From Thermus hydrothermalis (GTDB lineage: Bacteria > Deinococcota > Deinococci > Deinococcales > Thermaceae): a DNA stretch of 64,000 bases. Shown one piece after another: positions 1-64,000 of this stretch. The translations under genes were made by a program, and so were the position numbers. The notes under the pieces are model-generated. The model saw only the letters and a program-made list of their open reading frames with translations. It searched no databases and was not told the DNA's origin. Numbering within the stretch: position 1 is the stretch's first letter; each line of letters opens with the position of its first letter. The stretch is taken from NCBI RefSeq assembly GCF_022760925.1, contig NZ_JAKTNT010000002.1, positions 1-64,000 on the forward strand, written 5' to 3'.

Positions 1-52
1 CACGACCTTGCCAAGGTCGGGGTCGCGGGTTCAAGTCCCGTCTCCCGCTCCA
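1..52 (+). tRNA. tRNA-Gly(GCC), 5' truncated
   Basis: The 3' part of a tRNA cut by the window edge. The anticodon stem CGACC/GGTCG encloses the loop TTGCCAA, giving anticodon GCC (glycine). The T arm GCGGG-TTCAAGT-CCCGT and the 3' acceptor strand CTCCCGC, discriminator T and encoded CCA (50-52) follow. The 5' acceptor strand and D arm lie outside the window, so the identity rests on the anticodon alone. Confidence 0.93.
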
Positions 53-82
53 AAACCCCGGGCTTTTGGCCCGGGGTTTTTT
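52..82. terminator. bidirectional intrinsic terminator
   Basis: CCCCGGGC (56-63) pairs with GCCCGGGG (69-76) around a TTTTG loop, flanked by AAAA on one side and a T run on the other, so the hairpin reads as an intrinsic terminator in both directions. It ends tRNA-Gly transcription on the plus strand and the gatB-purM-phosphatase transcript on the minus strand, whose stop codon overlaps the T run. Confidence 0.85.
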
Positions 83-710
83 ATTGCACGCTCTCGTCGG
101 AAAGCCAGTCCGCCCAGGTTTCCAGATGGGCCACGTCGGATACGGTGAGCACCTCCCGGTTGGGAAGCTGGATGCGGGTGATGGAGGTGTTGGGGATGTG
201 CACCCGGCGCCAGGCGTGGCCCTCCAGGTCTAGGGCCAGTTTGAGCGCCGCTCGGATCACGCCCCCGTGCGTCACCAGGAGGTGGCGGCCGGGAGGGAGG
301 CTTTCCCAAAAGGAGAGGAGGCGCTGGGCGAGGTCCGCCATGCTCTCTCCCCCGGGACGGGGGGTGTGCCAGGGGTCCTCCTGTGCTTTTCGCATGAAAT
401 CGGGGAAACGGGCTTCGGCTTCTTCCCGACCGAGGCCAGCGAGCTCCCCCACGTCAATCTCCCGAAGGAGGGGGGTGGTCTTTAAGGGGAGGCCCAGGAC
501 CGCCGCCAAGGGCTCGGCGGTTTCCCTGGCCCGGCGCAGGTCGGAGGAGAATAGCCCGTCAAAGGGAAGGCGGCTTCGGGCCAGGCGCTGGGCCAGGCGG
601 AAGGCCTGGCCGATCCCCACGGGGGAGAGGGGGACGTCCAGGTGGCCTTGGAACCGCTTCTTGACGTTCCACTCCGTTTCGCCGTGGCGGATGAGCCAAA
701 GCTCCTTCAT
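81..710 (-). CDS. histidine phosphatase family protein (phosphoglycerate mutase-like/CobC-like)
   Basis: A 209-residue cytosolic enzyme of the histidine phosphatase (dPGM-like) superfamily. Residues 7-12 read IRHGET, the RHG catalytic motif with the phosphorylated His at 9; a second catalytic His lies in VTHGGVIRAAL near residue 148, and the acidic residue of REIDVGEL lies near 85. The length fits single-domain broad-specificity phosphatases and alpha-ribazole phosphatases rather than true glycolytic mutases. The ATG overlaps the purM stop as ATGA, so it is last in a gatB-purM-phosphatase operon. The substrate cannot be told from sequence; no cobalamin genes are adjacent. Confidence 0.85.
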   Translation of the reverse strand: MKELWLIRHGETEWNVKKRFQGHLDVPLSPVGIGQAFRLAQRLARSRLPFDGLFSSDLRRARETAEPLAAVLGLPLKTTPLLREIDVGELAGLGREEAEARFPDFMRKAQEDPWHTPRPGGESMADLAQRLLSFWESLPPGRHLLVTHGGVIRAALKLALDLEGHAWRRVHIPNTSITRIQLPNREVLTVSDVAHLETWADWLSDESVQ

Positions 711-1708
711 AAGAGGCGCACTCCGCTCCCGCGAACCACCCGGCCCACCCGGTAGCCCTCCACCAGGGCGAGGGCTTTCGCCGCCTCGCTTTCGGGGAGG
801 ATGAGGATGAGCCCAAGGCCCATGTTGAAGACCCGGTACATCTCCTCCTCGGGGATCTCCCCCAGGCGTTGCAGGTAGGGGAAGATGGGGGGGATGGGCC
901 AGGTGCCCTTTTGGACCTCCGCCCCCAGGCCTTCGGGAAGGGCGCGGGGGAGGTTCTCGGGAAGCCCGCCGCCCGTGATGTGGGCGATGGCGTGGAGCTC
1001 TACCCCCGCTTCCTTCAGGCGCAAGAACTCTTCCAGGTAGGCCCGGTGGGGGCGGAGGAGGGCTTCTTTGAGGCTTTCCCCGAGTTCCGGCACGGGAGCG
1101 AAGAGGTCCTGCCCAGCCACTACCTTGCGGATGAGGGAGTAGCCGTTGGTGTGGGGGCCGGTGGAGGGGAGGGCGAGGAGGACGTCCCCTTCCCGCACCC
1201 GTTCGGGGCCTAGGATCTCGGAGCGCTCCACCACCCCCACCAGGGTGCCCGCCACGTCCCAGGCCCCTTCCCGGTAGACCCCGGGCATCTCCGCCGTTTC
1301 CCCGCCCAAGAGGGGGATGGAGAGGGCCCGGCAGGCCTGGGCCAAGGAGGTGAGAAGGGCGGCGAGGACGGGCTCTTCCAGGCGGCTTGCCGCCAGGTAG
1401 TCCAGGAAAAAGAGGGGCCTAGCCCCTTGGCAGAGGAGGTCGTTCACCGAGTGGTTCACCAGGTCAAAGCCGATCCCCGAAACGTCCCCGGCCTCGAGGG
1501 CGAGGAGGGTCTTGGTGCCCACCCCGTCTGTGGTGGCCACCAGGACGGGGTGCTCCATCCCCTTTAGGGCCCTGGCGTCAAAGAGCCCGCCAAAGGCCCC
1601 TAGGCCTCTAAGGACTTCCTCCGTGTAGGTGGCGGCGATGGCGGCCTTGGCCCGCCTGAGGGCCTCGGCCTTGGCCTCTATGTGGACCCCGGCCTCCTCG
1701 TAGCGCAT
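707..1708 (-). CDS. purM: phosphoribosylformylglycinamidine cyclo-ligase (AIR synthetase)
   Basis: PurM closes the imidazole ring in purine synthesis, turning FGAM and ATP into AIR. The 333-residue protein starts MRYEEAGVHIEAKAE; visible family motifs are DGVGTK near residue 60, VNHSVNDLLCQGARPLFFLDY-like text near 84-104 and GGETAEMPG near 147. A longer in-frame reading upstream is low-complexity G/P/R translation across gatB, so the ATG at 1708 is chosen; a -10 TAGGAT (1716-1721) seven bases before it overlaps the gatB stop. Downstream it shares ATGA with the phosphatase gene. Pairing of gatB with purM is conserved context only by inference. Confidence 0.96.
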   Translation of the reverse strand: MRYEEAGVHIEAKAEALRRAKAAIAATYTEEVLRGLGAFGGLFDARALKGMEHPVLVATTDGVGTKTLLALEAGDVSGIGFDLVNHSVNDLLCQGARPLFFLDYLAASRLEEPVLAALLTSLAQACRALSIPLLGGETAEMPGVYREGAWDVAGTLVGVVERSEILGPERVREGDVLLALPSTGPHTNGYSLIRKVVAGQDLFAPVPELGESLKEALLRPHRAYLEEFLRLKEAGVELHAIAHITGGGLPENLPRALPEGLGAEVQKGTWPIPPIFPYLQRLGEIPEEEMYRVFNMGLGLILILPESEAAKALALVEGYRVGRVVRGSGVRLL

Positions 1709-1713
1709 CGGCC

Positions 1714-3123
1714 CTATCCTACCCCAAGGGCCTCCTGGAGGAGGCGGCGCACCAGGTCGGGCCGGGCCTGGCCCTTGGTCCTCCGCATCACCTGGCCCAC
1801 CAGGGCGTCCAAGGCCTTGAGCTTGCCTTGGCGCACGCTTTCCGCCGCCTCGGGCATGGCGGCGATCACCTCGGCCACCACCCCCTTTAGGGCGGCCTCG
1901 TCCGCTACCACCCTTAGCCCCCGTTCCCGCACCAGGGCCTCGGGGTCTTGGCCTTCCAGGACCTCGGGAAGGAGCGCCTTGGCCACCCGGCTCGTGATCT
2001 CTCCCCGTTCGAAAAGGGCCACCAGGCGGGAAAGGCCCTCGGGGGTGAGGCGGGTTTCCTCCAGGGTGAAGCCCTGTTCGTTGAGGAGGCCCGCCACGTC
2101 GGCCAAAAGCCAGTTGGCAAGGGCCTGGGGGGAGGCTTCCCCTAGGGCCAGGGCCCGGTCCAGGAAGCGGGCGAGGGAGGGGGTGTAGGCCAGGACCTCG
2201 GCGTCCTTTTCCTTGATGCCCAGGGAGCGGTAGCGGGCTTCCTTTTCCCAAGGGAGCTCGGGAAGGTTGGCCCGGATCTCCTCTACCCAAGGGCGAGGGA
2301 TGGGGATGGGAGGGATGTCGGGCTCGGGGAAGTAGCGGTAGTCCGCCTCCTCCTCCTTGGTGCGCATGGGGTAGGTCTTGCCGCTACCCTCCTCAAAGCC
2401 CAGGGTGGCCTGCTTGACCTTTTCCCCCCGCCTAAGGATTTCCGTTTGCCGGCGGATCTCGTACTCCAGGGCCCGCTGGACGCTTTTAAAGGAGTTCAGG
2501 TTTTTGATCTCCACCTTGGTGCCCAAGGGCTCCCCTGCCCGGCGCACGGAGACGTTCACGTCGGCCCGTAGCTTTCCCTCCTCGGGGCTCGCCTCGGAGA
2601 TGCCCAGGGTCTGGACCAGGGCCTGGATGCGCTGGAGGAAGAGCCGGGCCTCCTCGGGGGTGGCGAGGTCGGGCTCGGTGACGAGCTCAATGAGGGGGCT
2701 TCCCGCCCGGTTCAGGTCCAGGAGGGTGCGGCCCTCCAGGTGGAGGCTTTTCCCGGCGTCCTCCTCCAGGTGGAGGCGTTTGATGCGCACCTTTCGCCCT
2801 CCCAAAGGCAAGGCCCCCCCTTCCCCCAAGGGCAGGTTGTACTGGCTGATCTGGTAGTTCTTGGGCAGGTCGGGGTAGAAGTAGTTCTTGCGGTGGAAGA
2901 GGAGCTTCTCCGGCACCCGGCTTCCCAGGGCCAGGGCGAGGCGCAGGCCGAACTCCACCGCTTTCCGGTTGGGGACGGGCAGGGTCCCGGGAAGGCCTAG
3001 GCAGATGGGGCAGACGTGGGTGTTGGGCTCGGCCCCAAAGTAGTCGGCTTGGCAGCCGCAAAAGGCCTTGGTCCGGGTTTTCAGGTGGAGGTGGACCTCG
3101 AGGCCGATGACGGCTTCGTACAT
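1714..3123 (-). CDS. gatB: Asp-tRNA(Asn)/Glu-tRNA(Gln) amidotransferase subunit B
   Basis: GatB is the tRNA-binding kinase/transamidation subunit of GatCAB, which converts Asp-tRNA(Asn) or Glu-tRNA(Gln) to the amide form. The 469-residue protein is full length. It shows the N-terminal GLEVHLHL motif, zinc-ligand pairs CGC and CPIC within residues 22-42, the family signature LDLNRAGSPLIELVTEPD near 133-150, and a helical YqeY-like tail ending in RLLQEALGVG. The start ATG at 3123 lies seven bases after a TAAACT -10 box (3131-3136), suggesting a leaderless transcript. The gatA and gatC genes are not in the window. Confidence 0.97.
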   Translation of the reverse strand: MYEAVIGLEVHLHLKTRTKAFCGCQADYFGAEPNTHVCPICLGLPGTLPVPNRKAVEFGLRLALALGSRVPEKLLFHRKNYFYPDLPKNYQISQYNLPLGEGGALPLGGRKVRIKRLHLEEDAGKSLHLEGRTLLDLNRAGSPLIELVTEPDLATPEEARLFLQRIQALVQTLGISEASPEEGKLRADVNVSVRRAGEPLGTKVEIKNLNSFKSVQRALEYEIRRQTEILRRGEKVKQATLGFEEGSGKTYPMRTKEEEADYRYFPEPDIPPIPIPRPWVEEIRANLPELPWEKEARYRSLGIKEKDAEVLAYTPSLARFLDRALALGEASPQALANWLLADVAGLLNEQGFTLEETRLTPEGLSRLVALFERGEITSRVAKALLPEVLEGQDPEALVRERGLRVVADEAALKGVVAEVIAAMPEAAESVRQGKLKALDALVGQVMRRTKGQARPDLVRRLLQEALGVG

Positions 3124-3130
3124 GCCCTAA

Positions 3131-3136
3131 AGTTTA
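3131..3136 (-). promoter_or_regulatory. gatB -10 box, leaderless promoter
   Basis: TAAACT on the minus strand ends seven bases before the gatB ATG, in the 17-base gap after the pilT stop codon. The spacing puts the expected transcription start on the A of the ATG. No clear -35 hexamer is visible. Confidence 0.55.
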
Positions 3137-3140
3137 CCCG

Positions 3141-4226
3141 TTAGCGCTTCGCCCCTTCCTGCACCCCAGCGAGGCGCATGAACTCCTTGGGGTCCACGGC
3201 CCGGGCGAGGCCTAGCTCGTAGGTGATGAGCTTGCGCTTGTAGAGATCGGCCAGGCAGGCGTCCATGGTGATCATGCCGTACTGGCCCCCCGTTTGGATC
3301 ACGCTCCGGAGCTGGTGGCTTTTGCCCTCGCGGATGAGGGCCCGCACCGCTGGGGTGGCGATCATGAGCTCGTAGGCCAGGACCCGCCCCCCGCCAAAGG
3401 CCTTGGGGAGGAGTTGCTGGGTGAGCACGGCCACCAGGTTGTTGGAAAGCTGCACCCGCACCTGCTCCTGCTGGTTTTCCGGGAAGACGTCAATGATGCG
3501 GTCAATGGTTTCCGGGGCGGAGTTGGTATGCAGGGTGCCCATGACCAGGTGGCCGGTTTCGGCGGCGGTGATGGCGGCGGCGATGGTTTCGTAGTCCCGC
3601 ATCTCCCCCACCAGGATCACGTCCGGCGCCTGGCGCAACACGCTCCTTAGGGCCTTGTGGAAGCTGTGGGTGTCAGCCCCGATCTCCCGTTGGTTGATGA
3701 TGGCCTTCTTGTGCCGGTGGAAAAACTCTATGGGGTCCTCAATGGTGACGATGTGCACCGGCTTGCGCTCGTTGATGTAGTCAATCATGGAGGCCAAGGT
3801 GGTGCTCTTGCCGCTTCCCGTGGGGCCCGTCACCAGGACCAAGCCCCTGGGGGCCATGGCGATCTCGGCAATGTTCTTGGGCAGACCTAGCTCCTCAAAG
3901 CTCTTGATGACCGCCGGCACCACCCGGAGGACCCCCCCCACGCTTCCCCGCTGGAGGAAGACGTTCACCCGGTAGCGCCCTTTGCCCGGGAGGCTAAAGG
4001 AGAAGTCCAGCTCCTTCTCCTCCTCAAAGACCCGCTGCTGCTTCTCGTCCATGAGGGCGTACATGAGGCGCCGGGTGTCCTGGGGGCTTAGGGGCTCGTA
4101 CTCCGTGGGGTGGAACTCCCCGTCCACCTTGATCATGGGGGGGAGGCCCACGGTGATCACCAGGTCGCTGGCTCCCCGCTCCACGGCCAGGGTCAAAAGG
4201 TCCACGATATCCGGGGTCTTGGGCAT
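3141..4226 (-). CDS. pilT: type IV pilus retraction ATPase PilT
   Basis: PilT is the hexameric AAA-like ATPase that depolymerises type IV pili for twitching and, usually, DNA uptake-linked retraction. The 361-residue protein has Walker A GPTGSGKS (134-141), Walker B-type ILVGEMRDYET, the His box HLVMGTLHTN and the C-terminal retraction motif AVRALIREGK. The ATG at 4226 is preferred because AGGAGG lies eight bases upstream; a GTG at 4241 that overlaps the pilF stop as GTGA would add five residues. It follows pilF directly, so extension and retraction motors are co-transcribed. Confidence 0.96.
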   Translation of the reverse strand: MPKTPDIVDLLTLAVERGASDLVITVGLPPMIKVDGEFHPTEYEPLSPQDTRRLMYALMDEKQQRVFEEEKELDFSFSLPGKGRYRVNVFLQRGSVGGVLRVVPAVIKSFEELGLPKNIAEIAMAPRGLVLVTGPTGSGKSTTLASMIDYINERKPVHIVTIEDPIEFFHRHKKAIINQREIGADTHSFHKALRSVLRQAPDVILVGEMRDYETIAAAITAAETGHLVMGTLHTNSAPETIDRIIDVFPENQQEQVRVQLSNNLVAVLTQQLLPKAFGGGRVLAYELMIATPAVRALIREGKSHQLRSVIQTGGQYGMITMDACLADLYKRKLITYELGLARAVDPKEFMRLAGVQEGAKR

Positions 4227-4237
4227 GACTGCCTCCT

Positions 4238-6907
4238 TCACTCAATGGTACGCGCCAGGACCTCCTCGAGGGTGGTAATCCCCTGGAGGGCCTTGTAGAC
4301 GCCGTCTTCCCGCAAGGTCCTCATGCCCTTCTTGCGGGCGATCTCCTTGATTTCCGTGGCGGACTTCCCCGCCACGATGGCGTGGCGGATCTCGTCGTCC
4401 ACCACCAGAAGCTCGTGGATGGCGTAGCGGCCCTTGTACCCCGTGCCCCCGCACCGCTCGCATCCCGTGCCCTTGTAGAGCTTCACCCCTTGCATCTCCT
4501 CCTCGGGGATGCCGAGCCGGCGGAGCACCTCCGGGTCGGGCTTCACCTCCACTTTGCAGTGGTCGCAGATCTTGCGCACCAGGCGCTGGGAAAGGACGCC
4601 GATAAGGGCAGCGGAGATGTTGAAAAGCTCCACCCCCATCTCGTCCAAGCGGGTGATGGCCTGGGCGGCGTCGTTGGTGTGCAGGGTGGCGATGACCAGG
4701 TGGCCGGTGAGGGCCGCTTCCGTGGCGATCTTGGCGGTTTCCGAGTCGCGGATCTCCCCCACCATGATGATGTCCGGGTCCTGGCGCAGGAAGGCGCGCA
4801 AGGCCCGGGCGAAGGTGAGCCCGGCCTGGGGGTTCACCTGGGTCTGGTTGATGCCGGGGATCTCGTACTCCACGGGGTCTTCAATGGTCTGGGTGTTCTT
4901 ATCGGGGGTGGCGATGCGCTTCAGGATGGAAAAGGTGGTGAAGCTCTTGCCGCTTCCCGTGGGGCCGGTGATAAGGAAGATGCCGTAGGGTTTGGAGATC
5001 ACCTCCTGGAAGCGCTCAAAGACCCCGGGGGCAAAGCCCAGTTGCTCTATCTCGGGGATGTCCGCCGCCTTCTTCAAAAGGCGCATCACCGCCTTTTCCC
5101 CGTAGACCGTGGGCAGGGTGGAAAGCCGCAGGTCCACGTCAATGGCCCCTTCCCGGTAGCGCACGCGGCCGTCCTGGGGGAGGCGCTTTTCCGCGATGTT
5201 GAGCCCGCCCATGATCTTGATGACGCTGATCACCGGACCCAAGGCCCCCTTGGGCAAGGTGGTGTACTGGCGCAAGGTGCCGTCAATCCTAAGGCGCACC
5301 AGGACGTCCGACTGCCTGGGCTCCACGTGGATATCGGAAGCGTCTTGGAGGTAGGCCTCCCGGATCACCTGCTTGACGAAGCGCTGGGCGGCGCTTTCGT
5401 CTAGCTCCGTGGTGAGGGCTTCCTCCTCCGCCTGGTACCCCTTGGAGAGCTCCTTGGCCAACTCACCGAGCTCCTCCTTGCCGTAGAAGCGCTCAATGAG
5501 CTTGACGATGGCCGCTTCGGTGGCCACGGCGGGGGTCACCTCGTACCCCAGGCCCTTCCGCTTCAAGGCCAGGCGCACGTCGTCCAGGGCCAGGATGTTC
5601 CGGGGGTCTTTCATGAGGAGGACCAAGGTTTTCCCCTCCAGGTGGTGGGGGAAGACGCCGTAGCGCCGGGCCAGATCCTCGGGGATGAGGAGGGCGGCCC
5701 CGGGGTCCGGGGGGTTTTCCTGGGGGTCAATGTAGGGGTAGCCCAGCTGGGCGGCCACCGCCTGGGCCAAAGCCTCGGGCTTGAGCTTGCCCGACTGGAC
5801 CAGGGTGTCCTCCAGGCGGCCTCCCCCTTGGCGTTGCTTCTTGAGGGCCTCCTCCACGTCCTCGGGGCGGGCGAGGCCCAGCTCCACCAGGATCTCCCCC
5901 AGAGGCTTCGCCTTGGGGAGGCGCTTTTGCACCTCCAAGGCCTCCCGCAGGTGTTCCCGGCTCAGGCGGCCCTCCTGCACCAAGACCTCGCCCAACCGCC
6001 CCTTTTCCGGGTAGGCCCGGTGGAAGAGGGCCTCCCAGGCCTTGGGCAGGGTGAGGTAGAAGCGAGCGGGGCGGCCCAAAAGCTCCTCCACCGCCTCCTT
6101 GTGCCGGGGGTCAGCCAGGACCACCTCCACCTTGCCCTCGCGGATGGCCACGGGGACGGCGCTAAAGCGCAAGGCGTCCGAGCGGAGGAGGAGGGCGGTG
6201 GCGGCGGGGTCAGGAGTTAGCCCTTCGGTGGTGGGCAAAAATTCTAGCCCCTTTTGCTCGGCCAGCGCACGGTAGAGGGCTTCTTCGGAAAGGCCCTTGC
6301 GCACCAGGATCTGGCCCAAAAGGTCCCCCGTCCTCTCCTGCTCCACCAAGGCCTCCTCCAGGGTTTCCCGGTCAATGAGGCCCTTCCCTAGGAGGAGTTC
6401 CCCTAGCCGAAGCTCCCCTTGGCTTGGGCCTGTGGGCGGGGGCGGGAGGGGCAGGCCGAGCTCGGGGTAGTGCTTGGCCAGGGCGTACTGGAAGGCGCTC
6501 TTGGTGGCCTGGTAGGGCTCCACCACGAGGCCCGTGAGGTCCTCCACCTCCTCGAGGGCCAAGGTGTCCAAGGGGTTCACGAAGGCCACCCGCACCACCC
6601 CCGCCTCCTCGTCCAGGGCGAAGGGGATGGCCCCCAGCTCCTTGGCCTTCTCCGCTGGCAAGAGGGCCTTTACCTTCGGGGGGATTTCCAGCTGGTGGAG
6701 CTCCACCAGGGGGATTCCGAAGTGGTCCTCAATGGCCTGGGCGATGCGCCTTTCCGAGAGGAGGCCCGAGTCCACGATGACCTCCGCCAGGCTTCCCCCC
6801 ACCTCCCGGTGCTTCTCCAGGGCGAGTTGGAGCTCCTCGTCCGTGAGGAGCCCCGCATCCAAAAGGATGGCCCCAAGCCGCTTGTCGCCGATGGTCAGCA
6901 CGCTCAT
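4238..6907 (-). CDS. pilF: type IV pilus assembly ATPase PilF (PilB family)
   Basis: Extension motor for type IV pili, required in Thermus for piliation and natural transformation. The 889-residue protein is much longer than ordinary PilB: three tandem N-terminal MshEN/GspE-N domains (starting roughly at residues 5, 165 and 310, each with a repeated GE-L-V-G-L-LE-AL pattern) precede the ATPase core. The core shows GPTGSGKS Walker A, IMVGEIRDSETA, HLVIATLHTND, and a tetracysteine zinc site CDHC...CERC near the end. The start overlaps the yqeG stop as ATGA. The long N-terminus matches the c-di-GMP-binding layout described for Thermus PilF. Confidence 0.97.
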   Translation of the reverse strand: MSVLTIGDKRLGAILLDAGLLTDEELQLALEKHREVGGSLAEVIVDSGLLSERRIAQAIEDHFGIPLVELHQLEIPPKVKALLPAEKAKELGAIPFALDEEAGVVRVAFVNPLDTLALEEVEDLTGLVVEPYQATKSAFQYALAKHYPELGLPLPPPPTGPSQGELRLGELLLGKGLIDRETLEEALVEQERTGDLLGQILVRKGLSEEALYRALAEQKGLEFLPTTEGLTPDPAATALLLRSDALRFSAVPVAIREGKVEVVLADPRHKEAVEELLGRPARFYLTLPKAWEALFHRAYPEKGRLGEVLVQEGRLSREHLREALEVQKRLPKAKPLGEILVELGLARPEDVEEALKKQRQGGGRLEDTLVQSGKLKPEALAQAVAAQLGYPYIDPQENPPDPGAALLIPEDLARRYGVFPHHLEGKTLVLLMKDPRNILALDDVRLALKRKGLGYEVTPAVATEAAIVKLIERFYGKEELGELAKELSKGYQAEEEALTTELDESAAQRFVKQVIREAYLQDASDIHVEPRQSDVLVRLRIDGTLRQYTTLPKGALGPVISVIKIMGGLNIAEKRLPQDGRVRYREGAIDVDLRLSTLPTVYGEKAVMRLLKKAADIPEIEQLGFAPGVFERFQEVISKPYGIFLITGPTGSGKSFTTFSILKRIATPDKNTQTIEDPVEYEIPGINQTQVNPQAGLTFARALRAFLRQDPDIIMVGEIRDSETAKIATEAALTGHLVIATLHTNDAAQAITRLDEMGVELFNISAALIGVLSQRLVRKICDHCKVEVKPDPEVLRRLGIPEEEMQGVKLYKGTGCERCGGTGYKGRYAIHELLVVDDEIRHAIVAGKSATEIKEIARKKGMRTLREDGVYKALQGITTLEEVLARTIE

Positions 6908-7386
6908 GGACTCCCTCCCCAGGGTTTCCTAAACGGAGTTTCCAGCATCCGTATGAAACGCGTGTAAAAGAATTCCTTTTCCCGCAAGGGGGGCACCAAG
7001 ACGGTGTAGGCCCCCACCAGGTTCCCCCCCAGGATGTCGGTGAAGACCTGGTCCCCCACCACCGCCACCTCCCGGGCGGGAAGGCCTAGGGCCTTGAGGG
7101 CCTTGGCGAAGCCCAGCCAGGGCTTCAGGGCGGGGGCGTGGCCGGGAAGGCCAAGCCGCTTCTGCACCCGGGCAAAGCGCTCGGGCAGGGCGTTGGAAAG
7201 GAGGTAGATGGGCACCGCCTCCTTAAGGGCGGAAAGCCAAGCGGCGTACTCGGCGGGAAGGGCCTCTTCCCCATAGGGCAAGAGGGTGTTGTCCAGGTCC
7301 AGGATAACCCCCTTAAGCCCCCGCTCTTTAAGCCAGGAAGGGGTGAGGTTAAGGAGGGAAGGGAGGACCTCCCGGGGGAAGAGCAT
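6904..7386 (-). CDS. YqeG-family HAD IIIA-type phosphatase
   Basis: A 160-residue cytosolic HAD-superfamily phosphatase. Motif I is VILDLDNTLLPYG near residues 28-40, motif II is LLSNAL, and motif III/IV is AVVGDQVFTDILGGN, the text typical of the YqeG family (class IIIA, no large cap). The ATG at 7386 is chosen because the preceding in-frame residues are unlike the family; a weak -10 (CACAAT) lies six bases upstream. It overlaps pilF as ATGA, an unexpected partner for pilus ATPases. Its substrate is unknown; some YqeG relatives act on phosphatidylglycerophosphate, which is not shown here. Confidence 0.88.
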   Translation of the reverse strand: MLFPREVLPSLLNLTPSWLKERGLKGVILDLDNTLLPYGEEALPAEYAAWLSALKEAVPIYLLSNALPERFARVQKRLGLPGHAPALKPWLGFAKALKALGLPAREVAVVGDQVFTDILGGNLVGAYTVLVPPLREKEFFYTRFIRMLETPFRKPWGGSP

Positions 7387-7421
7387 GGCCTTATTGTGCC
7401 ACGCCCCGGGTGAACGCCGCC

Positions 7422-8147
7422 TTAACGGGGAAGCATCACAAGACCCCACATCCTCCCCGTCTTCCCCCGGTCGCGGCGGTGGGAGAAGAGGGCCGGGGAA
7501 CAGGCGGTGCAAAGCCTAATCCGGTAGATGCGCTTTTCCGAAAGCCCGCTCCGTTTCGCCTGGAGCAGGATTGCCTCCTCCAGGTCCAGGAGGTACTTGC
7601 CCGGGGCGCCTTCGTCCTTGCGGAAGGTGGGAAGACAGGCCTTTTGGAAGGCCTCCACTACCTCCTCCCCCACCTGGTAGCAGCACCCTCCGATGCCGGG
7701 GCCTATGGCCAGGTGGGTTGCCTTGGGGTCTAGTCCTAGGGCCTCGAGGAGGGCGAGGGCCTTGGGCAAAATCCCTCCCACCACGCCCCGCCAGCCGGCG
7801 TGCAGGGCGGCCACCGCCCCTTGGGGGTGGTAGAGGAGGAGGGGGTAGCAGTCCGCCACCCCCACCCGGAGGAGGAGGCCCGGGGTGGTGGTGAGGAGGC
7901 CATCCCCTTCCCAGACCCCGGGGCCCTCCACGAGGTGGACTTCGGTGCCGTGCACCTGCTTGAGGGCCGCCACCGGGGGGTTGCCGAAGGCGGTTAGGAC
8001 CCGGCCTTGGTTCTCCGCCACCTTTTTGGGGTCATCCCCGGTGGCGGGGGAGAGGTTCAGGCTGGCGTAGGGGCCTTGGGAAACCCCGCCCAGCCGGGTG
8101 GTGAAGCCGTGGGGTGTGGGCAAGGGGGTGGTGAGGAGGGGGACCAC
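7422..8147 (-). CDS. pgeF: PgeF/YfiH (DUF152) family, purine nucleoside phosphorylase-like, putative peptidoglycan editing factor
   Basis: A 241-residue member of the YfiH/LACC1 family. It shows VADCYPLLLYH, AALHAGWRGVVGG and IGPGIGGCCYQVGEEV, carrying the Cys and two His residues that bind zinc/copper. Characterised relatives act as purine nucleoside phosphorylase/adenosine deaminase, and in E. coli the protein edits muropeptides. The start is GTG at 8147, six bases after a CAGAAT -10-like box. It lies 35 bases upstream of yqeG on the same strand, so it may head a pgeF-yqeG-pilF-pilT transcript. Confidence 0.9.
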   Translation of the reverse strand: MVPLLTTPLPTPHGFTTRLGGVSQGPYASLNLSPATGDDPKKVAENQGRVLTAFGNPPVAALKQVHGTEVHLVEGPGVWEGDGLLTTTPGLLLRVGVADCYPLLLYHPQGAVAALHAGWRGVVGGILPKALALLEALGLDPKATHLAIGPGIGGCCYQVGEEVVEAFQKACLPTFRKDEGAPGKYLLDLEEAILLQAKRSGLSEKRIYRIRLCTACSPALFSHRRDRGKTGRMWGLVMLPR

Positions 8148-8182
8148 GGGACCATTCTGCCACGGGGAGTGTGCCCTTTACC

Positions 8183-8203
8183 CCTAAGCCTCACAGGCTT
8201 AGG
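8183..8203. promoter_or_regulatory. inverted repeat upstream of the DUF4395 gene
   Basis: CCTAAGCC (8183-8190) and GGCTTAGG (8196-8203) form a perfect 8-bp inverted repeat with a TCACA centre. It ends two bases before the TATAGT -10 box (8206-8211), so it would cover the -35 region and looks like an operator; a hairpin in the pgeF leader direction is the alternative. Confidence 0.5.
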
Positions 8204-8218
8204 TGTATAGTGAAGGCC

Positions 8219-8623
8219 ATGAAGACGGACCGGAACCAGCTCCGCTTCAACCAGGCCCTCTTGGTCCTCCTTCTGCCCCTGGCGGCCCTTATGGACCTCC
8301 CCTGGCTGGTGTACGCCCTCTTCCTCCTCATGGCGAGCCAGCACACCCCGTTTGACCTGATGGTGGCCCTCAAGCGGCTCCTTCGGGTGCCGCCCCAGCC
8401 CGTGGAGGAGGACCCGAGGCCCCACCGGTTCGCCCGCACCCTGGGAGCGGTCTTCCTGGGCCTGGCCTCCCTTTTCCTCCTCCTGGGCCTGAAGGGGGTG
8501 GGCTACGCCTTGGCCCTTTTGGTGGCCCTCTTGGCCTTCATCAACCTGGCCTTTGGCTTTTGCCTGGGCTGCTTCCTCTACCTCCACCTCCGCTACGCCC
8601 GGGCCCTTTTCACCGGGAAATAA
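8219..8623 (+). CDS. DUF4395 family small membrane protein
   Basis: A 134-residue protein beginning MKTDRNQLRFNQALL, the RFNQ motif typical of DUF4395 proteins. Hydrophobic stretches at about 12-27 and 28-40, then two more segments (about 73-88 and 90-110) suggest an integral membrane protein; CLGCF lies in the last one. Function is unknown. The ATG follows TATAGT by seven bases, so the transcript is probably leaderless. The 3' end overlaps the convergent ribH gene by 14 bases. An upstream in-frame start would include the promoter and is rejected. Confidence 0.8.
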   Translation: MKTDRNQLRFNQALLVLLLPLAALMDLPWLVYALFLLMASQHTPFDLMVALKRLLRVPPQPVEEDPRPHRFARTLGAVFLGLASLFLLLGLKGVGYALALLVALLAFINLAFGFCLGCFLYLHLRYARALFTGK

Positions 8624-9083
8624 CCTCCAGGAGGCGCACCATCTCAATGGCGGTGAAAACCGCCTCGGCGCCCTTGTTTCCCGCCTTGCCCCCGGCGCGC
8701 TCCTGGGCCTCCTCGGGGGTGTTGGTGGTGAGGACGCCGAAGACGATGGGCTTTTCCGTTTGGAGCATGGCCTGCATGAGGCCGCTTGCCGCCTGGGCGG
8801 CCACGTACTCAAAGTGGGGGGTTTCCCCCCGCACCACGGCCCCTAAGGCCACCACGGCGTCCACGTCGGGGCGCTGGGCCAGGCGTTTGGCCACCAGGGG
8901 AAGCTCAAAGGAGCCGGGCACCCAGGCCACCAGGACCTCCGCCGGGTCGCCCCCGAGCCGGGCGTAGGCCTCGAGGGCCCCCTCCAAGAGGAGCTTGGTC
9001 ACCCGCTCGTTGAAGCGGCCCACGGCGATGGCGAGCCGCACGCCTTTGGCGGTGAGGATGGGGGAGAGGGTCTTGGGCTTCAT
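8610..9083 (-). CDS. ribH: 6,7-dimethyl-8-ribityllumazine synthase
   Basis: RibH condenses the pyrimidinedione with dihydroxybutanone phosphate in the penultimate step of riboflavin synthesis and forms icosahedral or pentameric shells. At 157 residues it is the usual length. It shows GRFNERVTKLLLEGA, WVPGSFELP (substrate loop) and GAVVRGETPHFEYV with the catalytic His. Other rib genes are not in the window. The start ATG at 9083 is six bases after TATATT (9090-9095), part of a 20-base divergent gap shared with crcB. Confidence 0.96.
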   Translation of the reverse strand: MKPKTLSPILTAKGVRLAIAVGRFNERVTKLLLEGALEAYARLGGDPAEVLVAWVPGSFELPLVAKRLAQRPDVDAVVALGAVVRGETPHFEYVAAQAASGLMQAMLQTEKPIVFGVLTTNTPEEAQERAGGKAGNKGAEAVFTAIEMVRLLEVISR

Positions 9084-9103
9084 GGCCTAAATATACTTTC
9101 CGC
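9084..9103. promoter_or_regulatory. ribH/crcB divergent leaderless promoter with overlapping -10 boxes
   Basis: The 20-base gap holds a plus-strand -10 TATACT (9092-9097), six bases before the crcB ATG, and a minus-strand -10 TATATT (9090-9095), six bases before the ribH ATG. The two hexamers share TATA (9092-9095). No ribosome binding site fits in either direction, consistent with leaderless mRNAs. Confidence 0.55.
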
Positions 9104-9475
9104 ATGGAGCGCTACCTCCTGGTGGCTTTGGGCGGGGCCTTGGGCTCGGCCTTGCGCTACGGGCTTGGGGCCTACGTCCAAGGGCTTTTGGGCCCGGGCT
9201 TTCCCTATAGCACCCTGTTCGTGAACGCCCTGGGGAGCTTCCTCATCGGGGCGGTCTTGCGGCTTTCCCTGGAAGGGGCCCTTTCCCCCGAGGCGCGGCT
9301 TTTCCTGGCGGTGGGGGTCCTGGGCGGGTTCACCACCTTCTCCACCCTTAGCTACGAGACCCTGGCCCTGTTGCAGGACGGGGAGGTGGGGCAGGCCTTG
9401 GCCTACGTGGGCCTAAGCTTGGGCCTGGGGCTTTTGCTGGTGTACGTGGGCTACCGCCTAGCGGGGCTTCTCTAG
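9104..9475 (+). CDS. crcB: fluoride exporter CrcB/Fluc
   Basis: A 123-residue four-helix membrane channel that expels fluoride as a dual-topology dimer. Family text is clear: GGALGSALRYGLG near the N-terminus, FVNALGSFLIG with the pore Asn, and GFTTFSTLSYE, the Na+/fluoride-site motif. A single gene implies a homodimeric, dual-topology type. The start is leaderless (TATACT box six bases before). No fluoride riboswitch can fit in the 20-base upstream gap. The stop codon shares CTAG with the stop of convergent aroQ. Confidence 0.95.
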   Translation: MERYLLVALGGALGSALRYGLGAYVQGLLGPGFPYSTLFVNALGSFLIGAVLRLSLEGALSPEARLFLAVGVLGGFTTFSTLSYETLALLQDGEVGQALAYVGLSLGLGLLLVYVGYRLAGLL

Positions 9476-9909
9476 CCCACCTCCAGGACCTCGGCCAGGT
9501 AGGTGAGGGCGAGCTTGTAGGAAAGGGGTCCAAAGCCGGAGATGATTCCCCGGCAGGCCCCGGCGGTCACGGAGTGCTGGCGGAAGGGCTCCCGGGCGTG
9601 GAGGTTCGTCAGGTGGACCTCCACCACGGGGAGGGGCTGGGCCCGGATAGCGTCCAGGAGGGCGTAGGAGTAGTGGGTGAGGGCCCCGGGGTTGAGGACG
9701 ATGGCCAAAAACCCCTCCCGGTGGGCCTGCTGCACCCATTCAATGAGCTGCCCCTCGTAGTTGCTCTGGCGGAAGGCCACCCCGAGGCCGAGCTCCGCGC
9801 CCCAGGCCTCGCACAGGGCCTCCAGTTCCTCTAACGTGGTGCGGCCGTACACCTCGGGCTCCCGCGTTCCCAACAGGTTCAGGTTAGGACCGTTTAGGAT
9901 CAGGACCAT
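9472..9909 (-). CDS. aroQ: type II 3-dehydroquinate dehydratase
   Basis: AroQ dehydrates 3-dehydroquinate in the shikimate pathway. The 145-residue protein begins MVLILNGPNLNLLGTREP and has the lid Tyr in EVYG, then FRQSNYEGQLIEW, LNPGALTHYSYAL and HLTNLHAREPFRQHS with the catalytic His, all diagnostic of the dodecameric type II enzyme. A GGAAAGGAG ribosome binding site precedes the ATG. It is divergent from the LysM/M23 peptidase gene with a 29-base gap in which TATGCT (9928-9933) is a possible -10. Confidence 0.96.
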   Translation of the reverse strand: MVLILNGPNLNLLGTREPEVYGRTTLEELEALCEAWGAELGLGVAFRQSNYEGQLIEWVQQAHREGFLAIVLNPGALTHYSYALLDAIRAQPLPVVEVHLTNLHAREPFRQHSVTAGACRGIISGFGPLSYKLALTYLAEVLEVG

Positions 9910-9938
9910 AGGGGCTCCTTTCCCCCTAGCATAAGGGC

Positions 9939-10907
9939 ATGCCCCGCTTTCTTCCCCTGGCCTTTTTCGTCCTCCTGGCCATGGCCCAGGTGCACACCGT
10001 GGCCCCCGGGGAAACCCTTTACGGCATCGCCCGGCGCTACGGGGTGCGGGTGGAGGACCTTGCCCGTTGGAACGGCCTTTCCGACCCCAACCGCATCCGG
10101 GCTGGCCAGGTCCTGTGGGTGGGGCTTTGGGAGGTTCCCTTGCCCCGGGGGCGGCTTTGGGCTTCCTTCCCGGTCCAGGGGCGGGCCTTTGGCCTGCGGG
10201 TGGAGGGGTATGGGGCGGGGGAGGTGGCTTTCCTTGGGGTCCGCTACCCCTTGGCGCCGGGAAAGGGCGGGCTTTGGGGCCTCCTGGCGGTGGGGGCCTT
10301 GGTGGAGCCGGGGGAGTACCCCTTGCGCCTCTTCCTGGATGGGGAGGAAAAAGAGGTTTCCCTCAAGGTGGCCCCGGGGGGCTATGGGCAGGAGGCCTTG
10401 GCCCTCACCCCTGGCCTCGAGGCCCTCCTCAAGGACCCCGGCGTGAAGGCGGAACGGGAGCGGGTGGTGGCCGCCTGCCCCAAGGAGGGACCCCTCGCTT
10501 TCGCCCAGGCCTTCCGCCCTCCCTTGGAAGGCGGCCGGATCACAAGCCCTTTCGGCACCCGCAGGCGGTATGGGCACCTCTTCGCCTCCTACCACGAGGG
10601 CTTGGACTTCGCCGCTCCCCTGGGTACGCCGGTGCGGGCGGTGGCCGAGGGGGTGGTGGTCCTTTCGGAAAGGCTAAAGGTGCGGGGCGAGGCGGTGGTC
10701 CTGGCCCACGGGATGGGGCTTTGCACCGGGTACTGGCACCTTAAAGAGCGCCGGGTGCGGGTGGGAGAGCGGGTGAAGGCCGGGGAGGTATTGGGGCTTT
10801 TGGGGAGCACGGGGCTTTCCACGGGGCCCCACCTGCACCTGGAGGTGCGCCTCCAGGGGGTGCCCGTGGACCCCGCCCCCTTTTTCCATGGGCTTCCCCT
10901 ACCCTAG
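9939..10907 (+). CDS. secreted LysM domain/M23 family peptidoglycan endopeptidase
   Basis: A 322-residue exported cell-wall hydrolase. An N-terminal signal peptide (about 1-17) is followed by one LysM domain ([19 protein letters not shown], about 18-62), a middle region without a clear family, and a C-terminal M23 (LytM) domain from about 190. The M23 metal ligands are present: HEGLDFAA (His...Asp), YWHL and HLHLEV, so it should be catalytically active. It probably trims peptidoglycan during growth or division. A TAGCAT -10 box six bases before the ATG suggests a leaderless mRNA. Its 3' end overlaps the convergent methyltransferase gene by nine bases. Confidence 0.92.
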
Positions 10908-12119
10908 CCGGAGAAGGGAGAGGACCTCCACGTGGTGGGTGAAGGGGAAGAAATCGTAAGGCCGCACGAAGCTCAAGCGGTAGCCTCCCCGCACCAACTC
11001 CCCCACGTCCCGGGCCCAGGTGGCGGGGTCGCAGGCGATGTAGAGGACCTCTTCGGGACGGCTTTCCAGAAGGTAGGCCCGCACCTCGGGGGCGAGCCCG
11101 GCCCGGGGCGGGTCCACCGCCACCAGGTCAAACCGCCCAAACCGAGGGGCTTCCCGGACATCCCCCCGGTGGAAGCGGAGGTTTTCCACCCCAAGCCGCT
11201 TCCGGTCCGCCTCGCCCCGGCGCACCGCCTCCTTGCTCACCTCCACCGCCACCACCTCCCGGTAGCGGGGGGCGAGGAGGAGGGAGAGGAGGCCGCTTCC
11301 CGCGTAGAGCTCCAAGGCCCTTTCCCCCCCGGAAACGAGCCCGGTTGCCTCGGCGAAGAGCTCCCCGGCCGCCAAGGGGTTCACCTGGCTGAAGCTTTCC
11401 ACGCTCACCGTGGCGGTGAGGGGGCCAAAGCGCTCTAGGAGGGTTCTCTCCCCATAGAGGGGCGTTACCCGGCCGCGGAAGCGCCCCTTGGGGGAGGGCT
11501 CCGCCCAGACCACCCCGGCGAAGCCCTCCTTCACCAGGGCCTTGGCGGGGCGCTTTAGGGCCTCGAGGCTCCCCCCGACGAGGCCGAGGAGGACCTTTCC
11601 TGTCAGGAGGCTTCCCCTAAGGGCCACCTCCTCCACGGGAAGGGGCCAGGTCCTTAAGAGGGCGAAGGCGGAGGCCAGGGGCTCGGCCAAGAGGGGGTCC
11701 TCCTCCAGGGGGTAGAGGGCGTGGCTTTCGGGAAGGCGGTAGGCGAGGCCCCCCAAGGGGTAGCGGGCGTACTGGGCGGCGGTGCGGTAGCCCAGGGGCC
11801 TGGGCGAAGGACGAATGGGAAGGAGAGGGGCTTCCAGTTTGGCGATGCGCGCTAGGGCGTCTCCTACCAGGGCTTCCTTGAGGGGGAGTTGGGCCTCGTA
11901 GGCCAAGGGAAGGTCGGCGGAGGGGGGGAGGGGGTGTGGGTAACGCTCTGGATGGGGTTCTAAGAGCTCCACTTCTTCCAGGAAGAGGGCTCCCTTGCGC
12001 CGCACGGGTATCCCCCGCACCACCTCCCCCGGCAGGGCCCCCTTGACCAGGATGGCTCCTTCCTCCGTGCGGGCGAGGCCGTAGCCTCCCGGAACGAGCT
12101 TTTCTATGCGTACCTGCAT
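10899..12119 (-). CDS. RlmD/RumA-like 23S rRNA (uracil-C5)-methyltransferase
   Basis: A 406-residue SAM-dependent RNA methyltransferase of the TrmA/RumA class. An N-terminal TRAM-like domain (about 1-55, [11 protein letters not shown]) is followed by a central domain and a Rossmann fold with [26 protein letters not shown] and [12 protein letters not shown]. The catalytic Cys is in [12 protein letters not shown] and HHVEVLSLL ends the fold. The Cys cluster that binds 4Fe-4S in E. coli RumA is absent. The target base is inferred, not shown. TATGGT lies six bases before the ATG, suggesting a leaderless mRNA. Confidence 0.87.
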
Positions 12120-12160
12120 CCCCTTACCATACCAGAGGGCCCAGGGGCTAAGATGGAGGG

Positions 12161-12814
12161 GTGATCCGGGTACTGCTAGCGGACGACCATGCCCTCTTCC
12201 GCCAAGGGCTAAAGAGCCTCTTGGAGGCGGAAGGGGATTTCCGGGTGGTGGGGGAGGCCAAGGACGGGTGGGAGGCCATGCGGCACGCCCTCGAGGCCAA
12301 GCCGGACGTGATCCTCATGGACATCCAGATGCCGGGCCTGGACGGGGTGCAGGCCACCCAGGCCATCCTCAAGGAGTGGCCCGAGGCCAAGGTCATCATG
12401 CTCACCATGTACCGCCAGGACGCCTACGTGTTTGAGGCGGTGAAGGCGGGGGCCCGGGGCTACCTCCTGAAGGACACGGATGCGCAGGAGCTCATCGGGG
12501 CCATCCGCCGGGTGCACGCCGGCGAGGTGCTTTTGGATGCGGAGCTCGCCGGGCGCATCATCCAGGACTTCCGGGCCAAGAAGGAGGCCCAGGCCCCCTT
12601 GCACGCCGAGCTTTCCGAGCGGGAGGTGCAGATCCTCAAGTTGGTGGCCCAGGGCTACACCAACCTGGAGATCGCCGCCGAGCTCGGCCTTTCCGAGAAG
12701 ACGGTGCGCAACCGCCTTTCCGAGATCTTCCAGAAGCTCCACCTCAACAACCGCACCCAGGCGGCCCTTTACGCCATCCGCGAGGGGCTTGCCCAACCCG
12801 AGCCGGAAGAGTAG
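12161..12814 (+). CDS. NarL/FixJ family response regulator (LuxR-type HTH)
   Basis: A 217-residue two-component regulator. The receiver domain (1-about 120) has the acidic pair in [13 protein letters not shown], the phospho-acceptor Asp in [13 protein letters not shown] near residue 54 and Lys in [10 protein letters not shown]. The C-terminal LuxR HTH (about 145-205) reads [18 protein letters not shown]...[14 protein letters not shown]. No histidine kinase gene is adjacent, so it is an orphan in this window. The start is GTG, six bases after TAAGAT (12149-12154). The stop overlaps the GTG start of the M20 peptidase by one base. Confidence 0.94.
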
Positions 12815-13800
12815 TGGACCCGGTGCGCCACCTCCTGGAGCTTGCCCCCTTGGCGGGGGAAGAGGCGCGGGGGGGCTATGTGGCCCGCCACCTCCCCGGG
12901 GCGCAAAGGGACGGGGTGGGGAACGTGTGGGCGGGGGAGGGGAGGATCCTCCTCCTCGCCCACCTGGACACCGTCTTGCCCCCTGCCTCTCCCAGGTGGG
13001 TGGGGGAGCGGCTTTATGGGCCTGGGGTGGGGGATAACTCGGCGGGGGTGGCCGTCCTCCTCTCCCTACCCCCCTTGCCCGGGGTGGTGCGGGGCTTCAC
13101 CGTGGGGGAGGAAGGGCTTGGGAACCTCAAGGGGGCCCGTGCCCTGGTGGCGGCCCTGGAGCCCCAGGTGGTGGTGGCGGTGGACGGCTACCTGCCCGGG
13201 GTGGTGGACCGCGCCCTGGGCTCGGTGCGCCTAAGGCTCCGGTTTTCCGGCCCCGGGGGCCACGCCTGGGGGGACCGGGGGAGCCCCAACCCTGTCTTCG
13301 CCCTGGCGGAGGCCTTGGCGGGGCTTCCTCCTTTGGTGGCGGGCCTCGAGGCCAGCATAAACGCCAGCGGCCTCAAGGGAGGTGAGGCGGTGAACGCCAT
13401 CCCCGAGGAGGCGGAGGCCCTTTTGGAGGTGCGCTCCCCCGACCCCCTTCTCCTGGAAGACCGGGTGCGGGCGGTCTTGGACCTGGTGGCGGACGTGGCC
13501 AGGCGCCACCGGGTGGCGCTTTCCTGGGAGGAGCTCGGCCGTAGGCCTGCGGGAACCACCGCCACGCCCGGGCTTCTCCGGGCGGCCGAGGCGGCTTTGG
13601 CCGCCGTTGGGGAAAAGCCCCTTTTCCAGCCCGGTTCCACCGACGCCAGCGCCGCCATTGAACGGGGTATCCCCGCCCTGGCCCTGGGGGTTTACCGGGG
13701 AGGAGGGGCGCACACGCAGGAGGAGTGGGTCCTCCCCCAAAGCCTCTGGGAGGGGCGCACGGCGCTTCTCGCCTTTCTTGAGCGGCTTGGCGTAGGATAG
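12814..13800 (+). CDS. M20 family metallopeptidase/deacylase
   Basis: A 328-residue zinc hydrolase of the M20 clan (PepT/ArgE/LysK-like). Metal ligands are visible: LLAHLDTV (H-x-D), GVGDNSAGV, GEEGLGN with the catalytic Glu pair, and the last His in GGGAHTQEEWV. The insert dimerisation domain spans about 145-250. It resembles LysK-type LysW-lysine hydrolases in length, but the context (orphan response regulator upstream, DUF2229-like gene downstream) does not support lysine synthesis, so the substrate is left open. The start GTG shares one base with the preceding stop codon (TAGTG), implying translational coupling. Confidence 0.85.
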   Translation: MDPVRHLLELAPLAGEEARGGYVARHLPGAQRDGVGNVWAGEGRILLLAHLDTVLPPASPRWVGERLYGPGVGDNSAGVAVLLSLPPLPGVVRGFTVGEEGLGNLKGARALVAALEPQVVVAVDGYLPGVVDRALGSVRLRLRFSGPGGHAWGDRGSPNPVFALAEALAGLPPLVAGLEASINASGLKGGEAVNAIPEEAEALLEVRSPDPLLLEDRVRAVLDLVADVARRHRVALSWEELGRRPAGTTATPGLLRAAEAALAAVGEKPLFQPGSTDASAAIERGIPALALGVYRGGGAHTQEEWVLPQSLWEGRTALLAFLERLGVG

Positions 13801-13805
13801 GGCGT

Positions 13806-14639
13806 ATGCGCGTGGGCGTCCTCAAAGGCTTCCTCTCCCGGCGGTACCTGGGCTTCTGGGAGGCGTACTTGGAGGCGCTGGGGGTGGAGGTGGTGCGGGC
13901 CGAGGTGGCGCCCGACCTCCGCCAGCCCTACTGCCTCCCGGTCCAGGGGCTTCTCGCCCAGGTGGAGGCCCTGAAGGCCCAGGGGGTGGACTACCTCCTC
14001 CTCCCCGACCTCCAGGGTGGGGTGGAGTCGGAGAAGGGCGGGGGGCAGTGTCCCTGGCTTCTGGACCTCGAGGCCACCCTCCTCCGCTACTTTCCCGGGC
14101 TTCCCCCGGTGCTCAAGGTGCCGGCGGAGCTTTCGGGAAGGGTCTTGGGGCGGGCGGGGGAGGTGGGGCAGATCCTCACGCAAAACCCCATGCTGGTGGG
14201 CCGGGCCCTGGACCGGGTCAAAAGCCTCCTCAAGCCTCCTCCTCCCCTCAAGTCCCCCCCGGGGAGCGTGGGGGTGGTGGCCCAGCCCTACCTCCTGGAG
14301 GACGAGGCCTTCCGGGAGACGGTGGAGGCGGCCCTGCGCAAGGTGGACCTCCTTCCCTTCTTCCCCGACCTGCCCCCGGAAAAGCTTCGGGAAGAGGGCG
14401 ATAAGCTCCTTCCCATGGACCTGCCCACGGACAAGGAGCTTTTGGGCATGGTCCACTACCTCCACCGCCTGGGTCGGGTGAAGGGCCTTCTCCTGGTGGT
14501 TTCCTACGCCTGTCCCCCCATCCCGGGCCTCCTCAGGCGGGCGGCCCGGAGGCTCGCCAAGCCCCACCGCCTCCTCACCCTGGGGGAGGACTGGACGGAA
14601 AGCCTAAAGGCCCTCAAGGCGGAGATGGCGGCTCTATAG
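13806..14639 (+). CDS. DUF2229/2-hydroxyacyl-CoA dehydratase-activase-like protein
   Basis: A 277-residue protein with no certain function. The N-terminus (GVLKGFLSRRYLGFWEAYLEALGVEVV...) followed by PYCLPVQGLLAQVEALKAQGVDYLLLPDL matches the pattern of the DUF2229 domain found with acyl-CoA dehydratase activases, where a Cys-Pro element and a VDyiFlP element follow each other. The ATPase activase half is missing, so it is a stand-alone domain. It starts at an ATG seven bases after TAGGAT (13793-13798), just past the M20 gene stop. Family assignment is from pattern memory only. Confidence 0.55.
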   Translation: MRVGVLKGFLSRRYLGFWEAYLEALGVEVVRAEVAPDLRQPYCLPVQGLLAQVEALKAQGVDYLLLPDLQGGVESEKGGGQCPWLLDLEATLLRYFPGLPPVLKVPAELSGRVLGRAGEVGQILTQNPMLVGRALDRVKSLLKPPPPLKSPPGSVGVVAQPYLLEDEAFRETVEAALRKVDLLPFFPDLPPEKLREEGDKLLPMDLPTDKELLGMVHYLHRLGRVKGLLLVVSYACPPIPGLLRRAARRLAKPHRLLTLGEDWTESLKALKAEMAAL

Positions 14640-14687
14640 GGGCCCCACCGCACAAAGGAGCGGGGCTTTTGCGGTAGACTCAAGGGC

Positions 14688-16430
14688 ATGACCGGTCGGT
14701 CAGTTTCCCCCTTGCACCGCCTTGGGCCGTACCTTTACCCCTACCGGTTCCGGTATATCCTGGGGGTCCTCGCCGGGCTTCTTTCCATCTTCTTCTTCGT
14801 CCTTGGGCCCTACTTCTTGCGCCTGGCGGTGGACGCCTTGGGCCACGGCGGTCCCTATGGGCGCTACGCCCTCCTGCTCTTGGCCTCAGGGGCCTTCACC
14901 GCCCTCCTCTCCTACTTCATGCGCCGCCTGGCGGTGGTGGCGAGCCGCCGGGTGGAGTATGACCTGAGGAAAGACCTCTTCCACCACCTCCTCCGCCTGG
15001 ACCGTTCCTTCTACCAGAAGACCCGGGTAGGGGACCTCATGAACCGCTTGAACACCGACCTCTCCGCCGTGCGGGAGATGGTGGGGCCCGGCATCATGAT
15101 GGGAAGCCGGCTTTCCTTTTTGGTCCTTTTGGCCTTCGCCTCCATGTACGCCGTGGACGTGCGCCTCGCCTTCTACCTCACCCTGATCCTGCCCGCCATC
15201 GCCCTCATCATGTTCTACCTGCTCCGCCTGGTGGACCGCCGCTACCGCGAGGCCCAGGAGGCTTTTGACGCCATCAGCACCCTGAGCCAGGAGGCCTTTA
15301 GCGGCATCCGGGTGGTGAAAGGCTACGCCCTGGAGGGGCGGATGCTCGCCCGCTTCCAGGACCTGAACCGCATCTACATGCAAAAGAGCCTGGCCCTGGC
15401 CCGGGTGGAAGGCCCCATGCAGGCCCTTTTGGGCTTCCTCATGGGCTTCGCCTTCCTCGTGGTGCTCTGGGTGGGGGGGCGGATGGTGGTGCAAGGGGAG
15501 CTTTCCGTGGGGGAGCTGGTTCAGTTCAACGCCTACCTGGCCCAGCTCACCTGGCCCATCCTGGGGCTTGGCTGGGTCCTCGCCATGTACCAGCGGGGCC
15601 TTACCAGCCTGAAAAGGCTTCTGGAGCTTTTGGACCAGGAGCCCGCCATCCGGGACCTAGACCCCTTGCCCCTGAAGGCGGAGGACCTCACGGGGGAGGT
15701 GCGCTTCGTGGGGGTGGACCTGCGGCTTGGGGAGCGCTGGCTCCTAAAGGACCTCACCCTCACCGTGCCCGAGGGGATGACCCTGGGCATCACCGGCCGC
15801 ACGGGGGCGGGGAAGAGCCTCATGGCCGCCTTGGTGCCGAGGCTTTTGGACCCCACGGAGGGGAAGGTGTACGTGGGGGGGTACGAGGTCCGGCAAATCC
15901 CCTTGGCTGCCCTTAGGAGGGCGGTGGGGGTGGCGCCCCAGGAGCCTTTCCTCTTCAGCGAAACCCTCCTGGAAAACATCGCCTTCGGCCTGGACCACCC
16001 GGACCGGGAGCGGGTGGAGTGGGCGGCGAAGCTTGCCGGCATCCACGAGGAGATCCTTTCCTTCCCCAAAGGCTACGAGACCGTGTTGGGGGAGCGGGGG
16101 GTGACGCTTTCCGGGGGGCAAAGGCAGCGGGTGGCCCTGGCCCGGGCCCTGGCCAAAAGGCCCAAAATCCTCATCCTGGACGATGCCTTAAGCGCCGTGG
16201 ACACGGAGACGGAGGCGAGGATCTTGGAGGGCCTGAAATCCGTGCTGGGCCGGCAGACCACCTTCCTCATCTCCCACCGCACCGCCACCCTGCGCCATGC
16301 GGACTGGATCATTGTCCTGGACGAGGGGAGGATTGTGGAGGAGGGGACCCATGAAAGCCTCCTCGAGGCCGGCGGGCTCTACGCCGAGCTGGACCGCATC
16401 CAGCACATGGAGAAGGAGGTGGAGGAATGA
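14688..16430 (+). CDS. tmrB: heterodimeric ABC multidrug exporter, TmrB-type half (degenerate Walker B Glu)
   Basis: A 580-residue type IV ABC exporter half: six membrane helices (about 20-320) then an NBD. It has Walker A TGRTGAGKS, Q-loop APQEPFLFSE, intact signature LSGGQRQ, and Walker B ILILDDALSAVD, in which the catalytic Glu is replaced by Asp. This is the degenerate-site subunit, matching TmrB of T. thermophilus, whose N-terminus I also recall as MTGRS. It is co-translated with tmrA (ATGA overlap). TAGACT seven bases before the ATG suggests a leaderless transcript, and a palindromic operator covers codons 1-5. TmrAB is a TAP-like peptide/drug exporter. Confidence 0.95.
   Translation: MTGRSVSPLHRLGPYLYPYRFRYILGVLAGLLSIFFFVLGPYFLRLAVDALGHGGPYGRYALLLLASGAFTALLSYFMRRLAVVASRRVEYDLRKDLFHHLLRLDRSFYQKTRVGDLMNRLNTDLSAVREMVGPGIMMGSRLSFLVLLAFASMYAVDVRLAFYLTLILPAIALIMFYLLRLVDRRYREAQEAFDAISTLSQEAFSGIRVVKGYALEGRMLARFQDLNRIYMQKSLALARVEGPMQALLGFLMGFAFLVVLWVGGRMVVQGELSVGELVQFNAYLAQLTWPILGLGWVLAMYQRGLTSLKRLLELLDQEPAIRDLDPLPLKAEDLTGEVRFVGVDLRLGERWLLKDLTLTVPEGMTLGITGRTGAGKSLMAALVPRLLDPTEGKVYVGGYEVRQIPLAALRRAVGVAPQEPFLFSETLLENIAFGLDHPDRERVEWAAKLAGIHEEILSFPKGYETVLGERGVTLSGGQRQRVALARALAKRPKILILDDALSAVDTETEARILEGLKSVLGRQTTFLISHRTATLRHADWIIVLDEGRIVEEGTHESLLEAGGLYAELDRIQHMEKEVEE
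14689..14702. promoter_or_regulatory. TetR-type operator on the tmrB start codon
   Basis: TGACCGGTCGGTCA is a perfect 6-bp inverted repeat with a GT centre. It begins on the second base of the tmrB ATG and lies eight bases after the TAGACT -10 box (14675-14680), where a bound repressor would block initiation. Related 14-mers occur at 29158-29171 and 47395-47408. Confidence 0.6.
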
Positions 16431-18232
16431 CCCAGGAGGACGCCTACACCAAGGCCTTTGACCGGGTTCTCTTCGCCCGCATCCTGGCCTACGTCCGTCC
16501 CTACCGCCTTCAGGTGGCATTGGCCCTCCTCTTTCTCCTCCTCACCACCCTCACCGCCGCCCTCACCCCCCTCTTCTTCAAGTGGGCCATAGATGGCGCC
16601 CTCCTTCCCCAGGAGGCCAAGCCCCTTTCCGAGCGCTTCGCCCTCCTCCTTTGGGTGAGCCTGGGCTTTTTGCTGGTGCGGGGGGTGAACTTCGCCGCCA
16701 CCTACGGGCAGACCTACCTCATCCAGTGGGTGGGGCAGAGGGTTCTCTTTGACCTCAGGAGCGCCCTCTTCGCCAAGCTCATGCGCCTCCACCCAGGCTT
16801 TTACGACAAGAACCCCGTGGGGCGGCTCATGACCCGCATCACCTCCGACGTGGACGCCATCAACCAGTTCATCACCGGGGGGCTCGTGGGGGTGATCGCC
16901 GACCTCTTCACCCTCTTGGGCCTTCTCGGCTTCATGCTCTTCTTGAGCCCCAAGCTCACCCTGGTGGTCCTCCTAGTGGTGCCCGTCCTCCTTGGGGTGA
17001 CGGTTTGGGTGAGGAACGGCATGCGCCTCGCCTACCGGGAGATGCGCCTGCGCCTCGCCCGGGTAAACGCTGCCTTGCAGGAGAACCTCTCGGGGGTGGA
17101 GACCATCCAGCTTTTTGTGAAGGAGAAGGAGCGGGAGGAGAAGTTTGACCGCTTGGCGCGCCACCTCCTCCAGGCCTGGGTGGAGATCGTGCGCTGGTTC
17201 GCCCTCTTCTTCCCCGTGGTGGGGTTCCTGGGGGATTTGGCGGTGGCGAGCCTCCTCTACGTGGGCGGGGGAGAGGTGGTGCGGGGCGTGGCCTCCTTGG
17301 GCCTTCTGGTGGCCTTCGTGGACTACACCCGGCAGCTTTTCCAGCCCCTCCAGGACCTTTCGGACAAGTTCAACCTCTTCCAGGGGGCCATGGCCAGCGC
17401 CGAGCGCATCTTTGGGGTTTTGGACACGGAGGAGGAGCTCAAGGACCCGGAAAACCCGAGGCTCATCCATCGCTTCCGGGGCGAGGTGGCCTTCCGGGAT
17501 GTCTGGTTCGCCTACACGCCCCAGGGCGTGGAGCCCACGGAGAAGGACTGGGTCCTAAAGGGGGTTTCCTTCCACATCCGCCCCGGGGAGAAGGTGGCCT
17601 TGGTGGGGGCCACGGGGGCGGGGAAGACCAGCGTGGTGAGCCTCATCGCCCGCTTCTACGACCCGCAAAGGGGCCAGGTCCTCATAGACGGCGAGGACGT
17701 GCGCCATTACCGCCAGGAGGAGCTAAGGCGCCACATCGGCATCGTCCTCCAAGACCCTTTTCTCTTCTCCGGCACCATCTTGGACAACCTCAGGCTCTTC
17801 CAGGAGGAGGTCCCGGAGGAAAAGGTGGTGGAGGTGGCGAAGTTCTTGGGGGTGCACGAGGCCATCCTGCGCCTGCCCAAGGGCTACCACACCCACGTGG
17901 GGGAAAGGGGGGCGGGGCTTTCCACGGGGGAGAAGCAGCTTTTGGCCCTGGTGCGGGCCCTCTTGGCTAGCCCCGACATCCTCCTCATCCTGGACGAGGC
18001 CACGGCCAACGTGGACTCGGAAACGGAAAGGCGCCTGCAGGAGGCTCTCTATAAGGCCATGGAGGGGAGGACCTCCATCATCATCGCCCACCGGCTCTCC
18101 ACCATCCGCCGGGTGGACCGCATCCTCGTTTTCCGGAAAGGGCGGCTTGTGGAGGAGGGGACCCACGAGGACCTCCTCGCCCGCGGGGGCTACTACGCCA
18201 CCCTTTACCGCCTGCAGTACGCTCAAGGGTGA
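16427..18232 (+). CDS. tmrA: heterodimeric ABC multidrug exporter, TmrA-type half (canonical Walker B, degenerate signature)
   Basis: The 601-residue partner of tmrB. Six membrane helices (about 20-330) and an NBD with Walker A GATGAGKTS, Q-loop LQDPFLFSG, Walker B ILLILDEATANVD with the catalytic Glu, and HRLST switch His. Its signature loop is LSTGEKQ instead of LSGGQ. Together with TmrB this leaves one competent ATP site (TmrA Walker motifs with TmrB LSGGQ) and one degenerate site, as known for TmrAB and TAP. folC follows with stop/start overlap. Confidence 0.96.
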   Translation: MTQEDAYTKAFDRVLFARILAYVRPYRLQVALALLFLLLTTLTAALTPLFFKWAIDGALLPQEAKPLSERFALLLWVSLGFLLVRGVNFAATYGQTYLIQWVGQRVLFDLRSALFAKLMRLHPGFYDKNPVGRLMTRITSDVDAINQFITGGLVGVIADLFTLLGLLGFMLFLSPKLTLVVLLVVPVLLGVTVWVRNGMRLAYREMRLRLARVNAALQENLSGVETIQLFVKEKEREEKFDRLARHLLQAWVEIVRWFALFFPVVGFLGDLAVASLLYVGGGEVVRGVASLGLLVAFVDYTRQLFQPLQDLSDKFNLFQGAMASAERIFGVLDTEEELKDPENPRLIHRFRGEVAFRDVWFAYTPQGVEPTEKDWVLKGVSFHIRPGEKVALVGATGAGKTSVVSLIARFYDPQRGQVLIDGEDVRHYRQEELRRHIGIVLQDPFLFSGTILDNLRLFQEEVPEEKVVEVAKFLGVHEAILRLPKGYHTHVGERGAGLSTGEKQLLALVRALLASPDILLILDEATANVDSETERRLQEALYKAMEGRTSIIIAHRLSTIRRVDRILVFRKGRLVEEGTHEDLLARGGYYATLYRLQYAQG

Positions 18233-19383
18233 TGGACTACGGGGAAGCCCTGGCCTGGCTTTACGGGAGAAGGCGGCAAGGGGAGCGGGGCCTGGGGCGG
18301 GTCAAGGTCCTCTTGGAGCGCCTGGGCCACCCGGAAGGGGCCTTCCAGGCGGTGCACGTCCTCGGCACCAACGGCAAGGGGAGCGTGGTGGCCTACCTCG
18401 AGGCCGCCTTCCGCGCCCAGGGCCTGGCCTTTGGGGCCTACACCAGCCCCCACCTGTGGGACTTCCGGGAGAGGATCCGCACCCACCTGGGCCTCATCCC
18501 CGAGGCGGAGGTGGTGCGCTTCGTGGCCTGGGCCAGGGCGGAGGTTTGGCCCGAGCCCCCGGGCTTTTTTGACCTGGCCACCGCCCTGGCCTTCCACCAT
18601 TTCCGGGAAAGGGGGGTGGTCCTGGCGGCGGTGGAGGCGGGGGTAGGGGGGGAGAAGGACGCCACCAACGCCCTCCCCCGGGTGGCCCTCACCGTGCTCA
18701 CCCAGGTGGGGGAGGACCACCTGGAGGCTTTGGGGGGGAGCCTCGAGGCGGTGGCCCGGGAGAAGGCGGGGGCCTTCCGGGAAGGGGTGCCCGTGGTCAC
18801 GGGGGCCCAGGGGGTAGGCCTAGCGGTGGTCCGGGAGGTGGCGAGGGCCAAGGGGGCACCCCTTTACGCCCTGGACCCCCAGGACCCCCTCTTCGCCCTC
18901 CCCGCACCCCCCGCCCTAAGGGGGGCCTTCCAGGAGGCTAACGCCCGGCTTGCCGCCGCCGCGCTAAGGCTTCTCGGCTTCCCCGAGGAGGCCATCGCCC
19001 GGGGGCTAAGGGAGGCCAGGAACCCGGGGCGGCTAGAGCGGTTCCTCCTGGAGGGGGTGGAGGTCTACCTGGACGGGGCCCACAACCCCCCAGCGGCGGA
19101 GGCCTTGGCCAGGGAGTTTTCCGCCTACCACCTCCTCTTCGGCGCCTTCCCCCGCAAGGACGTGGGGGGGATGCTGGCCCACCTCCTCCCCAAGGCGCGC
19201 ACCGTGCGCTACGCCCGGGCGGGGGAGGGGGCCTTGGGGCCGGAGCTGGGGGCGCCCTTCTTTGAGGACCCTTGGGAGGCGCTTTGGCACGGGGTGGAGG
19301 CGGCCAAGGGGGACGGCCTGCCCCTCCTCTGCACGGGCTCCTTGTACCTGGTGGGGGCCCTTAGGCGGCGGCTTACTCCCTAG
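18232..19383 (+). CDS. folC: folylpolyglutamate synthase/dihydrofolate synthase
   Basis: FolC ligates glutamate to (dihydro)folates. The 383-residue protein has the Mur-ligase-type P-loop VLGTNGKGSVV, the folate-family TSPHLWDFRERI, VEAGVGGEKDATN, TQVGEDHLEALG and the C-terminal DGAHNPPAAEAL motif. The ATG at 18232 shares TGATG with the tmrA stop; a GTG one codon earlier is equally possible. It is the third gene in a tmrB-tmrA-folC unit although the functions are not obviously linked. The 3' end overlaps a convergent gene by 11 bases. Confidence 0.95.
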   Translation: MDYGEALAWLYGRRRQGERGLGRVKVLLERLGHPEGAFQAVHVLGTNGKGSVVAYLEAAFRAQGLAFGAYTSPHLWDFRERIRTHLGLIPEAEVVRFVAWARAEVWPEPPGFFDLATALAFHHFRERGVVLAAVEAGVGGEKDATNALPRVALTVLTQVGEDHLEALGGSLEAVAREKAGAFREGVPVVTGAQGVGLAVVREVARAKGAPLYALDPQDPLFALPAPPALRGAFQEANARLAAAALRLLGFPEEAIARGLREARNPGRLERFLLEGVEVYLDGAHNPPAAEALAREFSAYHLLFGAFPRKDVGGMLAHLLPKARTVRYARAGEGALGPELGAPFFEDPWEALWHGVEAAKGDGLPLLCTGSLYLVGALRRRLTP

Positions 19384-20419
19384 CCTCCGCCAAGACCCAG
19401 CCCGAGGGGTCGGCAAAGACCACCCGGCGCACCCGCTGGAGCTCTAGGAGGACGTAAGGGCTGGTGAGGGCCTGGGTGACGATGGTTCCCGGCTTCGGGG
19501 CGATGAGGTTTAGGACCACCCGGGCGGCATCCCCGGCGTAGGTGACCCCGGCCACCTCGAGGCCATACCCCCCCGTGGGCTTCAGGCCCCAGAAGAAGGC
19601 GGCCACGCTCCGGGTGCGGAAGTCCACGCTGGGGGCGGGGGGACGGGGGATGCGGTTGGCCACCACCAGGTTCCAGACCTCGGCGAAGCGGGCGGGGTCG
19701 TTGGCGAGGAAGGCCTTGGCCTCCGTTTCCTGGTAGGCGGCCTGGGTGCCCCGGTTCAGGATGCGGTAAAGGGGGGCAGGAGGGCTCACCGCCTCCAGCC
19801 TAAGCCCGTACTGGACCAAAAGCGCCCCCACCCGGTAGCTGTCGGGGGGCGGGTCCAGGCTGAGGGGCCTAAGGACGGGCTCTTGAAGCTCAAAGAGCAC
19901 CACTTGCCGCCCGCCCCTGCGGGCAAGCACCTCCCGTAGGAGGACCTGGGTTTCCGCCCCCGTGAAGGCGTACAGGTTAGGGGTGAGGTAGGTTGCGGGC
20001 TGGACCAGGCTTCGCCTTTCTCCTTCCTTCAGGCTTCCCGTGAGGCGTACCCAGCCCACCCCGTCGTAGAGCCAGGTGGCCCGGAGGGCGGTTTGGGCCC
20101 GCACCTCCACAAGGCTTCCCTCTATACCCCGCACGGCTTCCGCAGGCGGCCTCAGGGCCGGGCCCACCTCCCGCAGGAGGGGGTTGCCGTCCACCCAAAG
20201 CGCCCCCGGCACCGCCCAGAGGCTTTCCCGGCTGGCTTTTTCCAGGCGCAAGGTCTTTTCCGAGAGGCGCACCTCCCGGGGCTCCCCGTAGAAGTAGGTC
20301 CAGCGCTCCGTGGCTTCGGGGAAAAGGAGCTGGGCCTCGGCCACCCGGTAGCCCGAGCCTTGAAGCACCTCGCAGGCGGCGAGGAGGGGCAGGACGAGGA
20401 GGAAGAGGCTTTTCCTCAT
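19373..20419 (-). CDS. lipoprotein with C-terminal PrcB-like domain
   Basis: A 348-residue exported protein. The signal peptide ends in a lipobox-like LLAAC (Cys15), so it is probably membrane-anchored. The last about 90 residues (VDFRTRSVAAFFWGLKPTGGYGLEV...PGTIVTQALTSPYVLLEL) match the PrcB C-terminal domain, first seen in a spirochaete protease-complex subunit; its general role is unclear. The N-terminal part is not recognised. TATCAT lies six bases before the ATG, pointing to a leaderless transcript. It is a single gene between folC and the dpp-like operon. Confidence 0.8.
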   Translation of the reverse strand: MRKSLFLLVLPLLAACEVLQGSGYRVAEAQLLFPEATERWTYFYGEPREVRLSEKTLRLEKASRESLWAVPGALWVDGNPLLREVGPALRPPAEAVRGIEGSLVEVRAQTALRATWLYDGVGWVRLTGSLKEGERRSLVQPATYLTPNLYAFTGAETQVLLREVLARRGGRQVVLFELQEPVLRPLSLDPPPDSYRVGALLVQYGLRLEAVSPPAPLYRILNRGTQAAYQETEAKAFLANDPARFAEVWNLVVANRIPRPPAPSVDFRTRSVAAFFWGLKPTGGYGLEVAGVTYAGDAARVVLNLIAPKPGTIVTQALTSPYVLLELQRVRRVVFADPSGWVLAEARE

Positions 20420-20465
20420 GCCCCCATGATACCCGGGAGGAAATTCCGCGCCTTTAAGGCTTTCT

Positions 20466-21485
20466 TTACCGGCTCCTGGGGTCCAGGGCGTCCCTTAGGC
20501 CATCGCCCAGGAGGTTGAAGGCCAGGACCAGTCCCATGATGGCGAGGCCGGGGAAAGTGGCCACGTGGGGCGCCACGGCCAGGTACTCCCTTCCCCTGGC
20601 CAGCATGAGCCCCCACTCGGGCTCGGGAGGACGGGCTCCGAGGCCCAAAAAGCCCAATCCTGCGGCGAATAGGATGGCGATGGCCATTTGCAGGCTGCTC
20701 TGGATCAGGATGGGCCCGAGGGCATTGGGCATGAGATGTCTGAGGAGGATGCGGGTGTGGGAAGCGCCCAGGGCCCGGGCCGCTTCCACGTAGTCTAGGG
20801 CCTTTAGGGAGAGGACCACGCCCCGCACGAGCCGGGCGTAAATAGGGACAGCGGCGATGCCCACGGCGATCATGGCGTTGGTAAGGCCAGGCCCGAGGAT
20901 GGCCACCAGGACGATGGCAAGGAGGATGCCGGGAAAGGCGAGCATCACGTCCACTCCCCGCTGCACCAGAAGGTCAAGCCTTCCCCCAAAGTAGGCGGAA
21001 AGCGCCCCTATGGGGGCGCCGAGGAAGAGACCGATCCCCACGGCCACGAGCCCGATGGTGAGGGAGATGGGGATGCCGTAGAGGAGGCGGGAGAGGAGGT
21101 CGCGTCCCTGTTCGTCCGTGCCCAGGAGGTAGAGCCGGGCGGGGCCGTCTACCCCGAAGAGGTGGAGGTTGCCCTTAAGGCCAAGCCAGTGCCATTCTTC
21201 GCCCCGGACCAGGAAGCGAACGGGGTACCGTTCCTCCCACCTGATCTGCACCCCCTCCAGGGGATGGCGGAAGACGGGGCTTACGTAAAGGCCTAACTCC
21301 CCTTGGGGCCCGCGGAGGCTTAGCCCCGCCAGGGGGGGAATGTAGGTGCTCCGGAGGTCCTGGGCGTAAGGGGAGTAGGGGGCGAGGAAGGGGGCGAAGA
21401 GCCCTGCCAACAGGTAGAGGGCGAGCAGGAGCATGCCCGCTTGTGCCAGCCGGTTTTTCAGGAAGCGGCGCCAAGGCCTAGTCAT
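20466..21485 (-). CDS. ABC transporter permease, DppC/OppC type
   Basis: A 339-residue inner-membrane permease of the peptide/nickel family. An N-terminal OppC-N helix (LAQAGMLLLALYLLAGLFAPFLAPYSP, in two pieces) is followed by a long periplasmic insert (about 50-130) and five more helices with the EAA-loop text DYVEAARALGASHTRILLRHLMPN. The ATG at 21485 overlaps the last codons of the DppB-type gene by eight bases. The insert between helix 1 and the core is longer than in E. coli DppC. No ATPase genes follow, so the ATPases must be encoded elsewhere. Confidence 0.93.
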   Translation of the reverse strand: MTRPWRRFLKNRLAQAGMLLLALYLLAGLFAPFLAPYSPYAQDLRSTYIPPLAGLSLRGPQGELGLYVSPVFRHPLEGVQIRWEERYPVRFLVRGEEWHWLGLKGNLHLFGVDGPARLYLLGTDEQGRDLLSRLLYGIPISLTIGLVAVGIGLFLGAPIGALSAYFGGRLDLLVQRGVDVMLAFPGILLAIVLVAILGPGLTNAMIAVGIAAVPIYARLVRGVVLSLKALDYVEAARALGASHTRILLRHLMPNALGPILIQSSLQMAIAILFAAGLGFLGLGARPPEPEWGLMLARGREYLAVAPHVATFPGLAIMGLVLAFNLLGDGLRDALDPRSR

Positions 21486-22398
21486 AGCGCACCCGTGGGT
21501 CAATCCAAGCGTAGGCCAGGTCCACCAAGAGGTTGACCAGGATGAAGGTTACCGCCACTAGGAGCACGGCCCCCTGGACCACAGGGTAGTCCCGGGCCAG
21601 GATGGAGCCCACGAGGAGTTGCCCAAGCCCCGGCCAGGCGAAGATGGTTTCGGTGATGACCGCGCCTGCAAGGAGAGAGCCAAACTCCAGGCCCGCCACG
21701 GTGACCACGGGGATGAGGGCATTTCTCAGGGCGTGCTTGAAGATCACCACCCGTTCCGCAAGGCCCTTGGCCCGGGCGGTGCGGATGTAGTCCTGGGAGA
21801 GGACCTCGAGGAGGGTCCCCCGTGTCATGCGGGCGAGGAGGGCAGTAGCGTTTACTCCTAGGGTGACGGCGGGCAGGACCAGGTGGGCTAGGGTGCCCTT
21901 CCCCGCCACGGGGAACCAACCCAGCTCCACGCTGAAGATGAGGATGGCGAGGAGACCGAACCAGAAGACCGGCATGGAGACGCCCAGGAGGGCGAGAACC
22001 ATGACGAGGAGGTCCAGGCCGCTTCCGGGGCGTAGGGCGGCGAGGATGCCTAAAGGGATGCCGGTGAGGAGGGCCACCAGGATGGCGGCGCTGGCGAGCT
22101 CCACCGTGTTGGGAAAGTAGGTCTTGAGCTCTTCCAGCACCGGGCGGCGGCTTCGGGCCGATTCACCAAGGTCTCCCCGAAGTAGGGCGCCGAGGTAGAG
22201 GGCGAACTGTTCCACCAAAGGGCGGTCCAGGCCGTACCGGGTTCGGATGGCCTCGAGGGTCTCGGGCGTAGCGAACTCCCCGGCTAGGAGCACGGCCGGG
22301 TCTCCCGGGGCTAGGCGCACCATGAGGAAGACCAGGAGGACCACGCCAAAGAGGGTGGGGATGGCCACGAGGAGACGGCGAAGGGTGTAGGAAAGCAT
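21478..22398 (-). CDS. ABC transporter permease, DppB/OppB type
   Basis: A 306-residue permease beginning MLSYTLRRLLVAIPTLFGVVLLVFLMVRLAPGDP (start of that run quoted in parts), the standard DppB N-terminus. Family text includes RTRYGLDRPLVEQ, GDLGESARSRRPV and the EAA loop DYIRTARAKGLAERVV. The ATG at 22398 is chosen over a longer in-frame reading because family members start with the MLSY-type residues. It is separated from the binding-protein gene by a strong stem-loop and overlaps the DppC-type gene by eight bases. Confidence 0.94.
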   Translation of the reverse strand: MLSYTLRRLLVAIPTLFGVVLLVFLMVRLAPGDPAVLLAGEFATPETLEAIRTRYGLDRPLVEQFALYLGALLRGDLGESARSRRPVLEELKTYFPNTVELASAAILVALLTGIPLGILAALRPGSGLDLLVMVLALLGVSMPVFWFGLLAILIFSVELGWFPVAGKGTLAHLVLPAVTLGVNATALLARMTRGTLLEVLSQDYIRTARAKGLAERVVIFKHALRNALIPVVTVAGLEFGSLLAGAVITETIFAWPGLGQLLVGSILARDYPVVQGAVLLVAVTFILVNLLVDLAYAWIDPRVRYD

Positions 22399-22413
22399 GT
22401 TTCTTCCAGGATT

Positions 22414-22440
22414 GGCCCCGTGGGCTTGTCCCACGGGGCC
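22414..22440. other. intercistronic stem-loop between binding protein and permease genes
   Basis: GGCCCCGTGGG (22414-22424) pairs perfectly with CCCACGGGGCC (22430-22440) around a five-base loop. It lies in the 59-base gap after the binding-protein gene. No U-rich tail follows in the direction of transcription, so RNA stabilisation or partial attenuation is likelier than full termination. Confidence 0.7.
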
Positions 22441-22457
22441 ATGGGCCTAAAGACGGA

Positions 22458-23960
22458 CTAGCGGAACCGGGCCTTGTAGGCCAGGTACCGCTCCGTGGGA
22501 TGGACGATGAAGCCCTGAACCTCCTTGCGGATGGCGGTAACCTGAACCTCCGAGTGGAGGAAGAGCCATGGCGCATCCCGCCAGATACGGTTCATGGCCT
22601 CGCGGTAGAGCTGCTGCCGGCCCTGGGGCAGGGTGGAGATCCGGGCCTGGGCCAGGAGCTTGTCCACCTCAGCGTTCTTGTAGAAGGCGCGGTTAAAGCC
22701 TGGGGCCCACTGGCTGGAGTGGAAGAGGGGATAGAGGCCGTAGTCCGCATCCCCCGTCACCGTGCCCCAGCCTAGCATGGCCATCTGGATGCGGTTTTCC
22801 CGTAAGGGCCGCTGGGTTTCCTGGAGGTAGGCACCCCACTCCAGGGTCTGGATGGTGGCCTCCACACCTACCCGGCGGAGCTGGCCCTGGATGGCCTCGC
22901 ACACCTGGATGTCCTGGAAGTAGCGGCCCGTGGGGCAGTGGAGGGTGATCCTAAGGGGTGTGCTCACCCCAGCCTGGCGCAAGAGTTCTTGGGCCCTTTG
23001 CGGGTTGTACTCGTACCGCCCCACGGGGGCATAGCCAAAGATTCCCGGGGCGATGGGAGCGTCGGAGATGCGGCCGATGCCCCCTAGGACGAACTGAAGG
23101 ATCTCCTCCTTGTTCACCGCGTGGTTCAGGGCCTGGCGCACGCGCACATCGTTAAAGGGAGCCCGCTGCGTGTTGAAGTAGATGTAGATGGTGCGGAGGC
23201 TAGGCGTGCGCACCACTTCCACCGCGGGATTGGTTTGGAGCCGCGGGATGTCTTGGGGAGGAATCCGCACCGCCACGTGGGCCTGGCCCGTTTCCACGAG
23301 GGCCACACGGGTCGTCCCTTCGGGTACTGGTATAAAGCGCACCTGGGGAATAGGGGGTTTCTCCCCCCAGTAGTTCTCGTTGCGCACCAGGTCTACGTAC
23401 TGCCCCTTTTGCCACGCCTGGAAACGGTAGGGGCCGGTGCCTACGGGGTTGTCCCGGTACTGGGCCCCTAGGCGTTGGATGGCCGTGGGGCTTTGGATGG
23501 CGGTGGAGCTATGGGTGAGATGGGCGAGAATAGGGGCGAAGGGGTTTTTGAGGCGGAGGCGCACCGTGTAGGGGTCCACCACCTCCACCCGGTCCAGCTC
23601 GGAAAGGAGGAAGGCAAAGGGGCTCGCCAACTCTCGGGATACGAAGCGCTCCAGGTTGAACTTCACCGCTTCGGCGTTGAAGGGGGTGCCGTCGTGGAAG
23701 ACGATGCCCCGACGAAGCCGGATGGTGAGGGTCTTGCCGCCGTCGGCGAAGTTGTAACCCTCCGCTAAGTGGGGCACGATCCGCCCCTCTGGGGTGAGTT
23801 CAAAGAGGGTTTCGCTGATGTGGGTCACCACCGTGGCCGAGGGGGAGTCCTGGGCCAAGGGCGCATCTAGGGTGATGGGATCGGTGCCCTGGGCCACGAT
23901 GAGGCGCTGGGCCCAGGCGTTGAGGGCGATTAGGCCGAAAACCACCAGTGCCTTTCTCAT
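22458..23960 (-). CDS. ABC transporter substrate-binding protein, SBP_bac_5 (peptide/nickel/opine type)
   Basis: A 500-residue periplasmic binding protein. A signal peptide (MRKALVVFGLIALNAWAQ, about 1-18) is followed by the family 5 fold: LDPITLDAP-like start, HISETLFELTPEGRIVPHLAEGY, LRRGIVFHDGTPFNAEAVKFNLER and VGTGPYRFQAWQKGQYVDLVRNENYW (in parts). No lipobox Cys is seen. Usual substrates are di/oligopeptides. GGGAGG precedes the ATG; an earlier in-frame start is rejected. Promoter and hairpin are given separately. Codon use is slightly less GC-rich than the liv genes. Confidence 0.94.
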   Translation of the reverse strand: MRKALVVFGLIALNAWAQRLIVAQGTDPITLDAPLAQDSPSATVVTHISETLFELTPEGRIVPHLAEGYNFADGGKTLTIRLRRGIVFHDGTPFNAEAVKFNLERFVSRELASPFAFLLSELDRVEVVDPYTVRLRLKNPFAPILAHLTHSSTAIQSPTAIQRLGAQYRDNPVGTGPYRFQAWQKGQYVDLVRNENYWGEKPPIPQVRFIPVPEGTTRVALVETGQAHVAVRIPPQDIPRLQTNPAVEVVRTPSLRTIYIYFNTQRAPFNDVRVRQALNHAVNKEEILQFVLGGIGRISDAPIAPGIFGYAPVGRYEYNPQRAQELLRQAGVSTPLRITLHCPTGRYFQDIQVCEAIQGQLRRVGVEATIQTLEWGAYLQETQRPLRENRIQMAMLGWGTVTGDADYGLYPLFHSSQWAPGFNRAFYKNAEVDKLLAQARISTLPQGRQQLYREAMNRIWRDAPWLFLHSEVQVTAIRKEVQGFIVHPTERYLAYKARFR

Positions 23961-23999
23961 AGATCCTCCCTTCCTGTGCGAACCGCAAGCTTCAAGCAA

Positions 24000-24028
24000 A
24001 GTATAAGCGCCCCCTTTTGGGGGCGCAA
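24000..24028 (-). promoter_or_regulatory. promoter of the dpp-like operon embedded in the liv terminator hairpin
   Basis: On the minus strand TTGCGC (24023-24028), a 17-base spacer and TATACT (24000-24005) form a good sigma-A-type promoter, with an expected start near 23993 and a 33-base leader. The spacer is almost entirely the stem-loop of the preceding feature. Confidence 0.7.
24007..24026 (-). terminator. stem-loop after livF
   Basis: GCGCCCCC (24007-24014) pairs with GGGGGCGC (24019-24026) around a four-base loop, starting 19 bases past the livF stop codon. The downstream minus-strand bases TTATACTTT give only a weak U tract, so termination may be partial and liv-to-dpp read-through is possible. 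Confidence 0.6.
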
Positions 24029-24044
24029 GCCCGGGTATGGCCTC

Positions 24045-24758
24045 CTAGCCCTCACCCAGGTAGGCCTTTTGCACTTCGGGGTTTTCCGCAAGCGCTTTAG
24101 CGGGCCCCGAAAGGGTTATCTCCCCCGTGGCCAGGACATAGCCCCGGTGGGCGATCTGCAGGGCGAGCCGGGCGTTTTGCTCCACCAAGAGGATGGTCTT
24201 CCCCTCTTGGTTCAGCTTCTGGATGGTTTCAAAGATGAAGTCCACCAGCACCGGGGCCAGGCCCATGGAGGGCTCGTCCATGAGGAGGATCCGGGGGTTT
24301 TGCATCAGGGCCCGCCCAATGGCCAGCATCTGCTGCTCGCCCCCTGAGAGCGTTCCCCCCTTTTGGTGCCTCCGCTCGTAAAGCCTAGGGAAAAGGGCGA
24401 AGACCTGCTCCTTGCGCTCCTGGACCACCTTGCGGTCCTTTTCCAAAAAGGCCCCGATTTCCAGGTTCTCCTCCACGGTGAGCCTAGGAAAGATCCTCCG
24501 CCCCTCGGGTACGTGCCCTATCCCCAGGGCCACGATCTGGTGGGCGGGGAGGCGGTGGATGGGCTTTCCCTGAAAGAGGACCTCCCCTTGCCTGGGCCGC
24601 ACGAGGCCGCTGATGGTCCTTAGGGTGGTGCTCTTGCCCGCCCCGTTGGAGCCGATGAGGGTCACGATCTCCCCCTCCTCCACCCTTAGGGAAACCCCCT
24701 TTAGGGCGTGGATGTGGCCGTAGTAGGTGTGGACCCCCTTAAGTTCCAGAAGGCTCAT
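24045..24758 (-). CDS. livF: branched-chain amino-acid ABC transporter ATPase LivF
   Basis: A 237-residue ATPase of the HAAT family. It shows Walker A GSNGAGKST, signature LSGGEQQMLAIGRALM, Walker B ILLMDEPSMGLAP and the LivF-type LLVEQNARLAL switch region. Short length and the MGLAP text separate LivF from LivG. It is last of livJ-livH-livM-livG-livF, each permease/ATPase junction overlapping as ATGA. Confidence 0.97.
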   Translation of the reverse strand: MSLLELKGVHTYYGHIHALKGVSLRVEEGEIVTLIGSNGAGKSTTLRTISGLVRPRQGEVLFQGKPIHRLPAHQIVALGIGHVPEGRRIFPRLTVEENLEIGAFLEKDRKVVQERKEQVFALFPRLYERRHQKGGTLSGGEQQMLAIGRALMQNPRILLMDEPSMGLAPVLVDFIFETIQKLNQEGKTILLVEQNARLALQIAHRGYVLATGEITLSGPAKALAENPEVQKAYLGEG

Positions 24759-25534
24759 GCCGCACCTCCCGCCGCCCCCTTGCCCAGGTAGGCCTCAATG
24801 ACCCGGGGGTTCTGCCGCACCTCCTCCGGCGTCCCCTCGGCGATCTTGGAACCGTACTCCAAGACGGCGATGCGGTCCGAGATGCGCATCACGAGGCGCA
24901 TATCGTGCTCAATGAGGACGATGGTGATGCCCAGTTCCTCCCGCAGTTTCTGGATGAAAGCCTGGAGCTCTTCCGTTTCCTTGGGGTTCATGCCGGCGGC
25001 GGGCTCGTCCAGGAGGAGGAGCCTGGGCTTCAGGGCCAGGGCCCGGGCGATCTCCAGCTTCCTTTGCTCGCCATAGGGGAGGTTTTTGGCCAGCTCGTCC
25101 TTGCGGTGGAGGAGGCCCACGTACGCTAGAAGCCGCTTGGCCTCCTCCTCCGCCCGCTTCTCCTCCCGCCGGGCCAGGGGGGTGCGGAAGACGGCGTGGA
25201 AGTAGGGGACGTGGATGTGCACGTGCATCCCCACCAGGATGTTCTCCAAAACGGTCATGGCCCCGAAGAGGCGGATGTTTTGGAAGGTGCGCCCCACACC
25301 CTCCTTGGCGATGCGGTCTGGGGAGAGCCCGGTCACGTCCTTGCCGAAGAGGAGGATCTTCCCCTCGTCGGGGGCGTAGATGCCGGTGAGGAGGTTGAAG
25401 AAGGTGGTCTTTCCCGCCCCGTTGGGGCCGATCACGGAGAAGATCTCCCCTTGGTTCACGCTAAGGCTCACGTCGTTCACCGCCACCAGGCCGCCAAAGC
25501 GCTTGGTGGCGTGGTGCACCTCTAGCGCCTTCAT
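24755..25534 (-). CDS. livG: branched-chain amino-acid ABC transporter ATPase LivG
   Basis: A 259-residue ATPase with Walker A GPNGAGKTT, GVGRTFQNIRLF (Q-loop region typical of LivG), signature LPYGEQRKLEIARALA, Walker B LLLLDEPAAGMNP and VLIEHDMRLVM. These differ from LivF in the expected positions, so the two ATPases form the HAAT heterodimer. It overlaps both livM and livF as ATGA. Confidence 0.97.
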   Translation of the reverse strand: MKALEVHHATKRFGGLVAVNDVSLSVNQGEIFSVIGPNGAGKTTFFNLLTGIYAPDEGKILLFGKDVTGLSPDRIAKEGVGRTFQNIRLFGAMTVLENILVGMHVHIHVPYFHAVFRTPLARREEKRAEEEAKRLLAYVGLLHRKDELAKNLPYGEQRKLEIARALALKPRLLLLDEPAAGMNPKETEELQAFIQKLREELGITIVLIEHDMRLVMRISDRIAVLEYGSKIAEGTPEEVRQNPRVIEAYLGKGAAGGAA

Positions 25535-26859
25535 GCCTCCTCCATCTCCGCCTTGTGGCGTTTCTCGGGGATGAGACCCTCGGGGCGGAAGATCATCATC
25601 AGGACCAGGATAAGGCCGAAGACCAGCCGTTCGTACTTGGCGGGGTCCACTTGGCTTGGGATCTGGGGCAGGCTAGTGCGCACGAACTCGCTGAAGGTCT
25701 TGAGGATGTCCAGGTTGAGGATGGTGAGGGCCGCTGCCCCCAGGATGGCCCCAGGGATGGAGCCCATGCCCCCCAGGATCACCATGCCCAGGATGGTGAT
25801 GGAGGCCAGGAGGGTAAAGGATTCCGGGGAAACGAAGGTGCGCTGGGCGGCGAAGATGACCCCCATGACCCCGGAGAAGGCGGCCCCGGTCATGAAGGCG
25901 AGGAGCTTGGTGGGCAGGAGGGGGATGCCCATGGAACGGGCGGCGATCTCGTCCTCGCGGATGGCCACCCAGGCCCGGCCGAAGCGGGAGTTGGCCAGGT
26001 TGAGGTTGACCAGGACCACGAGCCCGATCATGAGGAGGACCAGGAGGTAAAAGAAGAGCTGGTAGTCCGTGGTCTGGTCCAGCCTCACCCCCAAGGTGCC
26101 CATGAGTTGCCGGAACCAGTCAATGGGGGGGCGCTGGATGGGGGTGATGCCCTGGGGGCCGTTGGTGAAGTTGATGGGGTGGTCCAGGTTGTTGGCCAGG
26201 ATGCGCACCACCTCCCCCAGGCCCAGGGTGACGATGGCCAGGTAGTCCCCCCGAAGCCTTAGGGCGGGGAGGCCGATGAGGAGCCCCGTTAGGGCGGTGG
26301 TGGCCACGGCGATGAGCATGAAGAGGTACATGTACTCCCCGGGCAAGGGGAAGTTCCCCGCCAGGAAGTTTTTCGCCTGCTCGGAGCCGAAGATGGCCCA
26401 GGTGTAGGCCCCCACGGCGAAGAAGGCGGCGTAGCCCAGGTCCAAAAGCCCCGCCATCCCCACCACCACGTTGAGCCCCAGGGCCATGGCGGCGTAGATG
26501 CCGATCTGGATGCCCAGCTCAAAGATAAAGGTGTTGGCGAAGCCGGCCATGGGCACGGAGAGGAGAAGGATGGCCAGGCCCAAAAGCCCTCGGATCCAGG
26601 TGGGAATCCGGGGTAGGGTGGTGAGGGCCACCAGAATGCCCACGAGGCCGATGAGGCCTAGCGTGTTTCCGGAGCGCACCAGGCCCAAGGTGAAGGCCAG
26701 GGTGAGGAGGGCCAGGTTTAGGGTGCGCGTTTGGGGGGGAAGCCTGAGAAAAGCGGTGGCGCCCAGGGCCACTAGGCCAAAGAGGTTGGTGAGGGCCCCA
26801 GGGGCGAGGTAGGCGAGGCCCAGGAAGGCCAGGGTGAGGAGAAGCGCTACGGCGCTCAT
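25531..26859 (-). CDS. livM: branched-chain amino-acid ABC transporter permease LivM
   Basis: A 442-residue permease, longer than E. coli LivM because of several extra hydrophobic segments in the first about 115 residues before the conserved core. The core shows LGLNVVVGMAGLLDLGYAAFFAVGAYTWA, GLPALRLRGDYLAIVTLGLGE and the EAA-like VAIREDEIAARSMGIP (each quoted in part). It overlaps livH and livG by ATGA. Confidence 0.95.
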   Translation of the reverse strand: MSAVALLLTLAFLGLAYLAPGALTNLFGLVALGATAFLRLPPQTRTLNLALLTLAFTLGLVRSGNTLGLIGLVGILVALTTLPRIPTWIRGLLGLAILLLSVPMAGFANTFIFELGIQIGIYAAMALGLNVVVGMAGLLDLGYAAFFAVGAYTWAIFGSEQAKNFLAGNFPLPGEYMYLFMLIAVATTALTGLLIGLPALRLRGDYLAIVTLGLGEVVRILANNLDHPINFTNGPQGITPIQRPPIDWFRQLMGTLGVRLDQTTDYQLFFYLLVLLMIGLVVLVNLNLANSRFGRAWVAIREDEIAARSMGIPLLPTKLLAFMTGAAFSGVMGVIFAAQRTFVSPESFTLLASITILGMVILGGMGSIPGAILGAAALTILNLDILKTFSEFVRTSLPQIPSQVDPAKYERLVFGLILVLMMIFRPEGLIPEKRHKAEMEEA

Positions 26860-27824
26860 ACCTTCTCCTTAACCACCTGCCCAAGAAGCCCTTGCGGCCT
26901 CAGGAGCAGGATGAGGATGAGGATGAGGAAGGCCACCACGTCCTTGTACTCCGTGCCGAAGTTGCCGTTGGTCAGGATGGGGAGGTAGGTGCCGAAGAAG
27001 TTTTCCAGCTGCCCCAAGACAAGCCCCCCCAGCATGGCCCCGGGAATGTTGCCAATACCGCCGAGGACGGCGGCGGTGAAGGCCTTGAGGCCGGGCAAGA
27101 AGCCCACGTAGGGGGTGATGGTGGTGTACTGGAGGGCAAAGAGTACCCCCGCCACCCCGCCCAAGGAACCGCCGATGAGGAAGGTGCGGGAGATGATGCG
27201 GTCGGGGTCAATCCCCATGAGGCTTGCGGTGGAGAGGTCCTGGGCCACGGCGCGGATGGCCACCCCCAGCTTGGTGCGGTTCACCAGGTAGGTGAGGCCG
27301 AGGAGCATCAGGATGGAAACGCCCATGAGGATGAAGGACTTGGTTTGGGCGAAGATGGCTCCCCCGAAGAGCTCCACGCTGCCCTCGAGGTCCTCTACCG
27401 TGCGCATCCTGAGGAAGAACTCGTTGTGCCAAAGCCCCTCAATGAGGCGCACCAGGTCCTGGAGGATGAAGGACACCCCGATGGCGGTGATGAGGGGCAC
27501 GAGGCGGTTGGTGGTCCCCCGTTTGCGCAAGGGGCGGTAGGCGAAGCGCTCCACCAGGATGGCGGTGGCTCCTGCCACCATGCCCCCTAGTATCAGGGCG
27601 ATGAGGAGGAGAATAAAGCCGTTTTCCACGTGGGGAGCGAGGTAGCGGAAGACCTCCACCCCCACCACCGCCCCGATCATGAAGATCTCCGAGTGGGCGA
27701 AGTTGATGAGCTCCAAGACGCCGTATACCATGGTGTAGCCCAAGGCCACCATGGCGTAGACGAAGCCCAGGATCAAGCCGTCAAAGATCACCTGGGGCAG
27801 TAGGGCCAGGATCTGTTCCAGCAA
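26856..27824 (-). CDS. livH: branched-chain amino-acid ABC transporter permease LivH
   Basis: A 322-residue permease with about eight membrane helices. LivH text is plain: GLILGFVYAMVALGYTMVYGVLELINFAHSE (start of helix 1-2), AFRPLRKRG-like YRPLRKRGTTNRLVPLI, RAVAQDLSTASLMGIDPDR (EAA loop) and AAVLGGIGNIPGAMLGG. It is separated from livJ by a 66-base gap holding a strong stem-loop. Confidence 0.96.
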   Translation of the reverse strand: MLEQILALLPQVIFDGLILGFVYAMVALGYTMVYGVLELINFAHSEIFMIGAVVGVEVFRYLAPHVENGFILLLIALILGGMVAGATAILVERFAYRPLRKRGTTNRLVPLITAIGVSFILQDLVRLIEGLWHNEFFLRMRTVEDLEGSVELFGGAIFAQTKSFILMGVSILMLLGLTYLVNRTKLGVAIRAVAQDLSTASLMGIDPDRIISRTFLIGGSLGGVAGVLFALQYTTITPYVGFLPGLKAFTAAVLGGIGNIPGAMLGGLVLGQLENFFGTYLPILTNGNFGTEYKDVVAFLILILILLLRPQGLLGQVVKEKV

Positions 27825-27845
27825 AACGCCTCCTTTCTCCGGGCC

Positions 27846-27873
27846 AAGGGGGTGGCCCTCAGGCCACCCCCTT
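27846..27873. other. intercistronic stem-loop between livJ and livH
   Basis: AAGGGGGTGGCC (27846-27857) pairs perfectly with GGCCACCCCCTT (27862-27873) around a CTCA loop, 12 base pairs. It lies 18 bases past the livJ stop codon. The position, after the highly expressed binding-protein gene and before the permease gene, fits a 3' mRNA protector/attenuator. Confidence 0.75.
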
Positions 27874-27890
27874 TCGGGTGTTGCCTTAGT

Positions 27891-29084
27891 TTACCTGGAG
27901 CCCGGGGCCGCCATCTCGATGACGCGGATCAGCTTGTTGTCGGCCCAGTTGCCCGTAGAAGCCACCTGCATCACGAAGTACTTGGCCTTCTTGTTGTCGC
28001 CCTTGTCGTCAAACTCAATGGTGCCGGTGAGGCCCTCCAGCTTGACCTTGCGCACCTCCTGGCTCACCTGCTCCCGGGTGGGCTTCTTGCCCCCGTTGGC
28101 CTTGATGGCGGCCTCCAGGGCAGCCAGGATCACGTTGGCGGAGTCGTAGGCGTAGATGCCGAAGCCCTCCATGTCCTTGCCGTACTTCTGCTTGAAGCGT
28201 TGGGCCACGGCCCTGGCCTTGGGGAAGGCGGAAACGGGGCCGGCCACGGTGGTGTAGAAGGTGCCGGCGGCGTTCTGGGCCCCCGCCAGGCGCACGAACT
28301 CGCTGGAATCCAGACCGTCACCGCCCATGAGCCGGGTCTTGAGGCCGCGTTCCCGGAGCTGCTTCACGAAAGGACCGATCTGGCTGTAGATGCCGCCGAA
28401 GTAGATGAGTTCGGGCACCGGACGGGCGCCGCGGATCTGGTTGATGATGGGCACGAAGTTGGAGGTCTCCTCGGTGCCCACGAAGGCCACCGTCCTGCCG
28501 CCCAGGGCTTCAAGCCGCTTCCTGAACTCCTCCGCCAGGCCCTGGCCGTAGGCGGTCTTGTCGTGGATGATGAAGACGTTCTTCACCTTGAGGTTGTTGA
28601 AGGCGTACTCCGCCCCCACCGGCCCTTGCACGTCGTCGCGCCCGCAGATGCGGTTCACGTTGGGCAGGCGCCGGTCCGTGACCCGGGGGTTGGTGTTGGC
28701 CGGGGAGACCATGACCAGGTTCACCCGGGCGTAGACCTCGCTGGAGGGGATGGCCACGCCGGAGTTCAGGTGGCCCACCACGCCCAAGATGTCGGGGTCG
28801 TTGATGATGCGGTTGGCGTTGGCCACGCCCACGTCGGGGTTGGCCTGGTCATCGTAGGGCACGAGGACCAGGTCAAAGCCCAGGGCCTTGAACTTGGCCT
28901 TGGCTTCCTCCACGGCAAGCTCCGCCCCCAGCTTGATCTGTTCCCCCAAAGCGGCCTGGGGGCCGGAGAGGGGGGACTGGGTGGCGATCTTGATGACGTT
29001 GGCCTGGCCCAGGGCCATGCCCAAGGCGGCTACACCTGCTACCAGAAGCCCGATTTTCCTCATATGCACCTCCTCAAAAGGCAC
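27891..29084 (-). CDS. livJ: branched-chain amino-acid ABC transporter substrate-binding protein
   Basis: A 397-residue periplasmic binding protein (Peripla_BP_6 type). The signal peptide is about 1-22 (MRKIGLLVAGVAALGMALGQA), then IKIATQSPLSGPQAALGEQIKLGAELAVEE and FDLVLVPYDDQANPDVGVANANRIINDPDI (in part), the LivJ fold. No lipobox is seen. AGGAGGTG precedes the ATG and a promoter with TTGACA lies upstream. It heads the liv operon; ligand probably Leu/Ile/Val but not provable here. Confidence 0.95.
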   Translation of the reverse strand: MPFEEVHMRKIGLLVAGVAALGMALGQANVIKIATQSPLSGPQAALGEQIKLGAELAVEEAKAKFKALGFDLVLVPYDDQANPDVGVANANRIINDPDILGVVGHLNSGVAIPSSEVYARVNLVMVSPANTNPRVTDRRLPNVNRICGRDDVQGPVGAEYAFNNLKVKNVFIIHDKTAYGQGLAEEFRKRLEALGGRTVAFVGTEETSNFVPIINQIRGARPVPELIYFGGIYSQIGPFVKQLRERGLKTRLMGGDGLDSSEFVRLAGAQNAAGTFYTTVAGPVSAFPKARAVAQRFKQKYGKDMEGFGIYAYDSANVILAALEAAIKANGGKKPTREQVSQEVRKVKLEGLTGTIEFDDKGDNKKAKYFVMQVASTGNWADNKLIRVIEMAAPGSR

Positions 29085-29103
29085 GCGTTCGCGTTGCGGC
29101 CCT

Positions 29104-29134
29104 ATTCTACGGGGGGGGTAGCGGGCTTTGTCAA
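29104..29134 (-). promoter_or_regulatory. livJ promoter
   Basis: On the minus strand TTGACA (29129-29134), a 19-base spacer and TAGAAT (29104-29109) precede livJ. The predicted start near 29097 gives a leader of about 12 bases containing AGGAGGTG. The consensus -35 and true ribosome binding site mark this as a leadered, probably strong promoter. Confidence 0.7.
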
Positions 29135-29155
29135 TGCCCCCAGGGAAAGTTTATG

Positions 29156-29173
29156 CCTGACCAACGGGTCAGG
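29156..29173. promoter_or_regulatory. TGACC-N4-GGTCA palindrome upstream of livJ
   Basis: CCTGACC (29156-29162) and GGTCAGG (29167-29173) form a perfect 7-bp inverted repeat around AACG. The inner 14 bases fit the same TGACC-N4-GGTCA pattern as the tmrB operator. It lies about 25 bases upstream of the livJ -35 box. Confidence 0.5.
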
Positions 29174-29184
29174 TATAAGGGAAC

Positions 29185-29206
29185 CCCCACCCGGTACCGG
29201 GTGGGG
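29185..29206. terminator. 22-bp perfect palindrome after glnA
   Basis: The 22 bases read the same on both strands: arm CCCCACCCGGT followed by its exact complement. It starts 35 bases past the glnA stop codon on the minus strand. A strong GC stem followed by a short pyrimidine-rich tail suits a glnA terminator; an operator is the alternative. Confidence 0.5.
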
Positions 29207-29240
29207 AAGGTAAAGCCCAGGTTTAGGATGGCCCCTTGGC

Positions 29241-30581
29241 CTAATAGGTGGCCAGGTACTGGTCCAGCTCCCACTGGTGGACGGTGACCCGGTAGTCGTC
29301 CCACTCCATCTGCTTGGCCTGGAGGAAGTGGGTGTACACGTGTTCCCCCAGGGCCTCGCGGATGACGGGGTCCTTCTTCAGGGCCTCCAGGGCCTCCCGC
29401 AAGGTGCCCGGGAGCTCGCGGATCTTGTGCTTCCGCCGCTCGCGCACGCTCATCTGGTAGATGTTGCGCTGGATGGGCGGGGGCGGTAGGAGCTTGCGCT
29501 CAATCCCGTCCATGGCGGCGGCGGCCATGACCGCCAGGGCCAGGTAGGGGTTAGCGGAGGGGTCGGGCATCCTAAGCTCCGCCCGGGTACCCACGCCCCG
29601 GCGGGCGGGAATGCGGATCATGGCGGAGCGGTTGGAGGCGGACCAGGCGATGTTGGTGGGGGCCTCGTACCCAGGGGTGAGGCGCTTGTAGGAGTTCACC
29701 AGGGGGTTCGTGATGGCCACCATGCCCTCGGCGTGCTCCAGGAGGCCGGCGATGAAGTGGAGGGCAGTCTTGGAGAGCTGGTACTCCGCCTGGGGGTCGT
29801 AGAAGGCGTTCTCCCCGTTCTTGAAGAGGGAGAGGTGGGTGTGCATCCCGCTCCCGTTGATGCCTCGGATGGGCTTGGGGAGGAAGGTGGCGTGGAGGCC
29901 GTGGTTGAGGGCCACCCGCTTCACCACCCATTTGAAGGTAGCGATGTTGTCGGCGGTGGTGAGGGCGTCGGCGTACTTGAAGTCAATCTCGTGCTGGCCA
30001 GGGGCCACCTCGTGGTGGGAGGCCTCAATCTCAAAGCCCATGGCCACCAGGGCGTTCACCATGTCCCGCCGGGCCTCCTCCCCCTTGTCAATGGGGGCGA
30101 GGTCAAAGTAGCCCGCCTTGTCGTGGGTTTCCGTGGTGGGAAGGCCCTCGGGGGTGCGGAGGAAGAGGAAGAACTCGGGCTCGGGGCCAGCGTACATGTT
30201 GTCAAACCCCAGCTTCTTTAGCCTTTCAATCTGCCGCTTGAGCACGTACCGGGGGTCCCCTTCAAAGGGGCGGCCATCGGGGTAGTACACGTCGCAGATG
30301 AGCCGGGCCACCTTGCCCCGGGCGGGGTCTTCCACCAGGTCGGGGAGGATGACGAAGGTGTTGTAGTCGGGCCTCAGGAGCATGTCCGACTCCTCAATGC
30401 GGGTGAAGCCCTCAATGGAGGAGCCGTCAAACATGATCTCCCCGTCCAGGGCCTTCTCAAACTGGGATTCTGGCACCTCCACGTTCTTCACCATGCCCAG
30501 GATGTCGGTGATCTGGAGGCGCAGGAACTTTACGCCCTCGGACTTGAGCGTCTTAAGGATTTCCGCCTTGGTGTACGCCAT
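29241..30581 (-). CDS. glnA: glutamine synthetase, type I (GSI-alpha-like)
   Basis: GlnA makes glutamine from glutamate, ammonia and ATP as a dodecamer. The 446-residue protein starts [16 protein letters not shown], with [18 protein letters not shown] near 52, [23 protein letters not shown] and [11 protein letters not shown] and NRSAMIRIP active-site text. The region that carries the adenylylated Tyr in GSI-beta reads [15 protein letters not shown], and the overall length fits GSI-alpha, so adenylylation control is unlikely. GGAGGAAGG precedes the ATG; a long upstream in-frame extension overlaps the promoter and is rejected. Confidence 0.96.
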
Positions 30582-30643
30582 TTTCCTTCCTCCTTGTCCG
30601 CCGAGGCCGGGTTTTCGGTGATACATCCCGGCGGATTGTGCAA

Positions 30644-30673
30644 AGTGTACGGCATAAATGTGCAGAATGTCAA
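30644..30673 (-). promoter_or_regulatory. glnA promoter
   Basis: Minus-strand TTGACA (30668-30673), an 18-base spacer and TACACT (30644-30649) give a near-consensus promoter with a start near 30637 and a leader of about 56 bases. The leader holds GCC/GGC-rich short repeats but no clear regulatory structure. Confidence 0.75.
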
Positions 30674-30747
30674 CCCTTATCCTGTCATGCGCGTTTTGGA
30701 ATGCCCGCGTTGACCAACCCCTGAAGGGTCCTCGGCTAGACTGGGGG

Positions 30748-32427
30748 ATGGAGGTACCTATGGCGCAGGGGATGAAGCGGCGGGACGTATTGCGGGCGGG
30801 CGCGGCTTTGGGGCTTGCGGGCCTGGGTCTTGGGCGGGCGCAAGGGGCGTTTACCTTAACCCTGGTCCACACCAACGATACCCACGCCCACCTGGAGCCC
30901 ATGGAGCTTACCCTTTCCGGGAACAGGGTGCGCGTGGGCGGGGTGGCCCAGCGGGTGGCCTTCTTTGACCGCCTGCGGGCGAGCCGCAAGAACCTTCTCT
31001 TTTTGGACGCGGGGGATGTTTTCCAGGGAACCCTTTACTTCAACCAGTACCGGGGTTTGGCGGACCGCTACTTCATGCACCGGATGCTCTATCGGGTCAT
31101 GGCCCTGGGGAACCACGAGTTTGACCTGGGGCCTGGGCCCTTGGCGGAGTTCTTGAAGGGGGCGAGGTTCAAGGTGGTTTCCGCCAACGTGGACGTGAGT
31201 CAAGAACCTCGGCTTAAGGGCCTTGTGGCTCCCTACGCTGTCCTGAGCGTGGGTGGGGAGAAGGTGGGGGTGGTGGGCCTCACCACCCCGGACACCAAGG
31301 AGATCGCCAACCCTGGCCCCACCGTGGCCTTTTTAGACCCCTATGAGAGCGCCCAGAAGGCGGTTTACGAGCTCCTAAGCCGGGGGGTGAACAAGATCCT
31401 TGTCCTCTCCCACCTGGGCTATGGGGAGGACCTAAAGCTTGCCCGGAGGCTTGTGGGGGCGCAGGTCATCGTGGGCGGCCACTCCCACACCCTTTTGGGA
31501 AGCTTCCCCCACAAGGAGCTTGCCCCCGCCGGGCCCTACCCCACGGTGGTCAAGAACCCCGAGGGGAAGGACGTCCTGGTGGTGCAGGCCTGGGAGTGGG
31601 GGAAAGTGGTGGGGGTTTTGGAGGTGAGCTTTGACGCCAAGGGGGAGCTCGTGGCCTACAAGGGCGAGCCCTTCCTCATGACCCCCGAGGTGTCCCCGGA
31701 GGACTTCTTCGCCAAGGAGGCCCTTCTGGCCTACGCCCAACCGGTCATGGCCCTCATGGGCCAGGTCATCGCCGAGGCCAAGGTGGACCTGGTGGGGGAG
31801 AGGGCCATCGTGCGCCGGCGGGAGAGCAACCTGGGCAACCTGATCGCCGACGGCATGGTCTGGAAGACCAAAAACGCCGGGGTGCAGATCGCCCTGCAAA
31901 ACGGCGGGGGCATCCGGGCCTCCATCCCCAAGGGCCCCATCACCGTGGGCAAGGTCTACGAGGTTCTGCCCTTTGGCAACACCCTGGTGGTGATGGACCT
32001 GAAGGGGAGGGAGATCAAGGCGGCCCTGGAAAACGGGGTTTCCCAGTGGGAGGCCCAGGCGGGGCGGTTCCTCCAGGTTTCGGGCCTGCGCTACGCCTTT
32101 GACCTCTCCCGGCCCGCGGGGGACCGGGTGGTGAGGGTGGAGGTAAAGACGGAAAAGGGCTATGTGCCCTTGGACCTCGAGGCCACCTACCGGGTGGTGG
32201 TCAACAACTTCATCGCCGCCGGCGGGGACGGCTTCACCGTGCTCAAGGAGGCCCAGGGCTACCGGGTGGACACGGGCTTCAGCGACGCCGAGAGCTTCAT
32301 GGACTACCTGAAGGAGCTTAAGGTGGTGGAGGCGGGCCTCGAGGGCCGGATTGAGGTCCTCAACGAGCCCAAAGGGGAGCGCCCCGCCTACTGGGCCTAC
32401 GAGGTGCCGGAACGGGTGGGGGTCTAG
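30748..32427 (+). CDS. Tat-exported 5'-nucleotidase
   Basis: A 559-residue metallophosphoesterase of the 5'-nucleotidase/UshA family that removes phosphate from extracellular nucleotides. A twin-arginine signal ([18 protein letters not shown]) near residues 9-26 precedes [41 protein letters not shown] and the C-terminal substrate domain with NGGGIRAS and [21 protein letters not shown] and the domain pair argue against thiosulfohydrolase SoxB despite nearby sulfite genes. The ATG at 30748 lies five bases after TAGACT; an ATG at 30760 after GGAGGT is also possible. Confidence 0.93.
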
Positions 32428-32452
32428 GCGTGGGGAACCCCCCGGGGGCTCT

Positions 32453-32896
32453 TCACCGGGTGAGGGTGAGGACCCGCACGGGGTCCCCTACCCGCACCAC
32501 CCCGCCCTCCAGGACCCGGGCGTAAAGCCCCCGCCCCCCGTAAAGGAGCTTGGGCAGGCGCAGGTCAAACTGGGAGAGGCTTGCGCACACGGTGCAAACC
32601 TGGGAAAACTCCAAAAGCGCTTCCCCCACCCATAGCCGGGCCCCCAAGGGGAGGCCGTGGGGGTCCAGGTCCAGGAGGAGGTTTTCCCCTAGGGCCCCGT
32701 AGGGGAGGTCTATCCCGGCCCTTTGCGCCTTCTCGTAGGCGGCAAGCCCCGCCACCAGGACCGCCCGGTCAGGGTCCTTGCCGGCGTGCCGGTCCCCCTT
32801 GGCCCCAAAGCCTGGGAGGAGCTCTAGGACTTCTACCCGGGGTTTGGGCAACCCAGGGGTGGTCCCGAGGTGGAGGGAGACGACCTTCCCCGTCAT
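32453..32896 (-). CDS. MOSC domain protein
   Basis: A 147-residue stand-alone MOSC domain (molybdenum cofactor sulfurase C-terminal fold). Visible text: GAKGDRHAG near residue 32, YGALGENLLLDLDPHGLPLG, EFSQVCTVCASLSQF with a Cys likely to be the sulfur or ligand carrier, and a C-terminal VGDPVRVL. It overlaps the dihaem cytochrome gene as ATGA and ends a sulfite oxidase-cytochrome-MOSC operon. It could supply or finish the Mo cofactor of the oxidase; that is inference from context. Confidence 0.88.
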   Translation of the reverse strand: MTGKVVSLHLGTTPGLPKPRVEVLELLPGFGAKGDRHAGKDPDRAVLVAGLAAYEKAQRAGIDLPYGALGENLLLDLDPHGLPLGARLWVGEALLEFSQVCTVCASLSQFDLRLPKLLYGGRGLYARVLEGGVVRVGDPVRVLTLTR

Positions 32897-33585
32897 GGGA
32901 GCCTGAGCCCCTGGCGCAGGGCGTGGACCTCCTCGGGGGTTAGGGGCTTGGCCCGCGCCGCCTTCACCTCTTCGGGGGTGTAGGGCCGGAAGCCTTGGGG
33001 GGCGCCGAAGGTGAGGAGGTGGTTCAGCACCAGGGCCAGGTCCTCGTCGGTTAGCCAGGCGAAGCCGGGCATCACCTGGTTGTAGGTCTGTCCCTCCACC
33101 TGGATCTCCCCCTGGAGGCCGTAGAGCACCACTAGGAGGAGGTAGTTCCGCCCGCCCTCGGTCCCCAGGAGCTTGGCCGCGTGCCCCCGCAAAGGAGGGA
33201 AGAGGGGTGGGTTGCCCTCCCCTTGCGGCCCGTGGCAGCCCTGGCAGTTGGCGTAGACCTGGGCGCCCGTCTTGGCGGCGGGGGCCGCGGCTGCCGGGGG
33301 CGGGGGAGGGGGGGTGGTGCCCAGGTAGGTGGCCAGGTAGTCCAGGATGGCGGCCCGCTCCTCTGGGGTAACCTTTAGGCCCTGGAGTGCCATCTCGTCC
33401 AGGACAGCGTCCCAGCGTTCCCGGGAAAGGCGCTCTCGGGCCACTAGGCCGATGTCGTGGCAGGTCTGGCACTTGGCGAGGACCAGGTCTTTGCCCGGCC
33501 CTTCGGGGAGGGTGGGTTGGCCCAAGGCCAGGTATCCCAGGAGGCCGAGGCCGGTGGCTAAAAAGGATAGCCAAAGCGTGCGCAT
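32893..33585 (-). CDS. dihaem cytochrome c, electron acceptor of the sulfite oxidase
   Basis: A 230-residue exported cytochrome. An N-terminal hydrophobic segment (about 3-22) acts as signal or anchor. Two haem c sites are present: CQTCH near residue 40 and CQGCH near 120, joined by a Pro/Ala-rich linker (about 95-108); a Met ligand is in VMPGF. A dihaem c550 that takes electrons from sulfite oxidase is described for T. thermophilus, as I recall. A TTG at 33594 has a better-spaced AGGAGG and may be the true start, adding three residues. It sits between the oxidase and MOSC genes. Confidence 0.88.
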   Translation of the reverse strand: MRTLWLSFLATGLGLLGYLALGQPTLPEGPGKDLVLAKCQTCHDIGLVARERLSRERWDAVLDEMALQGLKVTPEERAAILDYLATYLGTTPPPPPPAAAAPAAKTGAQVYANCQGCHGPQGEGNPPLFPPLRGHAAKLLGTEGGRNYLLLVVLYGLQGEIQVEGQTYNQVMPGFAWLTDEDLALVLNHLLTFGAPQGFRPYTPEEVKAARAKPLTPEEVHALRQGLRLP

Positions 33586-33636
33586 CGCCTTCAAGCATCT
33601 CCTCCTTACCCCAGTGGGGTAGGTTCGGGGCCACAA

Positions 33637-33657
33637 AACGCCCCGGGCAGCGCCCGG
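33637..33657 (-). other. intercistronic stem-loop after the sulfite oxidase gene
   Basis: GCCCCGGGC and GCCCGGGGC form a nine-base-pair stem with a three-base loop, 10 bases past the sulfite oxidase stop codon, followed on the minus strand by GTTTTGTGG. It could act as a leaky terminator that lowers cytochrome and MOSC expression. End coordinates are good to a few bases. Confidence 0.6.
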
Positions 33658-33667
33658 GGCAAATGCC

Positions 33668-34888
33668 TTAGGCCACGGTGAACCTAACCCGCATCACCCC
33701 GTTGTACTCGTAGCCCCGCTCGTTCCAAGCGAGGTTGCCGTCCAGGGGCTGGCTGCGCCCGGCGGCGTCCCAGGCCCGGGCCATGACCTCGTGTTCCCCA
33801 GGGCGGAGGTAGAGGGTGGCCCGCCAGCGCACCCAGCCGTAGCTTCTCCCCGTGCGCTCCAGGGTGGCCTGGTGCCAGGTGCGCCCGCCGTTGGTGGAAA
33901 CCTCCACGCTCACGATGGGCACGATGCCGTCGTTGAAGGCCACCCCCTCCACCCGCACGTAGGGCCCTTCCACCGTCTGGCCCTCCAGGGGGGCAAAGAT
34001 GAAGCTATTCACGTTCACCAGCCAGTTGGGGCGGGAGTTGGTGAAGCTATAGGGGTAGCGGCTTCCGGGTTCTTGGGGGAGGAAGGGAAGGTGGGTGTTG
34101 GGGATGGTGGGCACCCGGTAGCGGGGCATCTGCTCGGCGGTGGTGTTCTCCGCCTCGGTGAACTCCACCTTGGCGACCCACTTCACGTTGTTCACCCCGA
34201 AGTAGCCGGGGAAGACCAGGCGCACCGGGCCCCCGTGGACGGCGGCGAGGGGTTCCCCGTTCATGGAGAGAGCGAGGAGGGCCTCCTCCAGGGCGTGGAT
34301 GGGGACGCTCCGCACGAACTCGGCGGCGTTGCCCTGGCGGCTGGCGTGGGCGGTGATGAAAAGGGCTTTTTCCGTGGGCTTCGCCCCCTTGGCGGCCAGG
34401 AGGTCCTTAAGCCTTACCCCCCGGAAGGTGACGTTCCCTACCCCGCCGCGGCCCCAAGGGTTGCCCGAGGGGCGGGGTTGGTAGAGGGAGCGCCCGTTGC
34501 CCGAGCACTGGAGGACCATGGTCACCTCGTGCTGGGGGAGGCTAAGGAGCTCCTTGGCCTCCACGGTGAAGGGCTTGTCCACGAGGCCCCCCACCTCGAG
34601 GGTCCAGCCCTCGAGGCTCGCCCCCTCCACGGTGTTGTAGCCCGGCAGGTCCACGTTGTTGCGGACGTAGAGGAGTTCCTTAGGGGTGCGCTCGGGTTGG
34701 CTGGCCAGGAGGGCAAAGGGCGTTTCCAGGACGATGGGCCTTTGGGAGAGCACGAGGATCCTGGCGTCTTTGCCCTTTACCAGTTGGTCCGCCGTGGGGG
34801 TTTGCTGGGCAAAACCCCGCCCCGCCGCCAACAGGGCGGCCCCCAGGCCCATGAGCTTTAGGGTGGTCCTGCGGTTGACCTTTTCCAT
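33668..34888 (-). CDS. Tat-exported sulfite:cytochrome c oxidoreductase (sulfite oxidase family)
   Basis: A 406-residue periplasmic molybdoenzyme that oxidises sulfite to sulfate. A Tat signal (NRRTTLKLMGLGAALLAAG) near residues 5-23 precedes the Mo-binding domain with the ligand Cys in MVLQCSGNGRSL near 127, GVRLKDLL, HGGPVRLVFPGYFGVNNVKW, and a C-terminal Mo-co dimerisation domain from about 285 (FNDGIVPIVSVEVSTNGG). The text matches SorA/SoxC-type enzymes. The ATG at 34888 has GGAGG 8 bases upstream. It heads an operon with its cytochrome and a MOSC protein. Confidence 0.93.
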   Translation of the reverse strand: MEKVNRRTTLKLMGLGAALLAAGRGFAQQTPTADQLVKGKDARILVLSQRPIVLETPFALLASQPERTPKELLYVRNNVDLPGYNTVEGASLEGWTLEVGGLVDKPFTVEAKELLSLPQHEVTMVLQCSGNGRSLYQPRPSGNPWGRGGVGNVTFRGVRLKDLLAAKGAKPTEKALFITAHASRQGNAAEFVRSVPIHALEEALLALSMNGEPLAAVHGGPVRLVFPGYFGVNNVKWVAKVEFTEAENTTAEQMPRYRVPTIPNTHLPFLPQEPGSRYPYSFTNSRPNWLVNVNSFIFAPLEGQTVEGPYVRVEGVAFNDGIVPIVSVEVSTNGGRTWHQATLERTGRSYGWVRWRATLYLRPGEHEVMARAWDAAGRSQPLDGNLAWNERGYEYNGVMRVRFTVA

Positions 34889-34943
34889 AGGGTGGCCTCC
34901 CAAAAGCTGGGGGGACTTTTGCCCCCATGTGCCGGATAACCCC

Positions 34944-34973
34944 ACTCTAGCGAGCACACCCTACCCCTGTCAA
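34944..34973 (-). promoter_or_regulatory. sulfite oxidase operon promoter
   Basis: Minus-strand TTGACA (34968-34973), an 18-base spacer and TAGAGT (34944-34949) give a near-consensus promoter. The leader of about 50 bases contains CAAAAG/CTTTTG inverted arms with a nine-base centre just before the ribosome binding site. Confidence 0.7.
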
Positions 34974-35060
34974 GTAAGCATGAGTCCGGGAAGATGACCC
35001 AAAGCTGAGGAAACATTTCCCAATTCCCTGGGGGGTATCGGCAGGGTTAACATAGTGCAC

Positions 35061-37487
35061 ATGCTCAAGGGCGAAGGCCCTGGTCCCTTGCCGCCCCTCC
35101 TCCAGCAGTACGTGGAGCTTCGGGACCGCTACCCGGACTACCTCCTCCTCTTCCAGGTGGGGGACTTCTACGAGTGCTTCGGCGAGGATGCGGAGAGGCT
35201 CGCCCGCGCCCTGGGCCTTGTCCTCACCCACAAGACCAGCAAGGACTTCACCACTCCCATGGCGGGCATCCCCATCCGGGCTTTTGACGCCTACGCCGAA
35301 CGCCTCCTAAAGATGGGCTTCCGCCTGGCGGTGGCCGACCAGGTGGAGCCGGCGGAGGAGGCGGAGGGGCTGGTGCGGCGGGAGGTGACCCAGCTCCTCA
35401 CCCCCGGCACCCTGGTCCAGGAAACCCTCTTGCCCCGGGAGGCCAACTACCTGGCGGCCATCGCCACGGGGGACGGGTGGGGGCTTGCCTTTTTGGACGT
35501 GTCCACGGGGGAGTTCAAGGGCACTTTGCTTAAGAGCAAAAGCGCCCTTTACGACGAGCTTTTCCGCCACCGCCCTGCGGAGGTCCTCTTGAGCCCCGAG
35601 CTCCGGGAGAACGAGGCCTTCGTGGCCGAGTTCCAAAAACGCTTCCCCGTGATGCTTTCTGAGGCCCCTTTTGAGCCCGAAGGGGAAGGCCCCTTGGCCC
35701 TCAGGCGGGCCCAGGGGGCGCTTCTCGCCTACGCCCGCGCCACCCAGGGCGGGGCCCTGAGCGTGCGGCCCTTCCGCGCCTACGACCCCGGGGCCTTCAT
35801 GCGCCTGCCCGAGGCTACCTTGCGGGCTTTGGAGGTCTTTGAGCCCCTGAGGGGCCAGGACACCCTCTTTGGCGTCCTGGACGAGACGAGGACCGCCCCG
35901 GGCAGGCGGCTCTTGCAGAGCTGGCTCCGCCATCCCCTTCTGGAACGGGGCCCCTTGGAGGCCCGGTTGGACCGGGTGGAGCGCTTCGTGGGGGATGGGG
36001 CCCTGAGGGAGGGGGTGCGGCGGCTCCTTTTCCGCCTGGCGGACCTGGAGCGGCTCGCCACCCGCCTGGAGCTCGGCCGGGCTGGCCCTAAAGACCTGGC
36101 CGCCCTCAGGCGGAGCCTGGAGATCCTCCCCGAGGTCAAGGCCCTTCTAGGGGAGGAGGTGCTTCTTCCCGACCTGGGCGCCTTGCTAGAAGAGCTCGAG
36201 GCGGCCCTGGTGGACGAGCCTCCCCTGAAGCTTTCCGAGGGGGGGCTTATCCGCGAGGGGTATGACCCCGAGCTGGACGCCCTGAGGCGGGAGCACGCCC
36301 AGGGGGTGGCCTACTTCCTGGAGCTGGAGCAAAGGGAAAGGGAGCGCACGGGTATACCCACCCTCAAGGTGGGCTACAACGCCGTCTTCGGCTACTACCT
36401 CGAGGTCACCCGCCCCTACTACGAGCGGGTGCCCAAGGAGTACCGGGCGGTGCAGACCCTCAAGGACCGGCAGCGCTACACCCTGCCGGAGATGAAGGAA
36501 AGGGAAAGGGAGCTCTACCGCCTCGAGGCCCTGATCCGAAGGCGGGAGGAGGAGGTCTTCCTGGCGGTGCGGGAGCGGGCGAAAAGGGACGTGGAGGCCC
36601 TAAGGGAGGCGGCCCGGGTCTTGGCGGAACTGGACGTCTTCGCCGCCCTGGCCGAGGTGGCGGTGCGCCACGGCTACACGAGGCCCCGCTTTGGGGAAAG
36701 GCTTTCCATCCGGGCGGGGCGCCACCCCGTGGTGGAAAGGCGCACGGAGTTCGTGCCCAACGACCTGGAGATGGCCCACGAGCTCGTCCTGGTCACGGGG
36801 CCCAACATGGCGGGCAAGAGCACCTTCCTCCGCCAGACGGCCCTCATCGCCTTGCTCGCCCAAATAGGGAGCTTCGTGCCGGCGGAAGCGGCGGAGCTTC
36901 CCCTTTTTGACCGCATCCTCACCCGCATCGGGGCCTCCGACGACCTGGCGGGGGGGAAGAGCACCTTCATGGTGGAGATGGAGGAGGTGGCCCTCATCCT
37001 CAAGGAAGCCACGGGGAAAAGCCTCGTCCTCCTGGACGAGGTGGGCCGGGGCACCAGCAGCCTGGACGGCCTCGCCATCGCCACCGCCGTGGCGGAGGCC
37101 CTGCACGAAAGGCGGTGCTACGCCCTCTTCGCCACCCACTACTTTGAGCTCACCGCCCTCTCCCTGCCCCGCCTGAAGAACCTCCACGTGGCGGCCAAGG
37201 AGGAGGAAGGCGGGCTCGTCTTCTACCACCAGGTCCTTCCCGGGCCCGCCTCCAAAAGCTATGGGGTGGAGGTGGCCCGGATGGCGGGCCTTCCTGAGGG
37301 GGTGGTGGAGCGGGCCAAGGCCCTCCTCCAGGCCATGGCGGCCCGGCGGGAAGGGGCTTGGGAGGAGGTCTTGGAGCGGCTTCTTTCCCTGGACCCCGAC
37401 CGCCTCACCCCCCTCGAGGCCCTTAAGCTCCTCCACGAGCTCAAGGCCTTGGCCCTGGGGGCGCCCTTGGGTAGCATGAAGGGGTGA
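35061..37487 (+). CDS. mutS: DNA mismatch repair protein MutS
   Basis: An 808-residue MutS. The mismatch-recognition motif FYECFG (Phe-x-Glu) lies near residue 37; the connector, lever/clamp region and ATPase follow, with Walker A TGPNMAGKST near 583, FVPAEAAELPLFDRILTRIGASDDL (in part), LVLLDEVGRGTSSLDG and ATHYFELT. The C-terminal HTH tail is present. The text is very close to T. thermophilus and T. aquaticus MutS from memory. The ATG at 35061 follows TAACAT (35048-35053) by seven bases; a GTG two codons earlier is possible. The stop overlaps the mutL GTG. Confidence 0.97.
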   Translation: MLKGEGPGPLPPLLQQYVELRDRYPDYLLLFQVGDFYECFGEDAERLARALGLVLTHKTSKDFTTPMAGIPIRAFDAYAERLLKMGFRLAVADQVEPAEEAEGLVRREVTQLLTPGTLVQETLLPREANYLAAIATGDGWGLAFLDVSTGEFKGTLLKSKSALYDELFRHRPAEVLLSPELRENEAFVAEFQKRFPVMLSEAPFEPEGEGPLALRRAQGALLAYARATQGGALSVRPFRAYDPGAFMRLPEATLRALEVFEPLRGQDTLFGVLDETRTAPGRRLLQSWLRHPLLERGPLEARLDRVERFVGDGALREGVRRLLFRLADLERLATRLELGRAGPKDLAALRRSLEILPEVKALLGEEVLLPDLGALLEELEAALVDEPPLKLSEGGLIREGYDPELDALRREHAQGVAYFLELEQRERERTGIPTLKVGYNAVFGYYLEVTRPYYERVPKEYRAVQTLKDRQRYTLPEMKERERELYRLEALIRRREEEVFLAVRERAKRDVEALREAARVLAELDVFAALAEVAVRHGYTRPRFGERLSIRAGRHPVVERRTEFVPNDLEMAHELVLVTGPNMAGKSTFLRQTALIALLAQIGSFVPAEAAELPLFDRILTRIGASDDLAGGKSTFMVEMEEVALILKEATGKSLVLLDEVGRGTSSLDGLAIATAVAEALHERRCYALFATHYFELTALSLPRLKNLHVAAKEEEGGLVFYHQVLPGPASKSYGVEVARMAGLPEGVVERAKALLQAMAARREGAWEEVLERLLSLDPDRLTPLEALKLLHELKALALGAPLGSMKG

Positions 37488-39112
37488 TCCGCCCCTTGCC
37501 GCCCGAACTTAAGGGCCTCCTCGCCCGGGGCGAGGTGCTCCTTTCCGTGAGGGATGCGGTGCGGGAGCTCTTGGAAAACGCCCTGGACGCAGGGGCCAAG
37601 CGGGTGCGGGTGGAGCTTTTTGGCGGGGGCCTGGAAAGGCTCGTGGTGGAGGATGACGGGGAAGGCATCCCCTTGGAAGAGCTTTCCCTCGCCGTGGAGC
37701 CCTTTACCACCAGCAAGCTCCAAGACCCGAAGGCCATCCAAACCCTGGGCTTCCGGGGCCAGGCCCTTTACGCCCTGAGGCAGGCCGCCACCTTGCGCCT
37801 GCGCTCCCGGCCTAAGGGGCAGCTCGGGGGTGGGCTTCTGGTGGCCCGGGGGGATGCGGTGGAGGTGCGCCCTGTCCCCGCACCCCCCGGTACCCGGGTG
37901 GAGGTGGTGGGCCTCTTCGCCGGGGAGGGGCGGGACCCGGCGCGGGAGGTGCGGGAGGTCCAGGGGCTTCTCAAGCGTTACCTCCTCCACCACCCCCACC
38001 TCGTCCTCGCCTTTTTCGCCGAGGGGGAGGCTAGGCTCCTCTTCCCGGGGGCGGGGCTAAAGGAGGCGGCCCGCCTGGCCTTCGGCCGGGTGATGGCGGA
38101 GCGGCTTTTCCGGGTGGAACGGCGGGGGGAGGGGATGGCCTTTTCCGGGCTCCTTTCTGGGCCCCAGGTTTCCCGTACCCGGGAAGACGCCCTTTTCCTT
38201 GCGGTGAACGGCCGTCCCGTGGCCTTTCCCCCGGGGCTTCTCAAGGCGGTGCGCCGGGCCTACAAGGACCTCCTCCCCGAGGGGCACTACCCCGTGGGTG
38301 TCCTGAACCTGAGCCTTTCCCCAGGGTTGTACCGCCTGCGCCTGGACGCCAGGAAGGAGGAGGTGGCCCTAAGCGGGGAGGTGGAGGCCTTTGTGGAGGA
38401 GGGTATCCGGGAGGCCTTGGCGGGGCGGAACCTGGTCCGGCTCCTTCCGGAGCCCAAGCCCCTTGCCCCCCTTACCCCCCCCACGCCCTCGGGGCTTCCC
38501 CGGCTCCGCTACCTGGGCCAGTTCCGGGATAGCTACCTCTTGGCGGAAGGGGGGGACACCCTCTACGTGGTGGACCAGCACGCCGCCCACGAGCGCATCC
38601 TCTACGAGGACTTCCTGCGCCGCCTGGAGGAGGGCCTAAGCCCCCTGCCCTATCCCGTCCTGGTGGAGCTCACGCCGGAGGAAGCCCTCCTTTTGCCGGG
38701 GGGGACGGAAAGGCTTTTCGCCTACGAGCCCTTCGGGCCCCATAGGGTGCGCCTCCTAAAGGCGCCCGCCTTTCTCCACCCCTACCCCCTTCTCCTCCCC
38801 GAGGTCTTCCGGGAGGCCTTGAGGGGGGAGGGGAGGAGCCTAAAGAACCTCCTCGCCCGCCTGGCCTGCCTCCCCGCCATCAAGGCGGGCCACCCCTTGG
38901 GGCAGGTGGCGGGGCAGGCCCTTTTGGACGCCCTCCTCGCCTGCGAGACCCCCTGGGTCTGCCCCCACGGCCGCCCCACCCTTTTGGCCCTTAAGGAGGA
39001 GGAGCTCATCCGCCGCTTTGGCCGGCGTTCGGGGGCGAAGGGAGGAGAAGAAGCCCGTCCTCATTGGCCACAAGAAAGCTTCCCGGAAGCACCGCTCCCC
39101 AAGGAAGGCTAA
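37484..39112 (+). CDS. mutL: DNA mismatch repair endonuclease MutL
   Basis: A 542-residue MutL. The GHKL ATPase has ELLENALDAGAKRV, VEDDGEGIP, TSKL and GFRGQALYAL. The C-terminal domain carries the endonuclease motif DQHAAHERILYEDF near residue 364 and the zinc-site CPHGRPT near 490, as in species without MutH. The start is GTG within GTGA of the mutS stop. A tail of about 25 residues after RRFGR is rich in Pro/Gly/Glu and lies antisense to rraA, overlapping it by 107 bases. Confidence 0.97.
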   Translation: MIRPLPPELKGLLARGEVLLSVRDAVRELLENALDAGAKRVRVELFGGGLERLVVEDDGEGIPLEELSLAVEPFTTSKLQDPKAIQTLGFRGQALYALRQAATLRLRSRPKGQLGGGLLVARGDAVEVRPVPAPPGTRVEVVGLFAGEGRDPAREVREVQGLLKRYLLHHPHLVLAFFAEGEARLLFPGAGLKEAARLAFGRVMAERLFRVERRGEGMAFSGLLSGPQVSRTREDALFLAVNGRPVAFPPGLLKAVRRAYKDLLPEGHYPVGVLNLSLSPGLYRLRLDARKEEVALSGEVEAFVEEGIREALAGRNLVRLLPEPKPLAPLTPPTPSGLPRLRYLGQFRDSYLLAEGGDTLYVVDQHAAHERILYEDFLRRLEEGLSPLPYPVLVELTPEEALLLPGGTERLFAYEPFGPHRVRLLKAPAFLHPYPLLLPEVFREALRGEGRSLKNLLARLACLPAIKAGHPLGQVAGQALLDALLACETPWVCPHGRPTLLALKEEELIRRFGRRSGAKGGEEARPHWPQESFPEAPLPKEG

Positions 39113-39500
39113 GGGGCACGTCCACCTCCCCCTTCCCCTCCTTGGCGCTCTTCTTGGGGGTGGCGGCCAGGGCGAGGACGCCGATGGGGATGGCGGCGAG
39201 TTCCGCCGTGTCCCGCACCGCCCCGTGCACCACCACCCCCTGCCAGCCCCTTTCCCAGGCGAGCCGGGCCAGGTTGCCTCCTAAGAGGGCGGTGCGCAGG
39301 GAGCCTTGCCCGTCCACGAAGAGGACCTGGCCTTCGCCCCCCTCTTCCAGTACCTGGCGGACGAGGGCGTTGTCCTCGAGGACCCTCAAGGTCCTCACCC
39401 GGCCGGAAAAGCGCCTTTTCCCCCCAAAGGCCTGGAAGACCATGGGCATTGCCACCGCCTCGGGGTGGAGGTCGGAGAGGTCCGTGGTGGAAAGCTCCAT
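39006..39500 (-). CDS. rraA: RraA-like protein (HMG/CHA aldolase fold)
   Basis: A 164-residue RraA-family protein starting MELSTTDLSDLHPEAV. Family text: FGGKRRFSGRVRTLRVLEDN, LFVDGQGSLRTALLGGNLA with the oxaloacetate/Mg site Asp and Arg, and GVVVHGAVRDTAELA. RraA in E. coli inhibits RNase E, but many relatives are metal-dependent 4-hydroxy-4-methyl-2-oxoglutarate or oxaloacetate lyases, and the latter role is likelier here. A TACTAT box six bases before the ATG marks a leaderless start. Its last 107 bases lie antisense to mutL. Confidence 0.88.
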   Translation of the reverse strand: MELSTTDLSDLHPEAVAMPMVFQAFGGKRRFSGRVRTLRVLEDNALVRQVLEEGGEGQVLFVDGQGSLRTALLGGNLARLAWERGWQGVVVHGAVRDTAELAAIPIGVLALAATPKKSAKEGKGEVDVPLSLPWGAVLPGSFLVANEDGLLLLPSPPNAGQSGG

Positions 39501-39518
39501 GGGGATATAGTAGCGGGC
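39501..39518. promoter_or_regulatory. rraA/purU divergent leaderless promoter with one shared -10
   Basis: The 18-base gap contains TATAGT (39506-39511), seven bases before the purU ATG, and on the other strand TACTAT (39507-39512), six bases before the rraA ATG. The hexamers overlap in five of six positions, so only one polymerase can use the site at a time. Confidence 0.6.
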
Positions 39519-40376
39519 ATGGAGGAGGCCCGTCTTCTCATCACCTGTCCGGACCGGCCCGGCATCGTGGCGGCCGTTTCCGGGTTCCTTTACGCCCACG
39601 GGGCCAACGTCACGGACCTGCAGCAGCACTCCACGGACCCGGAAGGGGGCGTCTTCTTCATGCGCCTCGCCTTCACCACCCCCCACCTGGACCTTTCCCG
39701 CCCGGCCCTGGAGCGGGCCTTCCAGGAGGTGGTGGCGGAGCGCTTCGGCATGGCATGGCGCCTGGCCTACGCCTCGGAGAGGAAGCGGGCGGCCATTTTG
39801 GTGTCCAAACCCGCCCACGCCCTTTTGGAACTCCTTTGGCGCTACCGGGTGGGGGAGCTTCCCATGGACCTGCGCCTCGTGATCTCCAACCACCCCGACC
39901 ACCGGGAGGAGGTGGAGCGCTTCGGCATCCCCTACCACCACGTGCCGGTGGAGGCGGGGCGGAAGGAGGAGGCGGAGGAGAGGATCCTCGCCCTTCTGGA
40001 GGAGGAAAAGGTGGAGCTCGTGATCCTCGCCCGCTACATGCAGATCCTCTCCCCCCGGTTCGTGGCCCGCTACCCCATGCGCATCCTCAACATCCACCAC
40101 TCCTTCCTGCCCGCCTTCGCCGGGGCCAACCCCTACCGCCAGGCCTACGAGCGGGGGGTGAAGCTCATCGGGGCCACGGCCCACTACGTCACGGAGGAGC
40201 TGGACGCCGGCCCCATCATTGAGCAGGACGTGGTCCGGGTCTCCCACCGCCACTCGGTGGCGGAGATGCGGCGGCTTGGGCAGGAGTTGGAGCGCACGGT
40301 CTTGGCCCGGGCGGTGCGCTGGCACCTGGAGGACCGCATCCTGATCCACGGCAACAAGACCGTGGTCTTCGTCTAA
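39519..40376 (+). CDS. purU: formyltetrahydrofolate deformylase
   Basis: PurU hydrolyses 10-formyl-THF to formate and THF. The 285-residue protein has an N-terminal ACT domain (LLITCPDRPGIVAAVSGFLY, about 5-75) and a C-terminal formyl transferase domain with RYMQILSP, LNIHHSFLPAFAGANPYRQAY (in part), GATAHYVTEELDAGPIIEQD, including the Asn-His-Asp catalytic set. The ATG at 39519 is chosen because upstream in-frame residues overlap rraA and the promoter. Confidence 0.95.
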   Translation: MEEARLLITCPDRPGIVAAVSGFLYAHGANVTDLQQHSTDPEGGVFFMRLAFTTPHLDLSRPALERAFQEVVAERFGMAWRLAYASERKRAAILVSKPAHALLELLWRYRVGELPMDLRLVISNHPDHREEVERFGIPYHHVPVEAGRKEEAEERILALLEEEKVELVILARYMQILSPRFVARYPMRILNIHHSFLPAFAGANPYRQAYERGVKLIGATAHYVTEELDAGPIIEQDVVRVSHRHSVAEMRRLGQELERTVLARAVRWHLEDRILIHGNKTVVFV

Positions 40377-40378
40377 TC

Positions 40379-40397
40379 GCCCCCTAACCGGGGGGGC
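40379..40397 (+). other. weak stem-loop after purU
   Basis: GCCCCC (40379-40384) can pair with GGGGGC (40392-40397) five bases after the purU stop codon. No T run follows, so it is at most a leaky terminator before the HtrA gene. Confidence 0.3.
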
Positions 40398-40422
40398 ATA
40401 GGGTGGGAAGAGGAGGTGAGGC

Positions 40423-41640
40423 ATGAACCTTGGCCGTTCCTTCGTAGGTTTCGTGGCCTTAGCCCTCATGGCGGGCGCCGTGCTTTGGTGGGGGATTTCC
40501 AATAGCCAGGCCCCAAGCGCCCAGGCGCCCAAGGCCCTTTCTGACGGCGGGCTTTTGGAGTACGAGCGGAACACCGTGGAAATCGTGGAAAAGTACGGGG
40601 ACGGGGTGGTTTACGTGGCCGTGGTGACCCGGCCGCAAAACGTCCAGCTCCCCCCGGGGTTTGAGTTCTTCGCCCCCTTTCTCCAGGTGCCGCCCCAGGA
40701 GGGGACGGGCTCGGGCTTCGTCATAGACAAGGAGGGGTATATCCTCACCAACTACCACGTGGTGGAGGGGGCGAGCCGCATCACGGTGAAGTTCCACAAC
40801 GACCCCAAGGAGTACCCGGCGCGGCTCGTGGGGGCGGCCCCGCCCTTGGACGTGGCGCTTCTTAAGGTGGAGGCCCCCAAGGAGCGGCTCGTGCCCCTGG
40901 TCCTTGGGGACTCGGACAAGATCCGCGTGGGGCAGAAGGCCATCGCCATGGGCAACCCCTTTGGCCTAGAGTTCACCGTGACCCAGGGCATCGTCTCCGC
41001 CATCCGGGAGAACCCGGGGGCCATTGGGGACGACACGGGCCTGGTGCCCCAGGTGATCCAGACGGACGCCGCCATCAACCCGGGGAACTCCGGGGGGCCG
41101 CTTCTCAACTCCCGGGGTGAGGTCATCGGCATCAACACCGCCATCTTCACCCCCACGGGCCAGTTCGGGGCGGCCCAGTTCGCCGGGGTGGGGTTCGCCC
41201 TGCCCATCAACCTGGTGAAGCAGTACCTCCCCGAGCTTCGCTCCGGGAAGACCCTCACCGCCGAGGAGATCATCCGGAACCGTCCCCGCCTGGGGGTTTC
41301 CCTCATCCCCCTTTCCCTTTACCCGGAAAGGCTCAGGCAGCAGTACGGCCTGCCCGCCACCGGGCTCATGGTGCAGGAGGTGGAGCGGAATAGCCCGGCG
41401 GCCCGGGCGGGGCTTAGGGCCCCAAGCCGCTTCGCCTACATCCAGCTTCCCACCGGGGAAACCCTGCAGGTGGGGGTGGACGGGGATGTCCTCCTGAAGG
41501 CGGACGGGGTATCCCTCACCTCCATCGCCCAGCTCCGCCGGGTGCTCTACGGCAAGAAGCCGGGGGAGGCGGTGGTCCTCGAGGTCTTCCGCCAGGGCAG
41601 GACCCTCACCCTAAGGGTGGTGCCCCAGGTCCTCCGCTAA
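40423..41640 (+). CDS. HtrA/DegP-like periplasmic serine protease
   Basis: A 405-residue S1C protease with an N-terminal membrane anchor (about 7-24), a trypsin-like domain and one C-terminal PDZ domain (from about 285). The catalytic triad is visible: His112 in TNYHVVEG, Asp143 in PLDVALLKV and Ser223 in NPGNSGGPL. It should degrade or refold misfolded envelope proteins. GAGGAGGTGAGGC precedes the ATG, so unlike many neighbours it has a leader. The stop codon shares CTAA with the convergent DUF1850 gene. Confidence 0.94.
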   Translation: MNLGRSFVGFVALALMAGAVLWWGISNSQAPSAQAPKALSDGGLLEYERNTVEIVEKYGDGVVYVAVVTRPQNVQLPPGFEFFAPFLQVPPQEGTGSGFVIDKEGYILTNYHVVEGASRITVKFHNDPKEYPARLVGAAPPLDVALLKVEAPKERLVPLVLGDSDKIRVGQKAIAMGNPFGLEFTVTQGIVSAIRENPGAIGDDTGLVPQVIQTDAAINPGNSGGPLLNSRGEVIGINTAIFTPTGQFGAAQFAGVGFALPINLVKQYLPELRSGKTLTAEEIIRNRPRLGVSLIPLSLYPERLRQQYGLPATGLMVQEVERNSPAARAGLRAPSRFAYIQLPTGETLQVGVDGDVLLKADGVSLTSIAQLRRVLYGKKPGEAVVLEVFRQGRTLTLRVVPQVLR

Positions 41641-42047
41641 GGGGGCCATAGGAGCCGGACCCGCAGGCACCCCCCCGCCACCTGGAACCACTTACCCCCA
41701 AGCCTCAAGGCGAGGCCCACCTCCGAGCAGTAGCGGAGCTCTTTTTGCCGCTCCCGGGCGAGGGCCTGGTTCCAGGGGTACTCGCCCCCCGTGTAGTAGG
41801 CCTCCGTCTCGGGGTCGGTGAAGGCCCGGAAGCCTTGAAAAGCCCAGAGGGGGTAAAACTCCAGGAGGACGGGCCGGCCCGTCACCGAGTTCACGAACTC
41901 CACCCGCACCTCCTGCCAGGGGCTTAGGAGGAGAAGGGCTTTGCCTCCGGGGCCTTCCACCTCCACCACCCGCAAGGAGGCCAAGGCGAGGAGGAGAAAA
42001 AAGGCCCAGCCCCCAAGGAGCTGGGCCGGAAGCCTTTTTGCCAGCAT
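41637..42047 (-). CDS. DUF1850 family protein, TAXI transporter accessory
   Basis: A 136-residue protein with one N-terminal hydrophobic segment (about 10-27) that may anchor or export it. The body shows VRVEFVNSVTGRPVLLEFY and FRAFTDPETEAYYTGGEYP, the pattern of DUF1850, a family found beside TAXI-type TRAP transporter genes. It starts three bases after the upstream binding-protein gene ends, so it is co-transcribed. Its role is unknown. Confidence 0.8.
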   Translation of the reverse strand: MLAKRLPAQLLGGWAFFLLLALASLRVVEVEGPGGKALLLLSPWQEVRVEFVNSVTGRPVLLEFYPLWAFQGFRAFTDPETEAYYTGGEYPWNQALARERQKELRYCSEVGLALRLGGKWFQVAGGCLRVRLLWPP

Positions 42048-42050
42048 CCC

Positions 42051-43028
42051 CTACTTCAAGACCCCAAGCTCGCGGAAGTAGCGCAAGGCCCCCTCGTGGT
42101 AGGGGATGGTGCCCCCCACGAAGCGCACGGCGTTTTCCGGGGAGGTGTCCTTGGCGGCGGCCACCGCCTGCCGCAGGGCGGGAAGGTTTTCAAAGGTGGC
42201 CTTGGTGAGGGCGTAGGCCGCCTCGGCGGGGAGGCTTTCCGGGCAGACGAAGAGGTTCCAGAAGGTGAGGGTGGGGGTGTCGGCGCGGGTGCCGTAGACG
42301 CTCTTGGGGATGACCCCGGGGCCAGCCAGGCCGGGGAAGCGGCGGGTGAAGGTCTGGACCACGGTGCTCTTGGGGTCTAGGGGCACCAGGTAAATCCTTT
42401 GCCCCTTGCGGGCGAGGGCGGCCGCTAGCTCGGTGATGGCCCCTGTGGGCAAGCCCCCCGACCAGAAGAAGGCGTCAATGTTGCCCTCCGCCAGGGCGTT
42501 GGCGCTTTCCTGGGCCCCCAGGCGCTCCTGCTTGGCGAAGTCCTTGGGGCTAAGCCCCGCCGCCTGCAGGACCAAAAGGGCCTCCACCTCCGTGCCCGAG
42601 CCCGGGGCCCCCGTGGAAACCCGCTTGCCCTTGAGGTCCTGCACCACCCGGATCCCGGCCCCTTCCCGGGTGACGAGGTGGAGGTAGTTGGGGTACATGG
42701 CGAAGAGGATGCGGGCGCTCTTGGCAGGCCGCTCCCGGAAGCGTTCGTGCTGGCCGGTGTAGGCCAGGTAGGCGGAGTCGGGGAGGACGGTGCCGCAGTA
42801 GTAGGTGCCCCCGCCGGTGCGGGTTTCCAGGAGGAGGAGGTTATCTATGGAGGCGGCGGTCTGGATGGCCTGGGCCTCGGCCACGCCCGCCTTGTTCCAG
42901 ATCTCCGCCAGGGTGGTGCCGTAGTAGAAGTAAACCCCGCCCACCCCGCCCGTGGCGATGACCACGCGGGGTTTCTGGGCTGCGGCCCAACCCAAGAGGG
43001 CTACCAGGACCAGTAGGACGCTTCTCAT
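42051..43028 (-). CDS. TAXI family TRAP transporter solute-binding protein (copy 1)
   Basis: A 325-residue periplasmic binding protein with a signal peptide (about 1-18). TAXI-family text includes IATGGVGGVYFYYGTTLAEIWNK, DLKGKRVSTGAPGSGTEVEALL, NIDAFFWSGGLP and VCPESLPAEAAYALTK (in parts). It lies downstream of the permease gene and is a clear paralogue of the second TAXI protein at 45237-46220. Glutamate or other C4/C5 acids are typical ligands for some members, but the ligand here is unknown. GGAGG precedes the ATG. Confidence 0.93.
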   Translation of the reverse strand: MRSVLLVLVALLGWAAAQKPRVVIATGGVGGVYFYYGTTLAEIWNKAGVAEAQAIQTAASIDNLLLLETRTGGGTYYCGTVLPDSAYLAYTGQHERFRERPAKSARILFAMYPNYLHLVTREGAGIRVVQDLKGKRVSTGAPGSGTEVEALLVLQAAGLSPKDFAKQERLGAQESANALAEGNIDAFFWSGGLPTGAITELAAALARKGQRIYLVPLDPKSTVVQTFTRRFPGLAGPGVIPKSVYGTRADTPTLTFWNLFVCPESLPAEAAYALTKATFENLPALRQAVAAAKDTSPENAVRFVGGTIPYHEGALRYFRELGVLK

Positions 43029-43078
43029 GGCTTTACCTCCTTTTCCAGGGCTACGCTACGCCCTTCGCCATGGCTTCG

Positions 43079-45175
43079 TCAAGCCCTGGGCTTCCAGAAG
43101 AAGAGGAGGCCCAGAAGGAAGGCGAGGAGGTTGAGGAGCGTGTGGGGCACGAAGAGGAGGACGGCCAGGATGCCTAGGGCCCAGGCCTCCCAGCGCTTGA
43201 GGACCCTTCGGGTGTAGCCGGCCCCGGAGGCGGAGAGGTAGACGATGCCCGCAGCCACGGCCAGGAAGCGCTCCAGGATCATGGGCCAAGCCTCGCCGGG
43301 CGGGGAGTTTTCCAGGACGGGAACGATGAGGAGGGCGGTGCCCGAGTAGGAGAGGAGGAAGAAGAAGCCCACCAGGTACTTGGAAAGGGCCACCCGGGCG
43401 GCGTAGACCCCCGTCTGCAGGGGGTTGGTGCCGAAGACGCTGCTGGCGGCATAGGCGGAGAGGGCCACGGGCGGGGTCACGTCCGCCAGGACGGCGTAAT
43501 AGAAGAGGAACATGTGGGTGGCGAGGAGGGCGGCGGAGTCGGGGATGCCGTTCTCCTTGGCCAGGGCGATGATGGCGGGGGCGGTGAGGGCGGAGGTGAG
43601 GACGTAGGTGGCGGTGGGGGGCACCCCCATGCCCAGGACCAGGCTAAAGAGGGCGGTGATGAGGGTGGCGAGGAGGAGGCTTTCCCCGGAGACCTGTTGC
43701 AGGAGCTGGCTGAACTTGGAGGGCAGGCCGGAGATCACCATCATGGCGAAGATGAGGTTGGCGGCGGTCACGGCGGTGCCGATGGGGAGGAGGGTGCGGA
43801 AGCCCTCGGCGAGGCCCTGGAAGATGGGGGCGATGCCTTTGGGCCTCAGGGTGGGGTCCAGGTAGGCGATGAGGACGAAGAGGACCAGGGCCAGGCTGGC
43901 GGCGGTGCGCACCTCGTAGCCCAGGTAGAGCATGGCGACGATGAGGAGGATGGGGAGGAAGAGGGTGGCGTAGCGCAGGGCGTAGGCCCGGCGGCCCATG
44001 CCGAGCTCGGCCCCCACCGGGGATAGCCCTGCCCTGCGGGAGTAGAACTCGTTGAAGGCCAAAACGGCGGTGAGGTAGAGGAGGGCAGGCCCCAGGGCCA
44101 TGACGATGACCTTGATGTAGGGGATCTCTAGGATCTCCACCATGATGAAGGCGATGGAGCCCATGACCGGGGGGGTGATGAGGGCGATGGTGCCGGCGGT
44201 GGCCACGAGGCCGGCGGCGGTGAGGGTGTGGTACCCCGCCTTCTCGTAGAGAGGCTTGGTGAGGGCGGCTACGAACTGGGTGTCCGCGGCCCCTGAGCCG
44301 GAGAACATCCCCATGAAGACGCTGGCCAGCCCCGTGACCCGCCCCGGGGTGGCGGGGTGCTTGCCCACCAGGGCCAGGGCCAGGTTGGCCACCACCCTCC
44401 CCAGGCCCAAGGCGCCGATCATGCCGGAAAGCAGGGTGAAGTAGACCAGGTACTTGGCGGATACCCCGGTGATGAGGCCGTAGATGCCCGCCTCCGTCTC
44501 GTTGAAGGTTTTGCCCAGGAGGAGGTCAATCCCCTGCTTGGTGCCTTTAAAAGCTCCCGGGAAGAGGTCGGCGTGGAGGTTGTAGCTGAAGAAGAAGAGG
44601 ACGAGAACCGGCATCACCGGGCCCAGGAGGCGGTAGACCAGGCCCAGGACCAGCATGATGAGGCCGAAGGACATGGCCATGTCCCAGGGGGCGGGGAGGA
44701 CGGCCCGGTAGACGAGCTCTTCAAAGTAGCGCAGTTGGTAGAGGGTGGGGAAGAGGGCGAGGAGGACGGCGAGGAGGTCGGCGGGGCGCTTGAGGGAAGG
44801 GAGGAGGGCGGGAAGGGCGGCTACCGCCCAGTAGAGGACGCCCACCGCCTTGGCCTCCCGGGGAAGGTCCACGCCTGGGATGCCCGGGAAGAGGAAGTGG
44901 TAGAGGGGGATGAGGGTGAAGAGGAAGTAGACCCAGGCGCCCAGGGTGCGCTTCCGGGGAAGATAGAAGGAAACGAGGTAGCCGCCTACGAGGAGGAAGA
45001 GGACGTGGGTGCTCCTTTGGAGCTGGACGATGTCCAGGATGGGGATTTCCGCTCTGGCCAAGGGGGTAAAGGGGTGGAGGACGAGGTAGAGGCTATAGAG
45101 GGCCCCCAGGACCAGGATCCAGTTCGTGAGGCGGGCTAAGGGGGTTTGAGGGGTTTTGGGATGTTCTAGCTCCAT
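43079..45175 (-). CDS. TRAP transporter permease, fused 4TM/12TM subunits (TAXI type)
   Basis: A 698-residue membrane protein joining the small DctQ-like and large DctM-like subunits. Seven or eight hydrophobic segments lie in the first about 250 residues, then the DctM core from about 255 with GLGRVVANLALALVGKHPATPGRVTGLASVFMG and MFSGSGAADTQFVAALTKPL (in parts), PPVMGSIAFIM and GMGVPPTATYVLTSALTAPAI. It imports organic acids using an ion gradient. It lies between two TAXI binding-protein genes. Confidence 0.94.
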   Translation of the reverse strand: MELEHPKTPQTPLARLTNWILVLGALYSLYLVLHPFTPLARAEIPILDIVQLQRSTHVLFLLVGGYLVSFYLPRKRTLGAWVYFLFTLIPLYHFLFPGIPGVDLPREAKAVGVLYWAVAALPALLPSLKRPADLLAVLLALFPTLYQLRYFEELVYRAVLPAPWDMAMSFGLIMLVLGLVYRLLGPVMPVLVLFFFSYNLHADLFPGAFKGTKQGIDLLLGKTFNETEAGIYGLITGVSAKYLVYFTLLSGMIGALGLGRVVANLALALVGKHPATPGRVTGLASVFMGMFSGSGAADTQFVAALTKPLYEKAGYHTLTAAGLVATAGTIALITPPVMGSIAFIMVEILEIPYIKVIVMALGPALLYLTAVLAFNEFYSRRAGLSPVGAELGMGRRAYALRYATLFLPILLIVAMLYLGYEVRTAASLALVLFVLIAYLDPTLRPKGIAPIFQGLAEGFRTLLPIGTAVTAANLIFAMMVISGLPSKFSQLLQQVSGESLLLATLITALFSLVLGMGVPPTATYVLTSALTAPAIIALAKENGIPDSAALLATHMFLFYYAVLADVTPPVALSAYAASSVFGTNPLQTGVYAARVALSKYLVGFFFLLSYSGTALLIVPVLENSPPGEAWPMILERFLAVAAGIVYLSASGAGYTRRVLKRWEAWALGILAVLLFVPHTLLNLLAFLLGLLFFWKPRA

Positions 45176-45192
45176 GGCTTAGCCTCCAAAAG

Positions 45193-45226
45193 GCCCGGGG
45201 CCTGGGAAGTCCCAGGACACCCGGGC
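45193..45226. other. intercistronic stem-loop between TAXI binding protein and permease genes
   Basis: GCCCGGG (45193-45199) pairs with CCCGGGC (45220-45226) and, inside, CCTGGG (45201-45206) pairs with CCCAGG (45211-45216) around AAGT. The stem-loop sits 11 bases past the binding-protein stop codon with no U tract. Confidence 0.7.
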
Positions 45227-45236
45227 GCAAGAAGGG

Positions 45237-46220
45237 TTACTTGACGAGGCCCTTTTCTTTCAGGTACCGCTCGGCCCCAGGGTGGAAGGGGATGGGGAGC
45301 TTGCCGTAGAGCTTGGCGGTGGCCTCGAGGCTCGTGTCCTTGGCGGCGGCCACGGCGGTGCGCAGGGTGTCCAGGTTCTCAAACACCGCCTTCATGATGC
45401 CGTAGGCCGCCTCGGCGGGGAGGCTATCCGGGCAGACCACGATGTTGCCCGTGGCCAGGCCCGGCACGTCCGTGCGGGTGTTGTAGACGCTCTTGGGCAC
45501 CCGGTAGGGGTCCACCAGGCCCGGGAAGCGCTTCATGACCACCTGGGCCGTGGTGCTCTTGGGGTCAATGGGCACCAGGTAGACGCGGTCCCCCTTGCGG
45601 GCCAGGGTCTGGGAAAGCTCCACGATGGAGCTCGTGGGCACGCCCCCTACCCAGAAGAAGGCGTCCAGGGTGCCCTCCGCCAGGGCCTTGGCCCCCTCGG
45701 CCACGGGGAGGCGCTCCCGCTTGGCGAAGGTTTCCGGCTTCACCCCTGCTCCCTGGAGGACCAGGAGGGCCAGGTTCTCCGTGCTGGAGCCGGGCTGGCC
45801 TGTGGAAACGCGCTTGCCCTTCAGGTCCTGCACCACCTTGATGCCGGTCTTCTCGCTGGTCACCAGGTGGATGAAGGAGGGGTACATGTAGAAGAGGACC
45901 CGTTGGCTCTTGGCTGGGCGGTCCTTGAAGCGGGGCTCCTCGCCGGTGTAGGCCACGTAGGCGGAGTCCGTGGTGGTGAGGGCGCAGTAATAGGTGCCCC
46001 CGCCCGTGCGGTCGCGGAGGAGCTGCAGGTTATCGTAAGAGCCTCCCGTCTGTACCGGCTGGGCCTCCACCACCCCGGCCTTGTTCAGGATGTCGGCCAA
46101 GGCGGTGCCGTAGTAGAAGAAGACCCCGCCCGTGCTTCCCGTGCCGATGGCCACGCGGGGCTTCTGGGCAAGGCCCAAACCCAGGACCAACAAACCGATA
46201 AGGACCATCGCTCGCTTCAT
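45237..46220 (-). CDS. TAXI family TRAP transporter solute-binding protein (copy 2)
   Basis: A 327-residue binding protein with signal peptide MKRAMVLIGLLVLGLGLAQ (about 1-19). It shares long blocks with copy 1: RVAIGTGSTGGVFFYYGTAL, RTGGGTYYC, DLKGKRVSTGQPGSSTE, LDAFFWVGGVP and CPDSLPAEAAYGIMKAVFEN. It is first in the TAXI operon, directly upstream of the permease, so it is probably the main partner. GGAGGTGCCC precedes the ATG at 46220; a start five codons earlier is rejected. Confidence 0.93.
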   Translation of the reverse strand: MKRAMVLIGLLVLGLGLAQKPRVAIGTGSTGGVFFYYGTALADILNKAGVVEAQPVQTGGSYDNLQLLRDRTGGGTYYCALTTTDSAYVAYTGEEPRFKDRPAKSQRVLFYMYPSFIHLVTSEKTGIKVVQDLKGKRVSTGQPGSSTENLALLVLQGAGVKPETFAKRERLPVAEGAKALAEGTLDAFFWVGGVPTSSIVELSQTLARKGDRVYLVPIDPKSTTAQVVMKRFPGLVDPYRVPKSVYNTRTDVPGLATGNIVVCPDSLPAEAAYGIMKAVFENLDTLRTAVAAAKDTSLEATAKLYGKLPIPFHPGAERYLKEKGLVK

Positions 46221-46252
46221 GGGCACCTCCCGCATACTTTTGCGCCCATAAC

Positions 46253-47356
46253 CTACCCCACCCCCCTAGGCCTGTCAAGCCCGAGAAGCCGCACCTGGAA
46301 GGCCCTTAGGAGGTCGGTTTTGCTCAAGACCCCTACAAGTCTTTCCCTTTCCACCACGAGGGCCCGCACATACCCCCTCTCCGCCATGCGCTCCAGGGCG
46401 GCAAGGGCCTCCTCTTCCGGGGAGAGGAGGAGGGGCGGGTGCAGGTAGCGGGCCACGGGGGCCAGGGGGTCTGCGCCTTCTAGCCCTTCCAGGCCCACCA
46501 CCCCAAGCACCCTTTCCCCCTCCACCACGGGAAAGCCCGAAACCTTGTGGTGGAGGGCTAGGCGGAGGGCCTCGGCCACGGGGGTATCGGGGGAGAGGGC
46601 GATGGGGTCCGGGGTCATGAGGTCCCTCACCCTAAGCCCCTCCAGGGCCTGGGCCAGGAGGGTGGCCTCGGCCTCGGCCCGGGAGGCCATGTAGACGAAG
46701 AAGGCGATGAGGATGAGAAAGGGGTTGAAGGCCAGAAGGCCGAAAAGCCCCAGGGCCAAGGCCACCGCCTGGCTTAGGGCCGCCGCCTGCCGGGTGGCCT
46801 TGGCGTAGGGCTTCCTTAGGGCGAGGAGGGCGCGGTAGACCCGCCCCCCGTCCAGGGGAAGGGCGGGGAGGAGGTTGAAGAGGGCGAGCATCAGGTTCAC
46901 CAGGGCCAGGTAGTGGGTGAGAAAGCCCCAAGGGCCCGTGGGGGCTTTGACGAGGTGGAAGAAAAGCGCTAGGGCGAGGCTCACCGCAGGCCCTGCCAGG
47001 GCGATGGCGAGCTCCTTGCCGGGCTCTTTCGGGATCCTTTCCATCTGGGCCACCCCGCCCAAGAGCCAAAGGGTGATGCGCCGGGTTTCCACCCCGAAGC
47101 GCCGGGCGGTGAGGGCGTGGCCGAGCTCGTGCAGGAGGACCGAGAGGAAAAGCCCCAGGGCGGCGGAAAGCCCAAGGAGGAAAGGCCAAAGGCCCTCGAG
47201 GAGGCTTGGGTCCTGGGGTAGGCCGAAGAGCTCCAGGTAGAGGGGGAGGTTGCTCCCGATGAGGAAGGCCAAGAGGGGGAGGACGAGGAGAAAGGAAAGG
47301 TCCAGGTGAACGGGGATGCCGAAGAGGCGGAAGAGGAAAAGCCCGCGCCCGGCCAT
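46253..47356 (-). CDS. site-2 protease family membrane metalloprotease with CBS pair
   Basis: A 367-residue M50 protease. The zinc motif HELGH lies near residue 66 (VLLHELGHALTARRFG) and the third ligand region is LPLDGGRVYRALL near 165; six or so membrane helices flank them. The C-terminal 110 residues form two CBS motifs (VRDLMTPDPIALSPDTPVAEAL and the later LVGVLSKTDLL), suggesting adenine nucleotide control. TATACT five bases before the ATG indicates a leaderless mRNA. Its substrate is unknown. Confidence 0.92.
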   Translation of the reverse strand: MAGRGLFLFRLFGIPVHLDLSFLLVLPLLAFLIGSNLPLYLELFGLPQDPSLLEGLWPFLLGLSAALGLFLSVLLHELGHALTARRFGVETRRITLWLLGGVAQMERIPKEPGKELAIALAGPAVSLALALFFHLVKAPTGPWGFLTHYLALVNLMLALFNLLPALPLDGGRVYRALLALRKPYAKATRQAAALSQAVALALGLFGLLAFNPFLILIAFFVYMASRAEAEATLLAQALEGLRVRDLMTPDPIALSPDTPVAEALRLALHHKVSGFPVVEGERVLGVVGLEGLEGADPLAPVARYLHPPLLLSPEEEALAALERMAERGYVRALVVERERLVGVLSKTDLLRAFQVRLLGLDRPRGVG

Positions 47357-47394
47357 GCCTCAGTATAGGCCGGCGTCCTTTTCCCCCTTGGCAA

Positions 47395-47408
47395 TGACCG
47401 GTCAGTCA
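47395..47408. promoter_or_regulatory. TetR-type half-conserved operator upstream of the MFS gene
   Basis: TGACCGGTCAGTCA differs at one base from the tmrB operator TGACCGGTCGGTCA. It ends eight bases before the TAGGAT -10 box (47417-47422) of the MFS exporter, i.e. in the spacer/-35 area. Its left ten bases are a perfect palindrome. Confidence 0.55.
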
Positions 47409-47428
47409 GGATTGGGTAGGATGGAAGG

Positions 47429-48625
47429 GTGCTGGCCCTGGCCCTCCTGCAAGACCCCCGTTACCGCGCCTACTGGCTCGCCCTCTTCACCTCCCAGATG
47501 GGCACCTGGATGCAGTCCGCCGCCCAGGGGTGGCTTGTGCTCCTCCTCACGGGGAGCGCCGAGCGGCTTGGGCTCGTGGTGGCCCTGCAGTTCTTGCCCT
47601 CCCTCCTCTTTTCCCTGCCCGCCGGGGTCTTGGCCGACCGCTACCCCAAGCGGAACCTCCTCCTCCTAACCCAGGGGGGGATGATGCTTTTGGCCCTCCT
47701 CATGGCCCTCCTCATCCTCACGGGGGCGGTGCGCTATGGGCACGTGCTCCTCTTCGCCTTCCTCTATGGGGCCTTGAACGCCATGGACCTGCCCGTGCGC
47801 CAGAGCTTCACCGTGGAGCTGGCGGGGCGGGAGCGGTACCCGGGGGCCATCGCCCTAAACTCCTTCGGCTTCAACACAAGCCGCCTCCTGGGGCCTGCGC
47901 TATCCGGCGTGCTCATCGCCCTCTATGGGGTGGGGGTGGCCTACCTGGCCAACGCCCTCTCCTTCCTGCCCCTCCTCCTCGTCCTCCTGCGGGTGCCCCC
48001 GGGGCCCAGGGGGGAGGAGGGGGATGGGCGGTTCTTGAGGGAGGCCCTCGAGGGCATCCGCTTTGTCTTGGAGCATCCCCTGGTGCGGCGGGTGGTGGGG
48101 CTTGTCCTCTTCGCCAGCCTTCTCGGCATGAACTTCCAGACCCTGGTCCCCGCCTACGCCCGGCTCGTCCTGGGGCTTTCCGCCACCGGCTATGGCTTTC
48201 TCCTCTCCGCCGTGGGGTTTGGGGCCTTGGGGGCGGCCTTGGTCATGGCCTTCACGGGGCGGCCGAGGCCCATGCGCCTCCTCCTTGGGGTCTTCGCCCT
48301 GGCCTTGGCCCACCTGGGGCTTTTCCTTCCCCACCCCACCTGGGTCCCCCTATTCCTCGCCCTGGGAGGGTTTGGCATGATCTCCGTCCTCATCAACGCC
48401 AACACCCTGGTGCAGCTTTCCGTGCCCGACCGCCTAAGGGGCCGGGTCATGGCGGTGTACAGCCTGGTGATGCTGGGCACGGGGCCCTTGGGGGCCTACC
48501 TCACGGGCCTCCTCTTTGAGCTTCTGGGGGGGCGGGCGGCGGCCCTTCTTTTGGGAAGCGCCGTGCTCCTGGTGGGCCTCTACCAGCTTCGGGCTTGGCC
48601 TACGGGGTCCAGTCCTCCGGCCTAG
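47429..48625 (+). CDS. MFS exporter (EntS/DHA3-like)
   Basis: A 398-residue 12-helix major facilitator. The N-terminus [23 protein letters not shown], the A-like motif [15 protein letters not shown] near 60 and [25 protein letters not shown] near 115 (in parts) match the EntS-type exporter branch. It is a single gene with a GTG start six bases after TAGGAT, so leaderless. A near-copy of the tmrB operator lies just upstream. The substrate (drug, siderophore or metabolite) is unknown. The 3' end overlaps wecB by 26 bases. Confidence 0.9.
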
Positions 48626-49718
48626 GGCCGAGGCCGAGCCGCCAGGCCACGCCCTGGGCCACCCTTTCCCCCGCCCGGCCATCCCCGTAGGGGTTTTTGG
48701 CCTTTCGCATCTCTGCAAGGGCCTCGGGGTCTTCCAGAAGCCCTGCCACCGCGCGGTAAACCCTTTCGGGGTCCGTGCCGGCCAGTTTGAGGATGCCCGC
48801 CTCGAGGCCTTCAGGCCTTTCCGTGACGTTCCTCAAGACCACCACCGGCACCCCTAAAGCCGCCCCCTCCTCCTGCAGGCCCCCTGAGTCCGTGACCAAG
48901 AGGAGGCTTTCCTTCATCAAAGCCGCCATGGGCCCATACTCCAGGGGGTCCAGGAGGACGAAGTTCTTCACGCCCTTGAGTACGGGGAAGACCGCCTCCC
49001 GCACCACGGGGTTCAGGTGCACGGGGTAGACGAAGGTGAGGTGGGGGAAGGCCTCCGCCACCCGCCTCAGGGCCCGGGCCAGCTCGGAAAGGATGGGCCA
49101 GTTCTCCCGGCGGTGCATGGTCACGGTGACGTAGGGCCCCGGGGGAAGCCCTTGGGGAAGCCTCCCTAGCCGGGCCGCCAAGAGGACGGCGTCCACCCCG
49201 GTTTGGCCCGTGACCAGAATGCCTTCCTCCCGCTTCCCCTCCCTCAGGAGGTTGGCCTTGGCCAGGGGCGTGGGGGCGAAGTCCAGGTCGGTGAGGACGT
49301 CCGTGAGGCGGCGGTTCGCCTCCTCGGGGAAGGGCTCTTTGAGGTTGCCGCTCCTTAGCCCTGCCTCCACGTGGCCCACGGGGATGCCTTCCAGAAAGGC
49401 GGCCCAGGCCACGGCGAAGGTGGTGAGGGTATCCCCGTGCACCAAGACGTAGTCCGCCCGCATTTCCTTTAGGGCCCTGGCCGCCTGGGGGAGGATCCGA
49501 GCCGCCAGGTCGGGGAGGGCCTGGCGCTCCTGCATCACGTCCAGGTTCCGGTCCTCTTGGATGCCGAAGAGGCTTAGGGCTTGCCGCAGTTGCTCCCGGT
49601 GCTGGCCCGTGAGGAGGACGAGGGGAGTGAGGTGGGGGAGGGCCTTGAGGGCCAGGTACACGGGGGCCATCTTGGTGGCCTCGGGCCGGGTACCGAAGGC
49701 GAGGACCACCCGCTTCAT
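48600..49718 (-). CDS. wecB: UDP-N-acetylglucosamine 2-epimerase, non-hydrolysing
   Basis: WecB interconverts UDP-GlcNAc and UDP-ManNAc for surface polysaccharides. The 372-residue protein has [36 protein letters not shown], and the C-terminal [20 protein letters not shown]. The ATG at 49718 overlaps the preceding stop as ATGA and has GGAGGG in front, so an earlier in-frame ATG at 49730 is rejected. It completes a upp-transferase-wecB operon. Confidence 0.95.
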
Positions 49719-50800
49719 TGTTCCCTCCATAGCGCCCGAAGCCGGCGGTAGGTGACCCAGGCAAGGCCGAGGAGGGTGGCGAGGAGGCTCGCCCCGATGG
49801 CTTCCCAGGGCATGTTGAGGTAGCGCATGGCCGCCAGGTTGAAAAGGAGGGCCACCCCCCAGAGGGCGAAGGCCACCCGCCTTTGGGAAAGCCCGCGGGC
49901 GAGGAGGTGGTGGTGGAGGTGGTCCTTGCCCGGGGTGGAGAGGGGGTTCTGCCCCCTCAGGAGCCTTCGCACCACCACCTGGGTGGTGTCCAGGATGGGG
50001 AGGAGGAGGAAAAGCGCAGGGGGAAGGAGGCCCAGGAAGGTGGTGAGCTTCAGGTTGCCCAGGAGGGCGGTGGCCGCCAGGGTGTAGCCCAGGAAGTAGG
50101 CCCCGGCGTCCCCCAGGATGATGCGGCTTGGGTGGAGGTTGTGCCGCAGGAAGCCTAAAGCGGCCCCGGCCAGGGCGGCGAGGACCAGGGTGCCCGCGGC
50201 CCAGAAGGGATACTGGGCGGAGACGAAGAGGAGGCTAACGGCGCTGATGTAGGCGATGCCCCCGGCGAGGCCGTCCAGACCGTCCATGAGGTTTAGGGCG
50301 TTGGTGATGCCCACCACCCAAAGCCAGGTGAGGAAAACCCCCAAGGCCGGGTCCAGGGGGGTGCCGAAGGCGGCCTCAAAGCGCACGCCCACGGCCATGA
50401 GGAGGAGGGCGGCCAGGGTTTGCACGAAGAGGCGGAAGAGGGGAGGGAGGCCGAACTGGTCGTCAATGAAGCCCACCAGGACAAGCCAGGCCCCGCCCAG
50501 GAGGATGGCGAGGACCTGGATCAGGACGCTTTCCACCAGGATGGGCCGGAGGAAGGCCGCCGCCACCAGGGCCAGCACCACCCCGGCGTAGACGGCAAGC
50601 CCCCCGGCGTTGGGCAAAGGCTCCCGGTTGAGGCGCCGCTCGTTGGGCTGGTCCGCCCAGCCCACCTTGAGGGCGAAGCGGCGCACGTGGGGCAGGAAGC
50701 GCCAGGTGAAGAAGAGGGCGAGGAGGAAGGCGAAGGCCACGGAAAGCCACCCCGTGCCCCCGGGGTCGGCCACGCCGATGCGCTTCAGGAGCTCGGTCAT
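49715..50800 (-). CDS. WecA/TagO-like undecaprenyl-phosphate N-acetylglucosaminyl 1-phosphate transferase
   Basis: A 361-residue, roughly ten-helix glycosyltransferase 4 family protein that loads a sugar phosphate on undecaprenyl phosphate. It has [60 protein letters not shown] and the cytoplasmic [13 protein letters not shown] loop; MraY-specific text is absent. It initiates lipid-linked glycan synthesis and shares ATGA with both upp and wecB, coupling it to UDP-sugar epimerisation. Confidence 0.93.
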
Positions 50801-51423
50801 TTGGTCCCGTAGATGCGGTCCCCGGCGTCCCCTAGGCCAGGGACGATGTAGCCGTGCTCGTTGAGCCTTTCGTCAATGGCCGCCACCACCACCTCGGTGT
50901 CGGGGTGGTCCTGGGCGATGCGCTCAAGCCCCTCGGGGGCGGCGATGAGGCACATGAGCTTGATGCCCTTGGCCCCCTTCTCCTTGAGGAGGGTGAGGGC
51001 GTGGCTGGCGCTACCCCCGGTGGCCAGCATGGGGTCTAAGAGGAAGACCCGGCGCTCGGCGATGTCCGGGGGAAGCTTGGCGTAGTACTGCACGGGCTTT
51101 AGGGACTCGGGGTCGCGGTAGAGCCCGATGTGCCCCACCCGGGCGTGGGGGACGAGCTTTAGGATGCCCTCCACCATGACAAGCCCCGCCCGGAGGATGG
51201 CCACCAGGGCGAGCTTTTTGCCGGAGAGCACCTTGACCCGGGCCGTGGCCACGGGGGTTTCCACGGTGGTTTCCGTAAGCTCCAGGTCCCGCATGGCCTC
51301 GTAGGCCATGAGGAGGGAAAGCTCCTCGGCGAGTTCCCGGAAGTCCTTGGGGCCCGTGCGCTTGTCCCTAAGGTGGGCCAGCTTGTGCTGGACCAGGGGA
51401 TGGTCCACTAGGGTGACCTTCAT
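50797..51423 (-). CDS. upp: uracil phosphoribosyltransferase
   Basis: Upp salvages uracil with PRPP to UMP. The 208-residue protein has [58 protein letters not shown] (PRPP loop) and the C-terminal [23 protein letters not shown] (51431-51436), seven bases before the ATG, overlaps the end of the upstream phosphotransferase gene, so upp probably has its own leaderless promoter. The following two genes use UDP-sugars. Confidence 0.96.
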
Positions 51424-51433
51424 CCGGAAAAGC

Positions 51434-52273
51434 CTAACACGCCTTTCCCCGGTTGAAAAAGTCCCGGAAGAAGCTTAGGGCCTTGGGGAGTTTCTCCCGT
51501 AGGGCCTCGAGGAAGCCTTCGGGGTACTTGGTCCTAAACCAGTGGAGGTCGTGGAGGTAGGTGAGGGGAACGTAGAAGGCGAGCCTTTCCCGCACCTCGG
51601 CGGGGTAAAAGCGGGCGATGCGAAGGAGGGCCTCCCGGGCGGCCTCTTCCCCCAGGAGGTCCAGGCTTCCCGTCTTGAGGAGGGCCAGGTCGCGGGCGGG
51701 GTCGTCGCCCCCGGAGCGCACCCAGTCCACCAGGAGGACCTCGGGGCCCTCTTCCTGAGGGGCCTTCACCAGGAGGTTCCCCGCCCAGGCGTCCCGGTGG
51801 CAGAAGCGCCTTTCCACCCCTGCCGCCAGGCCCACCTCCCGCTTGAGGCGCTGGATGAGGTCCAGGGCCTCGGGAATACCGTGGAGGCTTTCCGCAAAGC
51901 GCTCTAGCCTTGCTAAAAGCTCCGCCTCCTCCACGTACCCGGGCTCGGGGAGGCGGTGGAGGGAGAGGAAGAGGTGGGCGAGGGCGGCCAGGGTCTTGGG
52001 GGTGAAGGCCTCGGGGGAGAAGGGCCTGCCGGGAAAGCGGCGGGTGATGAGGACCCCGTGGCCCTCCACCTCCGCCACCCCCAGGACGAAGCTTCCCAGG
52101 CCCGCCCGGGCCATGCGGCGGGCCTCGAGGGCGGCGAGGTGCGCCTCTTCGGGGCGGTAGACCTTGTAGACCCTTGCCCCGTCCCCGTACACCCGGGCCT
52201 CAAACCCCCCTAAGGGGGTGAGGTGGGGGAGGGTTTCGGGGGAGAGGAAGCCCTTCAGGGCGGAAAGCGCCAC
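51434..52273 (-). CDS. aminoglycoside phosphotransferase-like kinase (APH superfamily)
   Basis: A 279-residue small-molecule kinase of the APH/choline kinase fold. The Brenner motif is [12 protein letters not shown] near residue 178 and the metal Asp lies in [19 protein letters not shown]. The N-lobe is short ([20 protein letters not shown]). The GTG at 52273 is chosen because TAGAAT lies seven bases upstream within a divergent promoter; longer in-frame readings run through the opposite gene. The physiological substrate is unknown; drug resistance should not be assumed. Confidence 0.85.
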
Positions 52274-52291
52274 GGGGCTTATTCTAAGGCC
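52274..52291. promoter_or_regulatory. divergent leaderless promoter with one shared -10 (phosphotransferase/radical SAM)
   Basis: In an 18-base gap TATTCT (52280-52285) is six bases before the plus-strand GTG at 52292, and TAGAAT on the minus strand (52281-52286) is seven bases before the GTG at 52273. The hexamers overlap in five of six positions. Confidence 0.6.
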
Positions 52292-53365
52292 GTGGAGCTC
52301 CTTAGGCCCGAGGCCACGGTCCTCTCCTTGGGGGATAGGGTCCTCTCCTTTGACCGGGAGGGGCGGCTTTACCACTACTTCCGCCAGGGGGTGACCTACA
52401 AGCGGGCCCTGGACGGAAGCCTCCACCTGCGCTACCGGGAAGGAGAGAGGCGGAGGCAGACGCTTCCCCCGGAGGAGGCCCTCAGGGTCTACGGGGAAGC
52501 CCTGGCCTTGGCGGAGGCCCACCTCCAAGACCCTAAAAGGCGCCAGGAGGTCCTCCGCTGGACCCCGGAGGGCCTCCTGGACCCTAGGCCGTACCGGGAG
52601 GCCTACGCCTGGCCCGTCAGCATCCTGCCCCCCGACGCCTACCTCGCTGTGGTCCTCCAGGCCACCACGGGCTGCACCTGGAACCGCTGCGCCTTCTGTA
52701 GCTTTTACCAGGACCGCCCCTTCCAGGTGCGGGAGCCAAAGGCCTTCCAGGACCACATCGCCCGGGTAAAGGCCCTCTTGGGGGAGGGGCTTCGCCTGAG
52801 GAGGGGGGTTTTCCTGGCGGACGGGAACGCCTTGGCCCTAAAGGACCCCCTCCTTCCCCTTTTGGAGGCGGCGGGGCGGGCGTTTCCGGGGGAGCCCATC
52901 CTCGGCTTTCTGGACCTCTTCACGGGGATTAAGAAGGAGGCCTCCTGGTGGGAAAGGCTTCGGGCCCTGGGCCTGAGGCGGGTCTACCTGGGCCTGGAAA
53001 CGGGCCACGCCCCCCTCCTCGCCCTCCTCCGCAAGCCCGGCCACCCCCGGGAGGCCTTGCCCCTGGTGCGGGCCTTGAAGGGGGCGGGGCTTGGCGTGGG
53101 GGTGATCCTCATGGTGGGGGCCGGGGGGAGGCCCTTCGCCGAGGCCCACTTCCGGGAGAGCCTCGCCCTCCTCGCCGAGCTCCCCTTGGACCGGGAGGAT
53201 ATCGTCTACCTATCCCCTTTCCAGGAAACCCCAAAGACCCCCTACGCCGCCTTGGGTTTAGAGCCCCTCCCGGACGTGGAAGGGGAGCTTAAGGCCTGGG
53301 CGGAGGCCGTCCGGCGCCTGGGCCTCAGGGCGAGCCGGTACGATATCCGGGAGTTCCTCTACTGA
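52292..53365 (+). CDS. radical SAM protein (COG1032-like, CX4CX2C)
   Basis: A 357-residue radical SAM enzyme. The cluster motif is GCTWNRCAFCSFYQDRPF near residue 127, i.e. CX4CX2C rather than CX3CX2C, as in a known COG1032-type branch with GCSHNKCTFC-like text. Downstream are FLADGNALAL, GFLDLFTG, RVYLGLETGHAPLL and GVILMVGAGG of the TIM-barrel. The N-terminal about 110 residues are not recognised. The reaction is unknown. The GTG start is leaderless; the 3' end overlaps the CDGSH gene by seven bases. Confidence 0.85.
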   Translation: MELLRPEATVLSLGDRVLSFDREGRLYHYFRQGVTYKRALDGSLHLRYREGERRRQTLPPEEALRVYGEALALAEAHLQDPKRRQEVLRWTPEGLLDPRPYREAYAWPVSILPPDAYLAVVLQATTGCTWNRCAFCSFYQDRPFQVREPKAFQDHIARVKALLGEGLRLRRGVFLADGNALALKDPLLPLLEAAGRAFPGEPILGFLDLFTGIKKEASWWERLRALGLRRVYLGLETGHAPLLALLRKPGHPREALPLVRALKGAGLGVGVILMVGAGGRPFAEAHFRESLALLAELPLDREDIVYLSPFQETPKTPYAALGLEPLPDVEGELKAWAEAVRRLGLRASRYDIREFLY

Positions 53366-53565
53366 ACCTCTATCTCCCCGGGTTCTGCTTGGAAGCCCAC
53401 CGCCTTGTGGGTGCCGTCGCAGAAGGGCTTGCTCCCGGAGTGGCCGCAGCGGCAGAGGGCGAGCTTGGCCCTTTCTAGCTTTCTTTCTTCGCCATTGAGG
53501 CGGAAGGAGGTTCCCTCGGGCAGGTCCAGGACGTAAGGCCCGTTTTCCCGGAAGCGGAGGCGCAT
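53359..53565 (-). CDS. CDGSH-type [2Fe-2S] protein (mitoNEET-like)
   Basis: A 68-residue protein with the CDGSH motif CRCGHSGSKPFCDGTH (about residues 38-53): three Cys and one His ligate a [2Fe-2S] cluster. A small N-terminal beta region (VLDLPEGTSFRLNGEE) precedes it. A mitoNEET-like protein of this type has been studied in T. thermophilus, as I recall. A TATCCT box (53572-53577) is six bases before the ATG. It is divergent from another [2Fe-2S]-type protein gene across a palindrome. Confidence 0.92.
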   Translation of the reverse strand: MRLRFRENGPYVLDLPEGTSFRLNGEERKLERAKLALCRCGHSGSKPFCDGTHKAVGFQAEPGEIEVQ

Positions 53566-53574
53566 GGCCCTAGG

Positions 53575-53596
53575 ATACCCCGTATAGTGGGGGTAT
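53575..53596. promoter_or_regulatory. palindrome spanning two divergent leaderless promoters
   Basis: ATACCCC (53575-53581) and GGGGTAT (53590-53596) form a perfect 7-bp inverted repeat around an eight-base centre that contains the TATAGT -10 box (53583-53588) of the plus-strand gene. The left arm covers part of the minus-strand -10 (53572-53577) and the right arm enters the plus-strand ATG. One bound regulator could control both genes. Confidence 0.55.
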
Positions 53597-54014
53597 GCGC
53601 TGCCCGCAAAACGCTCAAGAGGGGCTTCCCGTACCCCTAAAGACGGTGAAGAACTTCCTCACGGGAAAGGCCCTGGCCCGCCTGGACCCGGGTGCGGCGC
53701 ACTACCTCTGCCAGGACCCGGCCTGCCCCGTGGTCTACTTCGGGGCGGAAGGGGTGTACACCCTGGAGGAGGTGCGCTTCCCCGTGTACGATAAGGGGGC
53801 TTCCCTGGTGTGCTACTGCTTTGACTGGACCCGGGAGGCCCTCGAGGAGGCCCTTTCATCCGAGCGGGACCCGGTGGCGGAGGTGGAGGCGGGGGTGCGG
53901 GCCAAGCGGTGCGCCTGCGACCTGCGCAACCCCCGGGGCAGGTGCTGCCTGTCCCTCCTGAGGGCGGAGGTGGCGAGGCTTGGGGCTTCTTCCCCTCGAG
54001 GCCGCCGTTCTTGA
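53595..54014 (+). CDS. CopZ N-terminal-like cysteine-rich (2Fe-2S/zinc) protein
   Basis: A 139-residue cytosolic protein with nine or more Cys. MRCPQNAQEGLPVPLKTVKNFLTG, YLCQDPACPVVYFG, SLVCYCFDWT and KRCACDLRNPRGRCCLS follow the pattern of the N-terminal metal/[2Fe-2S] domain of archaeal CopZ, without the HMA copper-chaperone domain. It may handle electrons or metal in copper or iron-sulfur homeostasis. The start is leaderless (TATAGT six bases before). Its 3' end overlaps tilS by 35 bases, so the two are co-transcribed. Confidence 0.82.
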   Translation: MRCPQNAQEGLPVPLKTVKNFLTGKALARLDPGAAHYLCQDPACPVVYFGAEGVYTLEEVRFPVYDKGASLVCYCFDWTREALEEALSSERDPVAEVEAGVRAKRCACDLRNPRGRCCLSLLRAEVARLGASSPRGRRS

Positions 54015-55515
54015 GCGCCTAAAGGCCCTGGCCCCGGAGGACCCCTTGGTCCTGGCGGTCTCTGGGGGCGGGGACTCCGTGGCCCTCGCCCACCTGGTCC
54101 ACCGCCTGGGGCGAAGGGGGGTGGTGGCCCACCTGGACCACGGCCTGAGGCCCGAAAGCGCCGAGGACCTGGCCTTCGTGCGCGCCCTAGCCGGGAGGCT
54201 TGGCTTTCCCTTCTTCGCCGAGCGGGTGGAGGTGGGGCGGATCGCCAGGGAAAGGGGCGAGAACCTGGAGGCCTTGGCCCGGGAGGTGCGCTACGCCTTC
54301 CTCCACCGGGTGGCCAAGGCGGTGGGGGCCAAGGCCATCCTCACCGCCCATACCCTGGACGACCAGGCGGAAACCGTTCTCCTCAAGCTCCTCCAGGGCA
54401 CGGCCCGGGGGCTTGGCATCCGGGAGAAGGAGGGCCTGGTGGTGCGGCCCCTCCTTCCCTTCCCCCGGGAGGCCCTCCGGGACTACCTGGGGTCCTTGGG
54501 GGAGGCCTGGCGGGAAGACCCCACCAACCAAGACCCCACCTGGGACCGGAACTACCTGCGCCTGGCCGTCTTTCCCCTGCTTTTGGAGCGCTTTCCCCGG
54601 GCCCGGGAGGCCCTGGACCGCTTTGCCCGGGCCCAGGAGGCGGAGGACGCCCACCTGGAGAGGGAGGCCAGGGCGCGCCTCCTTCCTGATCCCCGCTTCT
54701 TCGTCCCCGCCTACCGGGCGGCCCCCCTCCTCCACGCCCCCCCCGCCCTCCGCCGCCGGGCGCTCCGCCAGGTGTTGGAGGGGCTTTCCCTCCGCCCGGA
54801 AGCCCGGCTCATCGCCCTCCTGGAAGGGGCTTTGGCCGGGAGGCCCGCCACCCTGCCGGAGGGCTTCCTCGCCCGCCGCAAGGGGGGAACGCTTTTCCTC
54901 ATCCCTCCTTCGCCCAAGCTTCCTCTTCCCCCGGGCTTCCGCCTTCCTGCGCCAGGAGACTACCTGGAGATGCCCTATGGGAGGAAGCGCCTAAGGGACT
55001 TCCTGGCGGAAAAGGGGGTGCCCAAGGAGCTCAAGGGCCTCTGGCCCGTGCGGGCGGAGGGAAGCCGGGTGGTGGAGGTCCTAGGCTTTTACCCCATGGG
55101 GGAGGAGGAGCGCCGCATGGGCCAGGCCCTGGCGGAGGCCAAGGCGGCCCTGGCCCAGGGGGAGGTGCCCGTGGGGGCGGTCCTGGTGGTGGGGGATAGG
55201 CTTTACCGGGCCCACAACCTTGTGGAGGCGGAGGGCGACCCCACGGCCCACGCCGAGATGCTCCTCCTCCGGCAGGCGGGCAAGGAGGCCCGGGGGGGGC
55301 GGGTGTACGTGACCCTCGAGCCCTGCCTCATGTGCCAGCACGCCCTAACCCAGGCGGGGGTGGAGGTGGTCTACGGGGCGGAGAACCTGAAGGAGGGGGC
55401 CCTCACCCGGTTTGGTCAACGGGGAAGGGTCCTGGGTGGCGTGCGGGAAGGGGAGTGTGCTAAGCTCTTAAGGGACTTCTTCGCCCGGCTCAGGGAGGGG
55501 TGCCGGAGCGGTTGA
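53980..55515 (+). CDS. tilS: tRNA(Ile)-lysidine synthase fused to tRNA adenosine deaminase (TilS-TadA)
   Basis: A 511-residue fusion. Residues about 20-360 are TilS: the PP-loop AVSGGGDSVAL (25-35), HLDHGLRPESAED, AHTLDDQAETVLLKLLQGT and the C-terminal core domain; it makes lysidine at C34 of tRNA-Ile(CAU). Residues about 375-511 are a TadA/CMP-deaminase fold with zinc motif TAHAEM and EPCLMCQHAL, making inosine 34 in tRNA-Arg(ACG). The TTG at 53980 has GGAGGT eight bases before it. The last 22 bases, including the stop, are also the 5' end of tRNA-Ser(CGA). Confidence 0.92.
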   Translation: MGLLPLEAAVLERLKALAPEDPLVLAVSGGGDSVALAHLVHRLGRRGVVAHLDHGLRPESAEDLAFVRALAGRLGFPFFAERVEVGRIARERGENLEALAREVRYAFLHRVAKAVGAKAILTAHTLDDQAETVLLKLLQGTARGLGIREKEGLVVRPLLPFPREALRDYLGSLGEAWREDPTNQDPTWDRNYLRLAVFPLLLERFPRAREALDRFARAQEAEDAHLEREARARLLPDPRFFVPAYRAAPLLHAPPALRRRALRQVLEGLSLRPEARLIALLEGALAGRPATLPEGFLARRKGGTLFLIPPSPKLPLPPGFRLPAPGDYLEMPYGRKRLRDFLAEKGVPKELKGLWPVRAEGSRVVEVLGFYPMGEEERRMGQALAEAKAALAQGEVPVGAVLVVGDRLYRAHNLVEAEGDPTAHAEMLLLRQAGKEARGGRVYVTLEPCLMCQHALTQAGVEVVYGAENLKEGALTRFGQRGRVLGGVREGECAKLLRDFFARLREGCRSG

Positions 55516-55585
55516 ACGGGCCGGTCTCGAAAACCGGTAGGCCCCGCAAGGGGCCTCGCGGGTTCGAATCCCGCCCCCTCCGCCA
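55494..55585 (+). tRNA. tRNA-Ser(CGA)
   Basis: A complete class II tRNA. Acceptor GGAGGGG (55494-55500) pairs with CCCCTCC (55575-55581); anticodon stem CCGGT/ACCGG holds loop CTCGAAA, anticodon CGA; the long variable arm GGCCCCGCAAGGGGCC and T arm GCGGG-TTCGAAT-CCCGC follow; discriminator G and encoded CCA (83-85 of this block). The first 22 bases lie inside the tilS-tadA reading frame. Confidence 0.97.
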
Positions 55586-55587
55586 AA

Positions 55588-55611
55588 GGCGGCCTTCGGG
55601 CCGCCCTTTTA
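55588..55611 (+). terminator. intrinsic terminator after tRNA-Ser
   Basis: GGCGGCC (55588-55594) pairs with GGCCGCC (55599-55605) around a TTCG tetraloop and is followed by CTTTTATAT. It begins three bases after the tRNA CCA. Confidence 0.85.
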
Positions 55612-55612
55612 T

Positions 55613-55630
55613 ATCCCCCATTTGGGGGAT
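55613..55630. promoter_or_regulatory. inverted repeat upstream of pilA1
   Basis: ATCCCCCA (55613-55620) and TGGGGGAT (55623-55630) form a perfect 8-bp inverted repeat with a TT centre. It lies just upstream of, or over, the -35 area of a candidate pilA1 promoter with -10 TAGGAT (55653-55658) and could be an operator; a secondary terminator stem is the alternative. Confidence 0.4.
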
Positions 55631-55680
55631 GCGCCTCCCATGGCTTAGGCTCTAGGATGCTTACAGAAAGGGAGGTGTGA

Positions 55681-56118
55681 GTGAACGCAAGAGGACTTAG
55701 CTTGGTGGAGCTCGTGGTGCTCCTTGCCATCCTGGCGGTGGTCTTGGCCCTGGGGGCCTTGAACGGGCGCAGGACCCTTTTGGGCCAGGAGCATGCGGCT
55801 TTTCTTAACACCCTGCAAAACGTCTTCTGGCAAGGGGCCACCGAGGCGGCGAGCCGAGGGGAAAACCTCACCCTAGAGCGCAACGGGAACCGCCTGGAGT
55901 TGAAGCGGGGTTCCACGGTCCTTCGCGCTTGGGATATACCCCAGGGTGTGACCCTATCCCTTGGGAATGGGGCTATTGCCCGGTTTACCCCTCCCGGAAA
56001 GGTCCAGAACCCTCAAGGACAACCCCTTTCCCAAGCCCTGACGTTTACCGCCTCGGTGGGTGGGCGGACCTACACGTACACCATCTCCCTGATTGGGGAG
56101 GCCAAGAGGGTGCCATGA
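55681..56118 (+). CDS. pilA1: prepilin-like protein PilA1
   Basis: A 145-residue minor pilin of the GspH type. The class III signal is MNARG followed by LSLVELVVLLAILAVVLAL, with the prepilin peptidase site after Gly5 and Glu at +5. The rest is a small globular domain. GGGAGGTG precedes the GTG start. It is first of pilA1-pilA2-pilA3-comZ, which in T. thermophilus is needed for natural transformation. It overlaps pilA2 as ATGA. The gene block is visibly less GC-rich than its surroundings. Confidence 0.9.
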   Translation: MNARGLSLVELVVLLAILAVVLALGALNGRRTLLGQEHAAFLNTLQNVFWQGATEAASRGENLTLERNGNRLELKRGSTVLRAWDIPQGVTLSLGNGAIARFTPPGKVQNPQGQPLSQALTFTASVGGRTYTYTISLIGEAKRVP

Positions 56119-56594
56119 GAAGAGGTGTTTTAGGGCTCACCTTGCTGGAAGTGCTCATTGCCCTTTCCATCCTGGCCTTGGTCTTGTTGGCCTTTAACGC
56201 CGTTTTGGTATCCAGCCTTAGGCAGACCTCCGTTTCGGGTGCCCGGACCCAAGCGGTGCAGGTCCTTAACTACCTGGGCCGGAGGATCGTGGGGGGGGAT
56301 ACCTTTCTCCTGGCTGGCGCCACGCCCATCGTGTACGGGTACGGGGAGCTTCGGCAAACCTTCCCCGATCTTCCCCAGGAGGCCCGCTTTGCCAACCCGG
56401 ACCTATACCGGGTGGAGATTGCCAATGTGGGAACGCCAAGCTGGGCCAATGCCTTGGGTGTGAGCGTGAACGAGTACCGCATCCGGGTGTGCTGGCGGCA
56501 AGGCGGGCAGGAGCACTGCACGGAAGCCCGTACCTTTTCGGCCCCGCCTTCCGGTTCAGGTTCCTCGTCTCCCCCTCTGGAGGGCATTAACTGA
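56115..56594 (+). CDS. pilA2: prepilin-like protein PilA2
   Basis: A 159-residue minor pilin (PilV/GspI type). The leader MRRGVLG is followed by LTLLEVLIALSILALVLLAF with Glu at +5. The globular part ends in a Ser/Pro-rich tail (PPSGSGSSSPPLEGIN). Two Cys (VCWRQGGQEHC) may form a disulfide. The ATG at 56115 shares ATGA with the pilA1 stop; longer in-frame readings lie over pilA1. Confidence 0.88.
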   Translation: MRRGVLGLTLLEVLIALSILALVLLAFNAVLVSSLRQTSVSGARTQAVQVLNYLGRRIVGGDTFLLAGATPIVYGYGELRQTFPDLPQEARFANPDLYRVEIANVGTPSWANALGVSVNEYRIRVCWRQGGQEHCTEARTFSAPPSGSGSSSPPLEGIN

Positions 56595-56606
56595 CAGGAG
56601 GAAGCC

Positions 56607-57503
56607 ATGGGAAGGAAAACCGGTTTCACGCTTTTAGAGCTCCTCCTTGCCCTGGTCATTCTAGCCACGGTGATGGCCATCGCCTACGGCGGAATGGTCC
56701 AGTTCATGGGGTTTCGTTCGGACCTGGACGCTGCCGCAAGCCTCCAAGCTAAGCTTCGGCGCATCGTGGAGGTGTTTACCCAAGACTTGCGTAGCGCCGT
56801 GTTTGGCGGATTGGCCTCCACCCCGTATCCCTCGGGAGAGGGGAGTATCTCCTTCGCCCTCATTGATGGGGGAGCAGGGTATCCCGTTTTGCCCCATGAC
56901 AGCGGAGGCAACAATAGCTTCAAACAAGCTGCGGAGGCTAAGATCCTCGTGCTAGCAAGCCAGGCTTCGGCTATAGGGATTTCCCCTGGGGACCACGTCC
57001 TGATGGTCAACGCCAATGGGGATGGGGTTATCCTTCCGGTTACAGGGGTAAACGCTGTGGGGGGACAGCCCAACCGTTGGCACGTGGTTCATGCCGGGTG
57101 CGGCAACACCATTGATTACACGCCCAACACGCTTCTTTTCCGGGTGCGCACCCTGGGGTTTAAATACAACGCCTCCACGAAAGAGCTCCTTTACCGGGAG
57201 GGCTCGGGCGGAGAAATCCCAGTGGCTTTCAACCTGAGCCGCTTTGCGATCCAGTATGTTTACGAGGCAGGCCAAGGAGATGTCCTGGTGAACCCGGGGA
57301 GCTATAGCTATGCCAACCCCACGGGCACGCCACCGTACCAGGTTACGCAAAACAGCAAAACCTACACCCTGAGGCGCCTCTCCTTGGTGTTGGGTGCAGA
57401 GATGCTTTCCCGCGGCCGTCCCGTGGACCGGGTGTACACGAGCCAAGTGGAGCTCTCCTCTAACACCCAGTACCAGGTGCGGCGCATTCTGCCTTGCCAA
57501 TAA
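56607..57503 (+). CDS. pilA3: prepilin-like protein PilA3
   Basis: A 298-residue minor pilin of the PilW/GspJ type. The leader MGRKTG is followed by FTLLELLLALVILATVMAIA, cleavage after Gly6. The large C-terminal domain has one disulfide-capable Cys pair (HAGCGN and the last LPCQ). GGAGGAAGCC precedes the ATG. It lies 12 bases after pilA2 and 13 before comZ. Confidence 0.88.
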   Translation: MGRKTGFTLLELLLALVILATVMAIAYGGMVQFMGFRSDLDAAASLQAKLRRIVEVFTQDLRSAVFGGLASTPYPSGEGSISFALIDGGAGYPVLPHDSGGNNSFKQAAEAKILVLASQASAIGISPGDHVLMVNANGDGVILPVTGVNAVGGQPNRWHVVHAGCGNTIDYTPNTLLFRVRTLGFKYNASTKELLYREGSGGEIPVAFNLSRFAIQYVYEAGQGDVLVNPGSYSYANPTGTPPYQVTQNSKTYTLRRLSLVLGAEMLSRGRPVDRVYTSQVELSSNTQYQVRRILPCQ

Positions 57504-57516
57504 AGGGGGAGAGGGT

Positions 57517-59433
57517 ATGCGGCAAAGAGGCATCGCTTTGGTTATCGCCCTGGCTACCGTTTTGGTGGTTTCGGGAATAGGCACCTTGCTTTTCCTGCGT
57601 ACCTTGGGCGAGATTCGCCATAGCGGCCAGGATCAAGGGATCGTCCAGACCCTGATGCTAGCCCGGGGTGCTGCGAACACAGGGGGAACCTTCTTAAGCA
57701 CCACGGCCCGGGACCGTTTGAGCGCCATTGTGCGGAGCACCGCCAGCACCACGGACTGCTGGGCCTATGGGGGGAGCAGCAACTGTCAAACGGGCTCCAA
57801 TCCCGATCCCGTGGCCGTGGCCCAGGCCTTAGCGCAGGTGGCCTTGCAGTTCCAAACGCAGGTGGATGGCTACCTGTGTCCTGGGGGGACGCCGCGGAAC
57901 CTGGCTCCTTCCGGTCTGAACGCCACGGTGACCCTAAGGGTCCACTTCACCGCAAGCGCCTGTGGGCAAAGCCTTCCGCCCAATACCCGCCTCCCCGAGG
58001 GGCGTTTTGTAGAGGGGGCCCCGCGGGGTGTAGGGAGCGGGGCATCCCAGACCTATGCCCTTCCCTTCGTCATGGTGGCGGAGGCGGGGCTTGGGCCTTA
58101 CCGCCGCAACATCGTCTTGCAGGGGGAGTACCGGTTTGTTGTGGGGCGGGCAAGTTTTGCTAGGTGGGCGCTTTTTACCCACATCCATACCCTGCCAAAC
58201 GGCACGGACGTGTGGTTTACGGACCGTACGCTTTTTGATGGCCCTGTCCACACCAACAATCACTTCCGCTTCTACCGCCAGCCTTGGTTTGGGGGTGAGG
58301 TGACGAGCGCAGGGTGCACCAACCCGGGGGATAGTGGTTGCAGCGGCCAGACCAGGCCTGGGGCCTATTTCTATGGCGTTAACGGAGGGAACCTCGTGCG
58401 TGCAAGCGATATGCAACCCTCCGCTAACGCCCCTTCCTACCGGAACACCTACGGCACCCACGCTCCCCAGTTTGCGGCGGGGGTGGACTGGAACGCTCCC
58501 TTTATTCCCTTGCCCCAGAACAACCAGGACCAGAGGAGCGCGGCGCAAAGCGCTGGTCTGTACTTCCAGCGCACCATTACCAGCCTGGAGCTCAGGCGGG
58601 TGTGTGTGAACGAGGCCACCGGCCTCGAGGTGCCTTGCAGCCTGCCTCTCCCCGTGGGGGTGACCAAGTACCAGTACATTACCGTGACCTATTGTCAGAA
58701 TAACAACTGCAATCAGACCAAAACGGAAAAGTACCGCTACGGGGAGGACCGGAAGCTTTACCAGGAGGTTGCCCAGGGCCAGACGACCACCTGGCAGGCC
58801 GTGCAACGGAACGGAAGCGACGTGTACTTCAACGGGGTGATCTTTAGCGATGGGGCGATCCAGAGCCTGCGGGGTCCCCAGAGGACTAGCCCCAACGATC
58901 CGAGCACGGCAGGCCCTGCCCTTGCGGAGTTTGCCCAGATCACCGTGGCGGCCACGGGCACCATTCAGATTACCGGCGACCTCAAGTACGAAACCCCCCC
59001 TTGCTCCGGGGTGCCTACCCGGAACGTGGACGGCACGGTAACCCCTGCTACCTGCGACAACCTCAACGCGCGGAATGTCCTTGGCGTCTACAGCCAGGAT
59101 GGTGATGTACTCATAGACAAAGATGCCCCTCGCAACCTACACATCCACGGTTCTCTCATGAGCGCCAAGGGGGTGGTGGCGGTGGAGAACTATAACTCCA
59201 TCTCGGAAAAGGGGAACGTTTACCTTATTGGGGGCATCATCCAAAAGTACTACGGAGCTTTCGGAACCTTTAATGCACAGACCGGTCAGAATTCCACGGG
59301 CTACGGACGGGCTTTCACCTACGACCGCCGTTTCCTTCAGGGCGTGGCCCCGCCCTTCTTCCCCACCACGGGGCAGGACCAGGTGACGGGGGTAGCGGTC
59401 TTTAGCTACGGGCAGCGGGAACAGGTCTACTGA
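57517..59433 (+). CDS. comZ: competence protein ComZ
   Basis: A 638-residue surface protein. The N-terminus MRQRGIALVIALATVLVVSGIG is a pilin-like hydrophobic helix after Gly5, as in PilX/DUF4900-type proteins, followed by a large exported domain with at least six Cys pairs and many Asn/Thr/Tyr. In T. thermophilus ComZ is essential for natural transformation and is thought to sit at the pilus tip. An AAGGGGGAGAGGG site precedes the ATG at 57517. The expected next gene, pilA4, is absent: a convergent gene overlaps the 3' end by seven bases. Confidence 0.88.
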   Translation: MRQRGIALVIALATVLVVSGIGTLLFLRTLGEIRHSGQDQGIVQTLMLARGAANTGGTFLSTTARDRLSAIVRSTASTTDCWAYGGSSNCQTGSNPDPVAVAQALAQVALQFQTQVDGYLCPGGTPRNLAPSGLNATVTLRVHFTASACGQSLPPNTRLPEGRFVEGAPRGVGSGASQTYALPFVMVAEAGLGPYRRNIVLQGEYRFVVGRASFARWALFTHIHTLPNGTDVWFTDRTLFDGPVHTNNHFRFYRQPWFGGEVTSAGCTNPGDSGCSGQTRPGAYFYGVNGGNLVRASDMQPSANAPSYRNTYGTHAPQFAAGVDWNAPFIPLPQNNQDQRSAAQSAGLYFQRTITSLELRRVCVNEATGLEVPCSLPLPVGVTKYQYITVTYCQNNNCNQTKTEKYRYGEDRKLYQEVAQGQTTTWQAVQRNGSDVYFNGVIFSDGAIQSLRGPQRTSPNDPSTAGPALAEFAQITVAATGTIQITGDLKYETPPCSGVPTRNVDGTVTPATCDNLNARNVLGVYSQDGDVLIDKDAPRNLHIHGSLMSAKGVVAVENYNSISEKGNVYLIGGIIQKYYGAFGTFNAQTGQNSTGYGRAFTYDRRFLQGVAPPFFPTTGQDQVTGVAVFSYGQREQVY

Positions 59434-60044
59434 GCGGTGGGGATTAGCTGGAACCCCCACCTTCCCCCCAGGACCCCCAGGGCCGCTAGGCGGTTTTCCA
59501 CCTCCTCCCTGCCCTGGGGAAGCCCTTTCAGGAGAAGGTAGAGAAGGCTTACCATCTCCCCCACCACCACGTGGCCGTAGCGCCTTTCCTCCTCTTCCCA
59601 AAGAAGCTCCATTTTGCGGTGGGCCATGCGCCAGGGAGTGGGGAGGAAGTGCCCCTTGGGGGTCTTTGCTTCGGGGGCGCAGAGGGCGGGGTCGCCGGCG
59701 GTGAGGAGGCCCCGGCAGGCCAGGGGCCTATGGGGATAGACCCCGCAAAGCCCCTCCTCCAGGAAGGGGCAGGGGGTGCGGCTTCGGAAGAAGCGGCTTG
59801 GGAAGTCCTCCTCGTCCTTTCCCTGGGCCAGGAGGGCGAGGCGCCGCTTCCCTTCCCGCAGGACCCGGTTTTTCTGCGCTTCCGTGAGGTGGGGGAGGAG
59901 GGCTTCGCCCTCGAGGCGGGAAAGGGTCACGAGGCCGAAGCAACAGGCAAAGCACCCCGCCCGGCAGGAGGGCTTGAGGCCCTTTTTCGCCAGGTAGTCG
60001 GCGAGGTCTAGGTCCAGGGCGTGCCAGGCTTCCTCTGGGGTCAT
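59427..60044 (-). CDS. YkgJ family cysteine-cluster protein
   Basis: A 205-residue protein of the YkgJ (zinc or iron-sulfur, CxxxCxxCC) family. The motif is CRAGCFACCFGLVTLSRLEG (Cys about 27-35), with further Cys in TPCPFLEEGLCGVYPHRPLACRG near 90-110. The function of the family is not settled. The ATG overlaps the stop of the small upstream gene as ATGA, so the two form a two-gene operon. Confidence 0.88.
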   Translation of the reverse strand: MTPEEAWHALDLDLADYLAKKGLKPSCRAGCFACCFGLVTLSRLEGEALLPHLTEAQKNRVLREGKRRLALLAQGKDEEDFPSRFFRSRTPCPFLEEGLCGVYPHRPLACRGLLTAGDPALCAPEAKTPKGHFLPTPWRMAHRKMELLWEEEERRYGHVVVGEMVSLLYLLLKGLPQGREEVENRLAALGVLGGRWGFQLIPTAQ

Positions 60045-60238
60045 CGCCTTAGGCGGTAGAGCCCCTTCCGGGGGTCAAAGGGGCAGGCGCGGAAGGCCAC
60101 GTGGGGGCAGAAGCGCCGATACCGGCGCACCTCCTCCGCCAGGCCCCGGGGGAGGCCGCACCTGGGGCAGCGGGCGGGCCGCCTGGGCCATAGGAGGTAG
60201 GCGAGAAGGAGGAGCCCCAAAAGGGCCAAAGGCTCCAT
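60041..60238 (-). CDS. small membrane-anchored Cys protein, unknown
   Basis: A 65-residue protein: one N-terminal hydrophobic segment (LALLGLLLLAYLLW, 4-17), then an Arg-rich part with CPRCG (about 24-28) and two more Cys (FCPH, ACPF), a possible zinc ribbon. TAGACT six bases before the ATG and ATGA overlap with the YkgJ gene support it as real. I do not recognise a family. Confidence 0.7.
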   Translation of the reverse strand: MEPLALLGLLLLAYLLWPRRPARCPRCGLPRGLAEEVRRYRRFCPHVAFRACPFDPRKGLYRLRR

Positions 60239-60268
60239 GCCTTCAGTCTAGCGGGGTAAACTGGGGCC

Positions 60269-60757
60269 ATGCCCGCACCCTTCTTGGAACCCCTGGTGCC
60301 CGGGGTCTCCCCGGCCGTGTCCGCTTGGATTAGGGGCTTGGAGGAGGTTGCCTTGCACCTGGAGAAGTGGGCCTTTGACCTCCCGGAGGAGGCCTTCTGG
60401 TGGCGGCCCAAGGAGGGGGCCAACCCCATCGGCGGCCTGGTGCGCCACATCACCGGAAGCTCCTTGCGCCTAGGGGCCTACGCCCTAGGCCTTCCCCTCC
60501 CCGAGTGGGCCAAGCGGGGCCGGGAGTGGGAGCTTCAGGGGGAGGCGGAGCCAAAAGCGGCGGTGGTGGCCCGTTTTAAGGAAGCCTGGGAGGTCCTCCT
60601 CACCGCCTTCAAGGGGGTCAAGGAGGAGGCCCTGGCCGAGGAGGTCGCCGTGGGCCACCTGGGGGTGAGGGCCCCCAGGGCCCATGTCCTCCACCACCTG
60701 GTGGAGCACGCCCAGCACCACGCCGGCCAGGTCATCTACGCCCGCAAGCTCCTCTAG
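60269..60757 (+). CDS. DinB family protein
   Basis: A 162-residue four-helix-bundle protein of the DinB/YfiT-like superfamily. Metal-site histidines are in GLVRHITGSS (near 55) and HLVEHAQHHAGQ (near 145-155), the usual three-His layout. Relatives include DNA-damage-inducible proteins and thiol (bacillithiol/mycothiol) transferases; the reaction is unknown. TAAACT six bases before the ATG gives a leaderless start, divergent from the small Cys protein gene. Confidence 0.85.
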   Translation: MPAPFLEPLVPGVSPAVSAWIRGLEEVALHLEKWAFDLPEEAFWWRPKEGANPIGGLVRHITGSSLRLGAYALGLPLPEWAKRGREWELQGEAEPKAAVVARFKEAWEVLLTAFKGVKEEALAEEVAVGHLGVRAPRAHVLHHLVEHAQHHAGQVIYARKLL

Positions 60758-60794
60758 GGCGTTTGCCCCCTACCCTTGGGCGTAAGATGGAGGC

Positions 60795-61190
60795 ATGGAA
60801 CGCGTTGGCCTGCGCGCGGCGCCCAAGCTCACCTTGAAGGCCCTGGAGGAGGCCCTAAGGGGGGTTCGCCTTCCCGAGGCCAAGGTCTACCTCATCACCG
60901 ACTGGCAGGACCGGAGGGATAGGGCCCGCTATGCCCTCCTCATCCACGGGGGAAAGAAGGACCTCCTCACCCCCGACGCCTTCGGCCCCGCCTTTCCCGG
61001 GGGAGAGGAGGCCTTGGCGGAGCTCATGGCCCTCCTCCTAAAGGGAGGGGCGCGGAGGTTCTACGAGGCCGTGGTCTCCCCGGGGGAGATGACGGCCCTT
61101 TTGGACCTGCCCCCCGAGGTGCTCGTCCAGCGGGTTTTGGCCATCGCCAACCCCACGGACCCCGGCATCTACCTACGACAAGTGGCCTAG
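60795..61190 (+). CDS. conserved hypothetical protein
   Basis: A 131-residue soluble protein I do not recognise. It starts MERVGLRAAPKLTLKALEEALRG and holds KVYLITDWQDRRDRARYALLIHGGKKDLL and a C-terminal half rich in Leu and Ala; no transmembrane segments or Cys. TAAGAT lies six bases before the ATG, so it has its own leaderless promoter 37 bases after the DinB gene. Codon use is normal for the window, which supports it as a real gene. Confidence 0.72.
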   Translation: MERVGLRAAPKLTLKALEEALRGVRLPEAKVYLITDWQDRRDRARYALLIHGGKKDLLTPDAFGPAFPGGEEALAELMALLLKGGARRFYEAVVSPGEMTALLDLPPEVLVQRVLAIANPTDPGIYLRQVA

Positions 61191-61249
61191 CAACCTTCTT
61201 CACAAAAGGGGGCTGTGGCCTGCGGTAGGTTGGAGCCCGGAGGTGCTCT

Positions 61250-62200
61250 ATGCGTGCCGTGGTGCTTAGGGGTTTTGGTGGCCTGGACATGCTAGAGGAA
61301 GGGGACCTGCCTGTGCCCGAGCCGGGACCTGGGGAGGTCCTGGTGAAGAACCTCGCCGTGGCCGTGAACCCCGTGGACGCCAAGATCCGGGCAGCGGGGC
61401 GTTGGGCAGGGGTGGAGCCTCCCTTCGTGCTGGGCTACGATGCCGCGGGGGTGGTGGCTAAGGTGGGCCCTGGGGTGAAGGACCTCAAGGAGGGCGATGA
61501 GGTTTACTACACCCCGGAGATCTTCGGCAATCCCCACGGGACGTATGCGGAGTTCACCCCGGTGCCGGCTGGCCTCGTGGCGAGGAAACCCAAGAACCTC
61601 TCCTTTGCCGAGGCGGCGGCCATACCCTTGGCCGGAGGAACCGCCTGGGAAGCGGTGGTGCGCCGTTTGGCGGTGCGCCCCGGGGAAACGGTGCTCGTCA
61701 TGGGGGGCGCCGGGGGCGTGGGCTCCTTCGCCGTTCAGTTTGCCAAGGCTGCTGGGGCCTTCGTCATCGCCACGGCGAGCCAGGAGAACCTCCCTGTGTT
61801 AAGGGAACTCGGGGCGGATCTTGCCCTAGACTACCGGGGCGCTTGGCAGGAGGAGGTGCTCCGGGCCACGGAGGGCCTAGGCGTGGATGCCGCCTTTGAA
61901 ACGGCGGGGGAGAACCTGGTGGAGCGGGTCATCCCCGTGGTGCGCCCCTTTGGCCGCATCGCCACCATCCTCCCTCCCCAGGGGAACCTGTCTGGTCTAT
62001 ATACCAAAAACCAAACCCTCTATGGGGTTTTCCTCACCCGGGAGCGCAAGCGGCTTGAGGAGATGCGCCCCCTCTTTGAGCGGGGCCAGGCCAAGCCCCT
62101 TCTGGCCGAGGTCTTGCCCTTTACCCTGGAAAACCTGCGCAAGGCCCATGCCCGCATGGATTCGGGCCACGGGCGCGGGAAGATCGTGCTGACCTTCTAG
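61250..62200 (+). CDS. zinc-independent quinone oxidoreductase-like MDR enzyme
   Basis: A 316-residue NADPH:quinone oxidoreductase/zeta-crystallin-type medium-chain dehydrogenase. The GroES-like domain begins MRAVVLRGFGGLDMLEEGDLP, LGYDAAGVVAKVGPGV is near 68, and the Rossmann motif is VLVMGGAGGVGSFAVQFAKAAGA near 150 (in part). The zinc ligands of alcohol dehydrogenases are absent. The leader contains GGAGG and a TAGGTT box (61222-61227), so it is not leaderless. The stop shares CTAG with convergent mvaB. Confidence 0.9.
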   Translation: MRAVVLRGFGGLDMLEEGDLPVPEPGPGEVLVKNLAVAVNPVDAKIRAAGRWAGVEPPFVLGYDAAGVVAKVGPGVKDLKEGDEVYYTPEIFGNPHGTYAEFTPVPAGLVARKPKNLSFAEAAAIPLAGGTAWEAVVRRLAVRPGETVLVMGGAGGVGSFAVQFAKAAGAFVIATASQENLPVLRELGADLALDYRGAWQEEVLRATEGLGVDAAFETAGENLVERVIPVVRPFGRIATILPPQGNLSGLYTKNQTLYGVFLTRERKRLEEMRPLFERGQAKPLLAEVLPFTLENLRKAHARMDSGHGRGKIVLTF

Positions 62201-63051
62201 GCGTAGCGGACCTTGAGAAGCGCCGCCTCCTCCGCCAAAAAGGGGAGGCGGCTTAGGTCTACCCCCGTGGCGAAGCCCCTTTCTTCCAGGAAGGGCAGGA
62301 CCCTTTCCGTGGGCAGGTTGCCCACGAGCTCGTCCCCGGCGAAGGGGCACCCCCCCACCCCCGCCAGGGCTCCTTCCAGCCAATAGACCCCCGCCTCTAA
62401 GACCGCCTCCACCTTGGCCAAGACCCCCTCGGGCCGGGCGTGGAGGTGGGCCCCAAGCCCCTCGGGGCCGAAGCGCTCCACGGCCCGGCTCAGCACCGCG
62501 AAGACCCGCTCGGCGTCCGCCACCCCGTAGGTGTCCGCCAGGGCGATCTCCTTTACGCCCAGGTCCCTTAGCCGGGCGATGGCCTCGAGGACCCCCTCCA
62601 CGCTCCAAGGGTCCCCGTAGGGGTTGCCGAAGGCCATGGAGAGGTAGACCACGAGGCCAAGCCGCCCCCTTACCGCCTCCACCATCCCCGCCACCAAGGG
62701 CCAGGACTCGGCGATGGAGCGGTTCGTGTTCTTGCGCTGGAAAGTTTCCGAAAGGGAGAAGGGGTAGCCCACGTGGGTGAGGTTTTCCGCCCCCAGGGCC
62801 CTCTCCAGGCCCTTTTCGTTGGCCACGATGGCCAGGTAGGTGCGCCCCTCTGGGGGAGGAAGCGCCTTGAGCACCTCCTCGGCGTCCTGCATCTGGGGCA
62901 CCCACTTGGGGGAGACGAAGCTGGTGAGGTCCAGATGGCGGAAGCCCGCCTCCAAAAGCTTCCTCAAGAAGGCCACCTTCTCCTCGGTGGGGATGAAGCG
63001 GGCAAAGCCCTGCCAGGCGTCGCGGGGGCATTCCACCCACTTGGCCTTCAT
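62197..63051 (-). CDS. mvaB: hydroxymethylglutaryl-CoA lyase
   Basis: MvaB splits HMG-CoA to acetoacetate and acetyl-CoA, the last step of leucine breakdown. The 284-residue TIM-barrel protein has FRHLDLTSFVSPKWVPQMQDAE, LADTYGVADAERVFAVL, and the diagnostic ALAGVGGCPFAGDELVGNLPTE with the active-site Cys. The metal-site text is HLHARPEG. The ATG overlaps the upstream carboxyltransferase stop as ATGA, fitting a leucine/isovalerate catabolic operon. Confidence 0.93.
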   Translation of the reverse strand: MKAKWVECPRDAWQGFARFIPTEEKVAFLRKLLEAGFRHLDLTSFVSPKWVPQMQDAEEVLKALPPPEGRTYLAIVANEKGLERALGAENLTHVGYPFSLSETFQRKNTNRSIAESWPLVAGMVEAVRGRLGLVVYLSMAFGNPYGDPWSVEGVLEAIARLRDLGVKEIALADTYGVADAERVFAVLSRAVERFGPEGLGAHLHARPEGVLAKVEAVLEAGVYWLEGALAGVGGCPFAGDELVGNLPTERVLPFLEERGFATGVDLSRLPFLAEEAALLKVRYA

Positions 63052-64000
63052 ACCTGGAACACCCCCACCCTAAAAGGCTCCCTCTCCGGGTTCAGGGCGC
63101 AGGCCTCGAGGGCCTTGATAAGCCACTTCCGCGTTTCGTGGGGGAAGATCACCCCGTCCACCCAAAGCCTGGCGGCGGCGTACCGGGGGTCTAGGGTTTC
63201 CTCGTAGCGCCCCTTGATGCGCTCGTAGAGCTCCCTTAGCTCCTCGTCCGAGGGCGCTTGGCCTTGGCGCTTGAGCTTTTCCACCTCCAACTCCAAGAGG
63301 GTCTTGGCCGCCTGGGCCCCGCCCATCACGGCGTACTTGGCGCTGGGCCAGGCGAAGAGGAAGCGGGGGGCGTAGGCCTTCCCCGCCAGGGCGTAGTTCC
63401 CCGCCCCGAAGGAGCCCCCGAGGATCAGGGTGATCTTGGGCACCACGGAGTTGGAGACGGCGTTGACGAGCTTAGCCCCCCGGCGGATAATTCCCGCCTG
63501 CTCCGCCTCCTTGCCCACCATGAAGCCCGTGACGTCCTGAAGGAAGAGGAGGGGGATGCCCATCTGGTTGACCTCGAGGATAAACCGCGCCGCCTTGTCC
63601 GCCGCCTCGGGGTAGATGACCCCGCCCACCTCAATCCGCCCCTTCTTTTTGAGGACCAGGCGCTGGTTCCCCACAATCCCCACGGGGAAGCCCCCGATGC
63701 GGGCGAAGCCCGTGACCAGGGTCTCCCCGTAGTGCGCCTTGTACTCCAAAAACTCCGAGCCGTCCACGATCCGGGCGATCACCTCCCTTAGGTCGTAGGG
63801 CCTAGCGCCATCGGGGGAGATGAGGCCGTAGAGGTCCTCTATGGGGTAGAGGGGCTCCCGCACCTCCTTCCGCTCCTCGGCCCAGGGGGCGAGCCGGGGG
63901 GGCGGGTAGAGGGCGGCAAGGGCCCGGATGCGTTCTATAGCGGCCTCGTCCGTGGGCTCGTAGAAGTCCACGGTGCCCGAGACCTCCGCGTGCATCCTTG
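63048..64000 (-). CDS. acyl-CoA carboxylase carboxyltransferase subunit (methylcrotonyl-CoA carboxylase beta type), 5' truncated
   Basis: The C-terminal about 317 residues of a biotin-dependent carboxyltransferase; the reading frame is open to the window edge, so the N-terminal half lies beyond it. Visible are HAEVSGTVDFYEPTDEAAIERIRALA, FARIGGFPVGIVGNQ, PLLFLQDVTGFMVGKEAEQAGIIRRGAKL and AGNYALAGKAYAPRFLFAWPSAKYAVMGG (in parts), which favour methylcrotonyl-CoA over propionyl-CoA carboxylase. It overlaps mvaB as ATGA, consistent with leucine catabolism. An internal Met at 63995 is not taken as the start. Confidence 0.9.
   Translation of the reverse strand, partial: RMHAEVSGTVDFYEPTDEAAIERIRALAALYPPPRLAPWAEERKEVREPLYPIEDLYGLISPDGARPYDLREVIARIVDGSEFLEYKAHYGETLVTGFARIGGFPVGIVGNQRLVLKKKGRIEVGGVIYPEAADKAARFILEVNQMGIPLLFLQDVTGFMVGKEAEQAGIIRRGAKLVNAVSNSVVPKITLILGGSFGAGNYALAGKAYAPRFLFAWPSAKYAVMGGAQAAKTLLELEVEKLKRQGQAPSDEELRELYERIKGRYEETLDPRYAAARLWVDGVIFPHETRKWLIKALEACALNPEREPFRVGVFQV

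Follow-up and report, generated by a model that had tools for sequence, protein, structure and literature searches.

A single symmetric -10 element, TATAGTA, is very likely the core of a bidirectional promoter that starts both rraA and purU, each as a leaderless or nearly leaderless mRNA. The element lies between the divergent start codons of the two genes in the window, the 64-kb stretch of DNA analysed as a whole here, and its arrangement recurs across the genus Thermus.

Table 1 Features of the rraA/purU gap and of a second shared site in the window.
Feature	Coordinates	Strand	Description	Basis
Intergenic gap rraA/purU	39501..39518		18 bp between divergent start codons; sequence GGGGATATAGTAGCGGGC	
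Symmetric -10 core TATAGTA (TANNNTA)	39506..39512		common to both predicted promoters	conservation
purU -10 hexamer TATAGT	39506..39511	+	predicted start 39518 or 39519 (A of ATG)	sequence
rraA -10 hexamer TACTAT	39507..39512	-	predicted start 39500 (A of rraA ATG)	sequence
rraA, left arm	39006..39500	-	RraA family, 164 aa	
purU, right arm	39519..40376	+	formyltetrahydrofolate deformylase, 285 aa	
Second shared site	52271..52294		GTG/GTG divergent, 18-bp gap; core TATTCTA, reading TAGAATA on the opposite strand; sequence CACGGGGCTTATTCTAAGGCCGTG; flanked by genes for an APH-family phosphotransferase and a radical-SAM-like protein	

The left arm matches the RraA model NF006875 at 183 bits (cutoff 136) and the right arm the PurU model TIGR00655 at 400 bits (cutoff 286). 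The window belongs to Thermus; its nearest named relative is T. brockianus, whose purU is 100% identical. At its distal end, rraA overlaps tail to tail with a mutL-like open reading frame (37484-39112, plus strand) over ~107 bp (39006-39112), if both stops are right.

The first-pass annotation had described overlapping, oppositely oriented hexamers in this gap, which the sequence bears out: TACTAT, read from 39512 to 39507, ends 6 nt before the rraA ATG (39500-39498), and TATAGT ends 7 nt before the ATG of purU at 39519. Both distances fall within the 6-7 nt that separate TANNNT from the start codon at leaderless promoters. The two hexamers overlap at five positions, and the -11A/-7T pairs, located at 39507 and 39511, are common to both strands, providing reciprocal -7/-11 pairing. 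TANNNTA itself is scarce, with 22 occurrences in the whole window. Predicted starts lie 18-19 bp apart, the 18-bp distance corresponding to 39500 and 39518 at standard -10 spacing. No Shine-Dalgarno-consensus 4-mer was found in the 20 nt preceding either start. A Shine-Dalgarno-like run is present just inside purU, which opens with ATGGAGGAGG (39519-39530); it is not kept in other Thermus genomes, where ATGGAAGAGG and ATGGACGAGG are found instead. A sigma-70 scan and manual search returned no -35 hexamer on either side (best match 3/6), and manual search no extended -10.

Given the geometry, conservation and recurrence of the site, we infer that RNA polymerase carrying the housekeeping sigma factor would bind the core in either orientation and melt identical base pairs each time. 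One orientation would yield an rraA transcript beginning at the A of its ATG, at the standard six-base -10 spacing; the other would yield a purU transcript beginning at 39518 or, likelier by purine preference, at the A of the ATG. Since neither mRNA would have room for a ribosome binding site, 70S ribosomes would be expected to begin at the 5'-terminal AUG. The 18-bp geometry would pair -7 of one promoter with -11 of the opposite promoter and, as a presumed consequence, the A of each start codon would put a T near -18/-19 of the opposing promoter—a base reported in PMC10268837 to aid the activity of bidirectional promoters. Because a -35 and an extended -10 are absent on either side, transcription of one arm might be weak or require assistance.

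All 26 Thermus genomes with an identified purU have TATAGTA unchanged, within flanks whose sequence varies and whose length differs by 1 bp: the spacers are 5 + 6 in 21 of these genomes, 6 + 6 in two and 5 + 7 in two, and the linkage is lost in the remaining one. Flank indels never break the core. Across the same genomes, just 26 of the 95 four-fold degenerate sites of purU (27%) are invariant, a rate at which seven consecutive invariant columns would arise by chance with a probability of ~1e-4 if sites are independent; neutrality alone is therefore an improbable explanation. The linkage of rraA and purU is otherwise kept throughout Thermus and in the sister genus (genome G049), where the gap reads CAT-GGGCTT-TATTCTA-GGGGA-ATG, with substitutions at two core positions and shifted spacers, and with TANNNTA and the 18-bp length kept. 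The arrangement was absent from two Meiothermus-type purU loci with the upstream region read in the right orientation (L165 and L168), and in two genomes tested outside Thermus (G027 and G035) rraA was absent or represented by just a distant relative.

Conservation of this kind could have another cause, were TATAGTA a regulator's operator or coding sequence of a gene that starts farther upstream. The central three bases of the core are constant within Thermus, which is also compatible with the binding site of another protein, and the reading frames of both genes are open across the gap. We nevertheless regard an operator or coding role as highly improbable. The dyad stops at TA/TA, and an operator was rejected since no extended dyad exists at rraA/purU. 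Indels on both sides shift the core between frames, so that reading frame cannot be what protects it, and a coding cause was likewise rejected; the rraA start is moreover corroborated by the T. thermophilus homologue of known structure, 1J3L, whose residue 1 aligns with it. Both roles are further opposed by the change from TATAGTA to TATTCTA in the sister genus and by the observation that TANNNTA and its spacing are all that many unrelated gene pairs have in common.

The Thermus genome without the linkage (G001) contains an IS982-family insertion that split the pair into two loci (L210 and L097), with the caveat that the assembly is a draft and places them on separate contigs. The rraA side consists of IS982-family transposase remnants ending in GGTAGCAACTTGGGT, followed by TACTATATCCCT-ATG, and the purU side of GGTGGCAACTCGGGT, followed by TATAGTAGCCCCT-ATG; the IS ends at the two halves match as inverted repeats. 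The target duplication measures 7 bp and is exactly TATAGTA. Because the duplicated target is the core itself, rraA and purU were each left with a full -10, correctly spaced from the start codon.

The insertion bears on whether one gene alone uses this -10, with the other transcribed from a promoter inside its neighbor and the second hexamer a by-product of the near-symmetry of TANNNT. Such an origin is conceivable in that TANNNT is nearly self-complementary, hence the second hexamer needs one more fixed base, and a -35 is missing on both sides. Yet that one base is A at 26-30% of ordinary solitary leaderless promoters (1.2 Mb of Thermus genome G008) and always A at rraA/purU (26/26 Thermus genomes and the sister genus), as expected if it is fixed because it doubles as the T that opens the opposite hexamer. 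Use by a single gene is also difficult to reconcile with the retention of a full -10 by both genes after the IS982 insertion, and with the lack of a Shine-Dalgarno match at either; we consider it unlikely. The proposal of the first-pass annotation that one -10 serves two leaderless genes is thus supported by comparative evidence—conserved hexamers, indels that spare the core, full copies left by IS982—with its strict form relaxed to transcripts that would be leaderless or start within 1 nt of the ATG.

The arrangement extends well beyond this locus. Across 27 Thermus genomes, CAY-N5-TANNNTA-N6-RTG was matched 106 times, as compared to 2 matches of the reversed pattern. Allowing spacers of 5-7 returned 552 sites in the same genomes (13-30 per genome), against 53 for the reversed pattern and 191 for wrong spacers of 9-11, all of these genus-wide counts including one-sided sites. 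A repeated element containing CACGGGGCTGGCCTACCGTAGCAAAGACACGGTG (~10 copies in genome G003, for instance at C3:36503-36536) raises the wrong-spacing control count of that genome. In G008, TANNNT is most frequent at distances of 6-7 nt upstream of coding starts (105 and 72 occurrences, versus ~16 at other spacings); half of this genome (1.2 Mb) was too small for a clean spacing table, and pattern counts over 27 genomes were therefore used. Among Thermaceae outside Thermus, enrichment was weak except in the sister genus, and pattern counts in many genomes of the order's other families revealed no such sites.

The genome of the window itself harbors 21 matching sites, nine of which have convincing genes on both sides; the other, one-sided sites are probably ordinary leaderless promoters facing a chance CAY. 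Besides rraA/purU, the recurring pairs comprise the APH-family phosphotransferase and radical-SAM-like genes, priA/MFS, dnaX/unknown, phosphatase/YegS-type kinase, miaA/hsp20, mnmC2/DUF554-like, a ManA-like gene/phosphoglucose isomerase, and serine dehydratase beta/secreted protein, where the names priA, ManA-like, DUF554-like, secreted protein and radical-SAM were assigned partly or wholly by reading the sequences. The GTG/GTG site of the phosphotransferase pair, the second in the window, is also kept in several Thermus genomes, and near-identical miaA/hsp20 and mnmC2/DUF554-like sites are present in many or most of them. The miaA/hsp20 site (L221; CATGCCCTTAGCATAAGGGATGTG) is almost unchanged across Thermus and contains a perfect dyad, CCCTTA-GCA-TAAGGG, longer than a -10 alone requires; this dyad may be an operator as well, or may reflect preferences of the -10 flanks. 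The arrangement thus looks like a genus-wide design, and the notion that rraA/purU is exceptional is not supported: its genome has about nine clear pairs in all, and PMC3898074 describes a leaderless divergent pair in Mycobacterium tuberculosis.

Partner genes across the recurring pairs lack an obvious common function. This favors genome compaction as a sufficient account, whereby leaderless genes that abut divergently cannot avoid overlapping -10s, with no regulatory role attached. Such an account accepts the shared promoter and denies it a regulatory purpose, so both can hold together, and we judge it reasonably probable. It is in line with the lack of basal competition at the bidirectional promoters tested in Escherichia coli (PMC12825309). 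The linkage kept across Thermus and the sister genus speaks against compaction alone, although it may just reflect that neither gene can move without promoter loss.

The same source bears on a further suggestion of the first-pass annotation, that the shared element makes the two genes mutually exclusive. Polymerase occupies just one orientation at any instant, blocking the other. In PMC12825309, however, the two directions of five bidirectional promoters tested in E. coli competed little at basal activity, which was too low for this, and did compete once one direction was strongly activated; functional mutual exclusion is thus unsupported. Since rraA/purU has no -35 on either side, weak basal activity with little competition is the better guess here.

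Taken together, we lean towards a shared promoter as the defining feature of a conserved class in Thermus: about ten divergent leaderless pairs per genome would each rest on one symmetric 7-bp -10, with everything needed to start transcription and translation of two genes contained in a segment of ~18 bp, and each start codon also providing the opposite promoter with its upstream T. Departure of either gene would break the promoter of its partner, and the pairing would be kept for that reason. The rraA/purU gap may accordingly represent the smallest possible two-gene control region. The recurring pairs supply a set of conserved, naturally occurring test cases and point to a possible mechanism that holds unrelated genes adjacent, given that a shared promoter can be split only through duplication of its -10, an outcome exemplified by the IS982 insertion.

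The literature searched, with most subscription papers outside its reach, did not describe any pair of leaderless genes driven by one common -10, and yielded no 5'-end map for Thermus. The closest relatives are the symmetric -10 bidirectional promoters of Warman, Grainger and colleagues (PMC12825309, PMC10268837). This promoter class is characterized by mapped starts on opposite strands 7-25 bp apart, and a symmetric -10 with starts 18 bp apart is its commonest configuration; as at rraA/purU, one -10 is read both ways with reciprocal -7T/-11A. The promoters in E. coli and Salmonella are defined by mapped starts, whereas those of rraA/purU are predicted from sequence. Leaderless mRNAs are not treated in the available text of either paper (the word 'leaderless' does not occur in that of PMC10268837), and rraA/purU differs in that the start codons themselves lie at the predicted +1 on both sides.

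A second relative is the '-10 next to ORF' promoter of Deinococcus-Thermus (PMC12340547, PMC3160421), which likewise has TANNNT 6-7 nt before the start and no Shine-Dalgarno. In D. radiodurans, a -10 adjoining an open reading frame acts as a promoter, as demonstrated by mutation (PMC12340547), and a computational estimate puts the leaderless fraction of genes in Deinococcus-Thermus near 40% (PMC3160421). These promoters are described as one-directional, the terms 'bidirectional', 'divergent' and 'symmetr' being absent from PMC12340547.

The M. tuberculosis pair Rv1129c/prpD (PMC3898074) resembles rraA/purU in being divergent, with starts mapped to the start codons on both sides; the available part of that paper calls closely juxtaposed divergent promoters common and does not state a shared -10, and the phylum differs from that of Thermus. 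The divergent promoters of the EcoRV restriction-modification system (PMC5333194) are overlapping core promoters that admit one polymerase at a time, but their overlap is partial, the C transcript is not leaderless, and control is exerted by a C protein. Measured against these systems, the rraA/purU site fits a union of two published principles, the symmetric bidirectional -10 and the leaderless promoter of Deinococcus-Thermus.
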